DNA from: Bacteroidales bacterium
Lineage (GTDB): Bacteria > Bacteroidota > Bacteroidia > Bacteroidales > Paludibacteraceae
DNA length: 64,000 nucleotides
NCBI GenBank assembly: GCA_012519425.1
Contig: JAAYQF010000026.1
Location: 1 to 64,000 of the forward strand
Direction: 5' to 3'
Each line of letters begins with the position of its first letter. Position 1 is the stretch's first letter. The notes under the pieces were generated by a model. It was not told the origin of the DNA and did no database searches. It worked only from the letters and a program-made list of their open reading frames with translations. Positions 1-64,000 of this stretch are shown here, one piece after another. Position numbers and translations under genes: made by a program.

Positions 1-356
1 AAATAAAATACACCGCCAGGACCAACAGCACAAATCCGATGATATGATTAGGTTTTATCTGTGACTGAAAAGCCACGTATGAAAAAACCATAAAAACCAC
101 AAGCGTAATAACTTCTTGCAAAACTTTGAGCTGCACCAACGAAAACGGTCCTCCGTTATTGATAAACCCTATTCTGTTTGCCGGAACCTGAAAGCAATAC
201 TCGAAAAAAGCAATGCCCCAACTAAAAACAATAATTCCAAACAACGACAGTTTGTTAAACCACGAATATTCCGCGAGTTTTAAATGTCCGTACCACGCAA
301 AAGTCATAAAAATATTGGAACAAATAAGCAATCCGATAGTAAGTAAAGCTTTCATA
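1..356 (-). CDS. DMT family protein (DUF486-like), 3' end cut by window edge
   Basis: Reverse complement from ATG at 356 reads MKALLTIGLLICSNIFMTFAWYGHLKLAEYSWFNKLSLFGIIVFSWGIAFFEYCFQVPANRIGF... open to the edge; hydrophobic segments and FEYCFQVPANRIG are typical of DUF486. Not in the ORF track because it is truncated. Confidence 0.8.
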
Positions 357-358
357 TT

Positions 359-1120
359 TTATTTCAAACAATTTGGAAGAATTTCCAAAAACTCCATACA
401 TTTATCATAATTCAGTTCGTAATAATTTACCCCCAAATGAATCGTCTCATAGTATTTTGCTTGATTATTTTTGTAATACTCTTCCGAAGGTATTTTCCAA
501 AAGTCATGACCTAATTTTTCTGCAATAAACCATTTTTCAATCAATCTGGCTGCTCTTCCATTTCCATCACTGAACGGATGTATATGTACAAATCGTAAAT
601 GAATCAAGGAAGCAAAATAAAAAACTTCAATTTCATTAAGATCTGATGAAAGTAATTCGTTTAAATCCTGAAAGAACAATTTCATTTCTCTCTCTACAAA
701 CTCAGGCTCGACTGCCAGGTAGGTTAAACCGGCTCTTCCAAAAACACCAACCTGTTCAACTCGATATTTCCCTCTTTTACTCCTTATCAAGAAGGTACTC
801 GAAAATATTTTATGACAATTCAACAGGTTTTCTTCATTGAGTGTATGGCTTTGTGCAAATTCATATGCCGCAATTAAGTCTTTTATTTCTTTAATTTCTT
901 TTCCCACTTTGAATTGTTTCTTATTCATTTCATAATTCATGTAGGAATTCAAATCAACACTGTTCCCTTCAATATTGGAAGAATAAACCGCAGAAGATTT
1001 AGTTAAATATTCAAAACCTCCACGGTTTTCCGAAAAGTCAAAATTTTTGATCAATTCAGAAATATCTTTCCCAATTGAATCAGTATAGTTGTCTAAATAT
1101 TTTCTTTCAGTTATTCTCAT
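359..1120 (-). CDS. Fic/DOC family protein (putative AMPylator)
   Basis: Fic motif HPFSDGNGRAAR; N-terminal SSNIEG matches the inhibitory [S/T]xxxE[G/N] motif. Confidence 0.9.
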   Translation of the reverse strand: MRITERKYLDNYTDSIGKDISELIKNFDFSENRGGFEYLTKSSAVYSSNIEGNSVDLNSYMNYEMNKKQFKVGKEIKEIKDLIAAYEFAQSHTLNEENLLNCHKIFSSTFLIRSKRGKYRVEQVGVFGRAGLTYLAVEPEFVEREMKLFFQDLNELLSSDLNEIEVFYFASLIHLRFVHIHPFSDGNGRAARLIEKWFIAEKLGHDFWKIPSEEYYKNNQAKYYETIHLGVNYYELNYDKCMEFLEILPNCLK

Positions 1121-1179
1121 TTTTGTTTGTTCGCTTATTAGAAAAGCCTGTTAAATACAGGTCATTTTGACATATTTTT

Positions 1180-2382
1180 TCAATATAGAAAACCAAATAA
1201 CCAGAGTGGTATCTCGTTACGAAAACCAACAGTTATTCCATCAAGCACTAAAAAAGCATTATTTAAATCCTTGATTTGCTTTGTTGATTTGCTTTTACCG
1301 CCTATTTCAAAATAATATTTTCCATCAACGTAAAAATCTGTGTGTTCCGTATAAGTTACTTTGTGTTTTTGTTGTAACTGATTGAAGAAAAAAGTTTCTC
1401 GTAAATTGCCGATTTCAGGATTTTCTGCCGATAGTGCATAACTGTAATTGGTGTTTTGCAGATAAATTTTTTCAGGTTTAACCATTTGCCGCATACCGGT
1501 CGCTTTTTGTTTGAGCAACAAAACACAATGCGATTTTTCGAGCAGTTGCAGATAGTTCATCAAACTTACACGAGTAACATCCACCATTTGGCTCAATTGT
1601 GAAATATTGGGCGTGAAGGGAACCATTTCCGAAAGTATGTAAAACAGCTTTTTTATTCGGTTGATTGAGTAAAAGTCAATACTTTCTACATTTGGCAAAT
1701 CACTCTCTATCACTGTATTGAACGTCTGCAACACACGTTCGCCATAACCTGCAATATCTTCCTGATAATATGGATAATATCCGTATTTAAGGTATTTTTG
1801 AAAGGCAGGTAGAGCATTTATTTCTTTGTTGAGTCGCTGTGTGATAGAAACATGATTTTCAAGAATATCTTCCAGCGAAAACGATTGCTGTGAGTTTTTA
1901 AGTAATCCTTCATAAATAAGAAATTCCCGAAACGATAATCCAAACAGTTGATAATGTCTTACACGACGGCTCAAATCTGCATCAGCCTTAAATATCTGCA
2001 ACATAGAAGAACCTGTAAAAACAATTTTTAGTTTAGGATAATCATCGTATATATTTTTGATTTCCTGTGCCCAAGTGGGATATTTATGCACTTCATCAAG
2101 ATACAACTCTTGTCCGCCAAGTGAATGAAAATCATCGGCGAGAGCATACAGCTTATGGGTTGTGAAATAGATATTATCCAGACTTACAAAAAGTACATTT
2201 TCGGGATTAGTACCGTATTGCTCTTTTATGTGTTGCAAAAGCATGGTTGTTTTCCCCGTTCCCCGTGCACCTGTAATACCTATTAAACGGTTATTCCAAT
2301 CAATTTGACTTTTCAGATAACGTTCAAAACGCATATCTGTTTCTTCTAACTTACGATAAAAAGCTGAAAACAACTGTTTCAT
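1180..2382 (-). CDS. AAA family ATP-binding protein (AAA_14/DUF4143 type)
   Basis: Walker A GARGTGKTT, Walker B-like ELYLDEVHKYP, IVFTGSS sensor, DUF4143-like C-terminus. Confidence 0.88.
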   Translation of the reverse strand: MKQLFSAFYRKLEETDMRFERYLKSQIDWNNRLIGITGARGTGKTTMLLQHIKEQYGTNPENVLFVSLDNIYFTTHKLYALADDFHSLGGQELYLDEVHKYPTWAQEIKNIYDDYPKLKIVFTGSSMLQIFKADADLSRRVRHYQLFGLSFREFLIYEGLLKNSQQSFSLEDILENHVSITQRLNKEINALPAFQKYLKYGYYPYYQEDIAGYGERVLQTFNTVIESDLPNVESIDFYSINRIKKLFYILSEMVPFTPNISQLSQMVDVTRVSLMNYLQLLEKSHCVLLLKQKATGMRQMVKPEKIYLQNTNYSYALSAENPEIGNLRETFFFNQLQQKHKVTYTEHTDFYVDGKYYFEIGGKSKSTKQIKDLNNAFLVLDGITVGFRNEIPLWLFGFLY

Positions 2383-2401
2383 GTCCTCGTATTATTTTTT
2401 G

Positions 2402-2434
2402 CAAAGATACAAAATGTATTTTAGAAAATACAAA
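2402..2434 (-). promoter_or_regulatory. Bacteroidota-type promoter: -33 TTTG (2431-2434) and -7 TATCTTTG (2402-2409), 21-bp spacer
   Basis: Matches the TTTG / TANNTTTG consensus directly upstream of the AAA ATPase gene. Confidence 0.65.
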
Positions 2435-2466
2435 TTATTGTTGATTTTGTATTCTCGAAAATACAA
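2415..2466. promoter_or_regulatory. Two 19-bp palindrome-like repeats (2415-2433 and 2448-2466), putative operators
   Basis: TGTATTTTAGAAAATACAA and TGTATTCTCGAAAATACAA, 17/19 identical, each near-palindromic, offset 33 bp. Confidence 0.6.
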
Positions 2467-2728
2467 TTGTGGTTTGTTAAAACTTTAGATTTTTGGAGGT
2501 TTTGATAAAGGTACTATCTTTTTCTAATTGATTTGGTGTAGCTGTCCAGATATTTTCTTTTGATTGGTTTTATTATTTCTATTAGATGTTTGTTGACAAT
2601 TTTAAGATTTCACGGTGATGTGTAGTCGCAAGTATAACTGTTTTTCATAGCCTTTTCAGTTGAAGTTGGCTTTATAACTTTGTGTGGGAACAAAACATCC
2701 AAAACACAACCACGTTTTCATTCGTGTC

Positions 2729-3574
2729 CTACAAAAACTCCCCCAACATTCCCTGCCTCTCAACCTTATACTTTCCCTTGTTTTCCGCTACCGTGCAACA
2801 TTCATGAAATGCATCGTGCACCAACACCAAAACATGGTTATTGGCAATGGCTTCATCCATCACTGTTTTTTTGGCTTCCATGGCGGTAATGGGAAAGGTG
2901 TCGTAGGCCGAAACCCAGGCTAAGGGAACATTGGCTGTAACGGGAATAAGGTCTCCGACAAACACAAAAGTATTTTGAGGATGTTGGGCGTAAACCACCA
3001 ACTGACCGGGCGTGTGTCCACCAAATAATTTGACGGATACGCCTTCGCAGATAGCAGTCTCTTCAGCGACTAATTTCAAACGACCGGCTTCCAATACTGG
3101 TAACATATTCTCCGGAAAATAAGAATCCGCCTCCCTGACATTGGGGTTCAGGAAATTTTCCCATTGCGGTTTTCCTACCCAATAGATGGCATTGGGAAAG
3201 GTCAATTGCAGGTTTTTATTTTCATCGTAATGGGTACAATCGCCACAGTGATCAAAATGTAAATGCGTGAGTATCACATCGGTTATATCATGGCATGTCA
3301 AGCCGTAAGTCGGCAGCACTTCCTCAAATTCTATAATATCTTTGATGCCATAATACTTGAAATAATCCTTCTGTTTATGCCCGGCTCCCGTTTCAACCAA
3401 AATATTCTTATCCGTTGTTTTGATAAGCATACAGCGCATGGTCAGTTTACAGAAATTGTCCTCATCACAGGAATAACGCTTGCTCCACGCCCTTTTGGGT
3501 GCCACACCAAAGCAGGCGCCGCCATCCGCGTGAAAATGTCCGGCATCTATGGTGTATATCTCTTTTATTGCCAT
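2729..3574 (-). CDS. MBL-fold metallo-hydrolase
   Basis: HLHFDHCGD metal-binding motif, GGHTPGQ, FVGDLIP. Confidence 0.9.
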   Translation of the reverse strand: MAIKEIYTIDAGHFHADGGACFGVAPKRAWSKRYSCDEDNFCKLTMRCMLIKTTDKNILVETGAGHKQKDYFKYYGIKDIIEFEEVLPTYGLTCHDITDVILTHLHFDHCGDCTHYDENKNLQLTFPNAIYWVGKPQWENFLNPNVREADSYFPENMLPVLEAGRLKLVAEETAICEGVSVKLFGGHTPGQLVVYAQHPQNTFVFVGDLIPVTANVPLAWVSAYDTFPITAMEAKKTVMDEAIANNHVLVLVHDAFHECCTVAENKGKYKVERQGMLGEFL

Positions 3575-3592
3575 TTTTTTACTACTTTTGCT

Positions 3593-3600
3593 TCTTCAAT
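3593..3600 (+). promoter_or_regulatory. -7 element TACTTTTG upstream of the Mur ligase gene
   Basis: TANNTTTG consensus about 47 nt before the ATG at 3647. Confidence 0.4.
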
Positions 3601-3646
3601 TTTTAGTACGCAAAATTAAGTAAAAACTATATCCCGACCAATTCAA

Positions 3647-5017
3647 ATGCATCATGTTCATTTCATAGCCATAGGTGGAGCAGCCATGCATAATCTGGCT
3701 ATTGCCATCAGTCAAAAAGAAAATTATCGCGTGACCGGCTCTGATGATGAAATTTTTGAACCTTCCTACAGCAGGTTGAAAGTTCACGGATTGTTACCCG
3801 AAAAGACAGGATGGTTTCCTGAGAAAATTCATCCGGGACTGGAAGCAGTGATCCTGGGCATGCATGCTAAAGCGGATAATCCCGAATTATTGCGCGCCAA
3901 AACATTAAATCTGAAAATTTATTCTTTTCCTGAATATTTATACGAACAGACCAAGGATAAAACCCGCATAGTGATAGGCGGCAGTCATGGTAAAACTACC
4001 ACTACCGCCATGATTTTATACGTGCTGAACAAGCTGAATATCGAGGTTGATTATATGGTAGGCGCACAAATCGAAGGCTTTGACAATATGGTTAAACTCT
4101 CTGCCAACACAAAAATTGCTGTGTTTGAAGGAGATGAATATTTAACCTCTCCCATCGATTTGCGTCCCAAATTTCATTTGTACAAGCCACATATCGCCAT
4201 CCTGACCGGCATCGCCTGGGATCACATCAATGTGTTTCCTACCTTTGAAAATTATGTGGAACAATTCAGCAAGTTTGTGGAAATCATCGAACCTAATGGG
4301 TGTTTGATTTATTTTTCCGGTGATGAAGAGTTGAAGAAAATCACCTCCACTTTAAGAAGTGATTTGGTACCTCTGCCCTATTCGACTCCTGAATATGAAA
4401 TTATAAATGGCACTACCTATATAAAAACCAAGCAGGGCTTAAAATCTTTGCAGATTTTCGGGGAGCATAACCTACAAAATTTGCAGGCTGCACGATTGGC
4501 TTGCGAACAAATAGGTGTCGGAGAAAATGAATTTTATGAAGCAATTGCCGATTTCAATGGAGCATCCAATCGTTTGCAAAAAATTGTGCAAACTTCTACT
4601 GCTGTTGCTTACAAAGACTTTGCACACTCACCATCCAAATTAAAAGCAACCGTACAGGCTGTCAAAGCGCAATACCCAAACAAAAAACTCGTTGCTTGTA
4701 TGGAGTTACACACCTTCAGCAGTTTGACGCATGCATTTTTAAAGGAATACAAAGGTAGTATGTTGAAAGCAGATGAAGCTTTTGTATATTTCAGTCCCAA
4801 GGTGATAGAGCACAAGAGATTACAGCCTATCGACCCACAAGATGTAAAAGAAGCTTTTGGCGGTAACAATCTGGAAGTTTATACGGATTCTGCGGCTTTA
4901 CAAAGTAAACTCAGAGGTTTGAATTATGACAACACGGCTCTGCTACTCATGACTTCCGGCAATTTTTCGGGAGTGAATTTGATTGAATTTGCCAGGGAAC
5001 TGTTAGGCTGCAATTAG
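3647..5017 (+). CDS. Mur ligase family protein (Mpl/MurC-like)
   Basis: N-terminal HFIAIGGAAMHNLA Rossmann motif, GGSHGKTTTTAMI P-loop, FEGDEY, HSPSKLKAT. Confidence 0.85.
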   Translation: MHHVHFIAIGGAAMHNLAIAISQKENYRVTGSDDEIFEPSYSRLKVHGLLPEKTGWFPEKIHPGLEAVILGMHAKADNPELLRAKTLNLKIYSFPEYLYEQTKDKTRIVIGGSHGKTTTTAMILYVLNKLNIEVDYMVGAQIEGFDNMVKLSANTKIAVFEGDEYLTSPIDLRPKFHLYKPHIAILTGIAWDHINVFPTFENYVEQFSKFVEIIEPNGCLIYFSGDEELKKITSTLRSDLVPLPYSTPEYEIINGTTYIKTKQGLKSLQIFGEHNLQNLQAARLACEQIGVGENEFYEAIADFNGASNRLQKIVQTSTAVAYKDFAHSPSKLKATVQAVKAQYPNKKLVACMELHTFSSLTHAFLKEYKGSMLKADEAFVYFSPKVIEHKRLQPIDPQDVKEAFGGNNLEVYTDSAALQSKLRGLNYDNTALLLMTSGNFSGVNLIEFARELLGCN

Positions 5018-5078
5018 AGTTTTGAAAAAATATCAGCATTGGTTAAGATGAACAATTAATGAAGTTTATAATTTTGAG

Positions 5079-5519
5079 ATGAACAGCAAGCAAAAATTAT
5101 TAGATCAGCGTTACATGCGCATGGCGCGTATTTGGGCGGAAAACTCATATTGTGAAAGGCGCAAAGTGGGTGCTTTATTGGTAAAGAATAAAATGATTAT
5201 TTCCGATGGGTACAATGGCACGCCCTCAGGATTCGAAAACAAATGTGAAGATGAAAACAATATGTCGAAACCTTATGTTTTACATGCTGAAGCCAATGCA
5301 ATCACCAAAGTCGCCCGTTCACACAACAGCAGTGAAGGAGCAACATTATACGTAACTGCCTCTCCCTGTATGGAATGCGCTAAACTGATCATCCAATCGG
5401 GGATCAAACGGGTAGTGTATGGAGAAGAATATAGAATTATGGATGGCGTTGAACTACTTGAAAGAGCCGGTATTGAAGTCGAATTGCTGCTGCTCGAAGA
5501 ATTACATCAGTCAAAATAA
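5079..5519 (+). CDS. dCMP/CMP deaminase family protein
   Basis: HAEANAI and SPCMECAK zinc-binding deaminase motifs. Confidence 0.9.
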   Translation: MNSKQKLLDQRYMRMARIWAENSYCERRKVGALLVKNKMIISDGYNGTPSGFENKCEDENNMSKPYVLHAEANAITKVARSHNSSEGATLYVTASPCMECAKLIIQSGIKRVVYGEEYRIMDGVELLERAGIEVELLLLEELHQSK

Positions 5520-5527
5520 AGAAAAGA

Positions 5528-7147
5528 ATGAGAAAAAAGAATTATTCGTTGGTTGCCATCGTCTTGTTGGCATTAATAGCCGGTCTGATTTTAGGAAACC
5601 TGCTCGCATCAAGGGAAAAACGGAAATTTAATGACAATTTCGGCAATATCTTTAAGAGCATTCTCAAAACGGATAATAAGATTTCCGAGATATTGCGCCT
5701 TATCGATACTTACTATGTAGATACGGTTGACATCGACAATTTGACGGAAGAAATGGCTATTGAGCTGATTGCGCAATTAGATCCTCATTCGGTTTATATT
5801 CCGGCAGATGAACTGGAGTTGGTAAACAACGAATTAGAAGGAAGTTTTTCAGGAATTGGCGTGCAGTTTAATATACAAAACGACACCATCACCATTGTGT
5901 CGGTGATCAGTGGTGGTCCTTCGGAAAAAGTAGGTTTATTGGCAGGCGATCGAATCGTCATGGTAGATGATTCGGTATTTGTAGGAAAACACATCAACAA
6001 CGAAAAAGTCATGCGTCACCTCCGGGGTCCCATCAACACCAAAGTCAAATTGGGTATCAAACGCTATGGTACACCGGAAATGCTTGAATATACCGTTACA
6101 CGTGGACAAATACCTGTTAGCTCCATCGACATCAGTTATATGGTTACACCCCAAATCGGACTCATCAAGGTGAATAAATTCGGCGAAACTACTTATTCTG
6201 AATTTTTAGTTGCCATCGCCAAATTGAAAAATGAAGGTGCGTCAAAATTCATCATTGATTTAAGGGAAAACAGCGGCGGATATCTCGATCGCGCCATCTC
6301 CATGATCAATGAATTTCTTCCCGCCAATCAATTGATCGTTTATACCGAAGGAAGGTCATATCCTCGCTACGATGCACTGTCCAATGGAACAGGAAGTTGC
6401 ATCAACAATCCGGTGGTTGTCCTGATTGATGAGTTTTCAGCTTCAGCAAGCGAAATTTTCGCCGGCGCCATTCAGGACAACGACAGGGGAACCGTCATCG
6501 GCAGAAGATCCTTCGGAAAGGGTTTGGTACAACAGCAAAAGGAATTGTCGGACGGATCGGCTATCCGGTTGACAGTGGCAAAATATTACACTCCATCCGG
6601 AAGAAGCATTCAAAAGCCTTATCAAACCGGAGATGATGAAAATTATAATATGGATATATACAACCGTTTTTTGCATGGGGAGTTCTATACGCAAGACAGC
6701 ATACAACCAACTGACACTATAGCGTATAAAACCTTGAAAGGACGTACGGTTTATGGCGGTGGAGGTATTATGCCGGACATTTTCATTCCGCGCGACACAA
6801 CTGAATATACTCCTTATCTGAATCAGGTGATCAATTACAACCATTTGTATCAGTTTGCCTTTAAGTACACGGACAAAAACAGACAAAAATTAATTCTTTA
6901 CAAGAATTGGCAGACCTTAGAAGAATACCTCAATACTCAGAATTTATTGCGTGAGTTTGTTGTGTATGCTGAAAAAAATGGAGTTAAACCGGTTCAATCG
7001 GAGATTAAAAAATCAGGGAGTTTCATCAAGAGATATCTCAAAGCCTATATCTCGCGAAATATTCTCAGTGATGCAGGGTTCTACCCTATTTTGTTTCAGG
7101 ATGATCCGACTGTAAAAAGGGCAATCACAGAATTGGAAAAAGAATAG
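5528..7147 (+). CDS. S41 family C-terminal processing peptidase (PDZ domain)
   Basis: PDZ region GGPSEKVGLLAGDRIV; S41 core IDLRENSGGYL and DEFSASASEIFAGAIQDNDRGTVIGRRSFGKGLVQ. Confidence 0.93.
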   Translation: MRKKNYSLVAIVLLALIAGLILGNLLASREKRKFNDNFGNIFKSILKTDNKISEILRLIDTYYVDTVDIDNLTEEMAIELIAQLDPHSVYIPADELELVNNELEGSFSGIGVQFNIQNDTITIVSVISGGPSEKVGLLAGDRIVMVDDSVFVGKHINNEKVMRHLRGPINTKVKLGIKRYGTPEMLEYTVTRGQIPVSSIDISYMVTPQIGLIKVNKFGETTYSEFLVAIAKLKNEGASKFIIDLRENSGGYLDRAISMINEFLPANQLIVYTEGRSYPRYDALSNGTGSCINNPVVVLIDEFSASASEIFAGAIQDNDRGTVIGRRSFGKGLVQQQKELSDGSAIRLTVAKYYTPSGRSIQKPYQTGDDENYNMDIYNRFLHGEFYTQDSIQPTDTIAYKTLKGRTVYGGGGIMPDIFIPRDTTEYTPYLNQVINYNHLYQFAFKYTDKNRQKLILYKNWQTLEEYLNTQNLLREFVVYAEKNGVKPVQSEIKKSGSFIKRYLKAYISRNILSDAGFYPILFQDDPTVKRAITELEKE

Positions 7148-7155
7148 AAGTTGAT

Positions 7156-8067
7156 TTAGAACTCAATGACCTTCCCGTCTTCCGCCAAAATTGTGTTCTT
7201 GAATACGGCTTGGGCTTCTTTTAATACAACATGCTGATTGTTATAGCGCGCTGACAAATGCCCGATCACCAATTGTTTCACTTCGGCCAACCGAGCGATG
7301 GTTGCTGCCTGCTCCGCAGTTGAATGCATGGTTTTTTGCGCCCTCAAAGTTTCTGAACCGGCAAAAGTAGCTTCGTGATATAGTAAATCAACCTTGGAGA
7401 TGATGGGTACAATCTCTTCAGAATATGCTGTATCTGAACAATATGCATAGCTGATTGTTTCGTCCGGATCGGTGGTGAGCAAATGATTGGGTATGGTTTT
7501 TCCCTCTTCCGATATAAAATCAGCTCCTTTCTTAATGAGATTCCGTTGGGATATGGGAATTTGATAAAAGTCAATCATATCGCGGATGAGATGTCTGTCC
7601 TTAGGCTTTTCTTTAAACAAAAAGCCGCTGCAGGGAACCCGGTGTTTCAAAGGAATAGAATATACTTCCACAGAACGATCGGCATAAATCAGCTTATGTT
7701 GTGAAGTGTCGAATTCTTGAAAGCTGGCCTTGAAAGGGATGCCGTCACAAAAAAAATTCATTTGCTGTTCAAAAAGTTTTGTGATACCGAGCGGACCATG
7801 CACTTGTAATTCAGCAGTCCTGTTGAGTAAAGCAAAAGAAGAAATCAATCCCATCAAACCGAAGCAGTGATCTCCATGCAAATGAGAAATAAAAATATGA
7901 TTCAACCTCGTATTTTTCAATCCCATTTGTCGCATGCGTATCTGGGCTCCTTCTCCGCAATCTATCATGTATTGCTTGTTACGTAACTCCAGGATTTGGG
8001 CACTGGGAAAATTATAACGGGTGGGCAAAGCCGATCCCGCACCCAATATGGTCAATTTTGCAGACAT
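7156..8067 (-). CDS. rnz: Ribonuclease Z
   Basis: MBL fold with FISHLHGDHCFGL, LYHEATFA, STAEQAA. Confidence 0.92.
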   Translation of the reverse strand: MSAKLTILGAGSALPTRYNFPSAQILELRNKQYMIDCGEGAQIRMRQMGLKNTRLNHIFISHLHGDHCFGLMGLISSFALLNRTAELQVHGPLGITKLFEQQMNFFCDGIPFKASFQEFDTSQHKLIYADRSVEVYSIPLKHRVPCSGFLFKEKPKDRHLIRDMIDFYQIPISQRNLIKKGADFISEEGKTIPNHLLTTDPDETISYAYCSDTAYSEEIVPIISKVDLLYHEATFAGSETLRAQKTMHSTAEQAATIARLAEVKQLVIGHLSARYNNQHVVLKEAQAVFKNTILAEDGKVIEF

Positions 8068-8112
8068 TGTATAAATTCTTAGCTATCGATTTAAAATTTT
8101 AGATCTTCACTG

Positions 8113-9060
8113 TCAGGAAGAAGAACAGGATTCACCCGGAATATTGAGTTGCAAATTTACAAAATTAATGATCTCTTCCTCATCATCCGGATGAAACCAC
8201 CGAATGTCTTTATCGCTATTAAACCACGTTAATTGACGTTTTGCATACCTACGCGAGTCCTGTTTTACCTTTTGCACCGCTTCCTCCAAACTGCATTTCC
8301 CATCCATATACTCATACAGTTCTTTATAACCTACAGTGTTTAAGGAATTTAAATGTTTGTAAGGATAGTACAACTTAGCTTCTTCAAGCAAACCATCCTG
8401 CATCATCATATCTACCCGTTGATTGATGCGTTCGTACAATTCCGCTCGCGGTCGATTCAATCCGATTTTGATGATGTTGAAATTTCTATCTTTTTGCTTG
8501 CCTATCCTGAGTTCAGAGTAAGTTTTTCCTGTTGTGCTGCAAACTTCCAGGGCACGAAGAATCCGTTTGTGGTTTTGCATATCCACTACTTGTGCATGTT
8601 CGGGATCTAAACGCGTGAGTTCCTGCTGAATATATTCCAGTCCCTTTTCGGCATAGATTTGCTGCCATTTTTTTCGCGTTTGTGCATCAACAGAAGGGAT
8701 ATCGTCGAATCCTTTACATACCGCATCAATATACATCATGGAACCTCCAACGAGCAGTACTACCGGATGTTTCACAAAAAGCCTATCTAATAAAGCAATA
8801 GCATCCAGCTCATATTGTCCTGCACTATAATGATCAAAAATAGAATGAGTTCCAATAAAATAATGCTGAACTTGCGACAACACCTCCGGAGTAGGAGCAG
8901 CCGTTCCTATTTTCAGTTCCTTGTACAACTGACGCGAATCAGAAGAAACAATAGGAGCATTAAAATGATGCGCCAGGTTTATACTGATACTTGTTTTACC
9001 GACCCCCGTCGGACCTAGTAAAACTACTAAAGTAGGATATGGAATGATATGTTTAGAAAT
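8113..9060 (-). CDS. miaA: tRNA dimethylallyltransferase (non-canonical start inferred)
   Basis: In-frame upstream of the track ORF (TTG at 8928) the frame encodes ..PYPTLVVLLGPTGVGKTSISINLAHHFNAPIVSSDSRQLYKELKIGTAAPTPE, which includes the MiaA P-loop. In-frame stop TAA at 9072-9070; candidate ATT start at 9060. Confidence 0.88.
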   Translation of the reverse strand: MSKHIIPYPTLVVLLGPTGVGKTSISINLAHHFNAPIVSSDSRQLYKELKIGTAAPTPEVLSQVQHYFIGTHSIFDHYSAGQYELDAIALLDRLFVKHPVVLLVGGSMMYIDAVCKGFDDIPSVDAQTRKKWQQIYAEKGLEYIQQELTRLDPEHAQVVDMQNHKRILRALEVCSTTGKTYSELRIGKQKDRNFNIIKIGLNRPRAELYERINQRVDMMMQDGLLEEAKLYYPYKHLNSLNTVGYKELYEYMDGKCSLEEAVQKVKQDSRRYAKRQLTWFNSDKDIRWFHPDDEEEIINFVNLQLNIPGESCSSS

Positions 9061-9074
9061 AGAAACGGATTATA

Positions 9075-9620
9075 TTAATCATCAAACATGCCGCTGTCAT
9101 CGAAACTCATATTGTCGAAACCTTCATCTTCCAACTCGGTTAAATCAAAATGTTCGTCACCGTAAAAATTTTCGTCAACATTGACATTCACACCTGCAAT
9201 TAATTCTTCGTCAACAATCGTTTGAGCAGGTGCTTCTCCTTTCGATAAAATGCATTCCGGCTTATCCATCCTAATACCCGGAAGAATTTCTGAAAGTTCC
9301 ATATAAAATGCTCTCTCATTCAGTAAATCAAACACATAAATCAATTTTTGTTTCTCGTCGGAAATTAAATCCTCCAATTTGGTATCTTCCATGACGAAAT
9401 TATCATATTCGGAATCGGTGTACATTTCTATCAAAGTAATTTCTTGCTCTTTTCCCCAATCATCACCACATAAAAAGAAACTGGTCAATAAATTCTTTTC
9501 ATACTTCATTGAATCAAGTATTGCATGATGCAGGTCCAAAAATGTAGCTTCAGAGTCAATGGAAATTACGCGAACAAAGTTATCTACCTCATCAGATAAA
9601 ATAGTAAATTTAAAAACCAT
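9075..9620 (-). CDS. Plasmid pRiA4b ORF-3-like family protein
   Basis: MVFKFTILSDEVDNFVRVISIDSEATFLDLHHAILDSMKY resembles the PRiA4_ORF3 domain; acidic C-terminus. Confidence 0.75.
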   Translation of the reverse strand: MVFKFTILSDEVDNFVRVISIDSEATFLDLHHAILDSMKYEKNLLTSFFLCGDDWGKEQEITLIEMYTDSEYDNFVMEDTKLEDLISDEKQKLIYVFDLLNERAFYMELSEILPGIRMDKPECILSKGEAPAQTIVDEELIAGVNVNVDENFYGDEHFDLTELEDEGFDNMSFDDSGMFDD

Positions 9621-9709
9621 AGTATTTTCATAAATTTAATTTGGACGTAAAAATAGTCATTTCCTGTAAGAAACTCATCATAAACCCCAATAAAATATTA
9701 AAAAAATGA

Positions 9710-9732
9710 GGTTGTCTATTTTCACAGCAACC
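9710..9732 (-). terminator. Weak hairpin plus T-run downstream of dnaA
   Basis: Minus strand GGTTG...CAACC followed by CTCATTTTTTT. Confidence 0.4.
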
Positions 9733-9765
9733 CCATCTATCACATTTACAAACAACTGAAACTGT

Positions 9766-11157
9766 CTACTCTTTCAATCTTTCTTCGATTTCCTTGACAT
9801 TCTCTCTGAAGCTTTTGTCAAATTCCATCAAATCACTTACAATTTTACATGCATGCAAAACCGTTGCGTGGTCTCTTTGTCCTATCAGGTTGCCGATGGA
9901 TGCCAATGAATTATTAGTCATTTGCTTAGAGAGATACATAGCAATTTGCCGTGCCTGTACCAACTCACGTTTTCTACTTCTGGTTGATATGGCGTCAACT
10001 GTTAACGAAAAATACTCACATACGGTATCGCGAATTCTTTCAACGGTTTGAACTTTTGGAGTGATGTCAACAATTCTGCTCACCACCTTTTCGGTCAGTT
10101 CCAAATCAATGGGTTGATTTGCCAATGTTGAATGTGCCAGCAAAGAAACCAATGTGCCTTCCAAATCTCTGACATTATCTGTCACGTAACGTGCGATATA
10201 ATCTATTACCTCTTCTGAGATTTCAAGCCCGTCCCGATAAATTTTATCTTCGAGGATAGCCTTTCTTAATTCAAAATCAGGCTTTTCAATTTCAGCAGAA
10301 AGGCCCCATTTAAAGCGGGTGAGTAATCTCTGCTCTAAGCCAACCAGCACCAAAGGTGAACGATCAGAGGTTAATACGAGTTGTTTACCCGTTTGATGCA
10401 AATGATTGAACAAATGAAAGAATGTATTCTGAGTAGCCGTTTTTCCTGCAAACTCCTGAATATCATCTACAATCAACACATCAATGGTTTGATAAAAATT
10501 CAGGAAGTCATTAACGGAATTGCTTCTTACAGCATCGGTATATTGAATTTGGAAAGTATTCGAAGATACATATAACACACGCTTTTCGGGATAAAGCTGT
10601 TTGGTCATTACCCCAATTGCGTTTGCCAAGTGCGTTTTACCAACACCCGACTGTCCATACACAAATAAAGGATTAAAAACGGTCTTCCCGGGCTCGTTGG
10701 CAATGCTGATTCCGGCAGTGCGAGCCAATTTATTGCTCTTTCCTTCTATCAAATTATTAAAATTGTAAGATGGATTCAGCTGGGGGTCTATTTCCGGAAG
10801 CTTGGGCCTGTGGTATGGACTGATATAATTGGAAGTGTTGACTGACGGTTTTGACTTTTCCATCCCGCCTTCACTGGGAATACGGGTGCCCGTTCCGGAT
10901 GCCTGATCTATCAAAACCCTGTATTCCAAACGGGTTCCGTTCCCAACCACTCTGTACAGGGTCATGCGTAATAAGTCAATGTACTTCTCCTCAATGTATT
11001 CAACAAAAAACTGACTGGGTACCTGAAGTACAAATACCTGATTTTCGTATTGTAAAGGTATAATAGGAGCAAACCAAGTATTGTACGACGTTTCGCTGAT
11101 ATTATCCTTAATAATCTCAAGACACCGATTCCACAATTTTTCAGGTAAAATAGACAT
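9766..11157 (-). CDS. dnaA: Chromosomal replication initiator protein DnaA
   Basis: NPLFVYGQSGVGKTHLANAIG, LIVDDIQEF, C-terminal IGNLIGQRDHATVLHA DnaA-box binding signature. Confidence 0.98.
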   Translation of the reverse strand: MSILPEKLWNRCLEIIKDNISETSYNTWFAPIIPLQYENQVFVLQVPSQFFVEYIEEKYIDLLRMTLYRVVGNGTRLEYRVLIDQASGTGTRIPSEGGMEKSKPSVNTSNYISPYHRPKLPEIDPQLNPSYNFNNLIEGKSNKLARTAGISIANEPGKTVFNPLFVYGQSGVGKTHLANAIGVMTKQLYPEKRVLYVSSNTFQIQYTDAVRSNSVNDFLNFYQTIDVLIVDDIQEFAGKTATQNTFFHLFNHLHQTGKQLVLTSDRSPLVLVGLEQRLLTRFKWGLSAEIEKPDFELRKAILEDKIYRDGLEISEEVIDYIARYVTDNVRDLEGTLVSLLAHSTLANQPIDLELTEKVVSRIVDITPKVQTVERIRDTVCEYFSLTVDAISTRSRKRELVQARQIAMYLSKQMTNNSLASIGNLIGQRDHATVLHACKIVSDLMEFDKSFRENVKEIEERLKE

Positions 11158-11693
11158 TAGTACAAGTACGCAATAGAAAAAATAAAATGAGTATTAAAAT
11201 TTTAAAAAAACGTGTGCATTTTGGATGCATGTGACTTCTTCTTTTTGGAAAGAAGGGATACAAATTTCAGAAAGATTTTTCAAAAAACAAAACGGAAATT
11301 TATTTAGGTTTTTTTTACTTTTTGCACCGCCTTAATTATCAAGTGCTTAAAAAGCAACACTGGAAATCAAGCACTTACACACAAATAACATTAAAAATAA
11401 TTGACTATAAGCAAATTAACAATTTGATGTTTTTTTTATGATTTGCTATTTGATTTGATGCATAAGTACTGATTTATCAATCATTCATAAAGGAAAAAAC
11501 TGTAAACAGAAATTAAAACAAAAGTCAAGGTTATTTAGAATAATTATAAATTAGCTTTATGAATTTTGATATGTTTTTAAATCTCACTTGACAATTTTCT
11601 GATGATTGAACTTTCATGTCTGCGAACATTCCATCAACAACGTAAAAAAACAAGATTGCAGGAAGTTTTTGCCAAGGGAATTACTGTATCTTT

Positions 11694-12608
11694 CTATTTG
11701 TTTTTGGAGCCAAACAGTGAAAAATGGACATATCTTTTCGGACTTTGCCTCAGGTCAATCAACAACTCATCTGCACTGTTCGACACATTCACCAAATTCA
11801 TATATAAATTTTTGTCATTTAGAAGCAGTCCCAAGCTTCCCTCCGAATCATTTACTTTGCACGTGATTTGATTCAAATCTTTGATGGTCACATCAACCTG
11901 ATCCATGGTGGCCGCAAAATCAATTTGTTTTAAATTTCCACTAATAGCCGTAAAATCATCCGTTAACACATGTACATTATGAATCACCTTCGGAATGTCA
12001 TTTTGCACAATTTTTTTGAGTGAAGAGGAACTTTCAACCAAGTCAGCTGTTGTTCTTTCAATAGATTTTAAACTATTCTGTACACTTTCATCCTCAACGA
12101 GTGTGCGAACCGACAACAGCAAAGAATCCGCCTGTGCCGCAATATCCTGAATTCTCGGCAATAAATCTGTCGAAAGTTGATCGAAAAGCCCGACTGCAAT
12201 CTGTGATGGAAGTGTGTCTCCTGAAAGATGGAACGATTCCGTATTCTGTGTAAATAATAGTTGAATGGCTTTTCCACCCATCAAACCATCATCATAAAGT
12301 TCAATGACAGAATTTTTAGGAATACGAATGTTTTTGTCAACTGAAATCTTTACCATAAATGAATTTTCTTGCAGAAAATCATAATTGATACTTTCCACTT
12401 GTCCAACTTTATATCCTTTTATAAAAACCGGTGAAGAGGGTACCAGACCATCCAATTTTGAAAAATTAGTATGATAGTAGTGAACAGGTTTGAAAATATC
12501 GACACCCTTGAGAAAATTCAGTCCGAAATACAGAACAAATATCGCCACAACGGCGAGTATTCCGACACGTACCTCTCTAGACAATTTAAATTTTTTCATA
12601 CTTTTCAT
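11694..12608 (-). CDS. MlaD/MCE family ABC transporter substrate-binding protein
   Basis: N-terminal TM then LDGLVPSSPVFIKGYKVGQVESI MCE motif. Start moved from 12683 to M(K)SMKKFKLSRE at 12608. Confidence 0.88.
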   Translation of the reverse strand: MKSMKKFKLSREVRVGILAVVAIFVLYFGLNFLKGVDIFKPVHYYHTNFSKLDGLVPSSPVFIKGYKVGQVESINYDFLQENSFMVKISVDKNIRIPKNSVIELYDDGLMGGKAIQLLFTQNTESFHLSGDTLPSQIAVGLFDQLSTDLLPRIQDIAAQADSLLLSVRTLVEDESVQNSLKSIERTTADLVESSSSLKKIVQNDIPKVIHNVHVLTDDFTAISGNLKQIDFAATMDQVDVTIKDLNQITCKVNDSEGSLGLLLNDKNLYMNLVNVSNSADELLIDLRQSPKRYVHFSLFGSKNK

Positions 12609-12612
12609 TTTT

Positions 12613-13815
12613 TTATTTCGCAATCTTTCGAGCCTCATTGACCGAAATCTTTTTATCTCCCAGAAAAGCAACAATAAATGCATCCGGAAATCTTTTTTTC
12701 AACTCAACCCGAAGTTTGTCAATATCTTCGTACTTTGAAGAAGCACCAACTGTATATTTATAGTATCCGCCTTCCCTGTAACAACTCAGTTCTTTTAATC
12801 CTTTAAAATTTACATTTGTCGGACTCAATTCTTTTGTTGAGGCCGTAATCTGTAACTTAAACACAGGCTTTTGTTCAACAGTAATAATGTCATCATCTTC
12901 TTCCAGAACAAGCGTAGTAGTCGCTTCAACAACGACGGGCTGGTCAACAGAAGCCGAAGAAGAGCCTGACTGCTGTGTAGCGTCATGTATGGCGTCATTA
13001 TTTACATAACCCAATTTTTTATCGTGGCTGTTTTTGTACTTCACAAAAGCTGAATAGATTGCCTGTGCCATTTCACGCTGTCCGTTAGTACTCGCCAAGT
13101 AAAGTTCTTCATTGTAGTTTGAAATAAAACCCAATTCGATCAATACACTGGAACAGGCAGAACGGTGCAGTACCCAGAATCCTGCTTGCCTCACTCCTCT
13201 GTCGAACCTTTTAGCGGATCCGACAAGTTGGTTTTGCACATGCGTTGCAAAGGTAATGCTGTTGTCTAAATAAGCATCCATCATAAATTCAAACATGATG
13301 TACGAATCTATGGAGTTAGGATCAAACCCTAAATACTTCGTCTGATAATCATCCTCCAAGAGGATAACCGCGTTTTCAGCCATTGCCACGTCCAGGTTGG
13401 CCTGCGTTTTAGCCAACCCTAAGGTATAAGTCTCAGCCCCATATGCTGTTTTGTTTTTAGCGGCATTCACATGTATCGAAATAAACAAGTCAGCGTGGTT
13501 ATTATTGGCAATAACAGCCCGTTGCTCAAGAGGTACAAAAACATCCGTTTTACGGGTATAAACAACTTTAACGTTTTTCATGTTTTTTTGAACAAGTTCG
13601 CCCAACATCCTGGTTACTGAAAGTGTAATATCTTTTTCTTTAGATATCCTGCCCACCGCACCCGGGTCTTTTCCACCATGTCCGGCATCTAAAACCAACA
13701 CAAAATCTTTGTCTTGCGAATACGTTAAAATTGGAAAAAACAGAAGAAGAACGTGCAACAAGCAAACAAAATACTTCATCGGACGATTGAATCCCATATG
13801 CTTAAAATGAAACAT
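12613..13815 (-). CDS. N-acetylmuramoyl-L-alanine amidase (AmiC-type) with SPOR-like C-terminus
   Basis: VLDAGHGGKDPGAVG, SIHVNAA, VLIELGFISN; start could be internal (MKYFVCLL). Confidence 0.92.
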   Translation of the reverse strand: MFHFKHMGFNRPMKYFVCLLHVLLLFFPILTYSQDKDFVLVLDAGHGGKDPGAVGRISKEKDITLSVTRMLGELVQKNMKNVKVVYTRKTDVFVPLEQRAVIANNNHADLFISIHVNAAKNKTAYGAETYTLGLAKTQANLDVAMAENAVILLEDDYQTKYLGFDPNSIDSYIMFEFMMDAYLDNSITFATHVQNQLVGSAKRFDRGVRQAGFWVLHRSACSSVLIELGFISNYNEELYLASTNGQREMAQAIYSAFVKYKNSHDKKLGYVNNDAIHDATQQSGSSSASVDQPVVVEATTTLVLEEDDDIITVEQKPVFKLQITASTKELSPTNVNFKGLKELSCYREGGYYKYTVGASSKYEDIDKLRVELKKRFPDAFIVAFLGDKKISVNEARKIAK

Positions 13816-13932
13816 TTTCAGTTGAATGTTGCAAAATTACAATTTAATCCCGTTTAAGCTGTATAAATAGCAGTAAATTTTCCAATTTATGATAAAAAAA
13901 CGTTATTTAATCGTATCACGCTATTATTTTAC

Positions 13933-13940
13933 TAATTTTG
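13933..13940 (+). promoter_or_regulatory. -7 element TAATTTTG upstream of the lptD-like gene
   Basis: TANNTTTG consensus; overlaps the TTG the ORF track used as a start (13938). Confidence 0.5.
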
Positions 13941-13970
13941 CAGTTAAATTCATATATCGGTTTGTGTCGA

Positions 13971-16697
13971 ATGGTTAATTGTAAAGTGCTGATTTCTACT
14001 TTTATCAGGACGAGCATTGTACTTTTCTGTATGATGGCGTTTCTTTTTTCAGCACAAGCTCAAAGGAGGGTACAAGCCAGTGAGGGCACACGCCTGCCCA
14101 CCATGGAAACGCCTACTGCAGCAGCACAACCAAAAGACACTGCCAAAACCTCCTCTACCGGCAAATCAGATAAAATTGAAGATATCATACAATATCGCGC
14201 CAACGATTCAATTATATTATTGGGCAATGGTACCGCTTTTCTGTACGGAGACACGGAAATCAATTACCAATCCATCAATTTAAAAGCTGACTTTGTAAAA
14301 GTAAAAATTGACAGTAGTCTGATACACGCGCTCGGAACCGAAAGTGAAAGCGGAGAAATGATTGGCGAACCTGTCTTTAGCGAAGGAGAAGATTCCTACA
14401 ACTCCAAAGAATTACGATATAATCTCCGGACAAAAAAAGGATACATTCGTCATGTGGTCACTCAAGAAGGCGAAGGATATATCATCAGCGAGGACACCAA
14501 AAAATCGCCGGATAATATCTTCAGCATCAAGGGAGGTAAATACACCACCTGTGACAGTCACGAAAACCCGCACTTTTACTTAAGCATCTCAAAAGGTAAA
14601 ATTAAGCCGGGAGCATATATTGTAACCGGACCTGCCCATCTGGTTGTAGAAGACGTACCCTTGCCCATCGCCTTACCCTTCGGCTTTTTCCCGTTCACCG
14701 ACAAGTATTCTTCCGGAGTATTGATGCCGAGCTATACAGATGAAATGACACGGGGGTTTGGCTTAACAAATGGAGGCTATTATTTTGCCATCAGTGATTA
14801 TATGGACCTGGAAATGAAGGGCGATATTTACACAAAAGGTACCTGGGCTTTGTCAGGCACCACTAATTACGTAAAAAAGTACAAATTTAGGGGTAGTTTG
14901 GGTATCAGTTATCGAGAGGACGTGACCGGTGAAAAGGGTCTGCCAGATTACAATAAGGCTAACAACATGAGTATCAGATGGTCCCATTCGCAAGACCAGA
15001 AAGCAAATCCCAACTTCACTTTTTCTTCCAGTGTCAATTTTGCCACCAGTGGCTATAACAAGAGCAATGTAAACGCTTATTATCGTCCGGAGTTAAATTC
15101 AGAGAACACCAAAAGTTCAAGCATCACCTTTACCAAACGTTTTGCCAGGCTCCCCTCTTTCAGCCTTTCGGGAGGCATCAATGTGAGTCAGCGCACCAAA
15201 GACTCAACCATCAATATGAGTTTACCTAACTTAAATATTTCGTACAGTCGTTTTTACCCTTTAAAAAGAAAAAATCCGGTTGGCAAAGAACGTTGGTATG
15301 AAAAAATTTCGATGTCATATTCCGGAGCTTTTGCCAACAGTATTCAAACCAAGGAGAATCAATTACTAAGCTCGTCTTTTACGAGAGACTGGAGAAATGG
15401 CATGAAGCACACCATTCCCATATCAGCAAGTTTTAATATACTCAAACACATCAACATTTCTCCATCTTTCAACTATACGGAAAGATGGTATCTCCGCTCC
15501 GTCAAGCAATCCTGGGATGAGGATGCAAATCGTGTATTAAATGATACCACCGATGGGTTCTATCGTGTATTTGATTTTAATACGGGCATTTCGGCTTCAA
15601 CAAAATTGTATGGATTTTTTATACCCATCCGCTCAATTTTCGGTGATAAAGTGGACAGAATCCGCCACGTACTCACGCCTAGCATCGGGTTTAGTTACAA
15701 ACCCGATTTCGGAGATCCGAGGTGGGGATATTATGACACTTACATGAAGGGCGACAATGCAGTAATATACTCTAAATTTGCAGGTTCGCTTCACGGCACT
15801 CCAAGCAGAGGCACATCTGGCAGCATCAACTTCTCTTTGGGCAACAACATAGAAATGAAACTGCGTAACGACAAAGACACCACCGGAAAAGTACCTTTCA
15901 AGAAAATCAGTATCATAGACAATTTAAGCGCATCGGGAAGCTACAATTTAGCCGCCGACTCCATGCGATGGTCTATGTTTTCTTCAAGCATACGCCTGAA
16001 ATTACCCAACAACTACTCCTTGAGTTTGAGTGCCAGTTTTGACCCGTATATGTTTGCTCTCAACAGCGCCGGCAATCCCGTCAGGGTCAATCAACTAAGG
16101 TGGAATCACGGGAAATTCCCCAGGTTTCAGGGTACGAGCACTTCTTATAGCTACACTTTCAATAATGAAACTTTTAATAAACTGTTTAACAGAAAAAAGA
16201 AGCAAGAAACACCACCTGACACGGAAAACGAACAATCACCGGATGATGTGGAAAATCCGGATGTTCAACCAGGTGGCAAACAAACATCCAAACAAACCGG
16301 ATTAGCTAGTGAAGATGGTTACACAAAAATATCCATCCCGTGGAGTTTGTCCATCAACTATTCGGTTCGTTTCGGAAATACAAATGTTTTTAACAAGGAG
16401 AAGATGGAATACGAAATGGATTTTATGCACAATTTTAGTCTGAATGGAAGTATTTCGCTGACTCCTCATTGGCAGATAAGCGGCAATTCTTCTTATGATT
16501 TTAAAGCAAAACAATTTACCTACACCAGTATTTCCGTCAGAAGAGACTTGCACTGTTGGAATATGTCGGCCAATATCGTACCTTTCGGGGTTTATAAGTC
16601 ATACAACTTTCACATCGGCGTAAATGCAAGTATGCTGTCTGATTTGAAATATGATAAAAGAAGTGAATACGGAGTGAACAAGATAACCTGGTATTAG
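13971..16697 (+). CDS. LptD-like LPS assembly outer-membrane protein
   Basis: OstA-like N-terminal region, AHLVVEDVPLPIALPFGFFPFTDKYSSGVLMPSY, long beta-strand-rich barrel. ATG at 13971 preferred. Confidence 0.85.
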   Translation: MVNCKVLISTFIRTSIVLFCMMAFLFSAQAQRRVQASEGTRLPTMETPTAAAQPKDTAKTSSTGKSDKIEDIIQYRANDSIILLGNGTAFLYGDTEINYQSINLKADFVKVKIDSSLIHALGTESESGEMIGEPVFSEGEDSYNSKELRYNLRTKKGYIRHVVTQEGEGYIISEDTKKSPDNIFSIKGGKYTTCDSHENPHFYLSISKGKIKPGAYIVTGPAHLVVEDVPLPIALPFGFFPFTDKYSSGVLMPSYTDEMTRGFGLTNGGYYFAISDYMDLEMKGDIYTKGTWALSGTTNYVKKYKFRGSLGISYREDVTGEKGLPDYNKANNMSIRWSHSQDQKANPNFTFSSSVNFATSGYNKSNVNAYYRPELNSENTKSSSITFTKRFARLPSFSLSGGINVSQRTKDSTINMSLPNLNISYSRFYPLKRKNPVGKERWYEKISMSYSGAFANSIQTKENQLLSSSFTRDWRNGMKHTIPISASFNILKHINISPSFNYTERWYLRSVKQSWDEDANRVLNDTTDGFYRVFDFNTGISASTKLYGFFIPIRSIFGDKVDRIRHVLTPSIGFSYKPDFGDPRWGYYDTYMKGDNAVIYSKFAGSLHGTPSRGTSGSINFSLGNNIEMKLRNDKDTTGKVPFKKISIIDNLSASGSYNLAADSMRWSMFSSSIRLKLPNNYSLSLSASFDPYMFALNSAGNPVRVNQLRWNHGKFPRFQGTSTSYSYTFNNETFNKLFNRKKKQETPPDTENEQSPDDVENPDVQPGGKQTSKQTGLASEDGYTKISIPWSLSINYSVRFGNTNVFNKEKMEYEMDFMHNFSLNGSISLTPHWQISGNSSYDFKAKQFTYTSISVRRDLHCWNMSANIVPFGVYKSYNFHIGVNASMLSDLKYDKRSEYGVNKITWY

Positions 16698-16768
16698 TGA
16701 GTTCCGAGGTAGCGGGGTCTATTATGAATTTAAAGTACATACATTTATAAACAATTTTATTCAAAAAA

Positions 16769-17329
16769 ATGAAAATTTCAACAAACAAATTTGTATCCAC
16801 TGAATATGAGTTATTCGTTGACGGACAAAACGAGGGTGAATTAGAACTCATGGAAAGGGCGACTAAAGAACAGCCCATGTGTTTTGTATTTGGCATTGGC
16901 ATGATGCTGCAAAAATTCGAAGAAAATCTTATTGGTTTGGAAGCCGGCAGCAAGTATGAATTCACCATAGATGTTGATGATGCCTATGGAGAATATTTGG
17001 AAGAAAACATCATTGATCTGGATCGTTCTGTTTTCGAAATCAATGGAAAACTGGATGATGAAGTAATATTTGCGGGGAATATTGTACCTTTGATGGATTC
17101 TGAAGGTAACAGACTGAATGCGCAAATTTTAGATGTAAACAATGAATATGTAAAAGTAGATTTGAATCATCCTTTAGCTGGTGAAACCTTGCATTTCAAG
17201 GGAAAAATCCTTGAAGTCCGTGATTCAACAGAACAAGATTTGAATAAATTTCTAGGTTGTAGTGGATGTAGTGATTGTGGGGATGATTGCAATTCAGAGC
17301 ATCATTCACACAATTGCGGATGCAAATAA
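16769..17329 (+). CDS. FKBP-type peptidyl-prolyl isomerase, SlyD-like, with Cys/His-rich tail
   Basis: [60 protein letters not shown]; tail [23 protein letters not shown]. Confidence 0.9.
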
Positions 17330-17355
17330 AACCATTTTCTCGTCAACAATCAATT

Positions 17356-18450
17356 ATGTCAAACACCATAGGCAAACTATTCACTTTTACCTCCTTTGGC
17401 GAATCGCACGGGAAGGGTATCGGTGGAATAGTGGATGGTTGTCCGCCGGGTATTGAGCTGGATGAAACTTTTATCCAACAAGAACTTAATCGCCGCAAAC
17501 CGGGACAGTCATCCATTGCTTCACCGAGAAAAGAAGATGATAAGGTAGAATTTTTATCCGGAACTTTTGAAGGCAAAACCACCGGAGCTCCCATCGCTTT
17601 CATCATCCGGAATCAAAACCAAAAGAGCCGGGATTACGATCACCTAAAAAACATTTACCGACCTTCTCATGCGGATTATACCTATCAACAAAAATATGGC
17701 ATTCGTGATTACAGGGGTGGTGGACGTAGCTCTGCACGTGAAACGGCAGCTCGTGTTGTGGCAGGAGCTATAGCCAAATTAGTGCTGAAAAAGATGGGTG
17801 TTTGTATCCGGGCCTATACTTCGCAGGTTGGACCTATTGCAGTGACAAAGACTTACGATCAGCTTGATCTTTCCTTGATTGAAAGCAATGCTGTTCGTTG
17901 TCCCCAGCCGGAAACAGCCTCAAAAATGATGGAGTATATCACCCAAATGAAAAAAGAAGGTGACTCAACAGGCGGTATCATCACCTGTGTTGCGAAAGGT
18001 GTACCCGTTGGACTGGGTGAACCTGTGTTTGACAAGTTGCACGCCCGCCTGGGAGCTGCCATGCTGAGCATCAATGCTGCCCACGGTTTTGATTATGGTA
18101 GTGGCTTTGAAGGTGTTGCCATGAAAGGATCTGATGCGAATGACGCCTTTATTTTGGAGGATGAAAATGTGAAGACTCGCACCAATCATTCAGGAGGAAT
18201 ACAAGGGGGGATCAGCAATGGTTCAGACATTTATTTTCGGGTATTGTTCAAACCTGTTGCGACCATTTTCAAAAAACAAGAGACTCTCAACACGAGCAAA
18301 CAAGCTGTTGAATTACAAGCCGAAGGGCGACATGACCCTTGTGTACTACCAAGAGCAGTACCTATTGTTGAAGCGATGACTGCATTGACCTTGGTTGATT
18401 TATTACTGATTTCAAAAGCGACGGTATGGGTAAAACAAGTAAGTGGATAG
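17356..18450 (+). CDS. aroC: Chorismate synthase
   Basis: [65 protein letters not shown]. Start moved to [19 protein letters not shown]. Confidence 0.96.
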
Positions 18451-19358
18451 TTATCATCAATCTAAAATCCGGTAAAAAACATTTTAGAGTTCAGATGAAC
18501 TATCTTCTCAAGAAATTAGATGAAGCGGGTATCCCCTATCAGCACAGAATTACGGAGTTTGCGGGCCATGCAATACTTATCGCCAGAAATTATGCGCGAC
18601 AAGGATTTCTGAATTTTTTGGTGGTTGGTGGCGACGGCACCATGAGTGAAGTTATCAACGGAATTTTCAGTACGGGCATTCAGGAAAAAAATCAGTTGAA
18701 AATAGCTCAAATTCCCCGGGGAACGGGTAACGATTGGGCAAGATTTTGGGATATGACACGTGACTACAAGGATTCCATACAAATATTCCTACGAGGAAAA
18801 TCTCGTAAAATTGACATTGGAAAGGTTGATTTTATAATGGAAGGAGAACGCAAAAGTCGCTTTTTTATCAATTCTGTAGGATTTGGACTGGATGCAGCTG
18901 TTGTTCACCATACCAACCGATTGAAACGTTATGTCGGCAGTCATTCTTTTTTATATCTTCTCGCCTTACTGGCAGCCGTTTTCAGGTTTAAATCCAAGCC
19001 TTTCAAATTATCTGCTAAAGAGCGAACAATGGAGGGTTCACTTTTCACTATGAATATCGCCAATGGTTGCTACAGCGGCGGTGGTATGAAACAAAACCCT
19101 CATGCAGTACCGTATGACGGTCTGTTGGATTTGATGATGGCAAGAAAACCTTCTTTCAAAGACATCATCACCGGCCTGCCACTGATTTTTAACGGAAAAC
19201 TTTTAGAGCATCCGGTGATTGAATCTTTCCGTTCACAGAAAATTTCCCTTCGCACACAAAATGGGCGATATTTCGAAGCCGATGGCATTACTGTCTATTA
19301 CACACCACCGGTGGAAGTAAGCATCTTACCAGGAGCAATTGAGATGGTTGTGCCATGA
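18426..19358 (+). CDS. Diacylglycerol kinase/YegS-like lipid kinase
   Basis: [43 protein letters not shown]. Confidence 0.9.
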
Positions 19359-19397
19359 ATAAGTTTTCCAACTTGACCAAAGAAGCTTGACTTGAAA

Positions 19398-19439
19398 TCG
19401 AGTAGAAAAACAGGTTTATAGCACTATTTCTCTACTCGA
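19398..19439. terminator. Inverted repeat between convergent genes (possible bidirectional terminator)
   Basis: TCGAGTAGA (19398-19406) and TCTACTCGA (19431-19439), perfect 9-bp arms. Confidence 0.4.
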
Positions 19440-19455
19440 CCAAGTGATTTCTATC

Positions 19456-21417
19456 TTACAGCATCAACTTCGTAACTTGATTTCCAATCATCAATATCAC
19501 AACTCCTTGTTTCTGAAGCGTTAAGCTATTATTCCCTTCTTGAGTTATGGTGCTGTATATTTTTTGTCCAAACAGATTGTATATTTCAACAGACAAACCG
19601 GCAACAGCATTGAAGCTTACAGTACCATTTTCCACAACAACTTCAGTTTTAAATTCAATACCATCCACTGTAGTTAACTCAGTGCCTTGTGGAGAAGGCA
19701 CCTGTGTCTCAAAATCGTCTCCGATATTTTGTGTGTAAACATATACATTGTTTTCCTTCTTTCTGCCGGCCGATCTGGTCTTAGAAGGATTTGCAGTCAT
19801 GGCACTACCCCAAATAGGCAGCGGTTCTTTCCCGAAAGGCAGATAATCTTTGAAATATTGATTTTCAATTATACTACTGATCATCGACTTATCAATTGTT
19901 TGAGGAGTGTTCACGGTATACAAAATCACTTTACCGCCATCAGCAGCAAAATTTACAGTAGACTCGACGTCAGGAGTAAACAACTGATCACCATATTCAC
20001 CACCACTGGCACCTTGTATTAAGAAGTGAGAGCGTGCCGGAATGGACATATCTGCAGGTATTTCGATGATATTGGACGACTCTCCATCCCCGGCTTTGGT
20101 ATAATACTGTACACTCCAACCACCAATGTCAACCGGATTATCAGTGGTGTTGTACAACTCTATATAATCATTGCTATAAGGTGCGCCGGAATTACCTCCA
20201 CCGCCAAAAACCTCGGTAATAATTACATCGGGGAGATCAACAACTGCTGATGCATCAATGGCTTTTCCGCTTAGGACTTTGGTAATATCATTAGCTCCGG
20301 CACTTTTTAAGTTAAGTAAAGCACTGTGTATTCCAACTTCTACCGGCTTGTAAGTAACAGTTAAAACTTCATTATCAACAACTCCTTGGGTATGAGCAAT
20401 GGAATAAGCAGACAAAGTAAACAGATCCGAATCTTCACCGGTAACCGTCAAGGAAATATCTTCGGTCAGATTAACTCCTGATACCGTGATGGTCTGTTCG
20501 TCTTGTTCAAGCACAATTGCAGACATAACAGGAATTGTATGTTCCGTAACAACAATGGTCGGATTAGTTGAGTTTATTTGTGAAGGAACTGAATTATAAA
20601 CCACCACATCATCTATAAAAATATTGGCAACGTTATCCGTGCTGCTCTTGCCTATGAAAGTAAGACTTTCAATATTCGCATTGTCTGCTAACTGTGACTT
20701 GGACAACTCATCGCCAATAAGTTCCCCATTTATATACAAATCGAATTTAAGGGGTGAAACGGAACAAGTTGAACCATTATAGGTATAATTGACAGTACCG
20801 GAATTCTGATTATTACCTATAATCTCGATACTATGCACTACTCCTTGACTAATCTGATTTTTTGTCAAGCCGGCAACGGACCATTTTCCGGATTCTCTGA
20901 ACTGTAATTCAATAATCCCATCTTCTTTAAAAGTAAAATTCAAAGCAACAAAAGATTGAAATCCGGTAAAATCACCGCTGTTGGCATACATGGTTCCCGC
21001 ACCCTGTGAGAACACCCATGCCCCCGAACTTGCCGTCGCATTGCCTTCAGCATCACCGAACAAGACTTTAAATGATGTATAAAACTCTTTGCCGGCTGCG
21101 TATTCAACAATAGGGGAAATTTTCGTTACAGAAGTAGTAGAAGAAGCCACTCCCCTGACCAGTGCACCTTCAGTCATTAAGACATTCGGGGTAGCAGTTA
21201 AAACGATTGGAGCATTCGGAGCAACTGCACCGGCTCTTACAAAAGAAGTCCCGGAACCGACAGGCCCAGGTAAAAAATCTGTAGAAGCTGTTTGGCCGGT
21301 ATATTCTCCGACATCGTAGCCAAATGATTGACTTGCAGTCTGACCGTTCACTAAATGAACAGACAGAGTCAAAAGTAACGATAGCAATATTTTTTTAAAA
21401 AAAATAATTTTATTCAT
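19456..21417 (-). CDS. Secreted protein with lamin-tail domain and T9SS type A sorting domain
   Basis: Signal peptide; LTD motif VIITEVFGGGGNSGAPYSNDYIELYNTTDNPVDIGGWSVQYY; C-terminal VEIYNLFGQKIYS..LTLQKQGVVILMIGNQVTKLML. Confidence 0.82.
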   Translation of the reverse strand: MNKIIFFKKILLSLLLTLSVHLVNGQTASQSFGYDVGEYTGQTASTDFLPGPVGSGTSFVRAGAVAPNAPIVLTATPNVLMTEGALVRGVASSTTSVTKISPIVEYAAGKEFYTSFKVLFGDAEGNATASSGAWVFSQGAGTMYANSGDFTGFQSFVALNFTFKEDGIIELQFRESGKWSVAGLTKNQISQGVVHSIEIIGNNQNSGTVNYTYNGSTCSVSPLKFDLYINGELIGDELSKSQLADNANIESLTFIGKSSTDNVANIFIDDVVVYNSVPSQINSTNPTIVVTEHTIPVMSAIVLEQDEQTITVSGVNLTEDISLTVTGEDSDLFTLSAYSIAHTQGVVDNEVLTVTYKPVEVGIHSALLNLKSAGANDITKVLSGKAIDASAVVDLPDVIITEVFGGGGNSGAPYSNDYIELYNTTDNPVDIGGWSVQYYTKAGDGESSNIIEIPADMSIPARSHFLIQGASGGEYGDQLFTPDVESTVNFAADGGKVILYTVNTPQTIDKSMISSIIENQYFKDYLPFGKEPLPIWGSAMTANPSKTRSAGRKKENNVYVYTQNIGDDFETQVPSPQGTELTTVDGIEFKTEVVVENGTVSFNAVAGLSVEIYNLFGQKIYSTITQEGNNSLTLQKQGVVILMIGNQVTKLML

Positions 21418-21719
21418 AAACAGTAAACTTTAGATAATTAATAATATTTTCATTGTAAAGCCGGCTTCGGGTTAAGTGCGTTTTAATCCTGTTAAATGAA
21501 CACAATCTGATTATATCAACAGCACATTCATGACAGATCAGGTCAAGAGGATTAAAAAGCTCCGCAAAAATAGCTATAGAAAAACAAAGATAGTATGTAA
21601 AAAGTAAAAAAGTTGACTTTAGGTCAAAAATTTTTACCATTTACTTTTTGCAAATTTATAAATTTAAAGGCAAAAGGTAAATATAATGCGTTTAATAGAC
21701 ACAATTAGAAATAAATCAT

Positions 21720-21727
21720 TACCTTTG
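21720..21727 (+). promoter_or_regulatory. -7 element TACCTTTG upstream of the arginine decarboxylase gene
   Basis: TANNTTTG consensus. Confidence 0.45.
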
Positions 21728-21818
21728 CATGCTTTTCTAAAAAAGAAGCAATCCATCTTAGTTACTTTATTGTTTTATTACGAATCCATCTCTTTCGGAT
21801 TTCATTTTTTAATGTCGT

Positions 21819-23210
21819 ATGAAAAATAAGTATATTGATTTAATTGAACAAACTTTCGAGTTTCCCAATGAAGAATTCACTTTGGTTGACAATGAACTTG
21901 AATGGTTTGGTGTTCCTTTGATGGACATCATTAAACAATATGGAACCCCACTGAGAATCTCATATCTTCCTAAAATAGGAGATAACATACAGAGAGCGAG
22001 GCGCATGTTCAACGTTGCCATGGCAAAAGTGGATTATAATGGCGAATATCATTATTGCTATTGCAGCAAGAGTTCTCACTTTTCATTTGTCATGGAAGAG
22101 GTACTTAAACACGGAGTTCATCTCGAGACCTCCTCTGCTTTTGATATAAATATCATTGAATCTTTGTATGAACAGGGACAACTTAATCAAGATACATTTA
22201 TCATTTGCAACGGATTCAAACGCCCTCAATATGTTGAAAATATTCAAAAACTAATTCATCAAGGCTTTAAAAATGTAACCCCTATATTGGATAATAAGTT
22301 TGAATTAGACTTGCTTTTGAAAAATTTTGATCACGAATTTAATGTCGGTATTCGGATTGCATCTGAAGAAGAACCCAAATTTGACTTTTATACTTCACGT
22401 TTAGGTATTCGGTATAAAGATATTATACCTTATTATAAAAATCACATTGCCAATAACAAACAGGTAAAATTAAAGATGCTGCATTTCTTCATCAATACAG
22501 GCATAAAAGATACAGCATACTACTGGAACGAACTGAATAAAGCCATCAATCTGTATTGTGAATTAAAAAAAATATGTCCCGACCTCAACAGCCTCAATAT
22601 TGGCGGCGGATTTCCCATACAAACCCATCTTGACATGGTGTATGACTACGAATATTTAGCTGAAGAAATAGTAGCACAAATTAAGTCAATTTGTGAAAAA
22701 CATGAGGTACCCGATCCGGATATATTTACCGAATTCGGATCTTTTACGGTGGGAGAAAGTGGTGCTATGCTTTATTCCATTGTCAATCAAAAGAAACAAA
22801 ACGACCGGGAGCTGTGGAACATGATTGACTCATCGTTTATGACTACACTTCCTGATACCTGGGCAATTAATCAACGCTTCGTCTTTTTAGCCATTAACAA
22901 TTGGGATTCTGAGTACGAACGTGTCAATTTGGGAGGATTAACGTGCGACAGTGAAGACTTCTACAATGCTGAAGTTCATTCCAATGCCATCTTCCTGCCA
23001 AAAATACAGCAAGATAGGGAACAATATATAGGTTTTTTCCATACCGGAGCTTATCAGGAATCATTAAGCGGATATGGCGGAATTCAGCACTGCCTGATCC
23101 CGGCACCCAAAATGGTTATCATTGATAAAGATGAAGACGGGGAATATTACACCAAACTCTTTGCTAAAGAGCAAAGCTACAAATCGATGCTAAAGATTTT
23201 AGGCTATTGA
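21819..23210 (+). CDS. Arginine decarboxylase-like PLP-dependent enzyme (alanine racemase fold)
   Basis: YHYCYCSKSSHFSFVMEEVLKHGVHLETSSAFDI, LNIGGGFPIQ, TEFGSFTVGESGAMLYSI, GAYQESLSGYGGIQHCLIP. Confidence 0.82.
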   Translation: MKNKYIDLIEQTFEFPNEEFTLVDNELEWFGVPLMDIIKQYGTPLRISYLPKIGDNIQRARRMFNVAMAKVDYNGEYHYCYCSKSSHFSFVMEEVLKHGVHLETSSAFDINIIESLYEQGQLNQDTFIICNGFKRPQYVENIQKLIHQGFKNVTPILDNKFELDLLLKNFDHEFNVGIRIASEEEPKFDFYTSRLGIRYKDIIPYYKNHIANNKQVKLKMLHFFINTGIKDTAYYWNELNKAINLYCELKKICPDLNSLNIGGGFPIQTHLDMVYDYEYLAEEIVAQIKSICEKHEVPDPDIFTEFGSFTVGESGAMLYSIVNQKKQNDRELWNMIDSSFMTTLPDTWAINQRFVFLAINNWDSEYERVNLGGLTCDSEDFYNAEVHSNAIFLPKIQQDREQYIGFFHTGAYQESLSGYGGIQHCLIPAPKMVIIDKDEDGEYYTKLFAKEQSYKSMLKILGY

Positions 23211-23231
23211 TAAAGGGGGTAAAGTCTACCC

Positions 23232-23274
23232 AATCGTTCAAACTCGCTGCCGCGCAGCTCAAACATAAACGATT
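23232..23274. repeat. Nested inverted repeat in a convergent intergenic region
   Basis: AATCGTT (23232-23238) / AACGATT (23268-23274) around GCTGC-CGC-GCAGC. Confidence 0.5.
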
Positions 23275-23361
23275 CTTTACGTCAACCTCACTTGTCTTTT
23301 GGCTCACCAGGTAAGGTCGAGTCTCATTGAACAAGGGTTAGGCTACTTTCCTCTTTAGCAC

Positions 23362-24519
23362 TTATGAAACACCGGCATTTATCTTGTTTTTCAGGGGATT
23401 GGCATACATCTCAAGAATTTTGGTTTTTAGAAAATCCATATCTTTTTCTTCTAAATCGATTTTCTCGATTTGTTTATCCATGTATTTTTCAAAATCTATT
23501 TTTTCCCGGAGAGAATAAGACTGATGGAACCTTTCAGTGGTATGCAACATATCATAAGCAATCATATTCACCTTATAAATGGTGTAATTGCCGTGTATTT
23601 TCCGGTCAATCAACTGAGCAATTGCCTTAAACAACTCATTGCGAGCAGGATACTTTTCTTGTAAATCAAATAATTCAGAACTAATTTCCGGACTGATCTT
23701 ATAAACCACTCTCCCTTTATAACCCATCAAGCCGGTTTTCATGTTGAGCAAATCATCTTCAGGACTTTTAAGATGTCCCGGATTATCCCTTTTTTGTTGA
23801 AATTCTTTCGCTTTCAGATAATCGCAAGGATCGTATTCGTACGAAATAGTCAGGGGACAAATATGCAATGCTGCTAAATTTTCCACAACACCACCTGAAG
23901 AACCTCCCATATTGAACATTTTCAGCAAACTCTCCTGCGTTCTATCATCGGCATCTTTTGCCCTACCCTCCCGTTGAGCAATCCAGACGGATTGATTTTT
24001 ATCACGAATAGTATGTGCAATATAAGCAGAAAGTAACTGCAAGGTTTCAAGCATTTGCTTTGCACCTGGACTGCGCCTGACAATAAAACTTTTATTTACC
24101 CTTACAAAATCCTCTATCCATGGATATATCAAAAGATTATCACCTATGCCAATTTCTACCGTATCCACACCATTATCAACAAGTTGACTACATAAAAAGG
24201 CAGCATCCAACACGATATCCCGATGATTGGAGATATATAAAACAGCACGATTCTTATCGATATTTTCAAGTCCGGTCAATTCAACACCCTCAGTAGTATT
24301 TTTTTCAATCATCTTCACAAAACGATTGACAATAAACTTCTGAAAATCGTAGATATTGTCATAGTTAATGAGAAGTTTCTTCAGTTCATCGGTAGAAGAT
24401 TGAGGTGACAACATCTTGAAAAGATTCATGAACTGGGGCTCGTTACTCAAACGTTCGAGCGCGACAGGCATTTCTTCTGTATTATAACACCGTATGGAGT
24501 CGAAATTCATAACAGTCAT
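23362..24519 (-). CDS. 1-acyl-sn-glycerol-3-phosphate acyltransferase-like protein
   Basis: YISNHRDIVLDAAFL (HxxxxD-type), FIVRRSPG, VWIAQREGRAKDADDRTQ. Confidence 0.85.
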   Translation of the reverse strand: MTVMNFDSIRCYNTEEMPVALERLSNEPQFMNLFKMLSPQSSTDELKKLLINYDNIYDFQKFIVNRFVKMIEKNTTEGVELTGLENIDKNRAVLYISNHRDIVLDAAFLCSQLVDNGVDTVEIGIGDNLLIYPWIEDFVRVNKSFIVRRSPGAKQMLETLQLLSAYIAHTIRDKNQSVWIAQREGRAKDADDRTQESLLKMFNMGGSSGGVVENLAALHICPLTISYEYDPCDYLKAKEFQQKRDNPGHLKSPEDDLLNMKTGLMGYKGRVVYKISPEISSELFDLQEKYPARNELFKAIAQLIDRKIHGNYTIYKVNMIAYDMLHTTERFHQSYSLREKIDFEKYMDKQIEKIDLEEKDMDFLKTKILEMYANPLKNKINAGVS

Positions 24520-24520
24520 A

Positions 24521-25336
24521 TCACCTAAAAAGAAAATTCAAATAGATAAAGATTGCCGGTGCAACCATCAGCATGCTATCAAACCGATCAAGTAATCCTC
24601 CATGTCCGGGTATGACATTTCCGGAGTCTTTCACATGAACCGTTCTCTTCATCAGCGACTCCATCAAGTCTCCGAAAGTACCGAAAACCACAACAATTAC
24701 GGCAAAAAACAGCCATGAAACTAAACTAATATCAGTAATGAAGATAGAGCACACATATCCAACTAATATTGCTACTAAGGCACCTCCTGCAAATCCTTCC
24801 CATGTTTTTTTAGGCGATATTCTTTCAAACATTTTATGTTTCCCTATCGCCATCCCAACGAGGTAAGCACCTGTGTCGTAAAGCCAAATAGTGGCAAACA
24901 TGGCAATCAACAACCATGGATGGTAAGTCTTATCTATATATAAAATATAGTTCAGCAAGGAAAATGGCAAAGCAATGCAGACCTGTCCCAGGAGAAAATA
25001 AGCCCAATTATGCAAGGGATTTTCTTTCTTGCGATACAACTCAAGAATAAGTATCATCACCACGTAAAGTGCATAAACAAAATAAATAAAATACCGCAAC
25101 AAACCAGAGGCAAAGAAAAAAGAGGTGAGAAACAAAATTACACTTCCCGTAACGGCAAGTATTGGGCTTACTTCAATTTGGCTTTGGACATTGGTTAATT
25201 TATGAAACTCATGAACTGTCCAGGCAGTGATAATGACAAATACAAACGCAAAGGTATACGGACTGATGAGTATTGAGCCTACAACAATCACAACAAAAGA
25301 TAATCCGCTCAGTGTGCGTTGCAAGAAATTATTCAT
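24521..25336 (-). CDS. cdsA: Phosphatidate cytidylyltransferase
   Basis: Multi-TM; SPKKTWEGFAGGALVA and C-terminal VKDSGNVIPGHGGLLDRFDS signature. Confidence 0.95.
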   Translation of the reverse strand: MNNFLQRTLSGLSFVVIVVGSILISPYTFAFVFVIITAWTVHEFHKLTNVQSQIEVSPILAVTGSVILFLTSFFFASGLLRYFIYFVYALYVVMILILELYRKKENPLHNWAYFLLGQVCIALPFSLLNYILYIDKTYHPWLLIAMFATIWLYDTGAYLVGMAIGKHKMFERISPKKTWEGFAGGALVAILVGYVCSIFITDISLVSWLFFAVIVVVFGTFGDLMESLMKRTVHVKDSGNVIPGHGGLLDRFDSMLMVAPAIFIYLNFLFR

Positions 25337-25354
25337 GGAATCTTACGGGTTCTT

Positions 25355-26038
25355 TTATTTTTGCTGAACAAAGATAATTAATTCTTTCGGACCATGTGCT
25401 CCCAGCACCAAAGTTTTTTCTATATCTGCTGTCCTGCTAGGACCGGTAATTACTGAGACTACGGAAGGAAAAGAAGATTTTTTATACTTTTGCCGAACAC
25501 CTTCCAGTGCCGCATGTAACTCATCAACCAACTGATTTTTATGTGCAATGACGATGTGAATGGATGGATATACGTGAAGCTGCCTTCCTGCTTTTGAAGC
25601 AGAACTAACCAAAACACTTCCCGTTCGTACTATCAGATACTCACATCTTGTGACTGCCGCCACCAAATCCTTCAGATTTTCTTCATCAGTATCAACAGGA
25701 ATCTTGTGTTGATGTAATTTTTCTGCAATGGATGCATCCCTGGTAAACAGACCCGACAAACCTTTTTTTTGCATCAGATTTGACATTTTTTCATACATAT
25801 CTTGTTCATCCTCACAAAGGATACACTCGCCTTTTAAAGACTCAAGCATATGACAAAAATAAGCCATCTTATCCATCTCAGAGAGAGAAAGGATATCATC
25901 CTGAAAAAACTTATTTTGAGAAAGGTCCTCTTCCAAACATTCGGCTTGACCGTCTTTGGGATCATCTGTAATGGTCCGGCTTGCATAAGCACGCTCCATT
26001 CTTTCAAGAATTATCTGACGTGAAGATGGTTGCTTCAT
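25355..26038 (-). CDS. LUD domain protein (LutC/YkgG-like)
   Basis: VRTGSVLVSSASKAGRQLHVYPSIHIVIAHKNQLVDEL, ITGPSRTADIEKTLVLGAHGPKELIIFV. Confidence 0.88.
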   Translation of the reverse strand: MKQPSSRQIILERMERAYASRTITDDPKDGQAECLEEDLSQNKFFQDDILSLSEMDKMAYFCHMLESLKGECILCEDEQDMYEKMSNLMQKKGLSGLFTRDASIAEKLHQHKIPVDTDEENLKDLVAAVTRCEYLIVRTGSVLVSSASKAGRQLHVYPSIHIVIAHKNQLVDELHAALEGVRQKYKKSSFPSVVSVITGPSRTADIEKTLVLGAHGPKELIIFVQQK

Positions 26039-26049
26039 TCATATCCGTT

Positions 26050-28155
26050 TTACGCTTCTTCGGTGTTATCTGATTCGTTTTCAGATTTTTTTGTGGTTTG
26101 ATCCTCCTGCTCTTGAGTCTGAACTTTCTCCTGAGTTTGCTCGGTGGTTTGTTCAGCAGTTTGTTCCTGAATTTGCTTTTGATCTTTCTGATCGTCACTT
26201 TCATTTTGCAGCATCAACTCATCATGTCGCGATGCCCAGGGACGTGGCCCAAAAACTTCTTCCAGATCTTCGGCAAAAATCACTTCCCTCACCAACAACA
26301 AATCTGCTAATTTACGATGGCCATCAGCATGTTTTCTCAAAATTTCTTTAGCGCGCTCGTACTGCTCGGCAACAATTCTCTTAGCTTCGGCATCGATCAA
26401 CTCAGCAGTTTTTTCACTATAAGGTTTGGTGAAACTATACTCATGTGCTCCGGTAGAATCATAATAACTCAGATTAGGCAGTTTATCACTCATTCCAAAG
26501 TATGCAACCATGGCATAGGCTCTTTTTGTAACCCGCTCCAAATCGTTGATGGCTCCTGTTGATATTTGATTGAGAAAAATCTCCTCAGCTGCCCTTCCAC
26601 CCAAAGTTGAACACATCTCATCCAACAAATGGTCGCGCTCAGTCAGCTGACGTTCCTCCGGCAAATACCAGGCTGCACCCAATGCCTCTCCCCTCGGAAC
26701 AATAGTCACTTTCACCAATGGGTTGGCGTGCTCAAGCATCCAACTAATTGTAGCATGCCCTGCTTCATGATAAGCAATCGATTTTTTCTCAGATTGGGTG
26801 ATGATCTTATTTTTCTTTTCTAAACCTCCGACTATTCGGTCAACGGCATCCAAAAAGTCCTCTTTACTCACAGAAGTCTTGCTTTTTCTGGCAGCCGTCA
26901 AAGCCGCTTCATTACAAACATTGGCTATATCTGCTCCTGAAAAACCCGGAGTTTGCTTGGCTAAAAAATTAACATCCACCGTTTCATCGATTTTTACCGG
27001 ACGCAAATGCACATTGAATATTTCTTTGCGTTCGTGAACATCAGGTAAATCAACATGAATTTGTCTGTCAAATCGACCAGCACGTAACAAAGCTTTATCT
27101 AATATATCGGCACGGTTGGTAGCAGCCAGGATGATCACCCCACTGTTCGAGCCAAACCCATCCATTTCCGTCAGCAATTGGTTCAGGGTATTTTCTCTTT
27201 CATCATTACTTCCCATATTAGGATTCCTTCCACGAGAACGACCTACCGCATCAATTTCATCAATAAAAATGATACAGGGTGCTTTTTCTTTTGCCTGACG
27301 AAACAAATCACGAACACGCGATGCACCAACTCCTACAAACATCTCAACGAAATCCGAACCGGACATGGAAAAGAAAGGAACGTCTGCCTCCCCGGCAACT
27401 GCTTTGGCCAATAGGGTCTTACCGGTTCCCGGAGGTCCAACCAACAAAACCCCCTTAGGTATTTTACCACCCAAATCAGTGTATTTTCCCGGATTTTTTA
27501 AGAAAGATACAATCTCCTCTATTTCCTGCTTGGCTCCTGCCAGTCCTGCCACATCTTTAAAAGTGACCCTATCAGCAGCGCTGCCCTTGTCAAATAACTG
27601 TGCCCTTGATTTACCCACATTGAATATGCCTCCGGGTCCACCGCTTCCACCCATCTGTCCGGACATCCTTCGCGTTATAAAAACAAAGAAAAGGATCAAC
27701 AACAAAAAAGGTAAAACGCTGTACAAGAAAAGCTCCAAATAATTCTTACTTTCTTTGTACGATACATGCTGAAATTGTATTTCAGAAATGAATTCATCAA
27801 ATTTTTCAACACTTGAAATTCTTACCGACACCTTTCTGTCAGGCTGATAAGTTTTATATTGTTCTCCAAATATTTCCTTTAAATAAGGAATGCTGTCCTT
27901 CACAACAGCCTCAACCTGATTTTTCTGTGAAAAAACTTCTATGCTTTCAATATATCCATCTGCAACATATTGTTTAAAAACGGGGTATGATTCTATTTCT
28001 TTGACTGCGGACCTGTTCCCCAAAAAATTAAACCCTATCAAAATCAAAATAATAATTCCGTACACCCAAAACACATTAATTCTTGGTTTCTTTCCCGGAG
28101 GGGTTTTTCCGGTGCTGCCTTTAGGTGGTGTTGTCTTTATATTCTTTTTTTCCAT
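26050..28155 (-). CDS. ftsH: ATP-dependent zinc metalloprotease FtsH
   Basis: [39 protein letters not shown] zinc motif; Q/E/T-rich C-terminal tail. Confidence 0.98.
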
Positions 28156-28174
28156 ACCGGTGTCTTCAATTCAA

Positions 28175-28555
28175 TTAGTCCATCCAAATCAATTCTGCAT
28201 CTTCCCACAAGTGCTCAATATCGTAAAATTCACGTGCCGGACGCTGAAACACGTGCACAATGATTTGTCCGTAATCCATTGCAATCCACTCACTATTCTC
28301 GAATCCCATAGAAGCAATTGGCTTAATATCGATATGTTCAGCAACATAATCTTTAATAGAACTGGCAATTGCACTAACATGTACATTGGAATCTCCTTCA
28401 CTGATTACAAAATAACTACAAGGAGCTTCTTTCAGTTTTTGCATATTCACCACGACAATATTTTTGCCTTTTTTCTCTCGTATTCCTTCTACAATTTTAT
28501 CGATAATTTGCTCGTTTTCAATAACTTTAACTTTCTTTGCCACAATATCATTCAA
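28175..28555 (-). CDS. rsfS: Ribosome silencing factor
   Basis: CSYFVISEGDSNVHVSAIASSIKDYV, WIAMDYGQIIVHVFQRPAREFYDIEHLWEDAE. Confidence 0.95.
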   Translation of the reverse strand: MNDIVAKKVKVIENEQIIDKIVEGIREKKGKNIVVVNMQKLKEAPCSYFVISEGDSNVHVSAIASSIKDYVAEHIDIKPIASMGFENSEWIAMDYGQIIVHVFQRPAREFYDIEHLWEDAELIWMD

Positions 28556-28709
28556 TATTTAAATAATGCCACAAATATAGTCTTAAAATGCTGAGTAATA
28601 AAATCTCTTAGATATTTTTACACTTCGGAATCGTGAAGGGTTCCACACTTTAAATTCTTAAATAAAAAGACGGTATCTCATAAACAAATATTCAACTAGT
28701 AAATAGTAA

Positions 28710-28871
28710 GGTGTTTTAGAAGTGTCCAAATGCAAGGCACTGAGATTGAGGGCAAAGGAGCATACTGAAGTATGTGACTGAGCCCGTGCTTCGACAGGCT
28801 CAGCAACCATCGAAAGTAACGTGGTTGCTGAGCGAAGTCGAAGTGCAGCAGTTGGGCACTTATGAAACACC
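28710..28871. repeat. MITE/REP-like non-coding element with imperfect terminal inverted repeats and internal palindrome
   Basis: GGTGTTTTAGAAGTGTCCAAATGC (28710-28733) vs reverse complement of 28848-28871 GGTGTTTCATAAGTGCCCAACTGC; internal CTTCGACaggCTCAGCAACCA...TGGTTGCTGAGcgaaGTCGAAG (28789-28843). Confidence 0.6.
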
Positions 28872-29113
28872 GCTGAGTTTGGGCGATTTAGCTGCTTGAA
28901 CGCTAATTTTTCGAGCAAAGCGGGCGCAGTCTTGATTTTTTTTTGCTTCGTTTTTTTAGTCTGATTATCAATTGAATTTAATGTCAGATTGTGTGTCGGC
29001 AGATTTGATTTTTGCGAAGCATGGGTAGATTTTTTTGTTTTTTTCTCTGCATTGGCAAAGCAAGCTTTTTCGCTAAGTTTTGGTTTGAGCGTGGGCTTGC
29101 TGATGTACTTGCT

Positions 29114-29446
29114 TTAGCGTTTGGGTTTATTTGGACTTATCCATATTGATAATAATAAACCAATACCTACAATCACATCAACAATATTCCAAATCTCTCT
29201 ACCAAGCGCTATTTTTAAAAAAGGTTGAAACAGTATAGCCAAACCTCCATATATAATCATCTCTACTTGTTTCCCTTTTTTGTAAGCTTGATAAGCAAGA
29301 ATTGCAAAACCAACAAGACCTGCAAATCTTACAAACTGATAAAAACCGTATGGCATATCCAACAAGCACAGAAAGAAAAGACCTGCAAGAACAACTTTTG
29401 TTATTGTAGACAAATTATTTTTCATCTTTAAAGCTTGAAAAATCAA
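29114..29446 (-). CDS. Small integral membrane protein (DUF6804-like)
   Basis: About three hydrophobic segments (VVLAGLFFLCLLDMPYGFYQFVRFAGLVGFAILAY; MIIYGGLAILFQPF; IVDVIVGIGLLLSIWI). Likely start is MKNNLSTI at 29425, overlapping the TerB-like stop. Confidence 0.6.
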   Translation of the reverse strand: MIFQALKMKNNLSTITKVVLAGLFFLCLLDMPYGFYQFVRFAGLVGFAILAYQAYKKGKQVEMIIYGGLAILFQPFLKIALGREIWNIVDVIVGIGLLLSIWISPNKPKR

Positions 29447-29945
29447 TTGTCTTAATTTCTTTCAATTCGGGGATAGAAATAGTTGAAAGCAAATCACTGA
29501 GGGTTTCATTTTTAACAACGTCCTGTGAGTAGTCTCTATCAAAAAGGTACTCAACTGCACCAAAGCGGTCTCGAATAATTTCATCGTGCAACTCAAGATG
29601 TGAACGAAGAAAACGAATAAATTTAATCTCGTTTTCATCCATTTTTTTATTTGCCATTGCAAGACGTAACGCAACCTCAAGAATTAAAAGCTCCTGAACA
29701 GGGCTTAATTTCGTGGCTTTTAAATATGCATAAAGGTCTTCAATTATGTGTTTTCCTTTTTCTTTAAGAGCAACAAGCAAATCATCTAATTCATCAGATA
29801 AATCAATATCTTTAAAATAGATAGAAGCCTTATTCAGCGCTTTCATTTCCTTAATTTCCATCTCATCGATACACCCATCACAGGCTATCGTGCAAAAGGC
29901 AACTTTAAATAACAAATGTTGAAATTGTTGTTTTTCTAGTGTCAT
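29415..29945 (-). CDS. TerB-like (tellurite-resistance TerB family) protein
   Basis: Helical; LFKVAFCTIACDGCIDEMEIKEMKAL and later LRLAMANKKMDENEIKFI are TerB-like acidic motifs. Confidence 0.62.
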   Translation of the reverse strand: MTLEKQQFQHLLFKVAFCTIACDGCIDEMEIKEMKALNKASIYFKDIDLSDELDDLLVALKEKGKHIIEDLYAYLKATKLSPVQELLILEVALRLAMANKKMDENEIKFIRFLRSHLELHDEIIRDRFGAVEYLFDRDYSQDVVKNETLSDLLSTISIPELKEIKTIDFSSFKDEK

Positions 29946-29947
29946 AT

Positions 29948-31747
29948 TTATTCATTATTTGTAGGACGAAAACCAATACGTGGGCGTTCTTCCTTCATTT
30001 GTAAATCTTGTTTTTCATTATCCCATTTCCTTTTTAAGGCCTCATATTTTCTAATTTCTGTAAGCGAAACTGTAGGTTTATTATCGCTTATTACTTCCAA
30101 AAAAATGGACATTGTAATCCTACCTCTTACCTTCAGAGCTTTTCGGGAAGCTTCGTCTATTAAAAATTTTAAATCACTTGACACGTAGTTCTCTGTCAAT
30201 GAGGCTAATTTGTCATAGTCAAGCCCTAGGTCTATCGGTCTGTCTTTCAAGTAAAGTTTAAACATTGCTGACCTTGCATTCTTGTCAGGTGGCGACAAAT
30301 AAACTGATTTATCCAAACGTCCGGTTCGTAAAATTGCAGGGTCAATTTTTTCAGGACGATTTGTTGCACCAATTACAAAAATTCCTTTTTCTCCACAATT
30401 TGTCATCTGAGCCAAAATCTCATTTACTGCCGAAGCATGCATTTGATGAAGATCTCCTTCTCTTGATGGTGCAATTGCATCTAATTCATCAATAAAAATT
30501 ATTGTTGGCGCTTTTTCTTCTGCTTCTTTGAAAAGTCTTCCAATATTCTCTTGTGTTGCATTAATATATTTACTCTGCAAATCGGAAGGCTTTATCATTA
30601 CAAAATTATACCCAACCTCTTCAGCAAATTTTTGAGCAATAAAAGTTTTTCCACAACCCGGCGGCCCATATAATAACATTCCGTTTAACATTGGAATACC
30701 GTATTCTTTGTATAATTCAGGATCGTTTAAAAAATCTATTACATCTTCTTTGAGTTGTTGTTTAAGGCTTTCCATACCTGCAATTTGATCAAAACCCGTC
30801 CCTTGCTTTTTCTCCTGTTTTCCTCCGGCTTTTACAAAGGTTTTTTGAATGTCATTTGTTTCTATAATCATTTCACGCTTTAACGCTTTGGAAAACTCTT
30901 CTGCGGTTTGAAAACGGTCTTCAATATCAATAGATAAAGCCTTTGTTAATGTGTTTTTTATGTGTTCATCAATTAAATCATCATTCGCAAGGGAAAAATT
31001 TAAAGGTTTACTTCTTGCTGCTTCCAATAATCCTTTCCACTTGTTAATCGGTTGATTTAGGATGTTCTCATTAAAGAAAGGAGGAATACCGAATAGCAAA
31101 TGATACAACAAAGCTCCAATTGAGAATAAATCACTTTGCGGAATAAAAATCCCATTTAGTAATTCAGGCGCAGCATGAAATACCGACAAATACTTAATTG
31201 AAACGCTTTGTCCGTTTTCATGAATAGTCCTCGCTTGTTCAAACCCTGTTAAAATAGGTTTGTCTCTTTTTGACGAATAATCCAGTTTTATTGTATTAGG
31301 ATTTATTCCGTTATGAATTATTGGGTCTGACAGATTATGCAAGTAGTCAATTGCTTCGAGTAGCTCAATAATGATAGGAATTGCAGTATAGGGTGAAAGT
31401 GTTCCTTCTCTTTTTAACCTTTCTGTAAGGGTTTCGCCACTTACAAACTCATAAGACAGAAAAGCAAACTTTTGTTTCTCAATAATGGTTTCGCCTTCTT
31501 CCAAGAGTTTTGGTATATTGTTGTGATTAATTTGATTTAGCAAATTAAGTTGTAATAACTTACCGTTTTCGTCAAAATAAGACGAAGGAAGTGAAGCAAG
31601 ATTAATTAAATCAAGCCTTACAATATTGCCCGAAGTATCTTTTGCCCGATACGATTGGGCAAAAGAATTATTGCCGATTGGAAATTGAATTTCAAATCGA
31701 CCGGCTACAGAAAAACCCTTCTGCAATAAGTTTTCTTTTTCTTGCAT
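29948..31747 (-). CDS. Pseudokinase-AAA+ ATPase fusion protein
   Basis: N-terminal kinase fold with degenerate catalytic residues (HNGINPNTI for HRDLKPEN, LTGFEQA for DFG) but APE and DLFSIGALLYHLLFG present; C-terminal AAA+ GPPGCGKTFIAQKFAEE, TIIFIDELDAIAPSR, GATNRPEKIDPAILRTGRLD. Confidence 0.88.
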   Translation of the reverse strand: MQEKENLLQKGFSVAGRFEIQFPIGNNSFAQSYRAKDTSGNIVRLDLINLASLPSSYFDENGKLLQLNLLNQINHNNIPKLLEEGETIIEKQKFAFLSYEFVSGETLTERLKREGTLSPYTAIPIIIELLEAIDYLHNLSDPIIHNGINPNTIKLDYSSKRDKPILTGFEQARTIHENGQSVSIKYLSVFHAAPELLNGIFIPQSDLFSIGALLYHLLFGIPPFFNENILNQPINKWKGLLEAARSKPLNFSLANDDLIDEHIKNTLTKALSIDIEDRFQTAEEFSKALKREMIIETNDIQKTFVKAGGKQEKKQGTGFDQIAGMESLKQQLKEDVIDFLNDPELYKEYGIPMLNGMLLYGPPGCGKTFIAQKFAEEVGYNFVMIKPSDLQSKYINATQENIGRLFKEAEEKAPTIIFIDELDAIAPSREGDLHQMHASAVNEILAQMTNCGEKGIFVIGATNRPEKIDPAILRTGRLDKSVYLSPPDKNARSAMFKLYLKDRPIDLGLDYDKLASLTENYVSSDLKFLIDEASRKALKVRGRITMSIFLEVISDNKPTVSLTEIRKYEALKRKWDNEKQDLQMKEERPRIGFRPTNNE

Positions 31748-34314
31748 TAGTCTGTTAAAAGGCTATCATCACCTGTAAGTATTGGTTTGTCAACGCCAGG
31801 TAATAGTTTATATAATTCAATCACAATTGGTCTTAAAACTTGTTTACTTGGTCTATTTTGAGCTTTAGCAAGTCCTTCATTAATAAGCATTCTCGCTTTA
31901 TTCCTGTCGCTCCAGTCATGCATATCAAATTCTTCATTAAACTGATGTAAGAGAGAAATCTCTAAGCTCGCACCCAAACCAGCATCTACGATTGTAAAAG
32001 CCATACCTCGCATTGAATCAATTAACTCTTTAGCAACTTTTACATTTTTATCTTTAATTACTTGCGGAATTTGTTCTTTAAATTGTGCAATAGCCTCTTT
32101 AACTCTTTCTTCATTCAAGCCATCAACTTTACCTTCAAATTCTTTAAAAGTCTTTTCTAATTTGTAAAAGGCATCTTTTAACTCCTCCTCTGTTTTTGGC
32201 CACTCAATTGAATCTTGTATATCGTCAAGTTTTCGTAAATTTCTTCTAAGGTTGTCCAATACTTGTTTTTTACGGTCGTAATCACTTCGACCTTGTTCCA
32301 ATAATTTTTCAAGTTCAAAAATCTCGTTTGATAGTTTATTCAAAGTATCTTTATCTATAAAGTCGCTTTCTTGTTTAATGATGTTCAAGGTTTGTTTGGC
32401 TTTTGATATTTCTGTTTCAAGCCAATTTGCATCAATTTCTTTTTGTGTTGAATTATTTGGCACTTCAACATCTTGAGCGAAATTTAAATATGGGAAAAAA
32501 GCAGAAAGTGTTATACGTTCAGATTTATCAACTTTAACAGTCAAATCAACATCACTACCTTCTGGTAAAAGTTCGGGTAAATCCTCACCTGTAATTATTA
32601 CATCATAAACGCGTTCATTGTAAATTGCCCTTGACTCTTCTGCACCATAATCACCTTGATAAACAGGAATTTTAATAAAGTCAGAAGATGAACCCGGGTT
32701 AATTTGTTTTTGTGTCTTCAAACCATTGGCTATGCCAGTTGCAGGTGTTGATTGATTTTTCTCAAGTCCTTTGATTGGTCGAAATACGATTTTTCCACTT
32801 GCTTTGCTCTTTATTTCAATCCCAATATTATATGGTAAGGGTGCACTACCAACTTTTGAACCTTGAATAATTGTAAAATCGTTTGGTTCGCTTGGAATTA
32901 AATCGCCTTGCTCATTATAAACAAAAACATTAAAGGCATTTGCTTTGCCTTCATTTAATTTCACTTCTACAACTTCTCCAACATCGTCAATTTGAATTTT
33001 ACCACTTGACCAAGCCTTGTCAGTTCTTACAACTTCGACAAAACATTTTTCAGGAATTTTTCCCTCCGTTTTGTCTTTAAGAATTTTAATTGTTACAAAT
33101 TCCTCATTTTCAACTGTTGTTGGTTCGTATCCTAAACCAAGTTGAATTTTGGTTTTATCTCGGTTTTTTTCAATTATTTCATCAGAAACATTAACAGTTG
33201 AAGCGTATAATGCCGCACCTTTTGCAACTACTGTCATTGGGTCGTAACTTGTGTCAACTTTTTCGGTTACTTGTTCCTTTAACATTTTTCTCAAGATGGG
33301 AGAATGAGTGGGACCTCCAACTAAAATTAATGTGTCTAAATTATTGCCGTTTAATTTATTCCTTTTAAGTAATGCGTTGCAAATATCAATTGCCTTTTGA
33401 AAAATTGGCTTAACAACGGGAGCAAAAATTGATTCAGTTAGTTCTAAATCCAATTCAATTTCTGTTCCTTCATCATCTTCGGGAAAATCGCCAAGATTTG
33501 ATAAGATATCGGTTGAAGGAGCAAAAGACAGAGCAATTTTGGCATCTTCTGCAAAATCTTTCAGAGCATTCCTAAAATATTCTAATTCACTACCTGATAA
33601 AAAAGTGTCTATTTTAAACTTACTTTTTAGATCCGGAATTAGGATCTCATCAACTATTGCGTAATCAATATTTTTTCCTCCTAAATAGTTGTCTCCTTCA
33701 GTATCTATTACTTTCATTATACCGTCTTCAACTTTTAGCAATGCTGCGTCAAAAGTACCACCACCAAAGTCAAAAACCAACCAAAGACCGTTTTTACTTG
33801 TTGAATCTAAACCGTATGCCATTGAAGCTGCAATAGGTTCTTGCAATAATTCGCAGTGCTCAAAACCTGCAAGTTTTGCGGCTCTTGAAGTTGCATCTTT
33901 TTGATTTATAGTAAATTTTGCAGGAACAGTAATAACAACTGATTTTATTTCTTCGTCTGTAATAAATGATTTTAGCTTTTTTAATACTTCGGAAGATAAT
34001 TCTTCTGAAGTATAATCTTTATTCATATTAGAACTACTATACATTTTGTCAGTTCCCATCGTACGCTTAAACTCTATGAAAGTATTTGCATCTGATTTCA
34101 TGGTTTTTAAGGTGCGTAATCTATCTGAACGAAACTGATTTGCAGCTGCATCACCAGCAATAATTGATTGTTTTTTGTTAAAATTAACACATGAAGACAT
34201 TGTATCTTTCAATGTATCAGTTTTCTTTATTACCGGTTCTCCATTTTCCATTCGGGCAATGGCAGAATTTGTAGTTCCTAAATCTATTCCGTAATCAATT
34301 TTTGTTCTTGCCAT
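31747..34314 (-). CDS. Hsp70/DnaK-like chaperone with long helical C-terminus (855 aa)
   Basis: DYGIDLGTTNSAIARMENGEP, LLQEPIAASMAYGLD, WLVFDFGGGTFDAALLKV, LILVGGPTHSPILRKML. Confidence 0.92.
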   Translation of the reverse strand: MARTKIDYGIDLGTTNSAIARMENGEPVIKKTDTLKDTMSSCVNFNKKQSIIAGDAAANQFRSDRLRTLKTMKSDANTFIEFKRTMGTDKMYSSSNMNKDYTSEELSSEVLKKLKSFITDEEIKSVVITVPAKFTINQKDATSRAAKLAGFEHCELLQEPIAASMAYGLDSTSKNGLWLVFDFGGGTFDAALLKVEDGIMKVIDTEGDNYLGGKNIDYAIVDEILIPDLKSKFKIDTFLSGSELEYFRNALKDFAEDAKIALSFAPSTDILSNLGDFPEDDEGTEIELDLELTESIFAPVVKPIFQKAIDICNALLKRNKLNGNNLDTLILVGGPTHSPILRKMLKEQVTEKVDTSYDPMTVVAKGAALYASTVNVSDEIIEKNRDKTKIQLGLGYEPTTVENEEFVTIKILKDKTEGKIPEKCFVEVVRTDKAWSSGKIQIDDVGEVVEVKLNEGKANAFNVFVYNEQGDLIPSEPNDFTIIQGSKVGSAPLPYNIGIEIKSKASGKIVFRPIKGLEKNQSTPATGIANGLKTQKQINPGSSSDFIKIPVYQGDYGAEESRAIYNERVYDVIITGEDLPELLPEGSDVDLTVKVDKSERITLSAFFPYLNFAQDVEVPNNSTQKEIDANWLETEISKAKQTLNIIKQESDFIDKDTLNKLSNEIFELEKLLEQGRSDYDRKKQVLDNLRRNLRKLDDIQDSIEWPKTEEELKDAFYKLEKTFKEFEGKVDGLNEERVKEAIAQFKEQIPQVIKDKNVKVAKELIDSMRGMAFTIVDAGLGASLEISLLHQFNEEFDMHDWSDRNKARMLINEGLAKAQNRPSKQVLRPIVIELYKLLPGVDKPILTGDDSLLTD

Positions 34315-34335
34315 AATATTTTGATTTTTTAGTTT

Positions 34336-35283
34336 TTACTCGCCTTGACTAACTTCAATTTGTGCTGATTGTATCATAACACCTTTAAAGTTTACTTGTG
34401 GCTTTATTATTCTTGTTATAATTTGCTCATCTGGTTTTAAGTTTTCATCAGGTTTAAAATTAGCTGTAACTTTCATACCAGCATCATAAGGTTTATTTAG
34501 CATATCAACTATCTCATAACCATTACCCTCAAAATTTGCTTGAATACGTTTTACTGATGCTGCTAATTGCTTTAAACCTCTTGTTTCGGCATCCATGTTA
34601 TTGATGTTTTGTTGAATACGGATTATCTCGTCAGCAACTTTTAAAGCTAATGAATGGTCAACATCTTCGACTTTGACCAAAGATGTTTGCTTTTCCTCAT
34701 TCATGAGTTGCATTTGAGTATCAAGTAATTTTATTAACTGACCATCGAGTTTTAATTGTTCTTCTCGTAAAGAATCAGAGGTTTTTTTAATTTGATCTGA
34801 AAGCCCAGTTTTCTCTTTGCCAAGTTGTTTCTTAAGCCAACCAAAAAGAAGGACTGACAACAAAGCGATAAATAATACCGCAATTATCCAATACAAGGTG
34901 TTTTTACTTACAGTTTTACTTAATGTCGAAAGGTCTGCACTTGCTTTATCGCTTGTTTCTTGAATTTTAACACCAAGATTATCTGCGATTGTCTGTAAAT
35001 TGCTATTTGTGTTTGCCAAATTATCTTTCAAAATATTGAGACTATCAGTGGTGGCTGATAGCCTTTTATCAATTTTTTGAATAATGACATTTGCCGTATT
35101 TAACTGATTTGCCAGACTTTTATTCGAGGCTTCAAGTTTTTCGATACTGTTTTGTAACTGTTGAATAGTATCAGTTTTAGCTTGTGCAAATAAAGCAACG
35201 CTAAAAATTCCAATAGCAGTTATTGTTAAAAGTATTTTTCTCATATTATTATTTTTATTCACATTATTCACAAATTGAAACAA
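34336..35283 (-). CDS. Coiled-coil membrane protein of unknown function
   Basis: Signal-like MRKILLTITAIGIFSVALFAQA, coiled-coil, TM YWIIAVLFIALLSVLLFGWLKK, second helical region. Start probably MRKILL at 35244. Confidence 0.7.
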   Translation of the reverse strand: MFQFVNNVNKNNNMRKILLTITAIGIFSVALFAQAKTDTIQQLQNSIEKLEASNKSLANQLNTANVIIQKIDKRLSATTDSLNILKDNLANTNSNLQTIADNLGVKIQETSDKASADLSTLSKTVSKNTLYWIIAVLFIALLSVLLFGWLKKQLGKEKTGLSDQIKKTSDSLREEQLKLDGQLIKLLDTQMQLMNEEKQTSLVKVEDVDHSLALKVADEIIRIQQNINNMDAETRGLKQLAASVKRIQANFEGNGYEIVDMLNKPYDAGMKVTANFKPDENLKPDEQIITRIIKPQVNFKGVMIQSAQIEVSQGE

Positions 35284-36913
35284 TCAAAATAAATAAGCCA
35301 ATACCAATTACCCATAGAATCCACTTTTGAACTGGAGTATCTCCAAAAAATACAATGCCAGTATTTAGTTGCTTAAATAAATCTTTCAGCGTATTTTTAT
35401 TTTTGTTATAATGTTCTCTCTGCTTGTTTGACATATCAAAAACTCCTAAACTTACCGTTGCTCTCCATGCATCTGAAATAACATTTTTAAGCTTTTCTAG
35501 AGAATATTCAGGAGCATAGGGTATATTCTCTCTCAAAAAGCCACAGCTCCAACCTGACATTGATAGTCCACTAAATGGGCCATTTATATAATTAAGATAC
35601 TTGACATAGTTATTTCGTTTTTCCATCGCATCGTTTACAGTAGTAACTATCATCCCTAATGCATTACTAGCCACAGCAGTACTAATTTTAGAATACAATT
35701 CATCATGTGCTCCCAATTTTAATTTCATATTATCAAGACGAGGTTTGCATGAATTTGCAAAATTTGTAGCATTGGAAATTGTATCATCAAGTGATTGAAA
35801 TTCTTCAAGTTTGTCAGTAATAAATTTCAAATCATCTCGTACGATATTCTGTTTATCCCTGTAGGGTTTATCGGCTATCCATTCTTCAATAATTTTAAGA
35901 TTTTCATCAATTCTATTACGAACTTGTCCATTGGTGGAAATATCTTTAGCTAATTTTACAACTTTATATGCTGTATCACCTGGGTCTATATCATTCTTTT
36001 TTTGATGTACATTAAAATATTCAATAGCACATTGCAGAATTTCATTTGCCAATTTATTGGCAATCATTTGATATTGTACATTATTTGAACCCCAAACGTT
36101 TTTTAGAAAGACCAAATCTTCTTTTGTGTTTTTATAAAGTTCTTCGCCATATTCCTCTGCATCGTTTGGGTTATCGTTTCTTTTTTGTTTAGTAATTTCA
36201 ATTTGGTTTTCAATATTGTTTAGAGGTCTGTCAGTAAACTTGCCCGAAACATATTGTTTTATTTCATTAGGGAAAGAGCTAAATGCATTAATTAATTGAC
36301 TTGATTTTATGCCATTGGGTTTATTCAGGTATGGTTTAACTATTTGCAGAATCTCTTCAGCAAACTCTTTCAATATAATATCACGATTTAACGAAATACC
36401 TTCTCCTATTACTGTAGTAACAAAATTATTGAACACATCCGACAAAATTAGTTTTCCTTTTAAATCAATAGAAGCTGAAAACTTTTCAGGGTCAAACGAG
36501 CCATTATAAGTAGCAATTCCAAGTTGAAGTGTCGAAAGGTTGCTTATTGCAGCGAAGTTTTTAGCCGTTACCGCTGAATCTTTTAAAGTTTTTTCCCAAA
36601 TCTCGGCAGCCTTTTCAATATGCCCTTCCTTAAGATTATCCAATGCAGCTTCGTCAATATGTCCGCTGTTTAAAAACCAAAAAAGAGCATAATGAACTTT
36701 GTTTTTTGCTTGTTCTATTTTACTTGCCGCTTCTTGTACCTTTTCTGCGTTGCGAACAACTTCTCCAAAAAACGAAAAATCATAGTCAAACGCCTTCGTT
36801 TTTCCAACTTCTGCAAATCTCTTTATGGTTGCAATTTGCCTTTGAAGTTCCCTTTCAGATGAGTTTCCAAAAAGTCCAAGCGTTCTGTAGGGATTATTTA
36901 TTACTACATTCAT
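35264..36913 (-). CDS. Uncharacterised protein with divergent J-domain-like N-terminus and C-terminal TM anchor
   Basis: NNPYRTLGLFGNSSERELQRQIATIKRFAEVG resembles J-domain helices I-II without HPD; C-terminal WILWVIGIGLFILIVSI. ATG at 36913 preferred over TTG at 36928. Confidence 0.65.
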   Translation of the reverse strand: MNVVINNPYRTLGLFGNSSERELQRQIATIKRFAEVGKTKAFDYDFSFFGEVVRNAEKVQEAASKIEQAKNKVHYALFWFLNSGHIDEAALDNLKEGHIEKAAEIWEKTLKDSAVTAKNFAAISNLSTLQLGIATYNGSFDPEKFSASIDLKGKLILSDVFNNFVTTVIGEGISLNRDIILKEFAEEILQIVKPYLNKPNGIKSSQLINAFSSFPNEIKQYVSGKFTDRPLNNIENQIEITKQKRNDNPNDAEEYGEELYKNTKEDLVFLKNVWGSNNVQYQMIANKLANEILQCAIEYFNVHQKKNDIDPGDTAYKVVKLAKDISTNGQVRNRIDENLKIIEEWIADKPYRDKQNIVRDDLKFITDKLEEFQSLDDTISNATNFANSCKPRLDNMKLKLGAHDELYSKISTAVASNALGMIVTTVNDAMEKRNNYVKYLNYINGPFSGLSMSGWSCGFLRENIPYAPEYSLEKLKNVISDAWRATVSLGVFDMSNKQREHYNKNKNTLKDLFKQLNTGIVFFGDTPVQKWILWVIGIGLFILIVSICE

Positions 36914-36924
36914 ATCTGTTGAGT

Positions 36925-37092
36925 TCAAAATGTTATTGTTCTTAATCGTAGATCAATTGAAAATTGGCTCTTATGGCTTTGCGTAAGATTAGGATTGTGT
37001 GTCGCCTTTTCTCGTTCTATATCTGTCGGTAATGTTATTATATTTTCATTTTTTAAAGTCTGTTTATCAGGGTTGAAGTGTCTTTTTACCAT
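36925..37092 (-). CDS. Putative 55-aa small ORF
   Basis: Reverse-strand ATG at 37092 gives MVKRHFNPDKQTLKNENIITLPTDIEREKATHNPNLTQSHKSQFSIDLRLRTITF*; TGA lies 11 nt before the next ATG. Below the track length cutoff. Confidence 0.35.
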   Translation of the reverse strand: MVKRHFNPDKQTLKNENIITLPTDIEREKATHNPNLTQSHKSQFSIDLRLRTITF

Positions 37093-37145
37093 TACTTATA
37101 ACAGTTGAGTGTAGCAGCAGTAAGGGATTGCGGAATAGTTTTCTG

Positions 37146-37694
37146 TCAATCGAGACAAAAACTTGAGCGGGCCACAATGCTTGTCCCTGGAGAAACCCTT
37201 ACGGCATTTACATTTTGTTGGCAACTGGTGTTCTTGTCCTTATGGTTAATAAGAATTTCTATATTTTTTGATTTTTTTTTACTTGAGCTTATACTTTCAA
37301 CTAATTTTTGATTTAAGTTGTGTGAATATGGTGTCCCAAATTCGGGCTTATACAAAATTTCAAAGTAACTGTCGGTATTAAATTTAGCTAAGCCAATATT
37401 GTATTTTTTAAATAATTCTAAGTTGTTTAATGCGGCATTAGCACTTTTACTTGAAAGTACTACATAAGAGATATTTGAAAAGCTTTTGTAACGGAAAGCT
37501 TGTTTAGCTGCTTTCTTCCAATTTTTTAGTTTCAACTCAAAAGAAATTATGGAAATTTCTTGTTTTTGTTTGATATAAAATACAAAGTCAGGAATGCCAA
37601 ATAAACCTTGACATTCTTTGAGATAGGCATTTCCGAAATTTGCTTTCAGATATTTCTCAAACATTAACGACATTTCTAATTCCGTTTGAAACAT
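37146..37694 (-). CDS. PD-(D/E)XK nuclease-like protein
   Basis: GIPDFVFYIKQKQEISIISFELKLKNWKKAAKQAFRYK fits PD-Xn-(D/E)XK followed by a QAxRYK helix. Confidence 0.6.
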   Translation of the reverse strand: MFQTELEMSLMFEKYLKANFGNAYLKECQGLFGIPDFVFYIKQKQEISIISFELKLKNWKKAAKQAFRYKSFSNISYVVLSSKSANAALNNLELFKKYNIGLAKFNTDSYFEILYKPEFGTPYSHNLNQKLVESISSSKKKSKNIEILINHKDKNTSCQQNVNAVRVSPGTSIVARSSFCLD

Positions 37695-37696
37695 TA

Positions 37697-38863
37697 TTAT
37701 TTGGTTAATTCTTTTTGAAAAGCATTAATAACATTGAACCAAGTGGGCAAATGGGAACCATCGCTATTCTCATCCAAAAGGACTTCATTTTCTATTTTCT
37801 TGAACAAGGTTAAAGCATTTTTTATTTTGCATTTCAGCTCTTCAATTCTGCCTTCTTGTGTAGAAGGTAAACTTTTTATTTGTCTGTCGAACACATAGAA
37901 ATAATGCTTATATGGTTCAGACTTTGCAAAATGCCACTTAAATTCAGGAGTAAACATCAGTGGTCTATATTCTGAATCGTCAAAGTAATTTGCATAATCG
38001 GGCATTAATTTTTTCATTGCTTGAATATATTCGTAATCTACCCATTGCAAAAGATAACTACTGTATAATCTTGCATTGGGTGCCCTCATTTGGCTTTTTT
38101 CCATATCTTGGAAGCGTTTGATTCCAAATGAACGCAAGTTTTCATAAGACCCAATTGTAACAGAATCGGGCATCGCAATACTATATAAAAGAGCTTCGGT
38201 GTTACTATAACCCAAATGAACTTCCATTTGATTATCTTTTAAAACTTTAATAAACTTTAAAGCATTTAAAAGGTAATCGAAATCTTTAATTTGTTTACTT
38301 GTAAAGTTGTTTTCAAGGATCAGATAAACACCTTCAATATTTTGATGTCCTGTAATCCAGTTTAGAACTTCATTTCGTTTTTCTTCATCCGAAAGCATTA
38401 TTGTTTTTACAATTACTGAAAGGAGAATCTTTTTTTGAATATTTTTATTCCTAATATAATCGCAAAACGGGGTCACAAAATAATCAGTGCTTTGAGAAAA
38501 AAAAGTGGTCGGATTATCAGTATAATATCTTGATGGGATTATTAAATACTCAAAATTATTTTGTACTTGGTAATCTACACACAATTGAGCCAATTGAATG
38601 TGACTGTTATCTAAATCGGGTGTTGCAAAGTCTGGTTTTATATTACCAGGGAAATAAGGGTAAGTATCTAAAGTTCCTTTTGCCTCATATAATAAATAAA
38701 GTTGAGGGTCAAGAAATCCTGAATGTTTCAGTTTAACATCTAATGCTAATAGTTTATCAGCATCAATGTTTATGGGAGAATAAATCAAACCATTTCCAAC
38801 TCCATTTAAGAAACTTTCAATATTCCATTTATATCTAAATCCCGTTTGATGATATACTTTCAT
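37697..38863 (-). CDS. Uncharacterised 388-aa protein, possibly alpha/beta (TIM)-barrel-like
   Basis: Alternating beta/alpha pattern (YLIIPSRYY, KILLSVIVKTIML, GVYLILENN, VHLGYSNTEALLYSIAMPDSVTIGSYENLRSF); no family recognised. Confidence 0.55.
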   Translation of the reverse strand: MKVYHQTGFRYKWNIESFLNGVGNGLIYSPINIDADKLLALDVKLKHSGFLDPQLYLLYEAKGTLDTYPYFPGNIKPDFATPDLDNSHIQLAQLCVDYQVQNNFEYLIIPSRYYTDNPTTFFSQSTDYFVTPFCDYIRNKNIQKKILLSVIVKTIMLSDEEKRNEVLNWITGHQNIEGVYLILENNFTSKQIKDFDYLLNALKFIKVLKDNQMEVHLGYSNTEALLYSIAMPDSVTIGSYENLRSFGIKRFQDMEKSQMRAPNARLYSSYLLQWVDYEYIQAMKKLMPDYANYFDDSEYRPLMFTPEFKWHFAKSEPYKHYFYVFDRQIKSLPSTQEGRIEELKCKIKNALTLFKKIENEVLLDENSDGSHLPTWFNVINAFQKELTK

Positions 38864-38864
38864 A

Positions 38865-39668
38865 CTAAATTTGTTTTGCGATAAAAGCGTTTAACATCTT
38901 ATAATTTCTGAACCTTTCGTAAGGTTGCGTTTGCAAGGTTTTATTTGCAAGTTCTACAATTACTCCATCACGTTTTTTTGTATCAGTTTCTACAACATAT
39001 TTGTTCTGCATTATATTTTCTACAATTGAGAATTGATTTCCAACACAAGCAGGGTCATACGGATGGACACCTAAATACAGTTCCAGTACAATAATTCCTA
39101 GACTAAAAAAATCAGTTCGTGGGTCAATTAAATTTTTATTGTTAGCTAGTTGTTCAGGTGCTGCATAGATTGGAGTACAGGGTCCCATCGGTGAAATTGT
39201 TTTAGTCAGTGATTCTAAATCTAAAAAACGCGCAATGCCTAAATCAATAATGCAGGGCATACCATTAGGGCGAATAATAATGTTTTCAGGTTTTAAATCT
39301 CTATGAACAATATTTTTATCCCAAATAACAGAAAGTCCTTTTATCAATGAATTGAAAAGAGTGAATATTTCTTTAGTTGTTTTAAATTCTGTCATTACTT
39401 CTCGTAATACCTTGCCTTCAATATAATCCTCTACAATTTCAAATTTTTTAGTTTTTACATCAATGTTAAAATGGTGTTGTTTCGGATAAAAGTCAGATTC
39501 TAATTCAGAAAGCAACTCCACCTCACGTTTAATTCTTTCAAGCGATGTGAAACTTTTTATTGTCCCCTCTTTAATGACCACCTTACCAACTTTGGAGTGT
39601 TCAGCCAAGTGAACTATTTTCTGTCCGCCTTGTGGTAATTCTTTTATTATTGTACAATCTCTAATCAT
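38865..39668 (-). CDS. Serine/threonine protein kinase
   Basis: LPQGGQKIVHLAEH, VVIK lysine, IVHRDLKPENIII, IIDLGIAR, YAAPEQL, DFFSLGIIVLELYLG. Confidence 0.93.
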   Translation of the reverse strand: MIRDCTIIKELPQGGQKIVHLAEHSKVGKVVIKEGTIKSFTSLERIKREVELLSELESDFYPKQHHFNIDVKTKKFEIVEDYIEGKVLREVMTEFKTTKEIFTLFNSLIKGLSVIWDKNIVHRDLKPENIIIRPNGMPCIIDLGIARFLDLESLTKTISPMGPCTPIYAAPEQLANNKNLIDPRTDFFSLGIIVLELYLGVHPYDPACVGNQFSIVENIMQNKYVVETDTKKRDGVIVELANKTLQTQPYERFRNYKMLNAFIAKQI

Positions 39669-39672
39669 ATTG

Positions 39673-39680
39673 CAAAGTTA
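39673..39680 (-). promoter_or_regulatory. -7 element TAACTTTG directly upstream of the kinase ATG
   Basis: TANNTTTG consensus, 4 nt before the ATG at 39668. Confidence 0.5.
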
Positions 39681-39767
39681 ATATTAAATCTTCAAATCTT
39701 CTTTATCAAGACAAAAAAATGAAGAGGGATGACAAGGTCACAAGGTCTCCGGAACTGATTTATAATA

Positions 39768-39800
39768 AAAGGGGCTGTCTCGTTTTTAGACAACCCCTTT
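39768..39800 (-). terminator. Hairpin downstream of the TPR lipoprotein gene
   Basis: AAAGGGGcTGTCT-cgttttt-AGACAaCCCCTTT. Confidence 0.65.
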
Positions 39801-39829
39801 ATACTTTATGTCAATTCGAAAAATTTACC

Positions 39830-41536
39830 TTACTTCACAATGGATTGGAAGGTAGCATCATCCCAAAATTTAGAAAACTCAATATCCTTGGATGCTTTAG
39901 GACCACATGCTGCATCTTTACCAACAGCAGTTTTAAGATTTGAATAAACACCGTCTTTATCATTGGTGCGGGCAGCAACAATAGCTGACAGATAAGCTGT
40001 AGTTGCATCCGGCTTTTCTACTGATGCCAGGGTGTTTTTCGCTGCATTGTATTCCTTGTTCATAATTTGTGACAAAGCAGCATTGTTGGAGTTAACTCCT
40101 GCAAAAGAAGATTTTGCTTTGGCATAATCACCGGTAGCAACATAATAAGTTCCGGTGGCGTTCTTCAAGTTTCCGGTAGTACCGGCAGCCTTACCAAAAT
40201 ATTCAATAGCCTTGTCATTATCACCTTTTGCCAGGGCACACAAGCCTGCATTGTAATTGGCATCCGGGTTTTTCGCATCCATTCCGAGTGCTTTTGCAAA
40301 CAATGATGCAGCCTCATCTATTTGATCTTGTTGATATCTTACAACTCCTAAATTGTTGTATGTTCTGATATCAGAAGGATAAGCATCAATAGCTTTCTTA
40401 TAAATTTCAGCCTTTTCGTTCAAATCGTTTGTAAGCGTAGCGGCATACAACAATTCTTCTACATCTAATTTAGATATATCTTCTTTGGCGTACTTAGCTA
40501 TCTCTTCATCAGATTTTCCGGTTACCTTAACGATCAGTTGCAATTGAGAACGACGAAGTTGTGGCAAAATCTCATCAGCAATCTGTTTATAAGCTTCAGA
40601 AAGATTTTTAATTTCGCGCTCGCGTTGTTCCGGATCGGTATACATTGAGAGTACGCGCAAGATCAATTGTTTGTCTTGAATATTTGATTCTTCCATCAAT
40701 TTTTGGAAACCTTCCCAATCTTCGGGAGTAAATCTGGTTTCTATTGTAAGAGGAGAATCAATTTTCTTTAATTCTGCATTTAAGAACTTCGCGGTTTCTT
40801 TCTGACGTCTTTCAGCCAAAGAGGTGTTTAAATCAACCGGACCATCTGGTGATGCATAAGCAGAAACTTTCAAGTTTTCAACTGTTTTGTTTAACGCATC
40901 TTTAGCTTCAACTATCTTTTGAGTCAGCGCCTTGATGTCATCGGTGGTAGTTTCAGACTTGCGAACAACAGACTGATGGATCAAGAACAGAATTTCAGCT
41001 TCCGTCATTTCCATAATGTCGCGTACGAATTGATCAGCAATGATGGCAGCACCCAACTCATCTCCGAAACTTTTCTGAGCAAGTTCTGAACTGGCATTCA
41101 CACCATCAGCTACTTTAACAGGTTTTAAATCGTATTCTTTCTTCTTGTCTACTACGTTAAATTCCAAATACAACTCACTAACCGCTAATTCGGGTACATA
41201 ATCAAAAGACACGTTGAGGGAATAATTTCCTCCGGCTTTGTAAGCAATCGTTTGATCATTTCCTACTACTTTCTCTCCTTGGAAAACACTTGGAGATCCT
41301 TTTACTTCATAACCTTCTGCATTTTTAAGAACAGGGGTAACGGTAACAACAGCATTCTTTTTAAAATACTTTTCAGGGAAAGTTCCGGTAACGGTTGCTT
41401 CTACCTTGCCTGCTTTGGTTTCAAGAGGATTAGGTGTGCAATTGAACAAGTTTGGATCTAAATCGGAAAGATTCTTACAAGAGCCAAACAATACTGCAAC
41501 CGAAACTGTAAGCGCAAATAATAACTGTTTCTTCAT
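39830..41536 (-). CDS. TPR-containing lipoprotein
   Basis: Lipobox-like LFGSCKN; C-terminal TPRs (YPSDIRTYNNLGVVRYQQDQIDEAASLFAKALGMDAKNPDANYNAGLCALAKGDNDKAIEYF). Confidence 0.8.
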   Translation of the reverse strand: MKKQLLFALTVSVAVLFGSCKNLSDLDPNLFNCTPNPLETKAGKVEATVTGTFPEKYFKKNAVVTVTPVLKNAEGYEVKGSPSVFQGEKVVGNDQTIAYKAGGNYSLNVSFDYVPELAVSELYLEFNVVDKKKEYDLKPVKVADGVNASSELAQKSFGDELGAAIIADQFVRDIMEMTEAEILFLIHQSVVRKSETTTDDIKALTQKIVEAKDALNKTVENLKVSAYASPDGPVDLNTSLAERRQKETAKFLNAELKKIDSPLTIETRFTPEDWEGFQKLMEESNIQDKQLILRVLSMYTDPEQREREIKNLSEAYKQIADEILPQLRRSQLQLIVKVTGKSDEEIAKYAKEDISKLDVEELLYAATLTNDLNEKAEIYKKAIDAYPSDIRTYNNLGVVRYQQDQIDEAASLFAKALGMDAKNPDANYNAGLCALAKGDNDKAIEYFGKAAGTTGNLKNATGTYYVATGDYAKAKSSFAGVNSNNAALSQIMNKEYNAAKNTLASVEKPDATTAYLSAIVAARTNDKDGVYSNLKTAVGKDAACGPKASKDIEFSKFWDDATFQSIVK

Positions 41537-41748
41537 ATGTAATTAATTGTTTTTTAATGGCTTAAGAACATCCGGATAAAAACGCAGCAGTTTGTAAGCT
41601 TATTTTTCAACCTGTGTGCTCCCCAGCCGAATTGATTATTATTGAGTTTTATTCATTAAGTTTTTAAAATTTCAAAAATCCTGACAAAGATACTGATTTC
41701 ATCGTAATAATCAAACCCTTAATAAGAAATATTTAGAATTTGAACGGG

Positions 41749-43236
41749 CTATTTAAAAAATGCTTTAAAAATATCATTTCCATTTGCATAGATAAGCAAT
41801 GCAAACAATAACAACATACCAATGATTTGCGCACGTTCCATAAATTTATCTCCGGGTTTTCGACCGGTTATTATTTCATACAGCAAGAACATGACATGAC
41901 CGCCATCCAATGCGGGAATAGGCAGAAAGTTCATAAAGGCTAATATAAGGGACAAAAAGGCAGTCATATTCCAGAAAACTTGCCAATCCCATACTGCAGG
42001 GAACAATTTACCTATACTTCCAAATCCTCCCAGCTGCTTAGAACCTTCTTTGGTGAAAACCAACTTGAATTGTTTCACATAACTCACCAGGGTATTCCAT
42101 CCTAAAGAGATGCCGGCAGGCACGGACTCAAGTAAACCGTACTCTACTCTTTTGGTCTCAAAGAATGTATACAGAGGGCGTAAAATTACCCCCATTTTAC
42201 CACTTTCAGTCAAGGACATGGGAACATGATGTAATTCACCCTCTCTGTAGAAGGACAATAAAATTTCATTTCCGGCGTGCTCATCCAGTGCAGCAGCTAT
42301 ATCCTGGTACATGCTGCACGATTGCCCGTTAATAGCCACAATGCTGTCATTTTTCTGTAGTTGTGAAATGTGTGCAGGCGTGCCTGCCTGTACTTCTTCA
42401 ACAACGAACGGAAAGCGAATGGTAATCAGACCTGATTCACCGGACGCGAGAATTTGCTGTGCAAAATCTTCAGGCATTTCAATAGTAACCAGGGAATCAT
42501 CACGAAGCACCTGAACCTCCCTGCCTCCATCGATCAATATTTTTTCTATAAAATCAGATGACTGCTCAATAGCCTGATTATCAACGGCAATAATTTTATC
42601 TCCATGCTGAAAACCATTCTTCACCATCGTAGGAGAAAACTGGAAGCCATAATATGCATTTTCAAATGGCAGATACTCTTTTCCCCAGGTAAAAAGTACA
42701 GCTGCGTAAATGACCAGGGCTAAAATAAAATTAACGAATACTCCACCTGTGATGATGGGCAAGCGTTTCCACACCGACTGAGCACGATATTCCCATGGTT
42801 GAGGCGGAGCAGCCATCTGGGTCTTATCCATCGATTCGTCAATCATACCTGCAATTTTGCAATATCCCCCCAAGGGTAACCAACCAATGCCCCACTCTGT
42901 ACTTTCAGGATGCTTTCTCCAATCATCGTCAGGCAACTCATCCAACGGAATAGGTTCCATAATGGGTTTACCTTTGTCATCAACCATTCCAACTCCCTGT
43001 GAATTCATGGCCTGACGTTCGCCTGGCGGAACATTGGGTGCAAAAAATTTCACACTCCATTTTCCATTGATCTTTTTTGCCCTTACAATTGAAATTTTGG
43101 GATTGAAAAACATATAAAATTTTTCCACCCTTACTTTGAATAATCTGGCGAAAAAAAAGTGTCCGAACTCATGCAAAAAAACCAAAATTGACAAGCTGAG
43201 TATCAACTGTAACGTCTTGATTAAGAAAGTCTCCAT
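41749..43236 (-). CDS. rseP: RIP metalloprotease RseP/site-2 protease
   Basis: FLHEFGHFFFARL, PDZ segments, NFLPIPALDGGHVMFLLYE. Confidence 0.93.
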   Translation of the reverse strand: METFLIKTLQLILSLSILVFLHEFGHFFFARLFKVRVEKFYMFFNPKISIVRAKKINGKWSVKFFAPNVPPGERQAMNSQGVGMVDDKGKPIMEPIPLDELPDDDWRKHPESTEWGIGWLPLGGYCKIAGMIDESMDKTQMAAPPQPWEYRAQSVWKRLPIITGGVFVNFILALVIYAAVLFTWGKEYLPFENAYYGFQFSPTMVKNGFQHGDKIIAVDNQAIEQSSDFIEKILIDGGREVQVLRDDSLVTIEMPEDFAQQILASGESGLITIRFPFVVEEVQAGTPAHISQLQKNDSIVAINGQSCSMYQDIAAALDEHAGNEILLSFYREGELHHVPMSLTESGKMGVILRPLYTFFETKRVEYGLLESVPAGISLGWNTLVSYVKQFKLVFTKEGSKQLGGFGSIGKLFPAVWDWQVFWNMTAFLSLILAFMNFLPIPALDGGHVMFLLYEIITGRKPGDKFMERAQIIGMLLLFALLIYANGNDIFKAFFK

Positions 43237-43269
43237 TTATTTCAAAAAAACAATATATGCTAAATTTAT

Positions 43270-44442
43270 TTATCGGCTTATCTCAGCCACCTTCTCTTGC
43301 GCCTTTAAGCGCGCCTCTTCATCGGTCTTCACATAATCCTCGTAAGTTGGTTTCCTGATGAAAACCATATTACTCATCACAAACTCAATCACATCACTCA
43401 TTTCTAAAAAGCCTATTTGTGATTTCAGAAAAGCCTCAACCACCACCTCGTTGGCTGCATTGAGTATGCAGGGCATATTTCCGCCTTCTTCAATAGCCTT
43501 ATATGCAAATCCAAGATTTCTAAATCTCTCCAAATCAGGCTTTTCAAATGTAAAGTACGGATATAGATTAAAATCCATACGCGGGAAATTTGTCTGTACA
43601 CGTTCAGGATAAGTAAAAGCATACTGAATCGGCAATTTCATATCCGGCAGGCCCATCTGTGCTTTGATAGACCCATCAACAAACTGAACCATGGAATGGA
43701 TGATGGATTGCGGATGTACAATAACTTCAATCCTTTCCGGCTGAACCCCGAACAACCATTTTGCTTCTATAACTTCAAAGCCCTTGTTCATCATCGTTGC
43801 AGAATCAACCGTAATCTTTGCCCCCATATCCCAATTGGGATGTTTCAAAGCCTGTGCAGGTGTCACTCCCTCCAAAGCTTTCAAATTAAAAGTACGAAAG
43901 GGACCACCCGAGGCCGTCAATATCAACTTTTCGATTGAGTCGGTACTTTCTCCGGCCAAACATTGAAAAATAGCCGAATGTTCCGAGTCAACCGGTATGA
44001 TAGAAGTGCCATATTCCCGGCATAGATCATTAATCAGATCTCCGGCAACCACCAAAGTTTCTTTATTGGCCAAAGCAATGCGCTTCCCCGCTTTAGCCGC
44101 CGATATGGTCGGCTCGAGTCCGGCATAACCTACCATAGCAGTCAACACAATATCAATTGGCTCCATCTCTGCTACTTGCACGATGGCATCCAATCCGGCA
44201 AAGACTTTCACCGGAATATCCGATAAAGCTTCCTTCAAATTCAGATAATGTTTTTCATTGCCAATCACCACTATTTCAGGCAGAAATTGGTGTGCCTGTT
44301 GGATCAACAGTTCAATATTATTGCCTGCAGTAAGGGCATAAACATCAAAAAGCGACGGATTTGCCGCTACCACCTCCAAAGCCTGAGTTCCTATAGAACC
44401 TGTTGAGCCGAGTATGGCGATATTTTTCTTTTGGATGTTCAA
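43270..44442 (-). CDS. dxr: 1-deoxy-D-xylulose-5-phosphate reductoisomerase
   Basis: ILGSTGSIGTQALEVV, LANKETLVVAGDLI, PVDSEHSAIFQCL, ASGGPFRT, HPNWDMGAKITVDSATMMNKGFEVIEA. Confidence 0.97.
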   Translation of the reverse strand: MNIQKKNIAILGSTGSIGTQALEVVAANPSLFDVYALTAGNNIELLIQQAHQFLPEIVVIGNEKHYLNLKEALSDIPVKVFAGLDAIVQVAEMEPIDIVLTAMVGYAGLEPTISAAKAGKRIALANKETLVVAGDLINDLCREYGTSIIPVDSEHSAIFQCLAGESTDSIEKLILTASGGPFRTFNLKALEGVTPAQALKHPNWDMGAKITVDSATMMNKGFEVIEAKWLFGVQPERIEVIVHPQSIIHSMVQFVDGSIKAQMGLPDMKLPIQYAFTYPERVQTNFPRMDFNLYPYFTFEKPDLERFRNLGFAYKAIEEGGNMPCILNAANEVVVEAFLKSQIGFLEMSDVIEFVMSNMVFIRKPTYEDYVKTDEEARLKAQEKVAEISR

Positions 44443-44462
44443 AATATGAATTTAGAATGCAT

Positions 44463-45329
44463 TCAGAACACAATAACTTCTTCCGGGTTAACAGGATTTC
44501 CTTGTTTCCATAGCTCAAAACAGAAATGTTCTTGCATATTTAACACATTATCGTCACCGGTAAATGCAATGACTTCTCCGGCTTTGACTACGTCGCCGAC
44601 TTTTTTAAGTAACTGAGAATTATGCTTGTAGATAGACACGTAATCATCTTCATGTTGCACTTGAATGATACCTCCGTGGCTGAATGAATAGGAAATATAT
44701 ATGACAGTACCGTTCAGTACACTGACAACCGCCTCGTGAGGAGAAGTCAATATAGATATTCCATAGAATTTTTCCTCGGGGTTAAAGGAAGAAGTAATTA
44801 CACCTTTGGTAGGTTTGAAGAATACCAAAACACGCTCCGCATCGCCGGGAGCAAGGGATGACAGGTTATATTTTTCATCTCTTTCATAACGCTCCACAAA
44901 ATCTTTTTCTGCTTTTGATTTTTCAACCAACAGTTCAGCTCTTTCTTTAAAGGTAATCGTATCATTCATCTGTACGGAATCATAGCGAACGTCACCGGAA
45001 ATTATTCCTTTGACCACCTCTAAATACTTTGCCTGTAATTCCATCTGATTCAACAAGGAATCAACCTGGATCGACTTATTGATAATTTGAATACGGTCGT
45101 CCGGACTGCCATAACCCGGCAAGTAATACCTCAAGGGTGTAAAAATGATGATGGATGCTAAAATCAAAAATGTAAGCAGGATAAAAAAGGACAAATAGAT
45201 AAATACGGTGAACCTGGATAGTCGAATAAACCAGGACTCTTCCAATGTGTTCTCATTCAGTATCGAAACACGATATTGAAAGCGTATCTTCTGCATGAAC
45301 TTTTTCCATTTTCCTTTTTTCTTCGCCAT
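44463..45329 (-). CDS. M23 family metallopeptidase (membrane-anchored)
   Basis: N-terminal TM; LTSPHEAVVSVLNGTVIYISYSFSHGGIIQVQHEDDYVSIYKHNSQLLKKVGDVVKAGEVIA. Confidence 0.85.
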   Translation of the reverse strand: MAKKKGKWKKFMQKIRFQYRVSILNENTLEESWFIRLSRFTVFIYLSFFILLTFLILASIIIFTPLRYYLPGYGSPDDRIQIINKSIQVDSLLNQMELQAKYLEVVKGIISGDVRYDSVQMNDTITFKERAELLVEKSKAEKDFVERYERDEKYNLSSLAPGDAERVLVFFKPTKGVITSSFNPEEKFYGISILTSPHEAVVSVLNGTVIYISYSFSHGGIIQVQHEDDYVSIYKHNSQLLKKVGDVVKAGEVIAFTGDDNVLNMQEHFCFELWKQGNPVNPEEVIVF

Positions 45330-45427
45330 GTACGATTGTATTATCTAAAGTTTCTTCAAGAATCAGCGACAGTGGTATTTAATTCAATCATGCAAAAGTA
45401 AGTTTTTTTTGGCTGAACAGAAAATAC

Positions 45428-45462
45428 AAAAAGCTCAAACAGTTGATATGTTTGAGCTTTTT
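45428..45462 (-). terminator. Intrinsic terminator at the end of the V-ATPase operon
   Basis: AAAAAGCTCAAAC-agttgatat-GTTTGAGCTTTTT, T-run on both strands. Confidence 0.8.
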
Positions 45463-45480
45463 TATGACTATAAGTTCTTT

Positions 45481-45933
<453 letters not shown>

Positions 45934-45985
45934 TTATTAAAGTTGTTTTTATTTTTATTTTTAAATAATTTTTTCTCTTTCATTA

Positions 45986-47815
45986 TCACTCTTCTGCCGG
46001 TTCCGGTTGTTTGAATGGATTGTACTTCCTGCCTCCCCCCTCAAAGCCTGCATTTTTATAAAACTCTACAAAGGTCAGGCGCATGGGATGCACAAATGCC
46101 CCCAAGCCTGCCATAAAGATATTCATACCATGGCCGAAAACCATAATTAGCAGCATAATCAAGGTACTCACTACGGGTATATCACCACTCAACTTAAATG
46201 CTAAGTCGTTGAACACAAAGCCCATTACACCTGAAGATATTCCCAGGGCGAACAAACGTATGTATGACAGCAAATCGCCCAACAGTCCGGTTGCCATATT
46301 ATAGGCATCCCAAAGTCCCGCTCCCACATTGATTAAAGGATTCCGTTTAACATCGTTCAAGATGAAGACGAATATAGCTCCCACTCCACCAAATCCGTAA
46401 TATAAATATTTCACGATTTGCTCATCTATGTCATACACCTGAGAAGCCAGGAAAGTTCCACCCATACCAATGATGATCAGCAGCCAACCCCAATTGGCAA
46501 AAGAAGCGGCCCATCCGTGACGAATCACTTTGCTCACAGCCTGAATGATCATTCCGAACAGTATCTGCACCACGCCAATGATCAAAGAAGCATAGAATAA
46601 TTTGTTGGAATCCAGCATAAAAACCTTGAATTTCTCCAACCAGGGAATATCGGCGTCAATCAAACTAAAACCGAAAAAGGTACCGGTCACCAACCCCAGC
46701 ACGATGGTAGAAGCCCCCAACCAGGCCGCCAAAGAGAACACAGGTTTCATGGAAGGTTTGGCTTTCTTCCGCAAAATCAATGATGCTATAAAAATAAGTA
46801 AACCATAAGCTGTATCACCCACACATAAACCAAAAAACAACAAGAAAAAAGGTGCGAAAAAGGGAGTTAAATCCAACTCATGGTAGTTGGGCAAATCGTA
46901 CAATTCCCCAATCATTTCAAACAACTTAGTAAATTTGTTGTTTTTCAGCTTTACGGGTACTTTTTCTGTATCTAAAGGTTCTGCCGATTCGTAATAAACA
47001 CCGGATGATTCCAAATAATCTTCCAATTCGGCTGTGTTTTCTTCAGGACACCATCCTTCTAACAGCATCACCTTCTCATCCACTTGTGCAGTGGTGTTCA
47101 ACACAACTTTTGAAAAGTCAATCTCACCGGACACTTGTGTACTGAAAGCTTGCAGATCGTGGTAATGCTCAATGGCAAACTGCCTGATAAATTCTTTGGA
47201 AGCAGATATTTCTTTTTGGATAGATGCGATTTCTTTTTGGATTTCAGATGCATTTTTATCAGACAACTGAATGGGATCTGCATCAATATCTACCACGACA
47301 TCAGGTCTGTTGATAGTTACAAAATGCTTGTAAAGCCCAACTGTACCAATTTCAAAAGCATTATACAACACTTCCCATTCCTGATCAAATTTTTGCTCAT
47401 GACAACTGAAAAAGCGCAGTTCAAAACCGGCATCCTGCAATTCTTGTAACCTCTCGTGTGAAAAATTACCCCACACTTCCATTCTTTCCCACTCCCGCTC
47501 GGCTGATTGCAGTTTCTGATACTGTGATTCCAACAAATCGTATTTTTCTTCAATCTCCTGCATCAGGGCTTTTCCATCACTATCTTTCTTTGTTTTTTTA
47601 GGTTTTACCCCCTTAGGCAATTCCGGTTGCAATTTCTTCAACAAAACACCTAATCCGGTTTTGAGCTGTATCTGACGGGTTAGTTCCTCGTCCTCCTGGA
47701 CCCCTTCAGACTTCTCAATGATGTGTAACACACCAATTTCCCTGATCTTATTCAAGAAATCCAGGTATGTCTTATGATACACTAGAAAGGAATATTTTCG
47801 CATCTTAACTATCAT
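45986..47815 (-). CDS. V/A-type ATPase subunit I
   Basis: N-terminal MRKYSFLVYHKTYLDFLNKIREIGVLHI; C-terminal multi-TM with LLSYIRLFALGISSGVMG. Confidence 0.92.
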   Translation of the reverse strand: MIVKMRKYSFLVYHKTYLDFLNKIREIGVLHIIEKSEGVQEDEELTRQIQLKTGLGVLLKKLQPELPKGVKPKKTKKDSDGKALMQEIEEKYDLLESQYQKLQSAEREWERMEVWGNFSHERLQELQDAGFELRFFSCHEQKFDQEWEVLYNAFEIGTVGLYKHFVTINRPDVVVDIDADPIQLSDKNASEIQKEIASIQKEISASKEFIRQFAIEHYHDLQAFSTQVSGEIDFSKVVLNTTAQVDEKVMLLEGWCPEENTAELEDYLESSGVYYESAEPLDTEKVPVKLKNNKFTKLFEMIGELYDLPNYHELDLTPFFAPFFLLFFGLCVGDTAYGLLIFIASLILRKKAKPSMKPVFSLAAWLGASTIVLGLVTGTFFGFSLIDADIPWLEKFKVFMLDSNKLFYASLIIGVVQILFGMIIQAVSKVIRHGWAASFANWGWLLIIIGMGGTFLASQVYDIDEQIVKYLYYGFGGVGAIFVFILNDVKRNPLINVGAGLWDAYNMATGLLGDLLSYIRLFALGISSGVMGFVFNDLAFKLSGDIPVVSTLIMLLIMVFGHGMNIFMAGLGAFVHPMRLTFVEFYKNAGFEGGGRKYNPFKQPEPAEE

Positions 47816-48420
47816 AGCAACTCCTCCTCTCTTTCTCTTTCTTGCCGTGATTTTACTATTTTCTGAGATGATTTGGAAAGATTTTCTTCATCTTCCATAA
47901 ATCTCTTTATTTTCAAAATGGCGTCTTCATAACCGGGAATTTGTACTTTTTCAAACAAATTTACCTTTTGCGTGGTTTTTTTACGTGCATGCTCTAACAA
48001 TTGTACCTTTTGCTCCGCAAAAACCTGTTCGATACCAATCTGAGCCAGCTCCTTCAATTGCGCCAAACCGTCTGCGTACCATACAGGGGCATTGAATAAG
48101 CTGTATGGTTTCATTTCATATATAACTTCATCCAGTACAGGAACACGCACAGCAGCAATTTTTCTGACACTCATCCGCACATCCTTCACTTTCAGAAGAG
48201 ATGTATCAAATTCTCCCCACAAGGCCAACATCTTGTCGTATGAAAGGATGCGGTTCTCCAATTCTTGCTCCAAGCTTTTAATCTCATCTTTTGCTTTCTT
48301 AACCTCAACACGCAAAGCACTTTCCTTATTTTTAATGGTAGGAAGTGCACGCACACGCATGTTCAGGTTTTTCTCCAAAGCCTGTAATGATGTTTTATTA
48401 TATTGAAATTTAATAGACAT
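47812..48420 (-). CDS. V/A-type ATPase subunit D
   Basis: Coiled-coil subunit in conserved operon position; KFQYNKTSLQALEKNLNMRVRALPTIKNKESALR. Confidence 0.88.
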   Translation of the reverse strand: MSIKFQYNKTSLQALEKNLNMRVRALPTIKNKESALRVEVKKAKDEIKSLEQELENRILSYDKMLALWGEFDTSLLKVKDVRMSVRKIAAVRVPVLDEVIYEMKPYSLFNAPVWYADGLAQLKELAQIGIEQVFAEQKVQLLEHARKKTTQKVNLFEKVQIPGYEDAILKIKRFMEDEENLSKSSQKIVKSRQEREREEELL

Positions 48421-48492
48421 AAAAGCTGTTTTTTATTTTGCAGTCGTAAGTCCCGGAAACAAAACTTATCATTCCTTACGAAACAAATTGGA

Positions 48493-49812
48493 TCACTTCC
48501 TCCAATACTTATCAACCAAATCCTGTCTGATATTCACTTCAGTGGATGTAAAATGCTTGCCGAACAAATCCCAGGCAACGTCTAACATTTGATCTGTATT
48601 GAGGTTCACATCAATAGCCATCAAATGCTCCGCATAATCTTTGGCATATGCCAACGCCCTTTCATCATAATCCGTAAGGTCGAAACCATTCTCCAGCTTA
48701 GTTTTAGCATTCGCTGCATCAGCATACAAACGCACAGCAGCATTCATTACCTGCGGATGATCCTCGCGTGTTTTCTTACCAATCACCAATTGCTTCAAGC
48801 GCGACAAAGAACGGAAAGGATCGACTATCACTTTCCCTATATCCGAATCGCGTCTCAGGAAGAGCTGTCCCTCAGTAATATAACCTGTATTATCAGGAAT
48901 AGAGTGCGTAATATCTCCACCGGAAAGCGTGGTAACTGCAATGATAGTGATAGAGCCACCTTCAGGAAATTGCACCGCCTTCTCATATATTTTTGCCAAA
49001 TCCGAATACAAAGAGCCTGGCATGGAGTCTTTGGAAGGAATCTGGTCCATCCTGTTCGACACAATAGACAAGGCATCTGCGTAGGAAGTCATGTCCGTCA
49101 ACAACACCAAAACCCGCTCATTCTTATCAACGGCGAAATACTCTGCGGCCGTCAACACCATATCCGGGATCAACAGACGCTCCACAGGCGGATCCTCGGT
49201 CGTATTCACAAAGCTGATGATGCGATTAAGTGCTCCGGCATTGCTGAATGTATTCTTAAAATACAAATAATCATCGTTGGTCAGTCCCATGCCACCCAGG
49301 ATAATTTTATCAGTCTGCGCACGCAACGCCACGGTTGCCATCACTTGATTAAAGGGCTGGTCAGGGTCAGCGAAGAAAGGAATTTTTTGTCCCGACACCA
49401 AAGTATTGTTCAGGTCAATACCGGCAATACCTGTTGCAATCAGTTCTGACGGTTGTTTACGACGAACCGGATTCACAGAAGGACCACCGATTTCACGTTC
49501 TTCACCCTCAACAACAGGTCCACCATCAATGGGTTCACCAAAAGAATTGAAGAAGCGTCCGGCCAGCTGTTCACCTACTTTCAAAGTGGGAGATTTCTTC
49601 AAAAACACCACTTCTGCATTGGTTGGAATACCTTCAGTACCACTGAATACCTGCAAAGTAACTTCATCACCCTGAATTTTTACTACCTGTGCCAACTTAC
49701 CGTCAACTGTAGCCAATTCCTCATTGCCCACCCCTGTAGCACGTAATGAACAGGTCGCTTTCGTAATACGGGTAATTTTCGTGTATATCTTCTGAAAAGC
49801 TTTTGTTTCCAT
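48493..49812 (-). CDS. V/A-type ATPase subunit B
   Basis: ELIATGIAGIDLNNTLVSGQKIPFFADPDQPFNQV; MTSYADALSIVSNRMDQIPSKDSMPGSLYSDLAKIYEKA. Confidence 0.95.
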   Translation of the reverse strand: METKAFQKIYTKITRITKATCSLRATGVGNEELATVDGKLAQVVKIQGDEVTLQVFSGTEGIPTNAEVVFLKKSPTLKVGEQLAGRFFNSFGEPIDGGPVVEGEEREIGGPSVNPVRRKQPSELIATGIAGIDLNNTLVSGQKIPFFADPDQPFNQVMATVALRAQTDKIILGGMGLTNDDYLYFKNTFSNAGALNRIISFVNTTEDPPVERLLIPDMVLTAAEYFAVDKNERVLVLLTDMTSYADALSIVSNRMDQIPSKDSMPGSLYSDLAKIYEKAVQFPEGGSITIIAVTTLSGGDITHSIPDNTGYITEGQLFLRRDSDIGKVIVDPFRSLSRLKQLVIGKKTREDHPQVMNAAVRLYADAANAKTKLENGFDLTDYDERALAYAKDYAEHLMAIDVNLNTDQMLDVAWDLFGKHFTSTEVNIRQDLVDKYWRK

Positions 49813-49829
49813 ATTCTATTTTTTCTTTC

Positions 49830-51584
49830 TTATATAGTCTTTTCTGCCAGGATGTTTTTTAAATCAGTCTCATAAGCGTTAAACTCCGGAGATTGGAAAG
49901 CCGAGTAATTCATTTGCTTTAACACATTAATTACCCGTTTGAAATAATCCATCACATCGACAAAACCTGCAAATTCAAAATCCGCATTACAGATATCCAT
50001 CACTAAATTTAACATATAATGTTGTCTTTCTAAGGAAGTTACAGCATCCACTTTATCAAAAGCATCCTGTTGCAAGATGGTAAAGTCAATGACTTCCGAC
50101 TTCCAGAAAGTCACGTGATAATCAACAGGAACACCGTCATCCCCGAGAATATTGATTTGCTCATTTACCTCTTTTCCCCGTTGAAGAATCGTTTTCATAT
50201 CGTTCACCAGGCTGGTCCATTGCGGAGAAATTACCTCAGATATATATGATTCAAATTCGGGATATTCAATGTATTTAGAATAACTATCGATTGGATTGAC
50301 AGCCGGATAGCGTTTATGGTCGGCCCTGGACTGTTCAAGTGCATAAAAGCACCTTGCAGCTTTTTTAGTGCCCTCGGTTACCGGCTCTTTCAAGTTTCCT
50401 CCGGCAGGTGACACTGTACCAATAAATGTAATCGAACCCGTTTCTCCATTTTTCAGATAGACATAGCCGGCACGGGAGTAGAAGTTCGCAATGATGGCTG
50501 ACAGGTCCATGGGGAAAGCATCCTGACCAGGCAATTCCTCCATACGGTTCGACATTTCACGCAGTGCTTGCGCCCAACGCGAAGTCGAGTCTGCCATCAT
50601 CAGCACCCTCAAACCCATGGCACGATAATATTCGGAAATCGTCATGGCCGTATATACGGAAGCCTCACGTGAAGCCACCGGCATATTCGAGGTATTGGCA
50701 ATGATGATGGTACGCTCCATCAACTTGCGACCGGTATGCGGATCATCCAATCTGGGGAATTCCACAAAAATCTCCACTACCTCATTGGCCCTTTCACCGC
50801 AAGCAGCTATCACTACAATATCAGCCTCAGCTTGTCTGGAAATGGCGTGTTGCAATACCGTTTTTCCCGTACCGAAAGGACCGGGAATAAAGCCGGTGCC
50901 ACCTTCCACAATAGGATTAACAGTATCAATAATACGTACACCGGTTTCCAATAATTTAAAAGGGCGCGGTTTTTCCGAATGTATATTAATGGCTTTCTTA
51001 ACAGGCCATTTTTGGATCATATTCAGCTTGATATCTTTGCCATCTGCATCCGTTACAACGGCAATGGTATCCATGATGGTATATTCTCCTTCTTTGGCGA
51101 CACTCTTCACCGTATAAGTTCCTTCGAAAGCGAAAGGCACCATAATTTTATGGGGCTGATGATTTTCTTCCACCTGACCCAACCATGAACCGGCTTCCAC
51201 AACATCTCCCGGAGATGCCAGCGGCACGAAATGCCATAGGGTTTTCTTATCGAGTGGGAAATTATATTCACCACGGTTTAAAAAGATACCTGTCAGTTTG
51301 TTCAAATCATTTTGCAAACCGTCGTAGTTTTTGGACAATAATCCGGGGCCTAAGGTAACCTCCAGCATATGTCCGGTAAATTCCACCTTGTCGCCCACTT
51401 GCAGTCCGCGTGTACTTTCAAAGACTTGAACAAAAGCATGATTTCCGGTAATTTTCAGCACTTCCGACATTAATTTGGTATCGCCAAGCTGAATGTATGC
51501 AATTTCGTTTTGCATCACGGGACCATCTGCTTCAACGGTAACTAAGTTGGAAATGATTCCTTTTACTATTCCTTTTGTTGACAT
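49830..51584 (-). CDS. V/A-type ATPase subunit A
   Basis: GPFGTGKTVLQHAISRQAEADIVVIAACGERANEVVE; DSTSRWAQALREMSNRMEELPGQDAFPMDLSAII. Confidence 0.97.
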   Translation of the reverse strand: MSTKGIVKGIISNLVTVEADGPVMQNEIAYIQLGDTKLMSEVLKITGNHAFVQVFESTRGLQVGDKVEFTGHMLEVTLGPGLLSKNYDGLQNDLNKLTGIFLNRGEYNFPLDKKTLWHFVPLASPGDVVEAGSWLGQVEENHQPHKIMVPFAFEGTYTVKSVAKEGEYTIMDTIAVVTDADGKDIKLNMIQKWPVKKAINIHSEKPRPFKLLETGVRIIDTVNPIVEGGTGFIPGPFGTGKTVLQHAISRQAEADIVVIAACGERANEVVEIFVEFPRLDDPHTGRKLMERTIIIANTSNMPVASREASVYTAMTISEYYRAMGLRVLMMADSTSRWAQALREMSNRMEELPGQDAFPMDLSAIIANFYSRAGYVYLKNGETGSITFIGTVSPAGGNLKEPVTEGTKKAARCFYALEQSRADHKRYPAVNPIDSYSKYIEYPEFESYISEVISPQWTSLVNDMKTILQRGKEVNEQINILGDDGVPVDYHVTFWKSEVIDFTILQQDAFDKVDAVTSLERQHYMLNLVMDICNADFEFAGFVDVMDYFKRVINVLKQMNYSAFQSPEFNAYETDLKNILAEKTI

Positions 51585-51620
51585 TATTAATAGTATTATA
51601 GGGTATTATATTGATACGTT

Positions 51621-52478
51621 TTATGCGTTAATTTTTATTCCTTCCTTCATAGATAGCAGCAACTCTCTAAAAATTTGAGAACCCGATTCCACGGACAGCA
51701 TCCTCCAGCGCTGCAGCATCTCAACTCTTAATACATAAGCCAATATTCTTTCGATAGAAAAATAATTGAAGAAGGTGTGTTCATCCAACCAATCCCACTT
51801 CAGAGCATCAATTTTCTTTTCACGCTCCAACAAATCCGTATCTTCAGATAATTTAATTACCTCTTCCGTATATTCAAAAAGATTGGCCACTCCGAAATCC
51901 CGGGCGTGACTACTTCTTAAAATCTTAGCAACTTCAGTACTTCCAACTATCAGTTTTTCTTGCGGCAATTGATGCTTACGGCAGAAAATGGCGGTCAGCA
52001 AATTATTTAAATTCAAATTAAACTCAAACCAGGCACTTACAAACTGATTGGATGACTGCATCGCATGATCATAATACAAACCGGATAAATAATCTTCTTC
52101 TGACCATCCCTTTAGAAAATCCTCTTCTGATTTGATTTGCTTATAAAATTTAGCAAAATAAGGCAGTAAGCGCTCGTCCGAAGGGTTATCCTCCTCTTTG
52201 AGCAATTGGAACAAATCCTCCCAATCCGAACTTTTCAAAAATCCCCTGTCATCTATGACAGCATCTTTATCTTGCAGGAGAATCAGGAAATTTCGATTGT
52301 CGTATACAGCATAAAGCAGACGCAACAATTGAGCATCCTCTGTGCTCAGTTGCGGCATTATCTCGATCATTAAATCTTGCAGAGATAAAAAACCCTTGGT
52401 GTCATCTTTTTGTAAATCCGGCAATCCGGACACCAGGTAGTAATAATTGGACTTTGATTTGAGGAGTTTGGACATCAA
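51621..52478 (-). CDS. DUF2764 family protein (V-ATPase operon, C-subunit position)
   Basis: YYYLVSGLPDLQKDDTKGFLSLQDL plus position between subunits E and A. Confidence 0.85.
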   Translation of the reverse strand: MMSKLLKSKSNYYYLVSGLPDLQKDDTKGFLSLQDLMIEIMPQLSTEDAQLLRLLYAVYDNRNFLILLQDKDAVIDDRGFLKSSDWEDLFQLLKEEDNPSDERLLPYFAKFYKQIKSEEDFLKGWSEEDYLSGLYYDHAMQSSNQFVSAWFEFNLNLNNLLTAIFCRKHQLPQEKLIVGSTEVAKILRSSHARDFGVANLFEYTEEVIKLSEDTDLLEREKKIDALKWDWLDEHTFFNYFSIERILAYVLRVEMLQRWRMLSVESGSQIFRELLLSMKEGIKINA

Positions 52479-53065
52479 AACAGTAGTTCTACTAATTGTG
52501 GTCTTAAGAATTCCTTGAAATAAGCGATAAATTCCGCTTCGCCAAAATTGATTTTATAACCACCTTTTTCGGCAACAATGGAAAAATCGGTTTTAATATT
52601 GTTGACTGCCACTATCTTCACGCCTCTATCCAACAAATGCTTTGCATTGGATTTGAAATAATCCGTCAATTCTTTTGCCTGTCGGGTCTCTATCGTTACC
52701 TCCTGGTTTTTTGCCAAACTCTCTGTCAATACCAGCAATATTTTCATCATAAATTCCTTGTTGGTAGTGGCAGCTTTAACATTGGAAGACACGACCTCTC
52801 CGCAAACGATATCGGTGATTTCAGTTTTTAGCGCATTGAGGGCTTGTTGTGCGAACAATTTGATCTCCACCTGAGTGTTTTTCATCAATTCGTTCGCTTT
52901 TTCTTCGGCAGACTTCAAAGTTTTATCGGCCTGCTTCTGAGCGCTGGCAACAATATCCGCCGCCTGTTGTTCAGCTTGAGCGATGATTTTTGCAGCCTCT
53001 TCCTGTCCTTTTTCTATTCCTTCCAAATAGATCTTATCGGTTAATTCCTGCAGTTTTGTGTTCAT
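52475..53065 (-). CDS. V/A-type ATPase subunit E
   Basis: N-terminal coiled-coil KGQEEAAKIIAQAEQQAADIVASAQKQADKTLKSAEEKANELM; first gene of the operon. Confidence 0.85.
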   Translation of the reverse strand: MNTKLQELTDKIYLEGIEKGQEEAAKIIAQAEQQAADIVASAQKQADKTLKSAEEKANELMKNTQVEIKLFAQQALNALKTEITDIVCGEVVSSNVKAATTNKEFMMKILLVLTESLAKNQEVTIETRQAKELTDYFKSNAKHLLDRGVKIVAVNNIKTDFSIVAEKGGYKINFGEAEFIAYFKEFLRPQLVELLF

Positions 53066-53207
53066 ATATCAGCAATAATTTATTTCAAGGGGAATCGTCT
53101 TAATTACAATCAGCAAAATTAATTGTTTAATTTTTTTTAAAAAAATATTTTTAATGGAATCTGCATATTTAAACGTGAAAAAAGAGAAAGCAATGTTAAT
53201 ATTTAAT

Positions 53208-54068
53208 TCAAACTTGCTTTTGTATGACTTCCGCAACTTGTTCCATCAACCATCTGGGAGTGGATGTAGCACCGCAAATACCAATTTTTTTATTGATATC
53301 CAGGTTTAATCCTTGTATTTCTTCCGGCCCGGAAACTTTATATGAATTGGGATTGACACTTTTACAGTGTTTGAACAACTCTTTTCCATTTGAACTCTTT
53401 TTGCCGCTCACAAAAACAACAATGTCATTTTCTTGAGCAAAAGCAGTTAAATTAGGAACACGGTTGGACACCTGCCTGCAAATGGTATCGGCAAACTCAA
53501 ATTCTGCACTTTCAGCTTTAGAAGCTGAGATATTTTTTATCAAATTATTAAAACCATCCAACGACTTTGTCGTTTGAGAAAACAATTTAATGTTTTTCGA
53601 CAGATCAAGTTTTGATAAATCAGATTCATTTTCAATCACGATCACGTTGCCACCGGTCTGACCGTCCAATCCTTTCACTTCAGCATGACCGGTCTGACCA
53701 TACACAACAATCTGTGTATCCTGGTTTTTTGATTCTTCATAAGCGTTTTTAATCCTGGATTGCAACTGTAACACAACCGGACAGGACGCATCTACCAGGG
53801 TAATATTGTTTTTCCTGGCTGTTTCATAGGTTGAAGGCGGCTCTCCATGCGCACGCAACAGAACTTTCACATCACGCAATTGAGCAAACTGCTCGTGGTC
53901 AATGGTTACCAGACCCATTTTCTCCAAACGCTCAACTTCCTTATTGTTGTGGACAATATCGCCCAGGCAATACAATATTTCGCCTTTTCCCAATTCCTCC
54001 TCTGCCTTTTGGATAGCCCGGACAACCCCAAAACAAAAACCTGAATTTTTATCTATATTGATTTCCAT
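53208..54068 (-). CDS. ispH: 4-hydroxy-3-methylbut-2-enyl diphosphate reductase
   Basis: SGFCFGVVRAIQKAEEEL, GDIVHNNKEVERLEKMGL, RAHGEPP, DASCPVV, GKKSSNGKEL, ICGATSTPRWLMEQV. Confidence 0.96.
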   Translation of the reverse strand: MEINIDKNSGFCFGVVRAIQKAEEELGKGEILYCLGDIVHNNKEVERLEKMGLVTIDHEQFAQLRDVKVLLRAHGEPPSTYETARKNNITLVDASCPVVLQLQSRIKNAYEESKNQDTQIVVYGQTGHAEVKGLDGQTGGNVIVIENESDLSKLDLSKNIKLFSQTTKSLDGFNNLIKNISASKAESAEFEFADTICRQVSNRVPNLTAFAQENDIVVFVSGKKSSNGKELFKHCKSVNPNSYKVSGPEEIQGLNLDINKKIGICGATSTPRWLMEQVAEVIQKQV

Positions 54069-54081
54069 GATTGCATCAATA

Positions 54082-54774
54082 TCAGAGCGCTGCTACCCGC
54101 TGCTCAAACAATTCCATTATTACTTTTTGTTGCTCCCGGAGGGTCATCAAACTATTGTCGATAAGCACAGCATCTTCAGCCTTCCTTAACGGACTCACCT
54201 TTCTGTTTTGATCCCTGTAATCACGCTCTTTCACATTGGCAAGTACATCCTTAAACGACACTTGTTCACCCTTTTGAAGCAATTCATCCATCCTTCGCTG
54301 CGCCCTTATTTCCGGTGAAGCCGTTAGAAAAACTTTCAATTCAGCGTCCGGGAACACCACAGTACCAATATCTCTTCCATCCATCACGATACCTTTTTCA
54401 ACACCCATCTGCTGTTGCTGCCTGACCAATTCTTTGCGCACCGCAGGAAGTGTACTGACACGGCTCGCTCCATTGGAAACCTCTAAACTGCGTATAGCTG
54501 ACTCAACATTTTCACCGTTCAGATATATTTCGGCATATCCGGTATCGTTCAGCACAAACTTCAGCTGTACGGTATGAATGTGGCTTTCAATACTTTCAAC
54601 ATCCATATCATCATTTGTAATCCATCCCTGACGCATGCAATGCAAAGCAACAGCGCGGTACATAGCTCCGGAATCAATGTATATATAACCAACATCATGG
54701 GCCAATTGTTTAGCCATGGTGCTTTTCCCACAAGAAGAGAATCCGTCTATGGCAACAATAATTTTTTTAGTCAT
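54082..54774 (-). CDS. cmk: Cytidylate kinase
   Basis: IVAIDGFSSCGKSTMAKQLAHDVGYIYIDSGAMYRAVAL, VMDGRDIGTVVFPDAELKVFLTAS. Confidence 0.96.
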   Translation of the reverse strand: MTKKIIVAIDGFSSCGKSTMAKQLAHDVGYIYIDSGAMYRAVALHCMRQGWITNDDMDVESIESHIHTVQLKFVLNDTGYAEIYLNGENVESAIRSLEVSNGASRVSTLPAVRKELVRQQQQMGVEKGIVMDGRDIGTVVFPDAELKVFLTASPEIRAQRRMDELLQKGEQVSFKDVLANVKERDYRDQNRKVSPLRKAEDAVLIDNSLMTLREQQKVIMELFEQRVAAL

Positions 54775-54784
54775 AATTTGAATA

Positions 54785-55822
54785 TCAAAGTCGAAAATCG
54801 TTCAAAGAAGTACTGATGGAAAACAGATAAGCTGAATTACCTACCTGGAATTGACTTATTCCAAAACCTATCTGAAAATAGCTGATTTTGATACCGCCTC
54901 CGAAAGAAAATCCGGCTATACTTTTAAAACCATCCATCTTCAGTTCTTGATGGCGGCGATGGTCGTAGGAAGCAGCTATATAAAAGTTTTTACCGGGTAA
55001 AAATTCAACTCCAAACACCGTGTGCCTGAAAAAATGATCAACAAAAGGGAAATCCACTATTAAATCTTCTCTTTCATAATCTTGAAGCGAACGATTATTA
55101 TCCACATACCTCAGATTCCAATCATGCAAATTATGCATCGTTAAAGAAAATCGAAAAGGAGCATGTTTTAATTTATACGATGCACCTAACTGCATATCAA
55201 AAGGCAATGGTTCAAAATGTTGTCCGTCCACATCTGCATAATATCCTTTAAATTGCGTACCTATATTTCTCAACACCAATCCCGCTTGAAAAAGCTGTGA
55301 AGGGTTCTGGTAGCTCACACCCAAATCAATGGCCGCACCGAAAGACAGATAACGCTCATAGGCCGAAAAAACCGGTTTTAATGCTGCTCCTGCATACACT
55401 CCATCAATAATCATCCGGCTGTAAATCAGACTCATCGCAACATCTTTAGCTGTAAACTCTCCGATAATTTCATTATATTCAGTTGTTTCTTTGAACTTGC
55501 CGTAGTCAACATATTGCACCCCAACCGCAAAATGATTCTTTCCGTAAGAACGACCATAGATTGCCGTACCAAACTTAACGTCTGCGAGATAATTAGCCAT
55601 ATTCAACCCGATTGTGTTATCAGCTTTTTCGGTCAACAGTGCAGGGTTCAGCAAGGCAAAATTAATATCATGATCTGACAGGGAAACATTTTTTCCGCCC
55701 AAAGCAGCCATCCTGGAAGAGACAGGCAAGTCAAGAAACTGAAAAACACCACCTGCCGCATGGAGTTGCTGCATGTAGACAAAAAGGATGAGTGCTATGA
55801 CGTAAAAACTCTTATTTCTCAT
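54785..55822 (-). CDS. porQ: Type IX secretion system protein PorQ
   Basis: GGVFQFLDLPVSSRMAALGGKNVSLSDHDINFALLNPALL; porQ-cmk-ispH neighbourhood typical of Bacteroidota. Confidence 0.87.
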   Translation of the reverse strand: MRNKSFYVIALILFVYMQQLHAAGGVFQFLDLPVSSRMAALGGKNVSLSDHDINFALLNPALLTEKADNTIGLNMANYLADVKFGTAIYGRSYGKNHFAVGVQYVDYGKFKETTEYNEIIGEFTAKDVAMSLIYSRMIIDGVYAGAALKPVFSAYERYLSFGAAIDLGVSYQNPSQLFQAGLVLRNIGTQFKGYYADVDGQHFEPLPFDMQLGASYKLKHAPFRFSLTMHNLHDWNLRYVDNNRSLQDYEREDLIVDFPFVDHFFRHTVFGVEFLPGKNFYIAASYDHRRHQELKMDGFKSIAGFSFGGGIKISYFQIGFGISQFQVGNSAYLFSISTSLNDFRL

Positions 55823-56035
55823 TCAACATCAAGTTTAAAATCAAAAATTGATTTAAAAACCCCCAAAGATATATCATTTTAACGAGTTAAACTTCGGAAA
55901 AATAAATCCAACAATATTATTAACGAATATTCAAAGAAAAATTTTAAAGTCGCAAAAATAAATATTTAGCCGGCAGTATTGCAATAAAATATTGAATTTT
56001 CAGTTGAAACGTATAGAATATTAAAAATAAAATCG

Positions 56036-56043
56036 TACATTTG
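56036..56043 (+). promoter_or_regulatory. -7 element TACATTTG upstream of the tonB-like gene
   Basis: TANNTTTG consensus 35 nt before the ATG. Confidence 0.5.
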
Positions 56044-56078
56044 CCGAACGGAAAAACAAACAAAAATTTACTTGCGTT

Positions 56079-56771
56079 ATGAACATCAAAAAATCATCCA
56101 AAGCCTCACTTGAAAATAGAAGATCTATCTTCTTGCTGATGGGTTTTGTCGCGGTTTTAGCCTTCGTTTATATAGCTTTTGAGTGGACACAAGTAGAAGT
56201 AACCGTCTATGAAAGTGTTTCTTTGGAGCCTGTAATCGAAGAAGAAATTGAAATCATACAGACAATTGAAGCGCTACCTCCTCCACCACCACCCGATATA
56301 CCGGAAGTTATTGAGGTGTTGAATGTTGTAGAGGACGATGTTGAGACTGCAGAAATTATTATTGATTCGGAAGACGACCGGGACAAAGAGGTTGTTATCC
56401 GCCCGCCGACAACAACTTATACCAGCGGAGTTTATTCAGAAGAAGCTGATGCTGAAGTTGTATTTATGGTGGTTGAAGATATGCCCGGCTTTCCCGGTGG
56501 TGACGCCGCGTTATTGAAATACTTACATGACAACATCAAGTATCCTGTTATTGCTCAAGAAAGTGGAATACAAGGACGTGTGATCTGCCAGTTTGTTGTA
56601 AACCGTGACGGGTCCATCGTTGACGTTGAAGTGGTGAGGGGCGTTGACAGAAGCTTGGATGCGGAAGCGGTACGTGTGGTTCAAAATATGCCTAAATGGA
56701 TGCCTGGAAAACAACGTGGAAAAGCCGTACGTGTTAAATTTACACTTCCAATAAATTTCCGCTTGCAATAG
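56079..56771 (+). CDS. TonB family energy transducer
   Basis: N-terminal TM, EALPPPPPPDIPEVIEV, C-terminal GVDRSLDAEAVRVVQNMPKWMPGKQRGKAVRVKFTLPINFRL. Confidence 0.93.
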   Translation: MNIKKSSKASLENRRSIFLLMGFVAVLAFVYIAFEWTQVEVTVYESVSLEPVIEEEIEIIQTIEALPPPPPPDIPEVIEVLNVVEDDVETAEIIIDSEDDRDKEVVIRPPTTTYTSGVYSEEADAEVVFMVVEDMPGFPGGDAALLKYLHDNIKYPVIAQESGIQGRVICQFVVNRDGSIVDVEVVRGVDRSLDAEAVRVVQNMPKWMPGKQRGKAVRVKFTLPINFRLQ

Positions 56772-56822
56772 GACTGACATTATTGGTTGCACCAACGGTC
56801 AACTGGTCAACTTATAAGATTT

Positions 56823-56860
56823 AAAAAGCCGTTTGGTCAAATTGCCAAACGGCTTTTTTT
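56823..56860 (+). terminator. Intrinsic terminator after the tonB-like gene
   Basis: AAAAAGCCGTTTGG-tcaaattg-CCAAACGGCTTTTTTT. Confidence 0.8.
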
Positions 56861-56902
56861 AAGTCCTCGTGTCCGCATGCCTATAACAGAATTGATTAAC
56901 GT

Positions 56903-58114
56903 ATGAAAACTGAAATATATCAGGAAAGAGCTGTTCTTGTTGGACTGATCACCCCTGAGCAAGATGCCGGAAAAGCTAAAGAGTATATGGATGAGCTTGC
57001 TTTTCTTGCTGATACTGCGGGTGCTAAGGTGGAAGAATATTTCTTTCAAAGGGTAGATTATCCAAATCCCAGAACATTTGTGGGACAAGGAAAATTAGAA
57101 GAAATAAAATCTTACGTTGATGATAACGAAATAGGCATCGTCATCTTTGACGATGAGTTGAGTCCTACACAATTCAGGAATATCGAAAAGGTACTCAATA
57201 TCCTGGTGTTGGATAGAACCAATCTGATCCTGGATATTTTTGCCAAAAGAGCAAAAACAGCCAACGCTAAAACCCAGGTTGAATTAGCTCAATTGCAATA
57301 TTTGTTGCCTCGATTAACCCGTTTGTGGACACACCTGGAACGACAGCGAGGAGGTATTGGCATGCGTGGTCCGGGTGAAACTCAGATAGAAACTGACCGC
57401 AGATTGATCCTAAACAGAATTTCAGTCTTAAAGAAGAACTTGAAGAGCATTGAAAAGCAAATGCACTCACAGCGAAAACATCGTGGAAAATTGGTGCGGG
57501 TTGCCCTGGTCGGCTATACCAATGTCGGCAAATCTACTTTGATGAATCTGCTCAGCAAATCAGATGTTTTTGCGGAAAACAAGCTTTTTGCAACTTTAGA
57601 CACTACTGTCAGAAAAGTAACCATCGACAATCTCCAATTTTTAATGACTGATACGGTCGGTTTCATCAGAAAACTTCCACACCATTTGATAGAATCCTTC
57701 AAATCGACTTTAGATGAGGTGCGCGAAGCAGATCTACTACTACATATTGTGGATGTTTCTCATCCCGGCTTTGAAGATCAATTGGAGATAGTCAATCAAA
57801 CTCTCAAAGAAATTGATCCCCAGGAAAAACCGGTTGTTCTTGTGTTCAATAAAATTGACGCCTTTACCTTTGTCCCAAAAGATGAAGATGATCTAACACC
57901 TGCAAGGAAAGAAAATATCGGGTTAAATGAACTGAAAGCTACCTGGATGTCGAAATTGGAAGACAACTGCATATTTATCTCTGCAACAAAAAAAATCAAT
58001 ATAGAAAACCTAAGGAAGTTGTTGTATGAAAAGGTAAAAGCCATCCATATTGAACGATATCCGTATAATGATTTCTTGTTTCAAAAATTTGATGATCTGA
58101 CTGCACTTTCGTAA
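56903..58114 (+). CDS. hflX: GTPase HflX
   Basis: RGGIGMRGPGETQIETDRR, GYTNVGKSTLMN, FATLDTTVRKV, DTVGFIRKLPHHLIESFKSTLDEV. Confidence 0.97.
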   Translation: MKTEIYQERAVLVGLITPEQDAGKAKEYMDELAFLADTAGAKVEEYFFQRVDYPNPRTFVGQGKLEEIKSYVDDNEIGIVIFDDELSPTQFRNIEKVLNILVLDRTNLILDIFAKRAKTANAKTQVELAQLQYLLPRLTRLWTHLERQRGGIGMRGPGETQIETDRRLILNRISVLKKNLKSIEKQMHSQRKHRGKLVRVALVGYTNVGKSTLMNLLSKSDVFAENKLFATLDTTVRKVTIDNLQFLMTDTVGFIRKLPHHLIESFKSTLDEVREADLLLHIVDVSHPGFEDQLEIVNQTLKEIDPQEKPVVLVFNKIDAFTFVPKDEDDLTPARKENIGLNELKATWMSKLEDNCIFISATKKINIENLRKLLYEKVKAIHIERYPYNDFLFQKFDDLTALS

Positions 58115-58140
58115 TACTACAACCTTTAATAATAAAAATA

Positions 58141-60138
58141 ATGAACAGTTATCGTGCACTTACACCCGACGAAATTTCTACCTTGATAAATCAGGGATGC
58201 TCAGCAGAAGATTGGAGTACCATCAGCGTAGCCAAAAACTTCAATACGCAATTTATTAACCGGGTGCAATTTTCAGGAACTATACAATTAGGATCTTTCA
58301 ATGGAACTTTCGAACTCCCGGGAGGATTAAAACAACATTCCGGACTTTACAATTGCCGTTTACACAATTGCACCATTGGAAATGACGTGTATATAGATAA
58401 AATACACAATTACATAGCGAATTATCACATTGGAGACAATTCTTTTATAGACAATATCAATTTGATGGTTGTTGAAGGTATAACTTCCTTTGGTAATGGT
58501 GTCAGGGTTCCTGTCATGAATGAAGGAGGCGGTCGGGAAATCCCGATTTTTGATAATCTTTCAGCGCCCTTGGCATATATTCAAGCACTTTACAGACATA
58601 GAAAAGCTGTGACAGAAAACATTCAGCAAATGATTGATGACTACGCAAAAAAACAGCAATCTGACAGAGGTGTAATAGGTAAAAATGTGCGTATGATCAA
58701 TTGCGGAACCATTAAGAATGTGCGTATCGGGGATACTGCCATCATAGAAGGAGCATCCATCCTTGAAAACGGCTCCATCAACAGCAATGAGGAAGCACCC
58801 GTCATCATTGGATCGGGTGTGAAATGTAAAGATTTTATCTTATGCTCGGGTGTGGAGATCACAGACTCAACCTTAATTTCGCGTTGTTTTATCGGGCAAG
58901 GATGTATTCTCTCCAAACATTATTCTGCATTGGACTCTTTGTTTTTCTCCAATTGCCAGGGAATGCATGGTGAAGCAACAGCGATTTTTGCCGGACCTTA
59001 TACGGTTTCGCACCACAAATCCACCTTGTTAATTGCAGGTATGTTCTCTTTTCTGAATGCAGGCAGTGGTTCCAACCAAAGTAACCACATGTATAAATTG
59101 GGACCTATCCACCAGGGAATATGTGAACGAGGCGCTAAAACCACCAGTAATTCTTATTTGTTATGGCCCGCCAAAATCGGGGCGTTTACATTAGTCATAG
59201 GAAGACACACCAAACATTCTGACACATCAGATCTGCCTTTTTCATATTTAATTGAAAAAGCAACCGATAGTTACTTGGTGCCGGCAGTCAACTTAAGAAG
59301 TGTGGGAACCATCCGTGATGCTCAAAAGTGGCCCAGGCGCGACAACAGGAAAGACAGTCGTAAACTTGATCCCATCAACTTCAATTTATTGAGTCCCTAC
59401 ACCATACAAAAAATGATGAAAGGGATTGAAGTGCTTGAAAGATTAAAGTCAATTTCCGGGGAGACAACAGACATTTATGTTTATCAAAACTGTAACATCA
59501 AAAATGCTGCTTTGCATACCGGAATAGAACTATATCAAACCGGCATCGCCAAATTCTTGGGTAACTCTCTCATCAGCAGGCTTGGTAATAAAACATACAC
59601 CAACATGAAGGAAGTGAGAGAACGTTTGATTCCCGACACGTCTATAGGAAAAGGTGAATGGATTGATTTATCAGGTTTGATCGCTCCAAAAAGTGAAATT
59701 GAAGAATTGCTGTATAAAATCGAAGGAAACAGCTGCTGTTTAGAAAAAATTCAGTCTGAATTTGAAAGAATTCATGGGGAGTATTACAGTTATGAATGGA
59801 CCTGGGCAAAAGAAAAATTAGAAGAGTGCTGGGGCAAAAGCATTGAAGAAGTAACATACGAAGATATCGTAAACACCATCCATCAGTGGAGGGAAGCCGT
59901 AGTTGGATTGGATCAATTGATATATAAAGATGCGAAAAAAGAATTTGACTTGAACTCAAAAACCGGATTTGGAGTAGATGGCGATGAAGATCAAAAACAT
60001 CAGGACTTTGAATCCGTAAGAGGCAGCTTTGAGAGCAACCCGTTTGTATTGGCGGTCCTGGATCACATCAAAGTCAAAACCGAGCTGGGAAACAATACGA
60101 TTAAGAGGCTTGAGAAAACTAAAAACGATAAACGATAA
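58141..60138 (+). CDS. DUF4954 family protein (left-handed beta-helix-like)
   Basis: Hexapeptide-like repeats and overall sequence typical of Bacteroidota DUF4954. Confidence 0.85.
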   Translation: MNSYRALTPDEISTLINQGCSAEDWSTISVAKNFNTQFINRVQFSGTIQLGSFNGTFELPGGLKQHSGLYNCRLHNCTIGNDVYIDKIHNYIANYHIGDNSFIDNINLMVVEGITSFGNGVRVPVMNEGGGREIPIFDNLSAPLAYIQALYRHRKAVTENIQQMIDDYAKKQQSDRGVIGKNVRMINCGTIKNVRIGDTAIIEGASILENGSINSNEEAPVIIGSGVKCKDFILCSGVEITDSTLISRCFIGQGCILSKHYSALDSLFFSNCQGMHGEATAIFAGPYTVSHHKSTLLIAGMFSFLNAGSGSNQSNHMYKLGPIHQGICERGAKTTSNSYLLWPAKIGAFTLVIGRHTKHSDTSDLPFSYLIEKATDSYLVPAVNLRSVGTIRDAQKWPRRDNRKDSRKLDPINFNLLSPYTIQKMMKGIEVLERLKSISGETTDIYVYQNCNIKNAALHTGIELYQTGIAKFLGNSLISRLGNKTYTNMKEVRERLIPDTSIGKGEWIDLSGLIAPKSEIEELLYKIEGNSCCLEKIQSEFERIHGEYYSYEWTWAKEKLEECWGKSIEEVTYEDIVNTIHQWREAVVGLDQLIYKDAKKEFDLNSKTGFGVDGDEDQKHQDFESVRGSFESNPFVLAVLDHIKVKTELGNNTIKRLEKTKNDKR

Positions 60139-60181
60139 ACGATGAACAAAGAGCAAAGAGCAAAGAACAAAGACAAAAGAC
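60124..60181. repeat. Heptameric tandem array
   Basis: AACGATA AACGATA AACGATG AACAAAG AGCAAAG AGCAAAG AACAAAG ACAAAAG AC, about 8 units in 7-bp phase. Confidence 0.75.
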
Positions 60182-60245
60182 GAATTAGTGATTGGTGGAT
60201 GGTGAGTGATGAAATTTCTTTTGTGCCTTTTGTGGTTTAAAATTC

Positions 60246-60404
60246 TAACTTCTTAACTTCTAAGACTTTCGGAACTCAGAACTCGGAACTTCTTTAACTT
60301 CTCTAACTTCTTTAACTTCCATAACTTCCAAAAACTACTAACTACTAAAAATAACTTCTTTAACTTCCTGTCAAACTACTAACTTCTCTAACTTCATTAA
60401 CTTC
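60246..60404. repeat. TAACTTC repeat region, mostly in 9-bp phase
   Basis: 11 same-strand TAACTTC starting at 60246, 60254, 60295, 60304, 60313, 60322, 60352, 60361, 60380, 60389, 60398. Confidence 0.8.
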
Positions 60405-60439
60405 CCTAACAAACAATAAACTTTTAAAAACTCAACAAT

Positions 60440-61606
60440 ATGCTTAATTTCAATTTTTACAGTCCAACTTATTTTGCTTTTGGCAAAGAACGCGAAAAGG
60501 AAACCGGCAAGTTAGTGAAGCGCTTTGGTGGAACCAAGGTTTTAATTCACTATGGCGGCGGCTCTGTCGTAAAAAGCGGTTTATTAGACCGAATTAAAAA
60601 GTCCCTGCAGGATTCTGACTTAAGTTTTATCGAATTGGGAGGAGCAGTTCCCAATCCTCGCAGCGGTTTGGTTTATACCGGCATTGAATTATGCAAAGCG
60701 CAAAATATAGACTTTGTATTAGCGGTAGGTGGGGGAAGCGCCATTGATTCAGCTAAAGCCATTGCCGTAGGTGCACTTTATGACGGTGACTTCTGGGATT
60801 TCTTCACCGGAAAAACCATTGAGAAAGCATTACCCATAGCTACCGTACTGACCTTAACAGCAGCCGGAAGCGAAGGATCTGCCAGCATGGTCATCACCCA
60901 TGAAAACGGCATGCTCAAGCGAGGAGGATACAGTGACCTGATCCGTCCTGTTTTTTCAATTATGAACCCTGAACTGACCTATACCCTCCCACCCTATCAA
61001 ACAGCTGCCGGAGTTGCTGATATGATGGCTCATGTGATGGAGCGTTACTTTACCAATACGAAAAATGTTGAACTGACCGACAGGCTTGGGGAAGCTGTGA
61101 TGCTGACCATCATCAACGAAGCTCCGAAAGTGCTGAAAAATCCGAAAGACTACGAAGCACGCGCCAACCTCATGTGGGCAGGAACATTGGCTCACAACGA
61201 TGTCTGTGGTTCCGGTCGCGAAGAAGATTGGGCTTCCCATAAAATAGAACATGAACTTTCCGGCTTATATGATGTTACCCACGGAGCCGGTTTGGCAGTT
61301 ATTTTTCCGGCCTGGATGAAATATGTGATGAAACAGGATATCGCACGTTTTGCACAGTTCGCAGTCCGCGTATGGGGTTGCGAAATGGACTTCCAAAACC
61401 CGGAAAATACGGCAAGAGAAGGCATCGAACGTTACGAGCAATTTATGAAATCCATCGGTATGCCCACCCGACTATCTGACCTGGGCGCCAAGGTTGAAGA
61501 TATACCTGTACTGATTGACAAACTACATCTGGGTGACAGGACTTTAGGTAGTTTTGTAAAATTGACCCGGGAAGATATCCGTAAAATTTACGAATTGGCG
61601 GTGTAA
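60440..61606 (+). CDS. Iron-containing alcohol dehydrogenase (butanol dehydrogenase-like)
   Basis: GGGSAIDSAKAIAVGALYDGDFWDF, TLTAAGSEGSASMVI, ADMMAHVMERYF, HKIEHELSGLYDVTHGAGLAVIFPAWM. Confidence 0.93.
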   Translation: MLNFNFYSPTYFAFGKEREKETGKLVKRFGGTKVLIHYGGGSVVKSGLLDRIKKSLQDSDLSFIELGGAVPNPRSGLVYTGIELCKAQNIDFVLAVGGGSAIDSAKAIAVGALYDGDFWDFFTGKTIEKALPIATVLTLTAAGSEGSASMVITHENGMLKRGGYSDLIRPVFSIMNPELTYTLPPYQTAAGVADMMAHVMERYFTNTKNVELTDRLGEAVMLTIINEAPKVLKNPKDYEARANLMWAGTLAHNDVCGSGREEDWASHKIEHELSGLYDVTHGAGLAVIFPAWMKYVMKQDIARFAQFAVRVWGCEMDFQNPENTAREGIERYEQFMKSIGMPTRLSDLGAKVEDIPVLIDKLHLGDRTLGSFVKLTREDIRKIYELAV

Positions 61607-61618
61607 TAAATTTGTCAG

Positions 61619-61651
61619 TTGCAGAGACGTCACAATATGACGTCTCTGCAA
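61619..61651. terminator. Perfect 14-bp inverted repeat between convergent genes
   Basis: TTGCAGAGACGTCA-caata-TGACGTCTCTGCAA. Confidence 0.5.
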
Positions 61652-61748
61652 GTTGTTTTCGTTTGTTTTTGTGTTTGGGTTATTATGACCCGGAACGTTG
61701 CTCTGGGCTGACAAATTCTGCCCAAAAAAATCAGAAAGATACAGTTGC

Positions 61749-62603
61749 CTATCGAATAATTACCTTATGTGCTCTTCCATCGATCTTTAGAATATAAATT
61801 CCCTGGCTGAGATCCAGTTCGATGAGAGATGCCGGAACATGAGTTGCAACTTTACTGCCGGTAAGTGAGTAAATTTCAACGGCAGTGAAAGGCAATGTTT
61901 CAAACTCAAGCGTCCTGCCCTTCAACTTCCAGGTAGATGATGCGCTGTTTTTTTGAAGGCTGCTAAAAAAACCATTTATAACAGCAGTCCCGGGTGAACC
62001 GATGTTACCCAAACTATTATCTGATGTTACAGTAACCTGATTGGCGACAGTTCCGTTGATGGTCCCTACAGTACTGACTACTGCAGTATCAACAACATTC
62101 AATGAAGCATCATAAGTCCAATAGAAAGAGGAACCGGTAGTAGCTGCGCCGAATGAAACTCTGGTGACTTCTGTGCCCTCGGCATCGAAGACAATGACCC
62201 CATCTCCTTTTGAAGATAATCCGACACCCTTACCGCCATAGTAGCCAACTTGTATATCATCAAGCGATGATCCCCAAAAAGTTTTAAATTTCGCTATACT
62301 ATCAGCTGGAGTAAAATCATCACCAGTCATTTCGAAGAAAATAACACTTTCACCGGATGCGATGGTAGTAATGCCGTTGAGTTCTACTGCTTTGGTGTAA
62401 TCAAAGCTGTTATCATCCATTTTCCAACCGGTAATGTCAATGCCGGTTGTACCAAAATTGGTAAGTTCAAACCAATCCTCAGTGCCACCATCGCCACTAC
62501 TGGACATTACCTCGGCAATGCGAATTTGGGCACTTAAAAAACTAAAGCTGAAGGCTGCCAATGCTGTGATAGCAAAAAGTTTAATACGTAAAGTTTTTTT
62601 CAT
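61749..62603 (-). CDS. Secreted lamin-tail domain protein with T9SS type A sorting domain
   Basis: Signal peptide; IRIAEVMSSSGDGGTEDWFELTNFGTTGIDITGWKMDD; C-terminal AVEIYSLTGSKVA..LDLSQGIYILKIDGRAHKVIIR. Confidence 0.85.
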   Translation of the reverse strand: MKKTLRIKLFAITALAAFSFSFLSAQIRIAEVMSSSGDGGTEDWFELTNFGTTGIDITGWKMDDNSFDYTKAVELNGITTIASGESVIFFEMTGDDFTPADSIAKFKTFWGSSLDDIQVGYYGGKGVGLSSKGDGVIVFDAEGTEVTRVSFGAATTGSSFYWTYDASLNVVDTAVVSTVGTINGTVANQVTVTSDNSLGNIGSPGTAVINGFFSSLQKNSASSTWKLKGRTLEFETLPFTAVEIYSLTGSKVATHVPASLIELDLSQGIYILKIDGRAHKVIIR

Positions 62604-62789
62604 AATTCAATCATTTATTTGTTTGTAAAATTTTAGTTTATAAATATGTCATTTTGAACAAAGTGAGTTTAGAAACAATTAGATGTACTACAAACCGCAA
62701 ATGTATTTATTAATTAAATATTAGCCAAATGTTTAGCTCTCTTTTTCTTCTATTTTCAGCTTAAAAACTCATTCGATATAATTTCACGT

Positions 62790-64000
62790 TTACTTTACCT
62801 CTTCGATTGCTACTACCTTGTCGCGGTTAAAGGTTACACGGAAGCGCTTGTATTTTTCAACTGCTTCATATTTGAAGTGAAAAACAAAATTCAAATAATA
62901 GTTTTTTTCTCCTACAATTTTTTTCAATGAAAAATCCTCTTCCAGAGCATAAACGGGAAATTCCGGATTGTCGGCATTTTTCATAAACGAAGTCATGTTC
63001 AATCTCAAAATTTCTACTATGCCGGCAATGTTGTAACTGCTGTTTTTATCAAGTATTTCCCTGTCAATTCGCACCGATTTTCGATACAGGATAATGGTCT
63101 CTTTCGCATAACGGTTATCTGCTTCAACGAGCGGGATTCGGTTGCGCGTTTTTAACACTTCTTTGGGAACTTTTTTCTCGGGTATAAAGTCGAAACCTTC
63201 TTTACTCCAGCCTATCTGATCCTCTTTTAAGCTGAGGGTGGTTTTGTTGTCGAAATATTTCCCGCCCATTTTGTAGGCAAAATAATAACGCATCAACTCT
63301 TTTATTCTGTCCTTAAGCATGTAGCTCACCACCAGGGCTACGAAGAGAGGCATGGTAAAATTACCGTAGGTTTTTTGAAACGAAAAAGCTATGGCTGTAG
63401 CAAATATCATTGATAAACCGGCTGCTATACTGTAATACACTTGTTCAACAAATACTCCTTCCCGCTTTTTGTTGGCATTGAGAAAAAGGTCACTTTCTAT
63501 GTATTTTTTCAGTGCTCCAAAACGGAAAATCAAGTTGCTATGTTTTTTATCATTACTTGTAGATACTGAAGGAAAACCTTTTGTTACCCTATACGAAGCC
63601 TCTTGTTGCAGTAAATGGGCTATGGGCATACGGATGTTTTTTTCGGGTGCGCTATCAGGCAACTTATCTATTTTCAACAGTAGGCGGTAAAGTGTTTTTT
63701 CAGTGACATTAGACAGGAACTCATCGCCGAAATTATAATAATCATATTGTTTGTTTGTAACCGTAGGTGTTTGAATGATATTTGCCAGGCTGCGATATTT
63801 AGTCAAGATATCATTCACATCAGCAATAAAGTTTTCGAACAACAATTTTTTTTCAGAGAAAATTTTGTGTTTGATGATATATAAGGATTGATCGCGGATG
63901 GCACTTTTAAAAATCGCTGCAAACATTTTGATCTGATACTCGTATTCAGCTTCGTTGGTGCGGGTAGGTGAAGACGCCATTTGCCGCATAGCATTTTCTA
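62790..64000 (-). CDS. Uncharacterised protein with two hydrophobic segments, 5' end cut by window edge
   Basis: Frame stays open upstream of the track start (E-N-A-M-R-Q-M) to the edge; hydrophobic YSIAAGLSMIFATAIAFSF and FTMPLFVALVVSYML. Confidence 0.7.
   Translation of the reverse strand, partial: ENAMRQMASSPTRTNEAEYEYQIKMFAAIFKSAIRDQSLYIIKHKIFSEKKLLFENFIADVNDILTKYRSLANIIQTPTVTNKQYDYYNFGDEFLSNVTEKTLYRLLLKIDKLPDSAPEKNIRMPIAHLLQQEASYRVTKGFPSVSTSNDKKHSNLIFRFGALKKYIESDLFLNANKKREGVFVEQVYYSIAAGLSMIFATAIAFSFQKTYGNFTMPLFVALVVSYMLKDRIKELMRYYFAYKMGGKYFDNKTTLSLKEDQIGWSKEGFDFIPEKKVPKEVLKTRNRIPLVEADNRYAKETIILYRKSVRIDREILDKNSSYNIAGIVEILRLNMTSFMKNADNPEFPVYALEEDFSLKKIVGEKNYYLNFVFHFKYEAVEKYKRFRVTFNRDKVVAIEEVK

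Follow-up and report, generated by a model that had tools for sequence, protein, structure and literature searches.

The window, by which we mean the whole 64,000-nucleotide stretch of DNA that was analysed, carries on its minus strand a tight train of ten open reading frames (ORFs), all of which were confirmed at the coordinates given here. The junctions were re-read and are as the initial annotation had described them: the kinase gene and the gene for a 388-aa protein meet at TAG-T-ATG, the latter is separated by 2 nt from the nuclease gene, the Hsp70 and AAA+ genes share a TAATG, and the TerB-like and DUF6804 genes overlap.

In the direction of transcription, the train opens with three genes, hereafter module A. 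These encode an active-looking Ser/Thr protein kinase of 267 aa (38865..39668; Pkinase, 1.7e-29, 103.5 bits), in which the motifs VVIK, HRDLKPEN and DLG are present, a 388-aa protein of unknown fold, without a match in Pfam, NCBIfam or PADLOC (37697..38863), and a PD-(D/E)XK-like nuclease of 182 aa (37146..37694). After a 55-aa ORF (36925..37092) comes a core of five genes, encoding a J-like protein of 554 aa with a C-terminal transmembrane (TM) helix (35264..36928), a predicted transmembrane GrpE (34336..35283), an Hsp70 of 855 aa (31747..34314), a kinase-like–AAA+ protein of 599 aa resembling Cdc48/VCP (29948..31747), and a TerB-like helical protein of 176 aa (29415..29945). The train closes with a frequent partner of the core, a small DUF6804 membrane protein of 110 aa (29114..29446; 7.2e-35, 119.5 bits) with three hydrophobic segments. 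The domain calls made from the sequence hold for the kinase, the Hsp70 (225.8 bits), the kinase-like–AAA+ protein (Pkinase and AAA, 77.8 and 132.9 bits) and DUF6804, whereas two others are weaker: the nuclease call is backed by a faint HSDR_N_2 hint and a readable PD...ExK...Q pattern (here PD..ELK..Q), and the TerB call by a match to PF05099 of 22.6 bits, below the cut-off of 24.4. The 55-aa ORF, listed among the genes of the train, exists as an ORF but is doubtful as a gene and belongs to no family; its DNA may instead be a leader of the core, since it is ~82-87% conserved 5' of the core in two relatives (L045 and L035), whose homology to the region upstream of the core ends near window position 37106.

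The ten ORFs lie within an acquired island of ~10.75 kb (28958..39705, no strand assigned; limits good to a few bases), delimited by an empty site and by GC content. The sister genome G593 (L119), which is ~90% identical, lacks the island: its alignment with the window runs at about this identity to 28652, also covers 28875-28957 and resumes at 39706. Because the alignment breaks at 28957 and restarts at 39706, ~10.75 kb was gained as one block between rsfS and a 568-aa TPR gene, which in ~14 congeners are adjacent, no more than a few hundred bases apart. The interruption of housekeeping synteny, previously read from the window, is proven by this empty site and adjacency. GC content is 32.7% in the island against 39.6% in the remainder of the window, with none of the 5-kb stretches sampled outside the island below 36.5%, and inspection by eye found no clear direct repeats at the island ends. 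The repeat element placed at the 3' border is present, as a copy of a ~90-nt intergenic repeat split by ~58 nt (28740-28873), but it is genus-wide, with ~40 copies in the source genome, and lies outside the cassette, so it was ruled out as a cassette border.

The core proteins of the window are mostly 80-94% identical to those of metagenome-assembled genomes (MAGs) assigned to Cyclobacteriaceae, Ignavibacteria and Chloroherpeton. The TPR gene next to the island on the chromosome, by contrast, reaches just 57-66% identity in most congeners. Misbinning of a single MAG is possible, yet several MAGs agree, and the identities support horizontal acquisition of the core. Together with the low-GC island and the empty site, they bear out the view of a mobile, acquired cluster. 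A plasmid search gave one match, in Haliscomenobacter, and no core was found in phage or viral collections.

A profile of the C-terminal half of the Hsp70 was used in one scan of species-representative genomes, which returned 115 relatives, and 80 loci were examined. The exact order J-like, GrpE-like, Hsp70, kinase-like–AAA+ and TerB-like on one strand was found in 50 loci, mostly from Bacteroidota, with median intergenic gaps of -1 to +15 nt; other orders mostly reflect contig-end cuts, duplicated genes or a last gene that was not recovered. The core ranges over Bacteroidales, Flavobacteriales, Saprospirales, Cytophagales and a few MAGs from other phyla, so that its genes co-occur well beyond close relatives, but it is sparse, being present in 6 of 197 genomes of the order and ~6 of 396 of the phylum (strong matches only). 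Isolates with the core include Flavobacterium omnivorum, Maribacter sp. MMG018 and Bacteroides sp. GM023. DUF6804 homologues number 23 in 23 loci and mostly lie directly 3' of the core. Many loci carry at least one additional gene between Hsp70 and AAA+, for example an accessory gene with a CpXC zinc-binding domain (L101:12548-13069, with similar genes in six loci) or, elsewhere, a KilA-N-like or lipoprotein-like gene; SH3-like, zinc-ribbon and further small proteins are likewise encoded by accessory genes. Five loci (L036, L060, L077, L078 and L079) hold a second, diverged Hsp70 within the operon.

This conservation excludes module A. None of its genes was found near the other core loci examined, and core homology to the closest relatives starts near 37106, just beyond the nuclease gene. 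A locus in genome G336 (L123) has homologues of all three alongside a PP2C phosphatase, but not the core; here the 388-aa homologue (~26% identical) is paired with the same kinase and the nuclease is 41% identical over 92 aa. The suggestion that the three upstream genes are separable is therefore upheld, and module A, seen only in the window and at this second locus, was ruled out as part of the core. The L123 kinase/388-aa/PD-(D/E)XK-like/PP2C phosphatase island is small, lies between apparent metabolic genes (L123:9168-12405) and is a possible stand-alone conflict system.

The first core protein matches J domains by profile (P=1.2e-4 over 64 columns), while negative controls with the reversed sequence and other windows gave P values of 0.13-0.46. 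It is classed as J-like rather than as a true J-protein because the HPD motif is absent from all 82 copies, and for the same reason it may fail to stimulate Hsp70. A confident AlphaFold2 (AF2) model shows an all-helical body, for which a fold search with the whole protein retrieved generic helical repeats and no confident match. The TM helix of the window copy spans residues 536-554; in the family, 42 of 71 C-termini carry such a helix and 20 a CFI-box-like end.

The second core protein had been described as a coiled-coil TM protein; both features are confirmed, and a GrpE fold can now be added. In a Foldseek search of the PDB with its AF2 model (pLDDT 86.8), the first 12 matches were all GrpE (E 1e-5 to 5e-3), with low TM-scores (0.19-0.25 on the query), probably owing to a different placement of the long helix. 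The comparison with GrpE by hhalign, collinear over 85 columns almost to the C-terminus, gave P=0.077 against 0.43 for the reversed control, and the Pfam GrpE family was matched by 9 of 63 members, where a coiled-coil signal is possible. Since the sequence-profile match is this weak, the identification as a transmembrane GrpE rests on the predicted fold. The protein departs from a soluble cytosolic GrpE in that nearly all of the 68 copies have a hydrophobic TM segment in mid-protein. In the window copy, hydrophobic segments lie at residues 17-35 (N-terminal signal/anchor) and 132-150; the first of these and the TM helix around residue 140 would place the coiled coil on the outer side of the membrane, leaving the GrpE domain cytosolic. 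Translation probably starts at Met14 (35244), which is nearly invariant.

In the third protein the Hsp70 family match is confined to residues 9-372 of 855 (1.1e-66). The actin-like ATPase domain is intact, with catalytic residues near-invariant in 76 copies and DnaK as the best PDB relatives, while the C-terminal half is divergent and no substrate-binding domain was recognised at sequence level. The canonical dnaK, dnaJ and grpE were not found in the source MAG (G000), but for grpE/dnaJ this is probably an assembly gap, as its contig C114 begins within the region syntenic to grpE-dnaJ. The idea that the cassette had replaced the canonical chaperones was not retained.

The AAA+ domain of the fourth protein has VCP/Cdc48 as its closest solved structures, and Walker A, Walker B, the Arg finger and an aromatic pore loop are found in essentially all of 74 copies. 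Its kinase-like domain was scored at four diagnostic positions, the VAIK Lys, HRD Asp, Asn and DFG Asp. These read D-G-T-G in the window and in four close relatives, K-E-N-D in 51 copies, the family usually having HNE in place of HRD, and the complete K-D-N-D in 9 (L046, L047, L048, L049, L050, L077, L078, L106 and L111). With all four residues lost, the window copy is a predicted dead kinase, and the label 'pseudokinase' fits it but not the family, which may hold both active and dead kinases. Phosphorylation control, which had been proposed for the machine, is not established: the window's kinase-like domain has lost these residues, and the kinase that looks active is encoded in module A, which is separable. 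For the TerB-like protein, the sub-threshold match is accompanied by a conserved DG-x-I-D..E motif in the family and by a homologue on NC_015512 annotated as TerB family.

Taken together, the core would form a dedicated membrane-tethered J-like/Hsp70/GrpE triad with a Cdc48-like unfoldase and TerB, in which the chaperone cycle would be nearly complete because one component is the predicted transmembrane GrpE. The Hsp70, the GrpE fold, the J-like profile and the TM segments all support the membrane-associated chaperone cluster first proposed. Like DnaK-DnaJ-GrpE, it unites in one operon an Hsp70 whose ATPase is intact with partners of GrpE fold and of J-like type; unlike that system, it has membrane-bound GrpE and J parts, no HPD, a different C-terminal half in its Hsp70, and AAA+ and TerB as additions. 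Pam16, too, is HPD-less. In the mitochondrial PAM motor (Pam16/Pam18, mtHsp70 and GrpEL1; PMC12987570), tethered J and J-like proteins run Hsp70 and GrpE at the membrane, whereas the cassette comes without a translocase or an HPD-containing partner, its GrpE spans the membrane, and an AAA+ protein is present. DjlA (PMC11709261) is a membrane co-chaperone capable of switching on the Rcs envelope-stress phosphorelay; it combines a membrane anchor with TerB-like and J domains and acts with DnaK and GrpE, while in the cassette TerB and the J-like part are encoded as two proteins, accompanied by an Hsp70 and a GrpE of the cassette's own. The PAM motor and DjlA may serve as analogies for how the cassette works. 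The AAA+ domain comes closest, among solved structures, to Cdc48/VCP and VAT, from which the cassette protein differs by its single AAA+ domain and by a kinase-like N-terminal domain in place of the N-domain. Hsp70-type chaperones also occur in predicted conflict systems, namely NTP-dependent systems with HSP70/GrpE/DnaJ (PMC7159879) and CoCoNuTs (PMC11090510), but these are centred on GTPases, tubulin or McrB, lack TerB and have another gene set.

PADLOC 2023, NCBIfam and Pfam gave no match to the set as a whole, nor did the open literature searched yield a description of it, and within these sources the system stands as undescribed. Among PADLOC models, only generic kinase and AAA domains match, with none for Hsp70 and TerB and weak ones for the J-like and GrpE-like proteins; the labels PD-T4-6 and IetA were ruled out as resting on common domains only. 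The transmembrane GrpE identity of the coiled-coil protein and the loss of HPD in all 82 J-like copies are new here.

Defence genes adjoin the core in part of its range. In L043 a BREX operon encloses the core, which is flanked by brxC and pglX, all on the same strand (L043:1411-18509), with pglZ further along that contig; in L010 it adjoins BREX, and on the Haliscomenobacter plasmid it abuts brxL and pglZ. None of brxA/B/C, pglX or pglZ lies inside the core itself, though it adjoins or sits in BREX in L010 and L043. Other neighbours are GajA-GajB (Gabija; L039), HsdR (L040 and L069), HsdM (L070), a type I HsdR/HsdM pair (L076), PbeA/PbeC (L055), a type II methylase with a restriction enzyme (L057) and restriction-like genes (L063). 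The upstream slot, filled by module A in the window, holds a STAND NTPase in L035, a DpdF-like helicase in L045, HsdR in L040 and BrxC in L043, so the core has an exchangeable neighbour that is often a defence gene. Approximately 12 of some 30 non-gut loci, picked by eye, have defence neighbours. At E≤1e-15, 114 random flanking genes matched 137 PADLOC families, each in at most two members, and 114 control genes matched 8, a contrast that is overstated because one gene can match many models. Defence is not the general context of the core, since metabolic genes surround the majority of gut copies. The defence or envelope-stress role suggested at the outset is not established; it draws on gene neighbourhood, a signal that is strong for one section of the family but weak among the gut Bacteroidales.

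That the core is a chance neighbourhood of unrelated genes, each of whose domains is common singly, is scarcely conceivable: the gene order is far beyond chance, and its constancy, with that of the strand, in 50 diverged loci and the acquisition as one block refute this for the five core genes, while the pairing of module A with the core was seen in the source genome alone. The core might itself be an anti-phage defence system, its chaperone machine sensing infection and, in the window, the kinase and nuclease executing the response. Mobility and patchy occurrence (6/197 genomes of the order), the ~12 non-gut loci beside or inside known defence systems, the PADLOC contrast, the PD-(D/E)XK-like nuclease in the window and the requirement for DnaJ in phage sensing by bNACHT25 (PMC12169576) would all suit such a role, but neither a nuclease nor a toxin was recognised in the core by itself, the loci have no effector in common, gut Bacteroidales copies lie among metabolic genes and phage and viral collections lack it, and we regard this as rather unlikely.

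We hold open, somewhat more readily but still tentatively, an accessory operon for envelope stress or membrane-protein quality control, unrelated to phages and found in islands because it is mobile. The predicted transmembrane GrpE with its probable extracytoplasmic coiled coil, the membrane J-like protein, DUF6804 and the accessory SH3-like, zinc-ribbon and other small proteins agree with it, as does the combination of TerB and J domains in DjlA (PMC11709261); the copy lodged between brxC and pglX and the recurrent proximity of restriction systems, on the other hand, go beyond what control regions show. The reading we prefer, and consider reasonably probable, is that the island is a mobile operon for a membrane-tethered protein-remodelling machine, which in part of its range is plugged into defence operons.

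In such a remodelling machine, the J-like and GrpE-like proteins would hold Hsp70 at the inner membrane, and the extracytoplasmic coiled coil of the latter would couple an envelope signal to nucleotide exchange. Client proteins at the membrane that are misfolded, aggregated or foreign could then go from Hsp70 to the AAA+ ring, to be unfolded or extracted there, with the kinase-like domain and TerB as putative adapters. Within defence operons, in part of its range, the cassette might assemble, activate or disassemble immune complexes; in the window it would have travelled with a separate kinase-388-aa-nuclease module. A bolder extension, in which a portable, membrane-tethered chaperone-unfoldase cassette acts as shared sensor or activator for immune systems as unrelated as BREX, Gabija, restriction-modification, STAND and kinase-nuclease systems, with an extracytoplasmic sensor domain gating Hsp70 nucleotide exchange, is speculative and in our judgement improbable.

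We class the core as a probable Hsp70 machine, rebuilt at the membrane and joined by a Cdc48-like unfoldase. That one copy lies within a BREX operon prompts the question whether phage defences draw on chaperones of their own. By bringing a J-like protein devoid of HPD together with TerB and the Cdc48-like unfoldase in a single mobile operon, the core would represent a dedicated machine that is testable gene by gene, and a membrane-spanning GrpE would constitute a new form of Hsp70 control, in which a signal from outside could set the exchange step.
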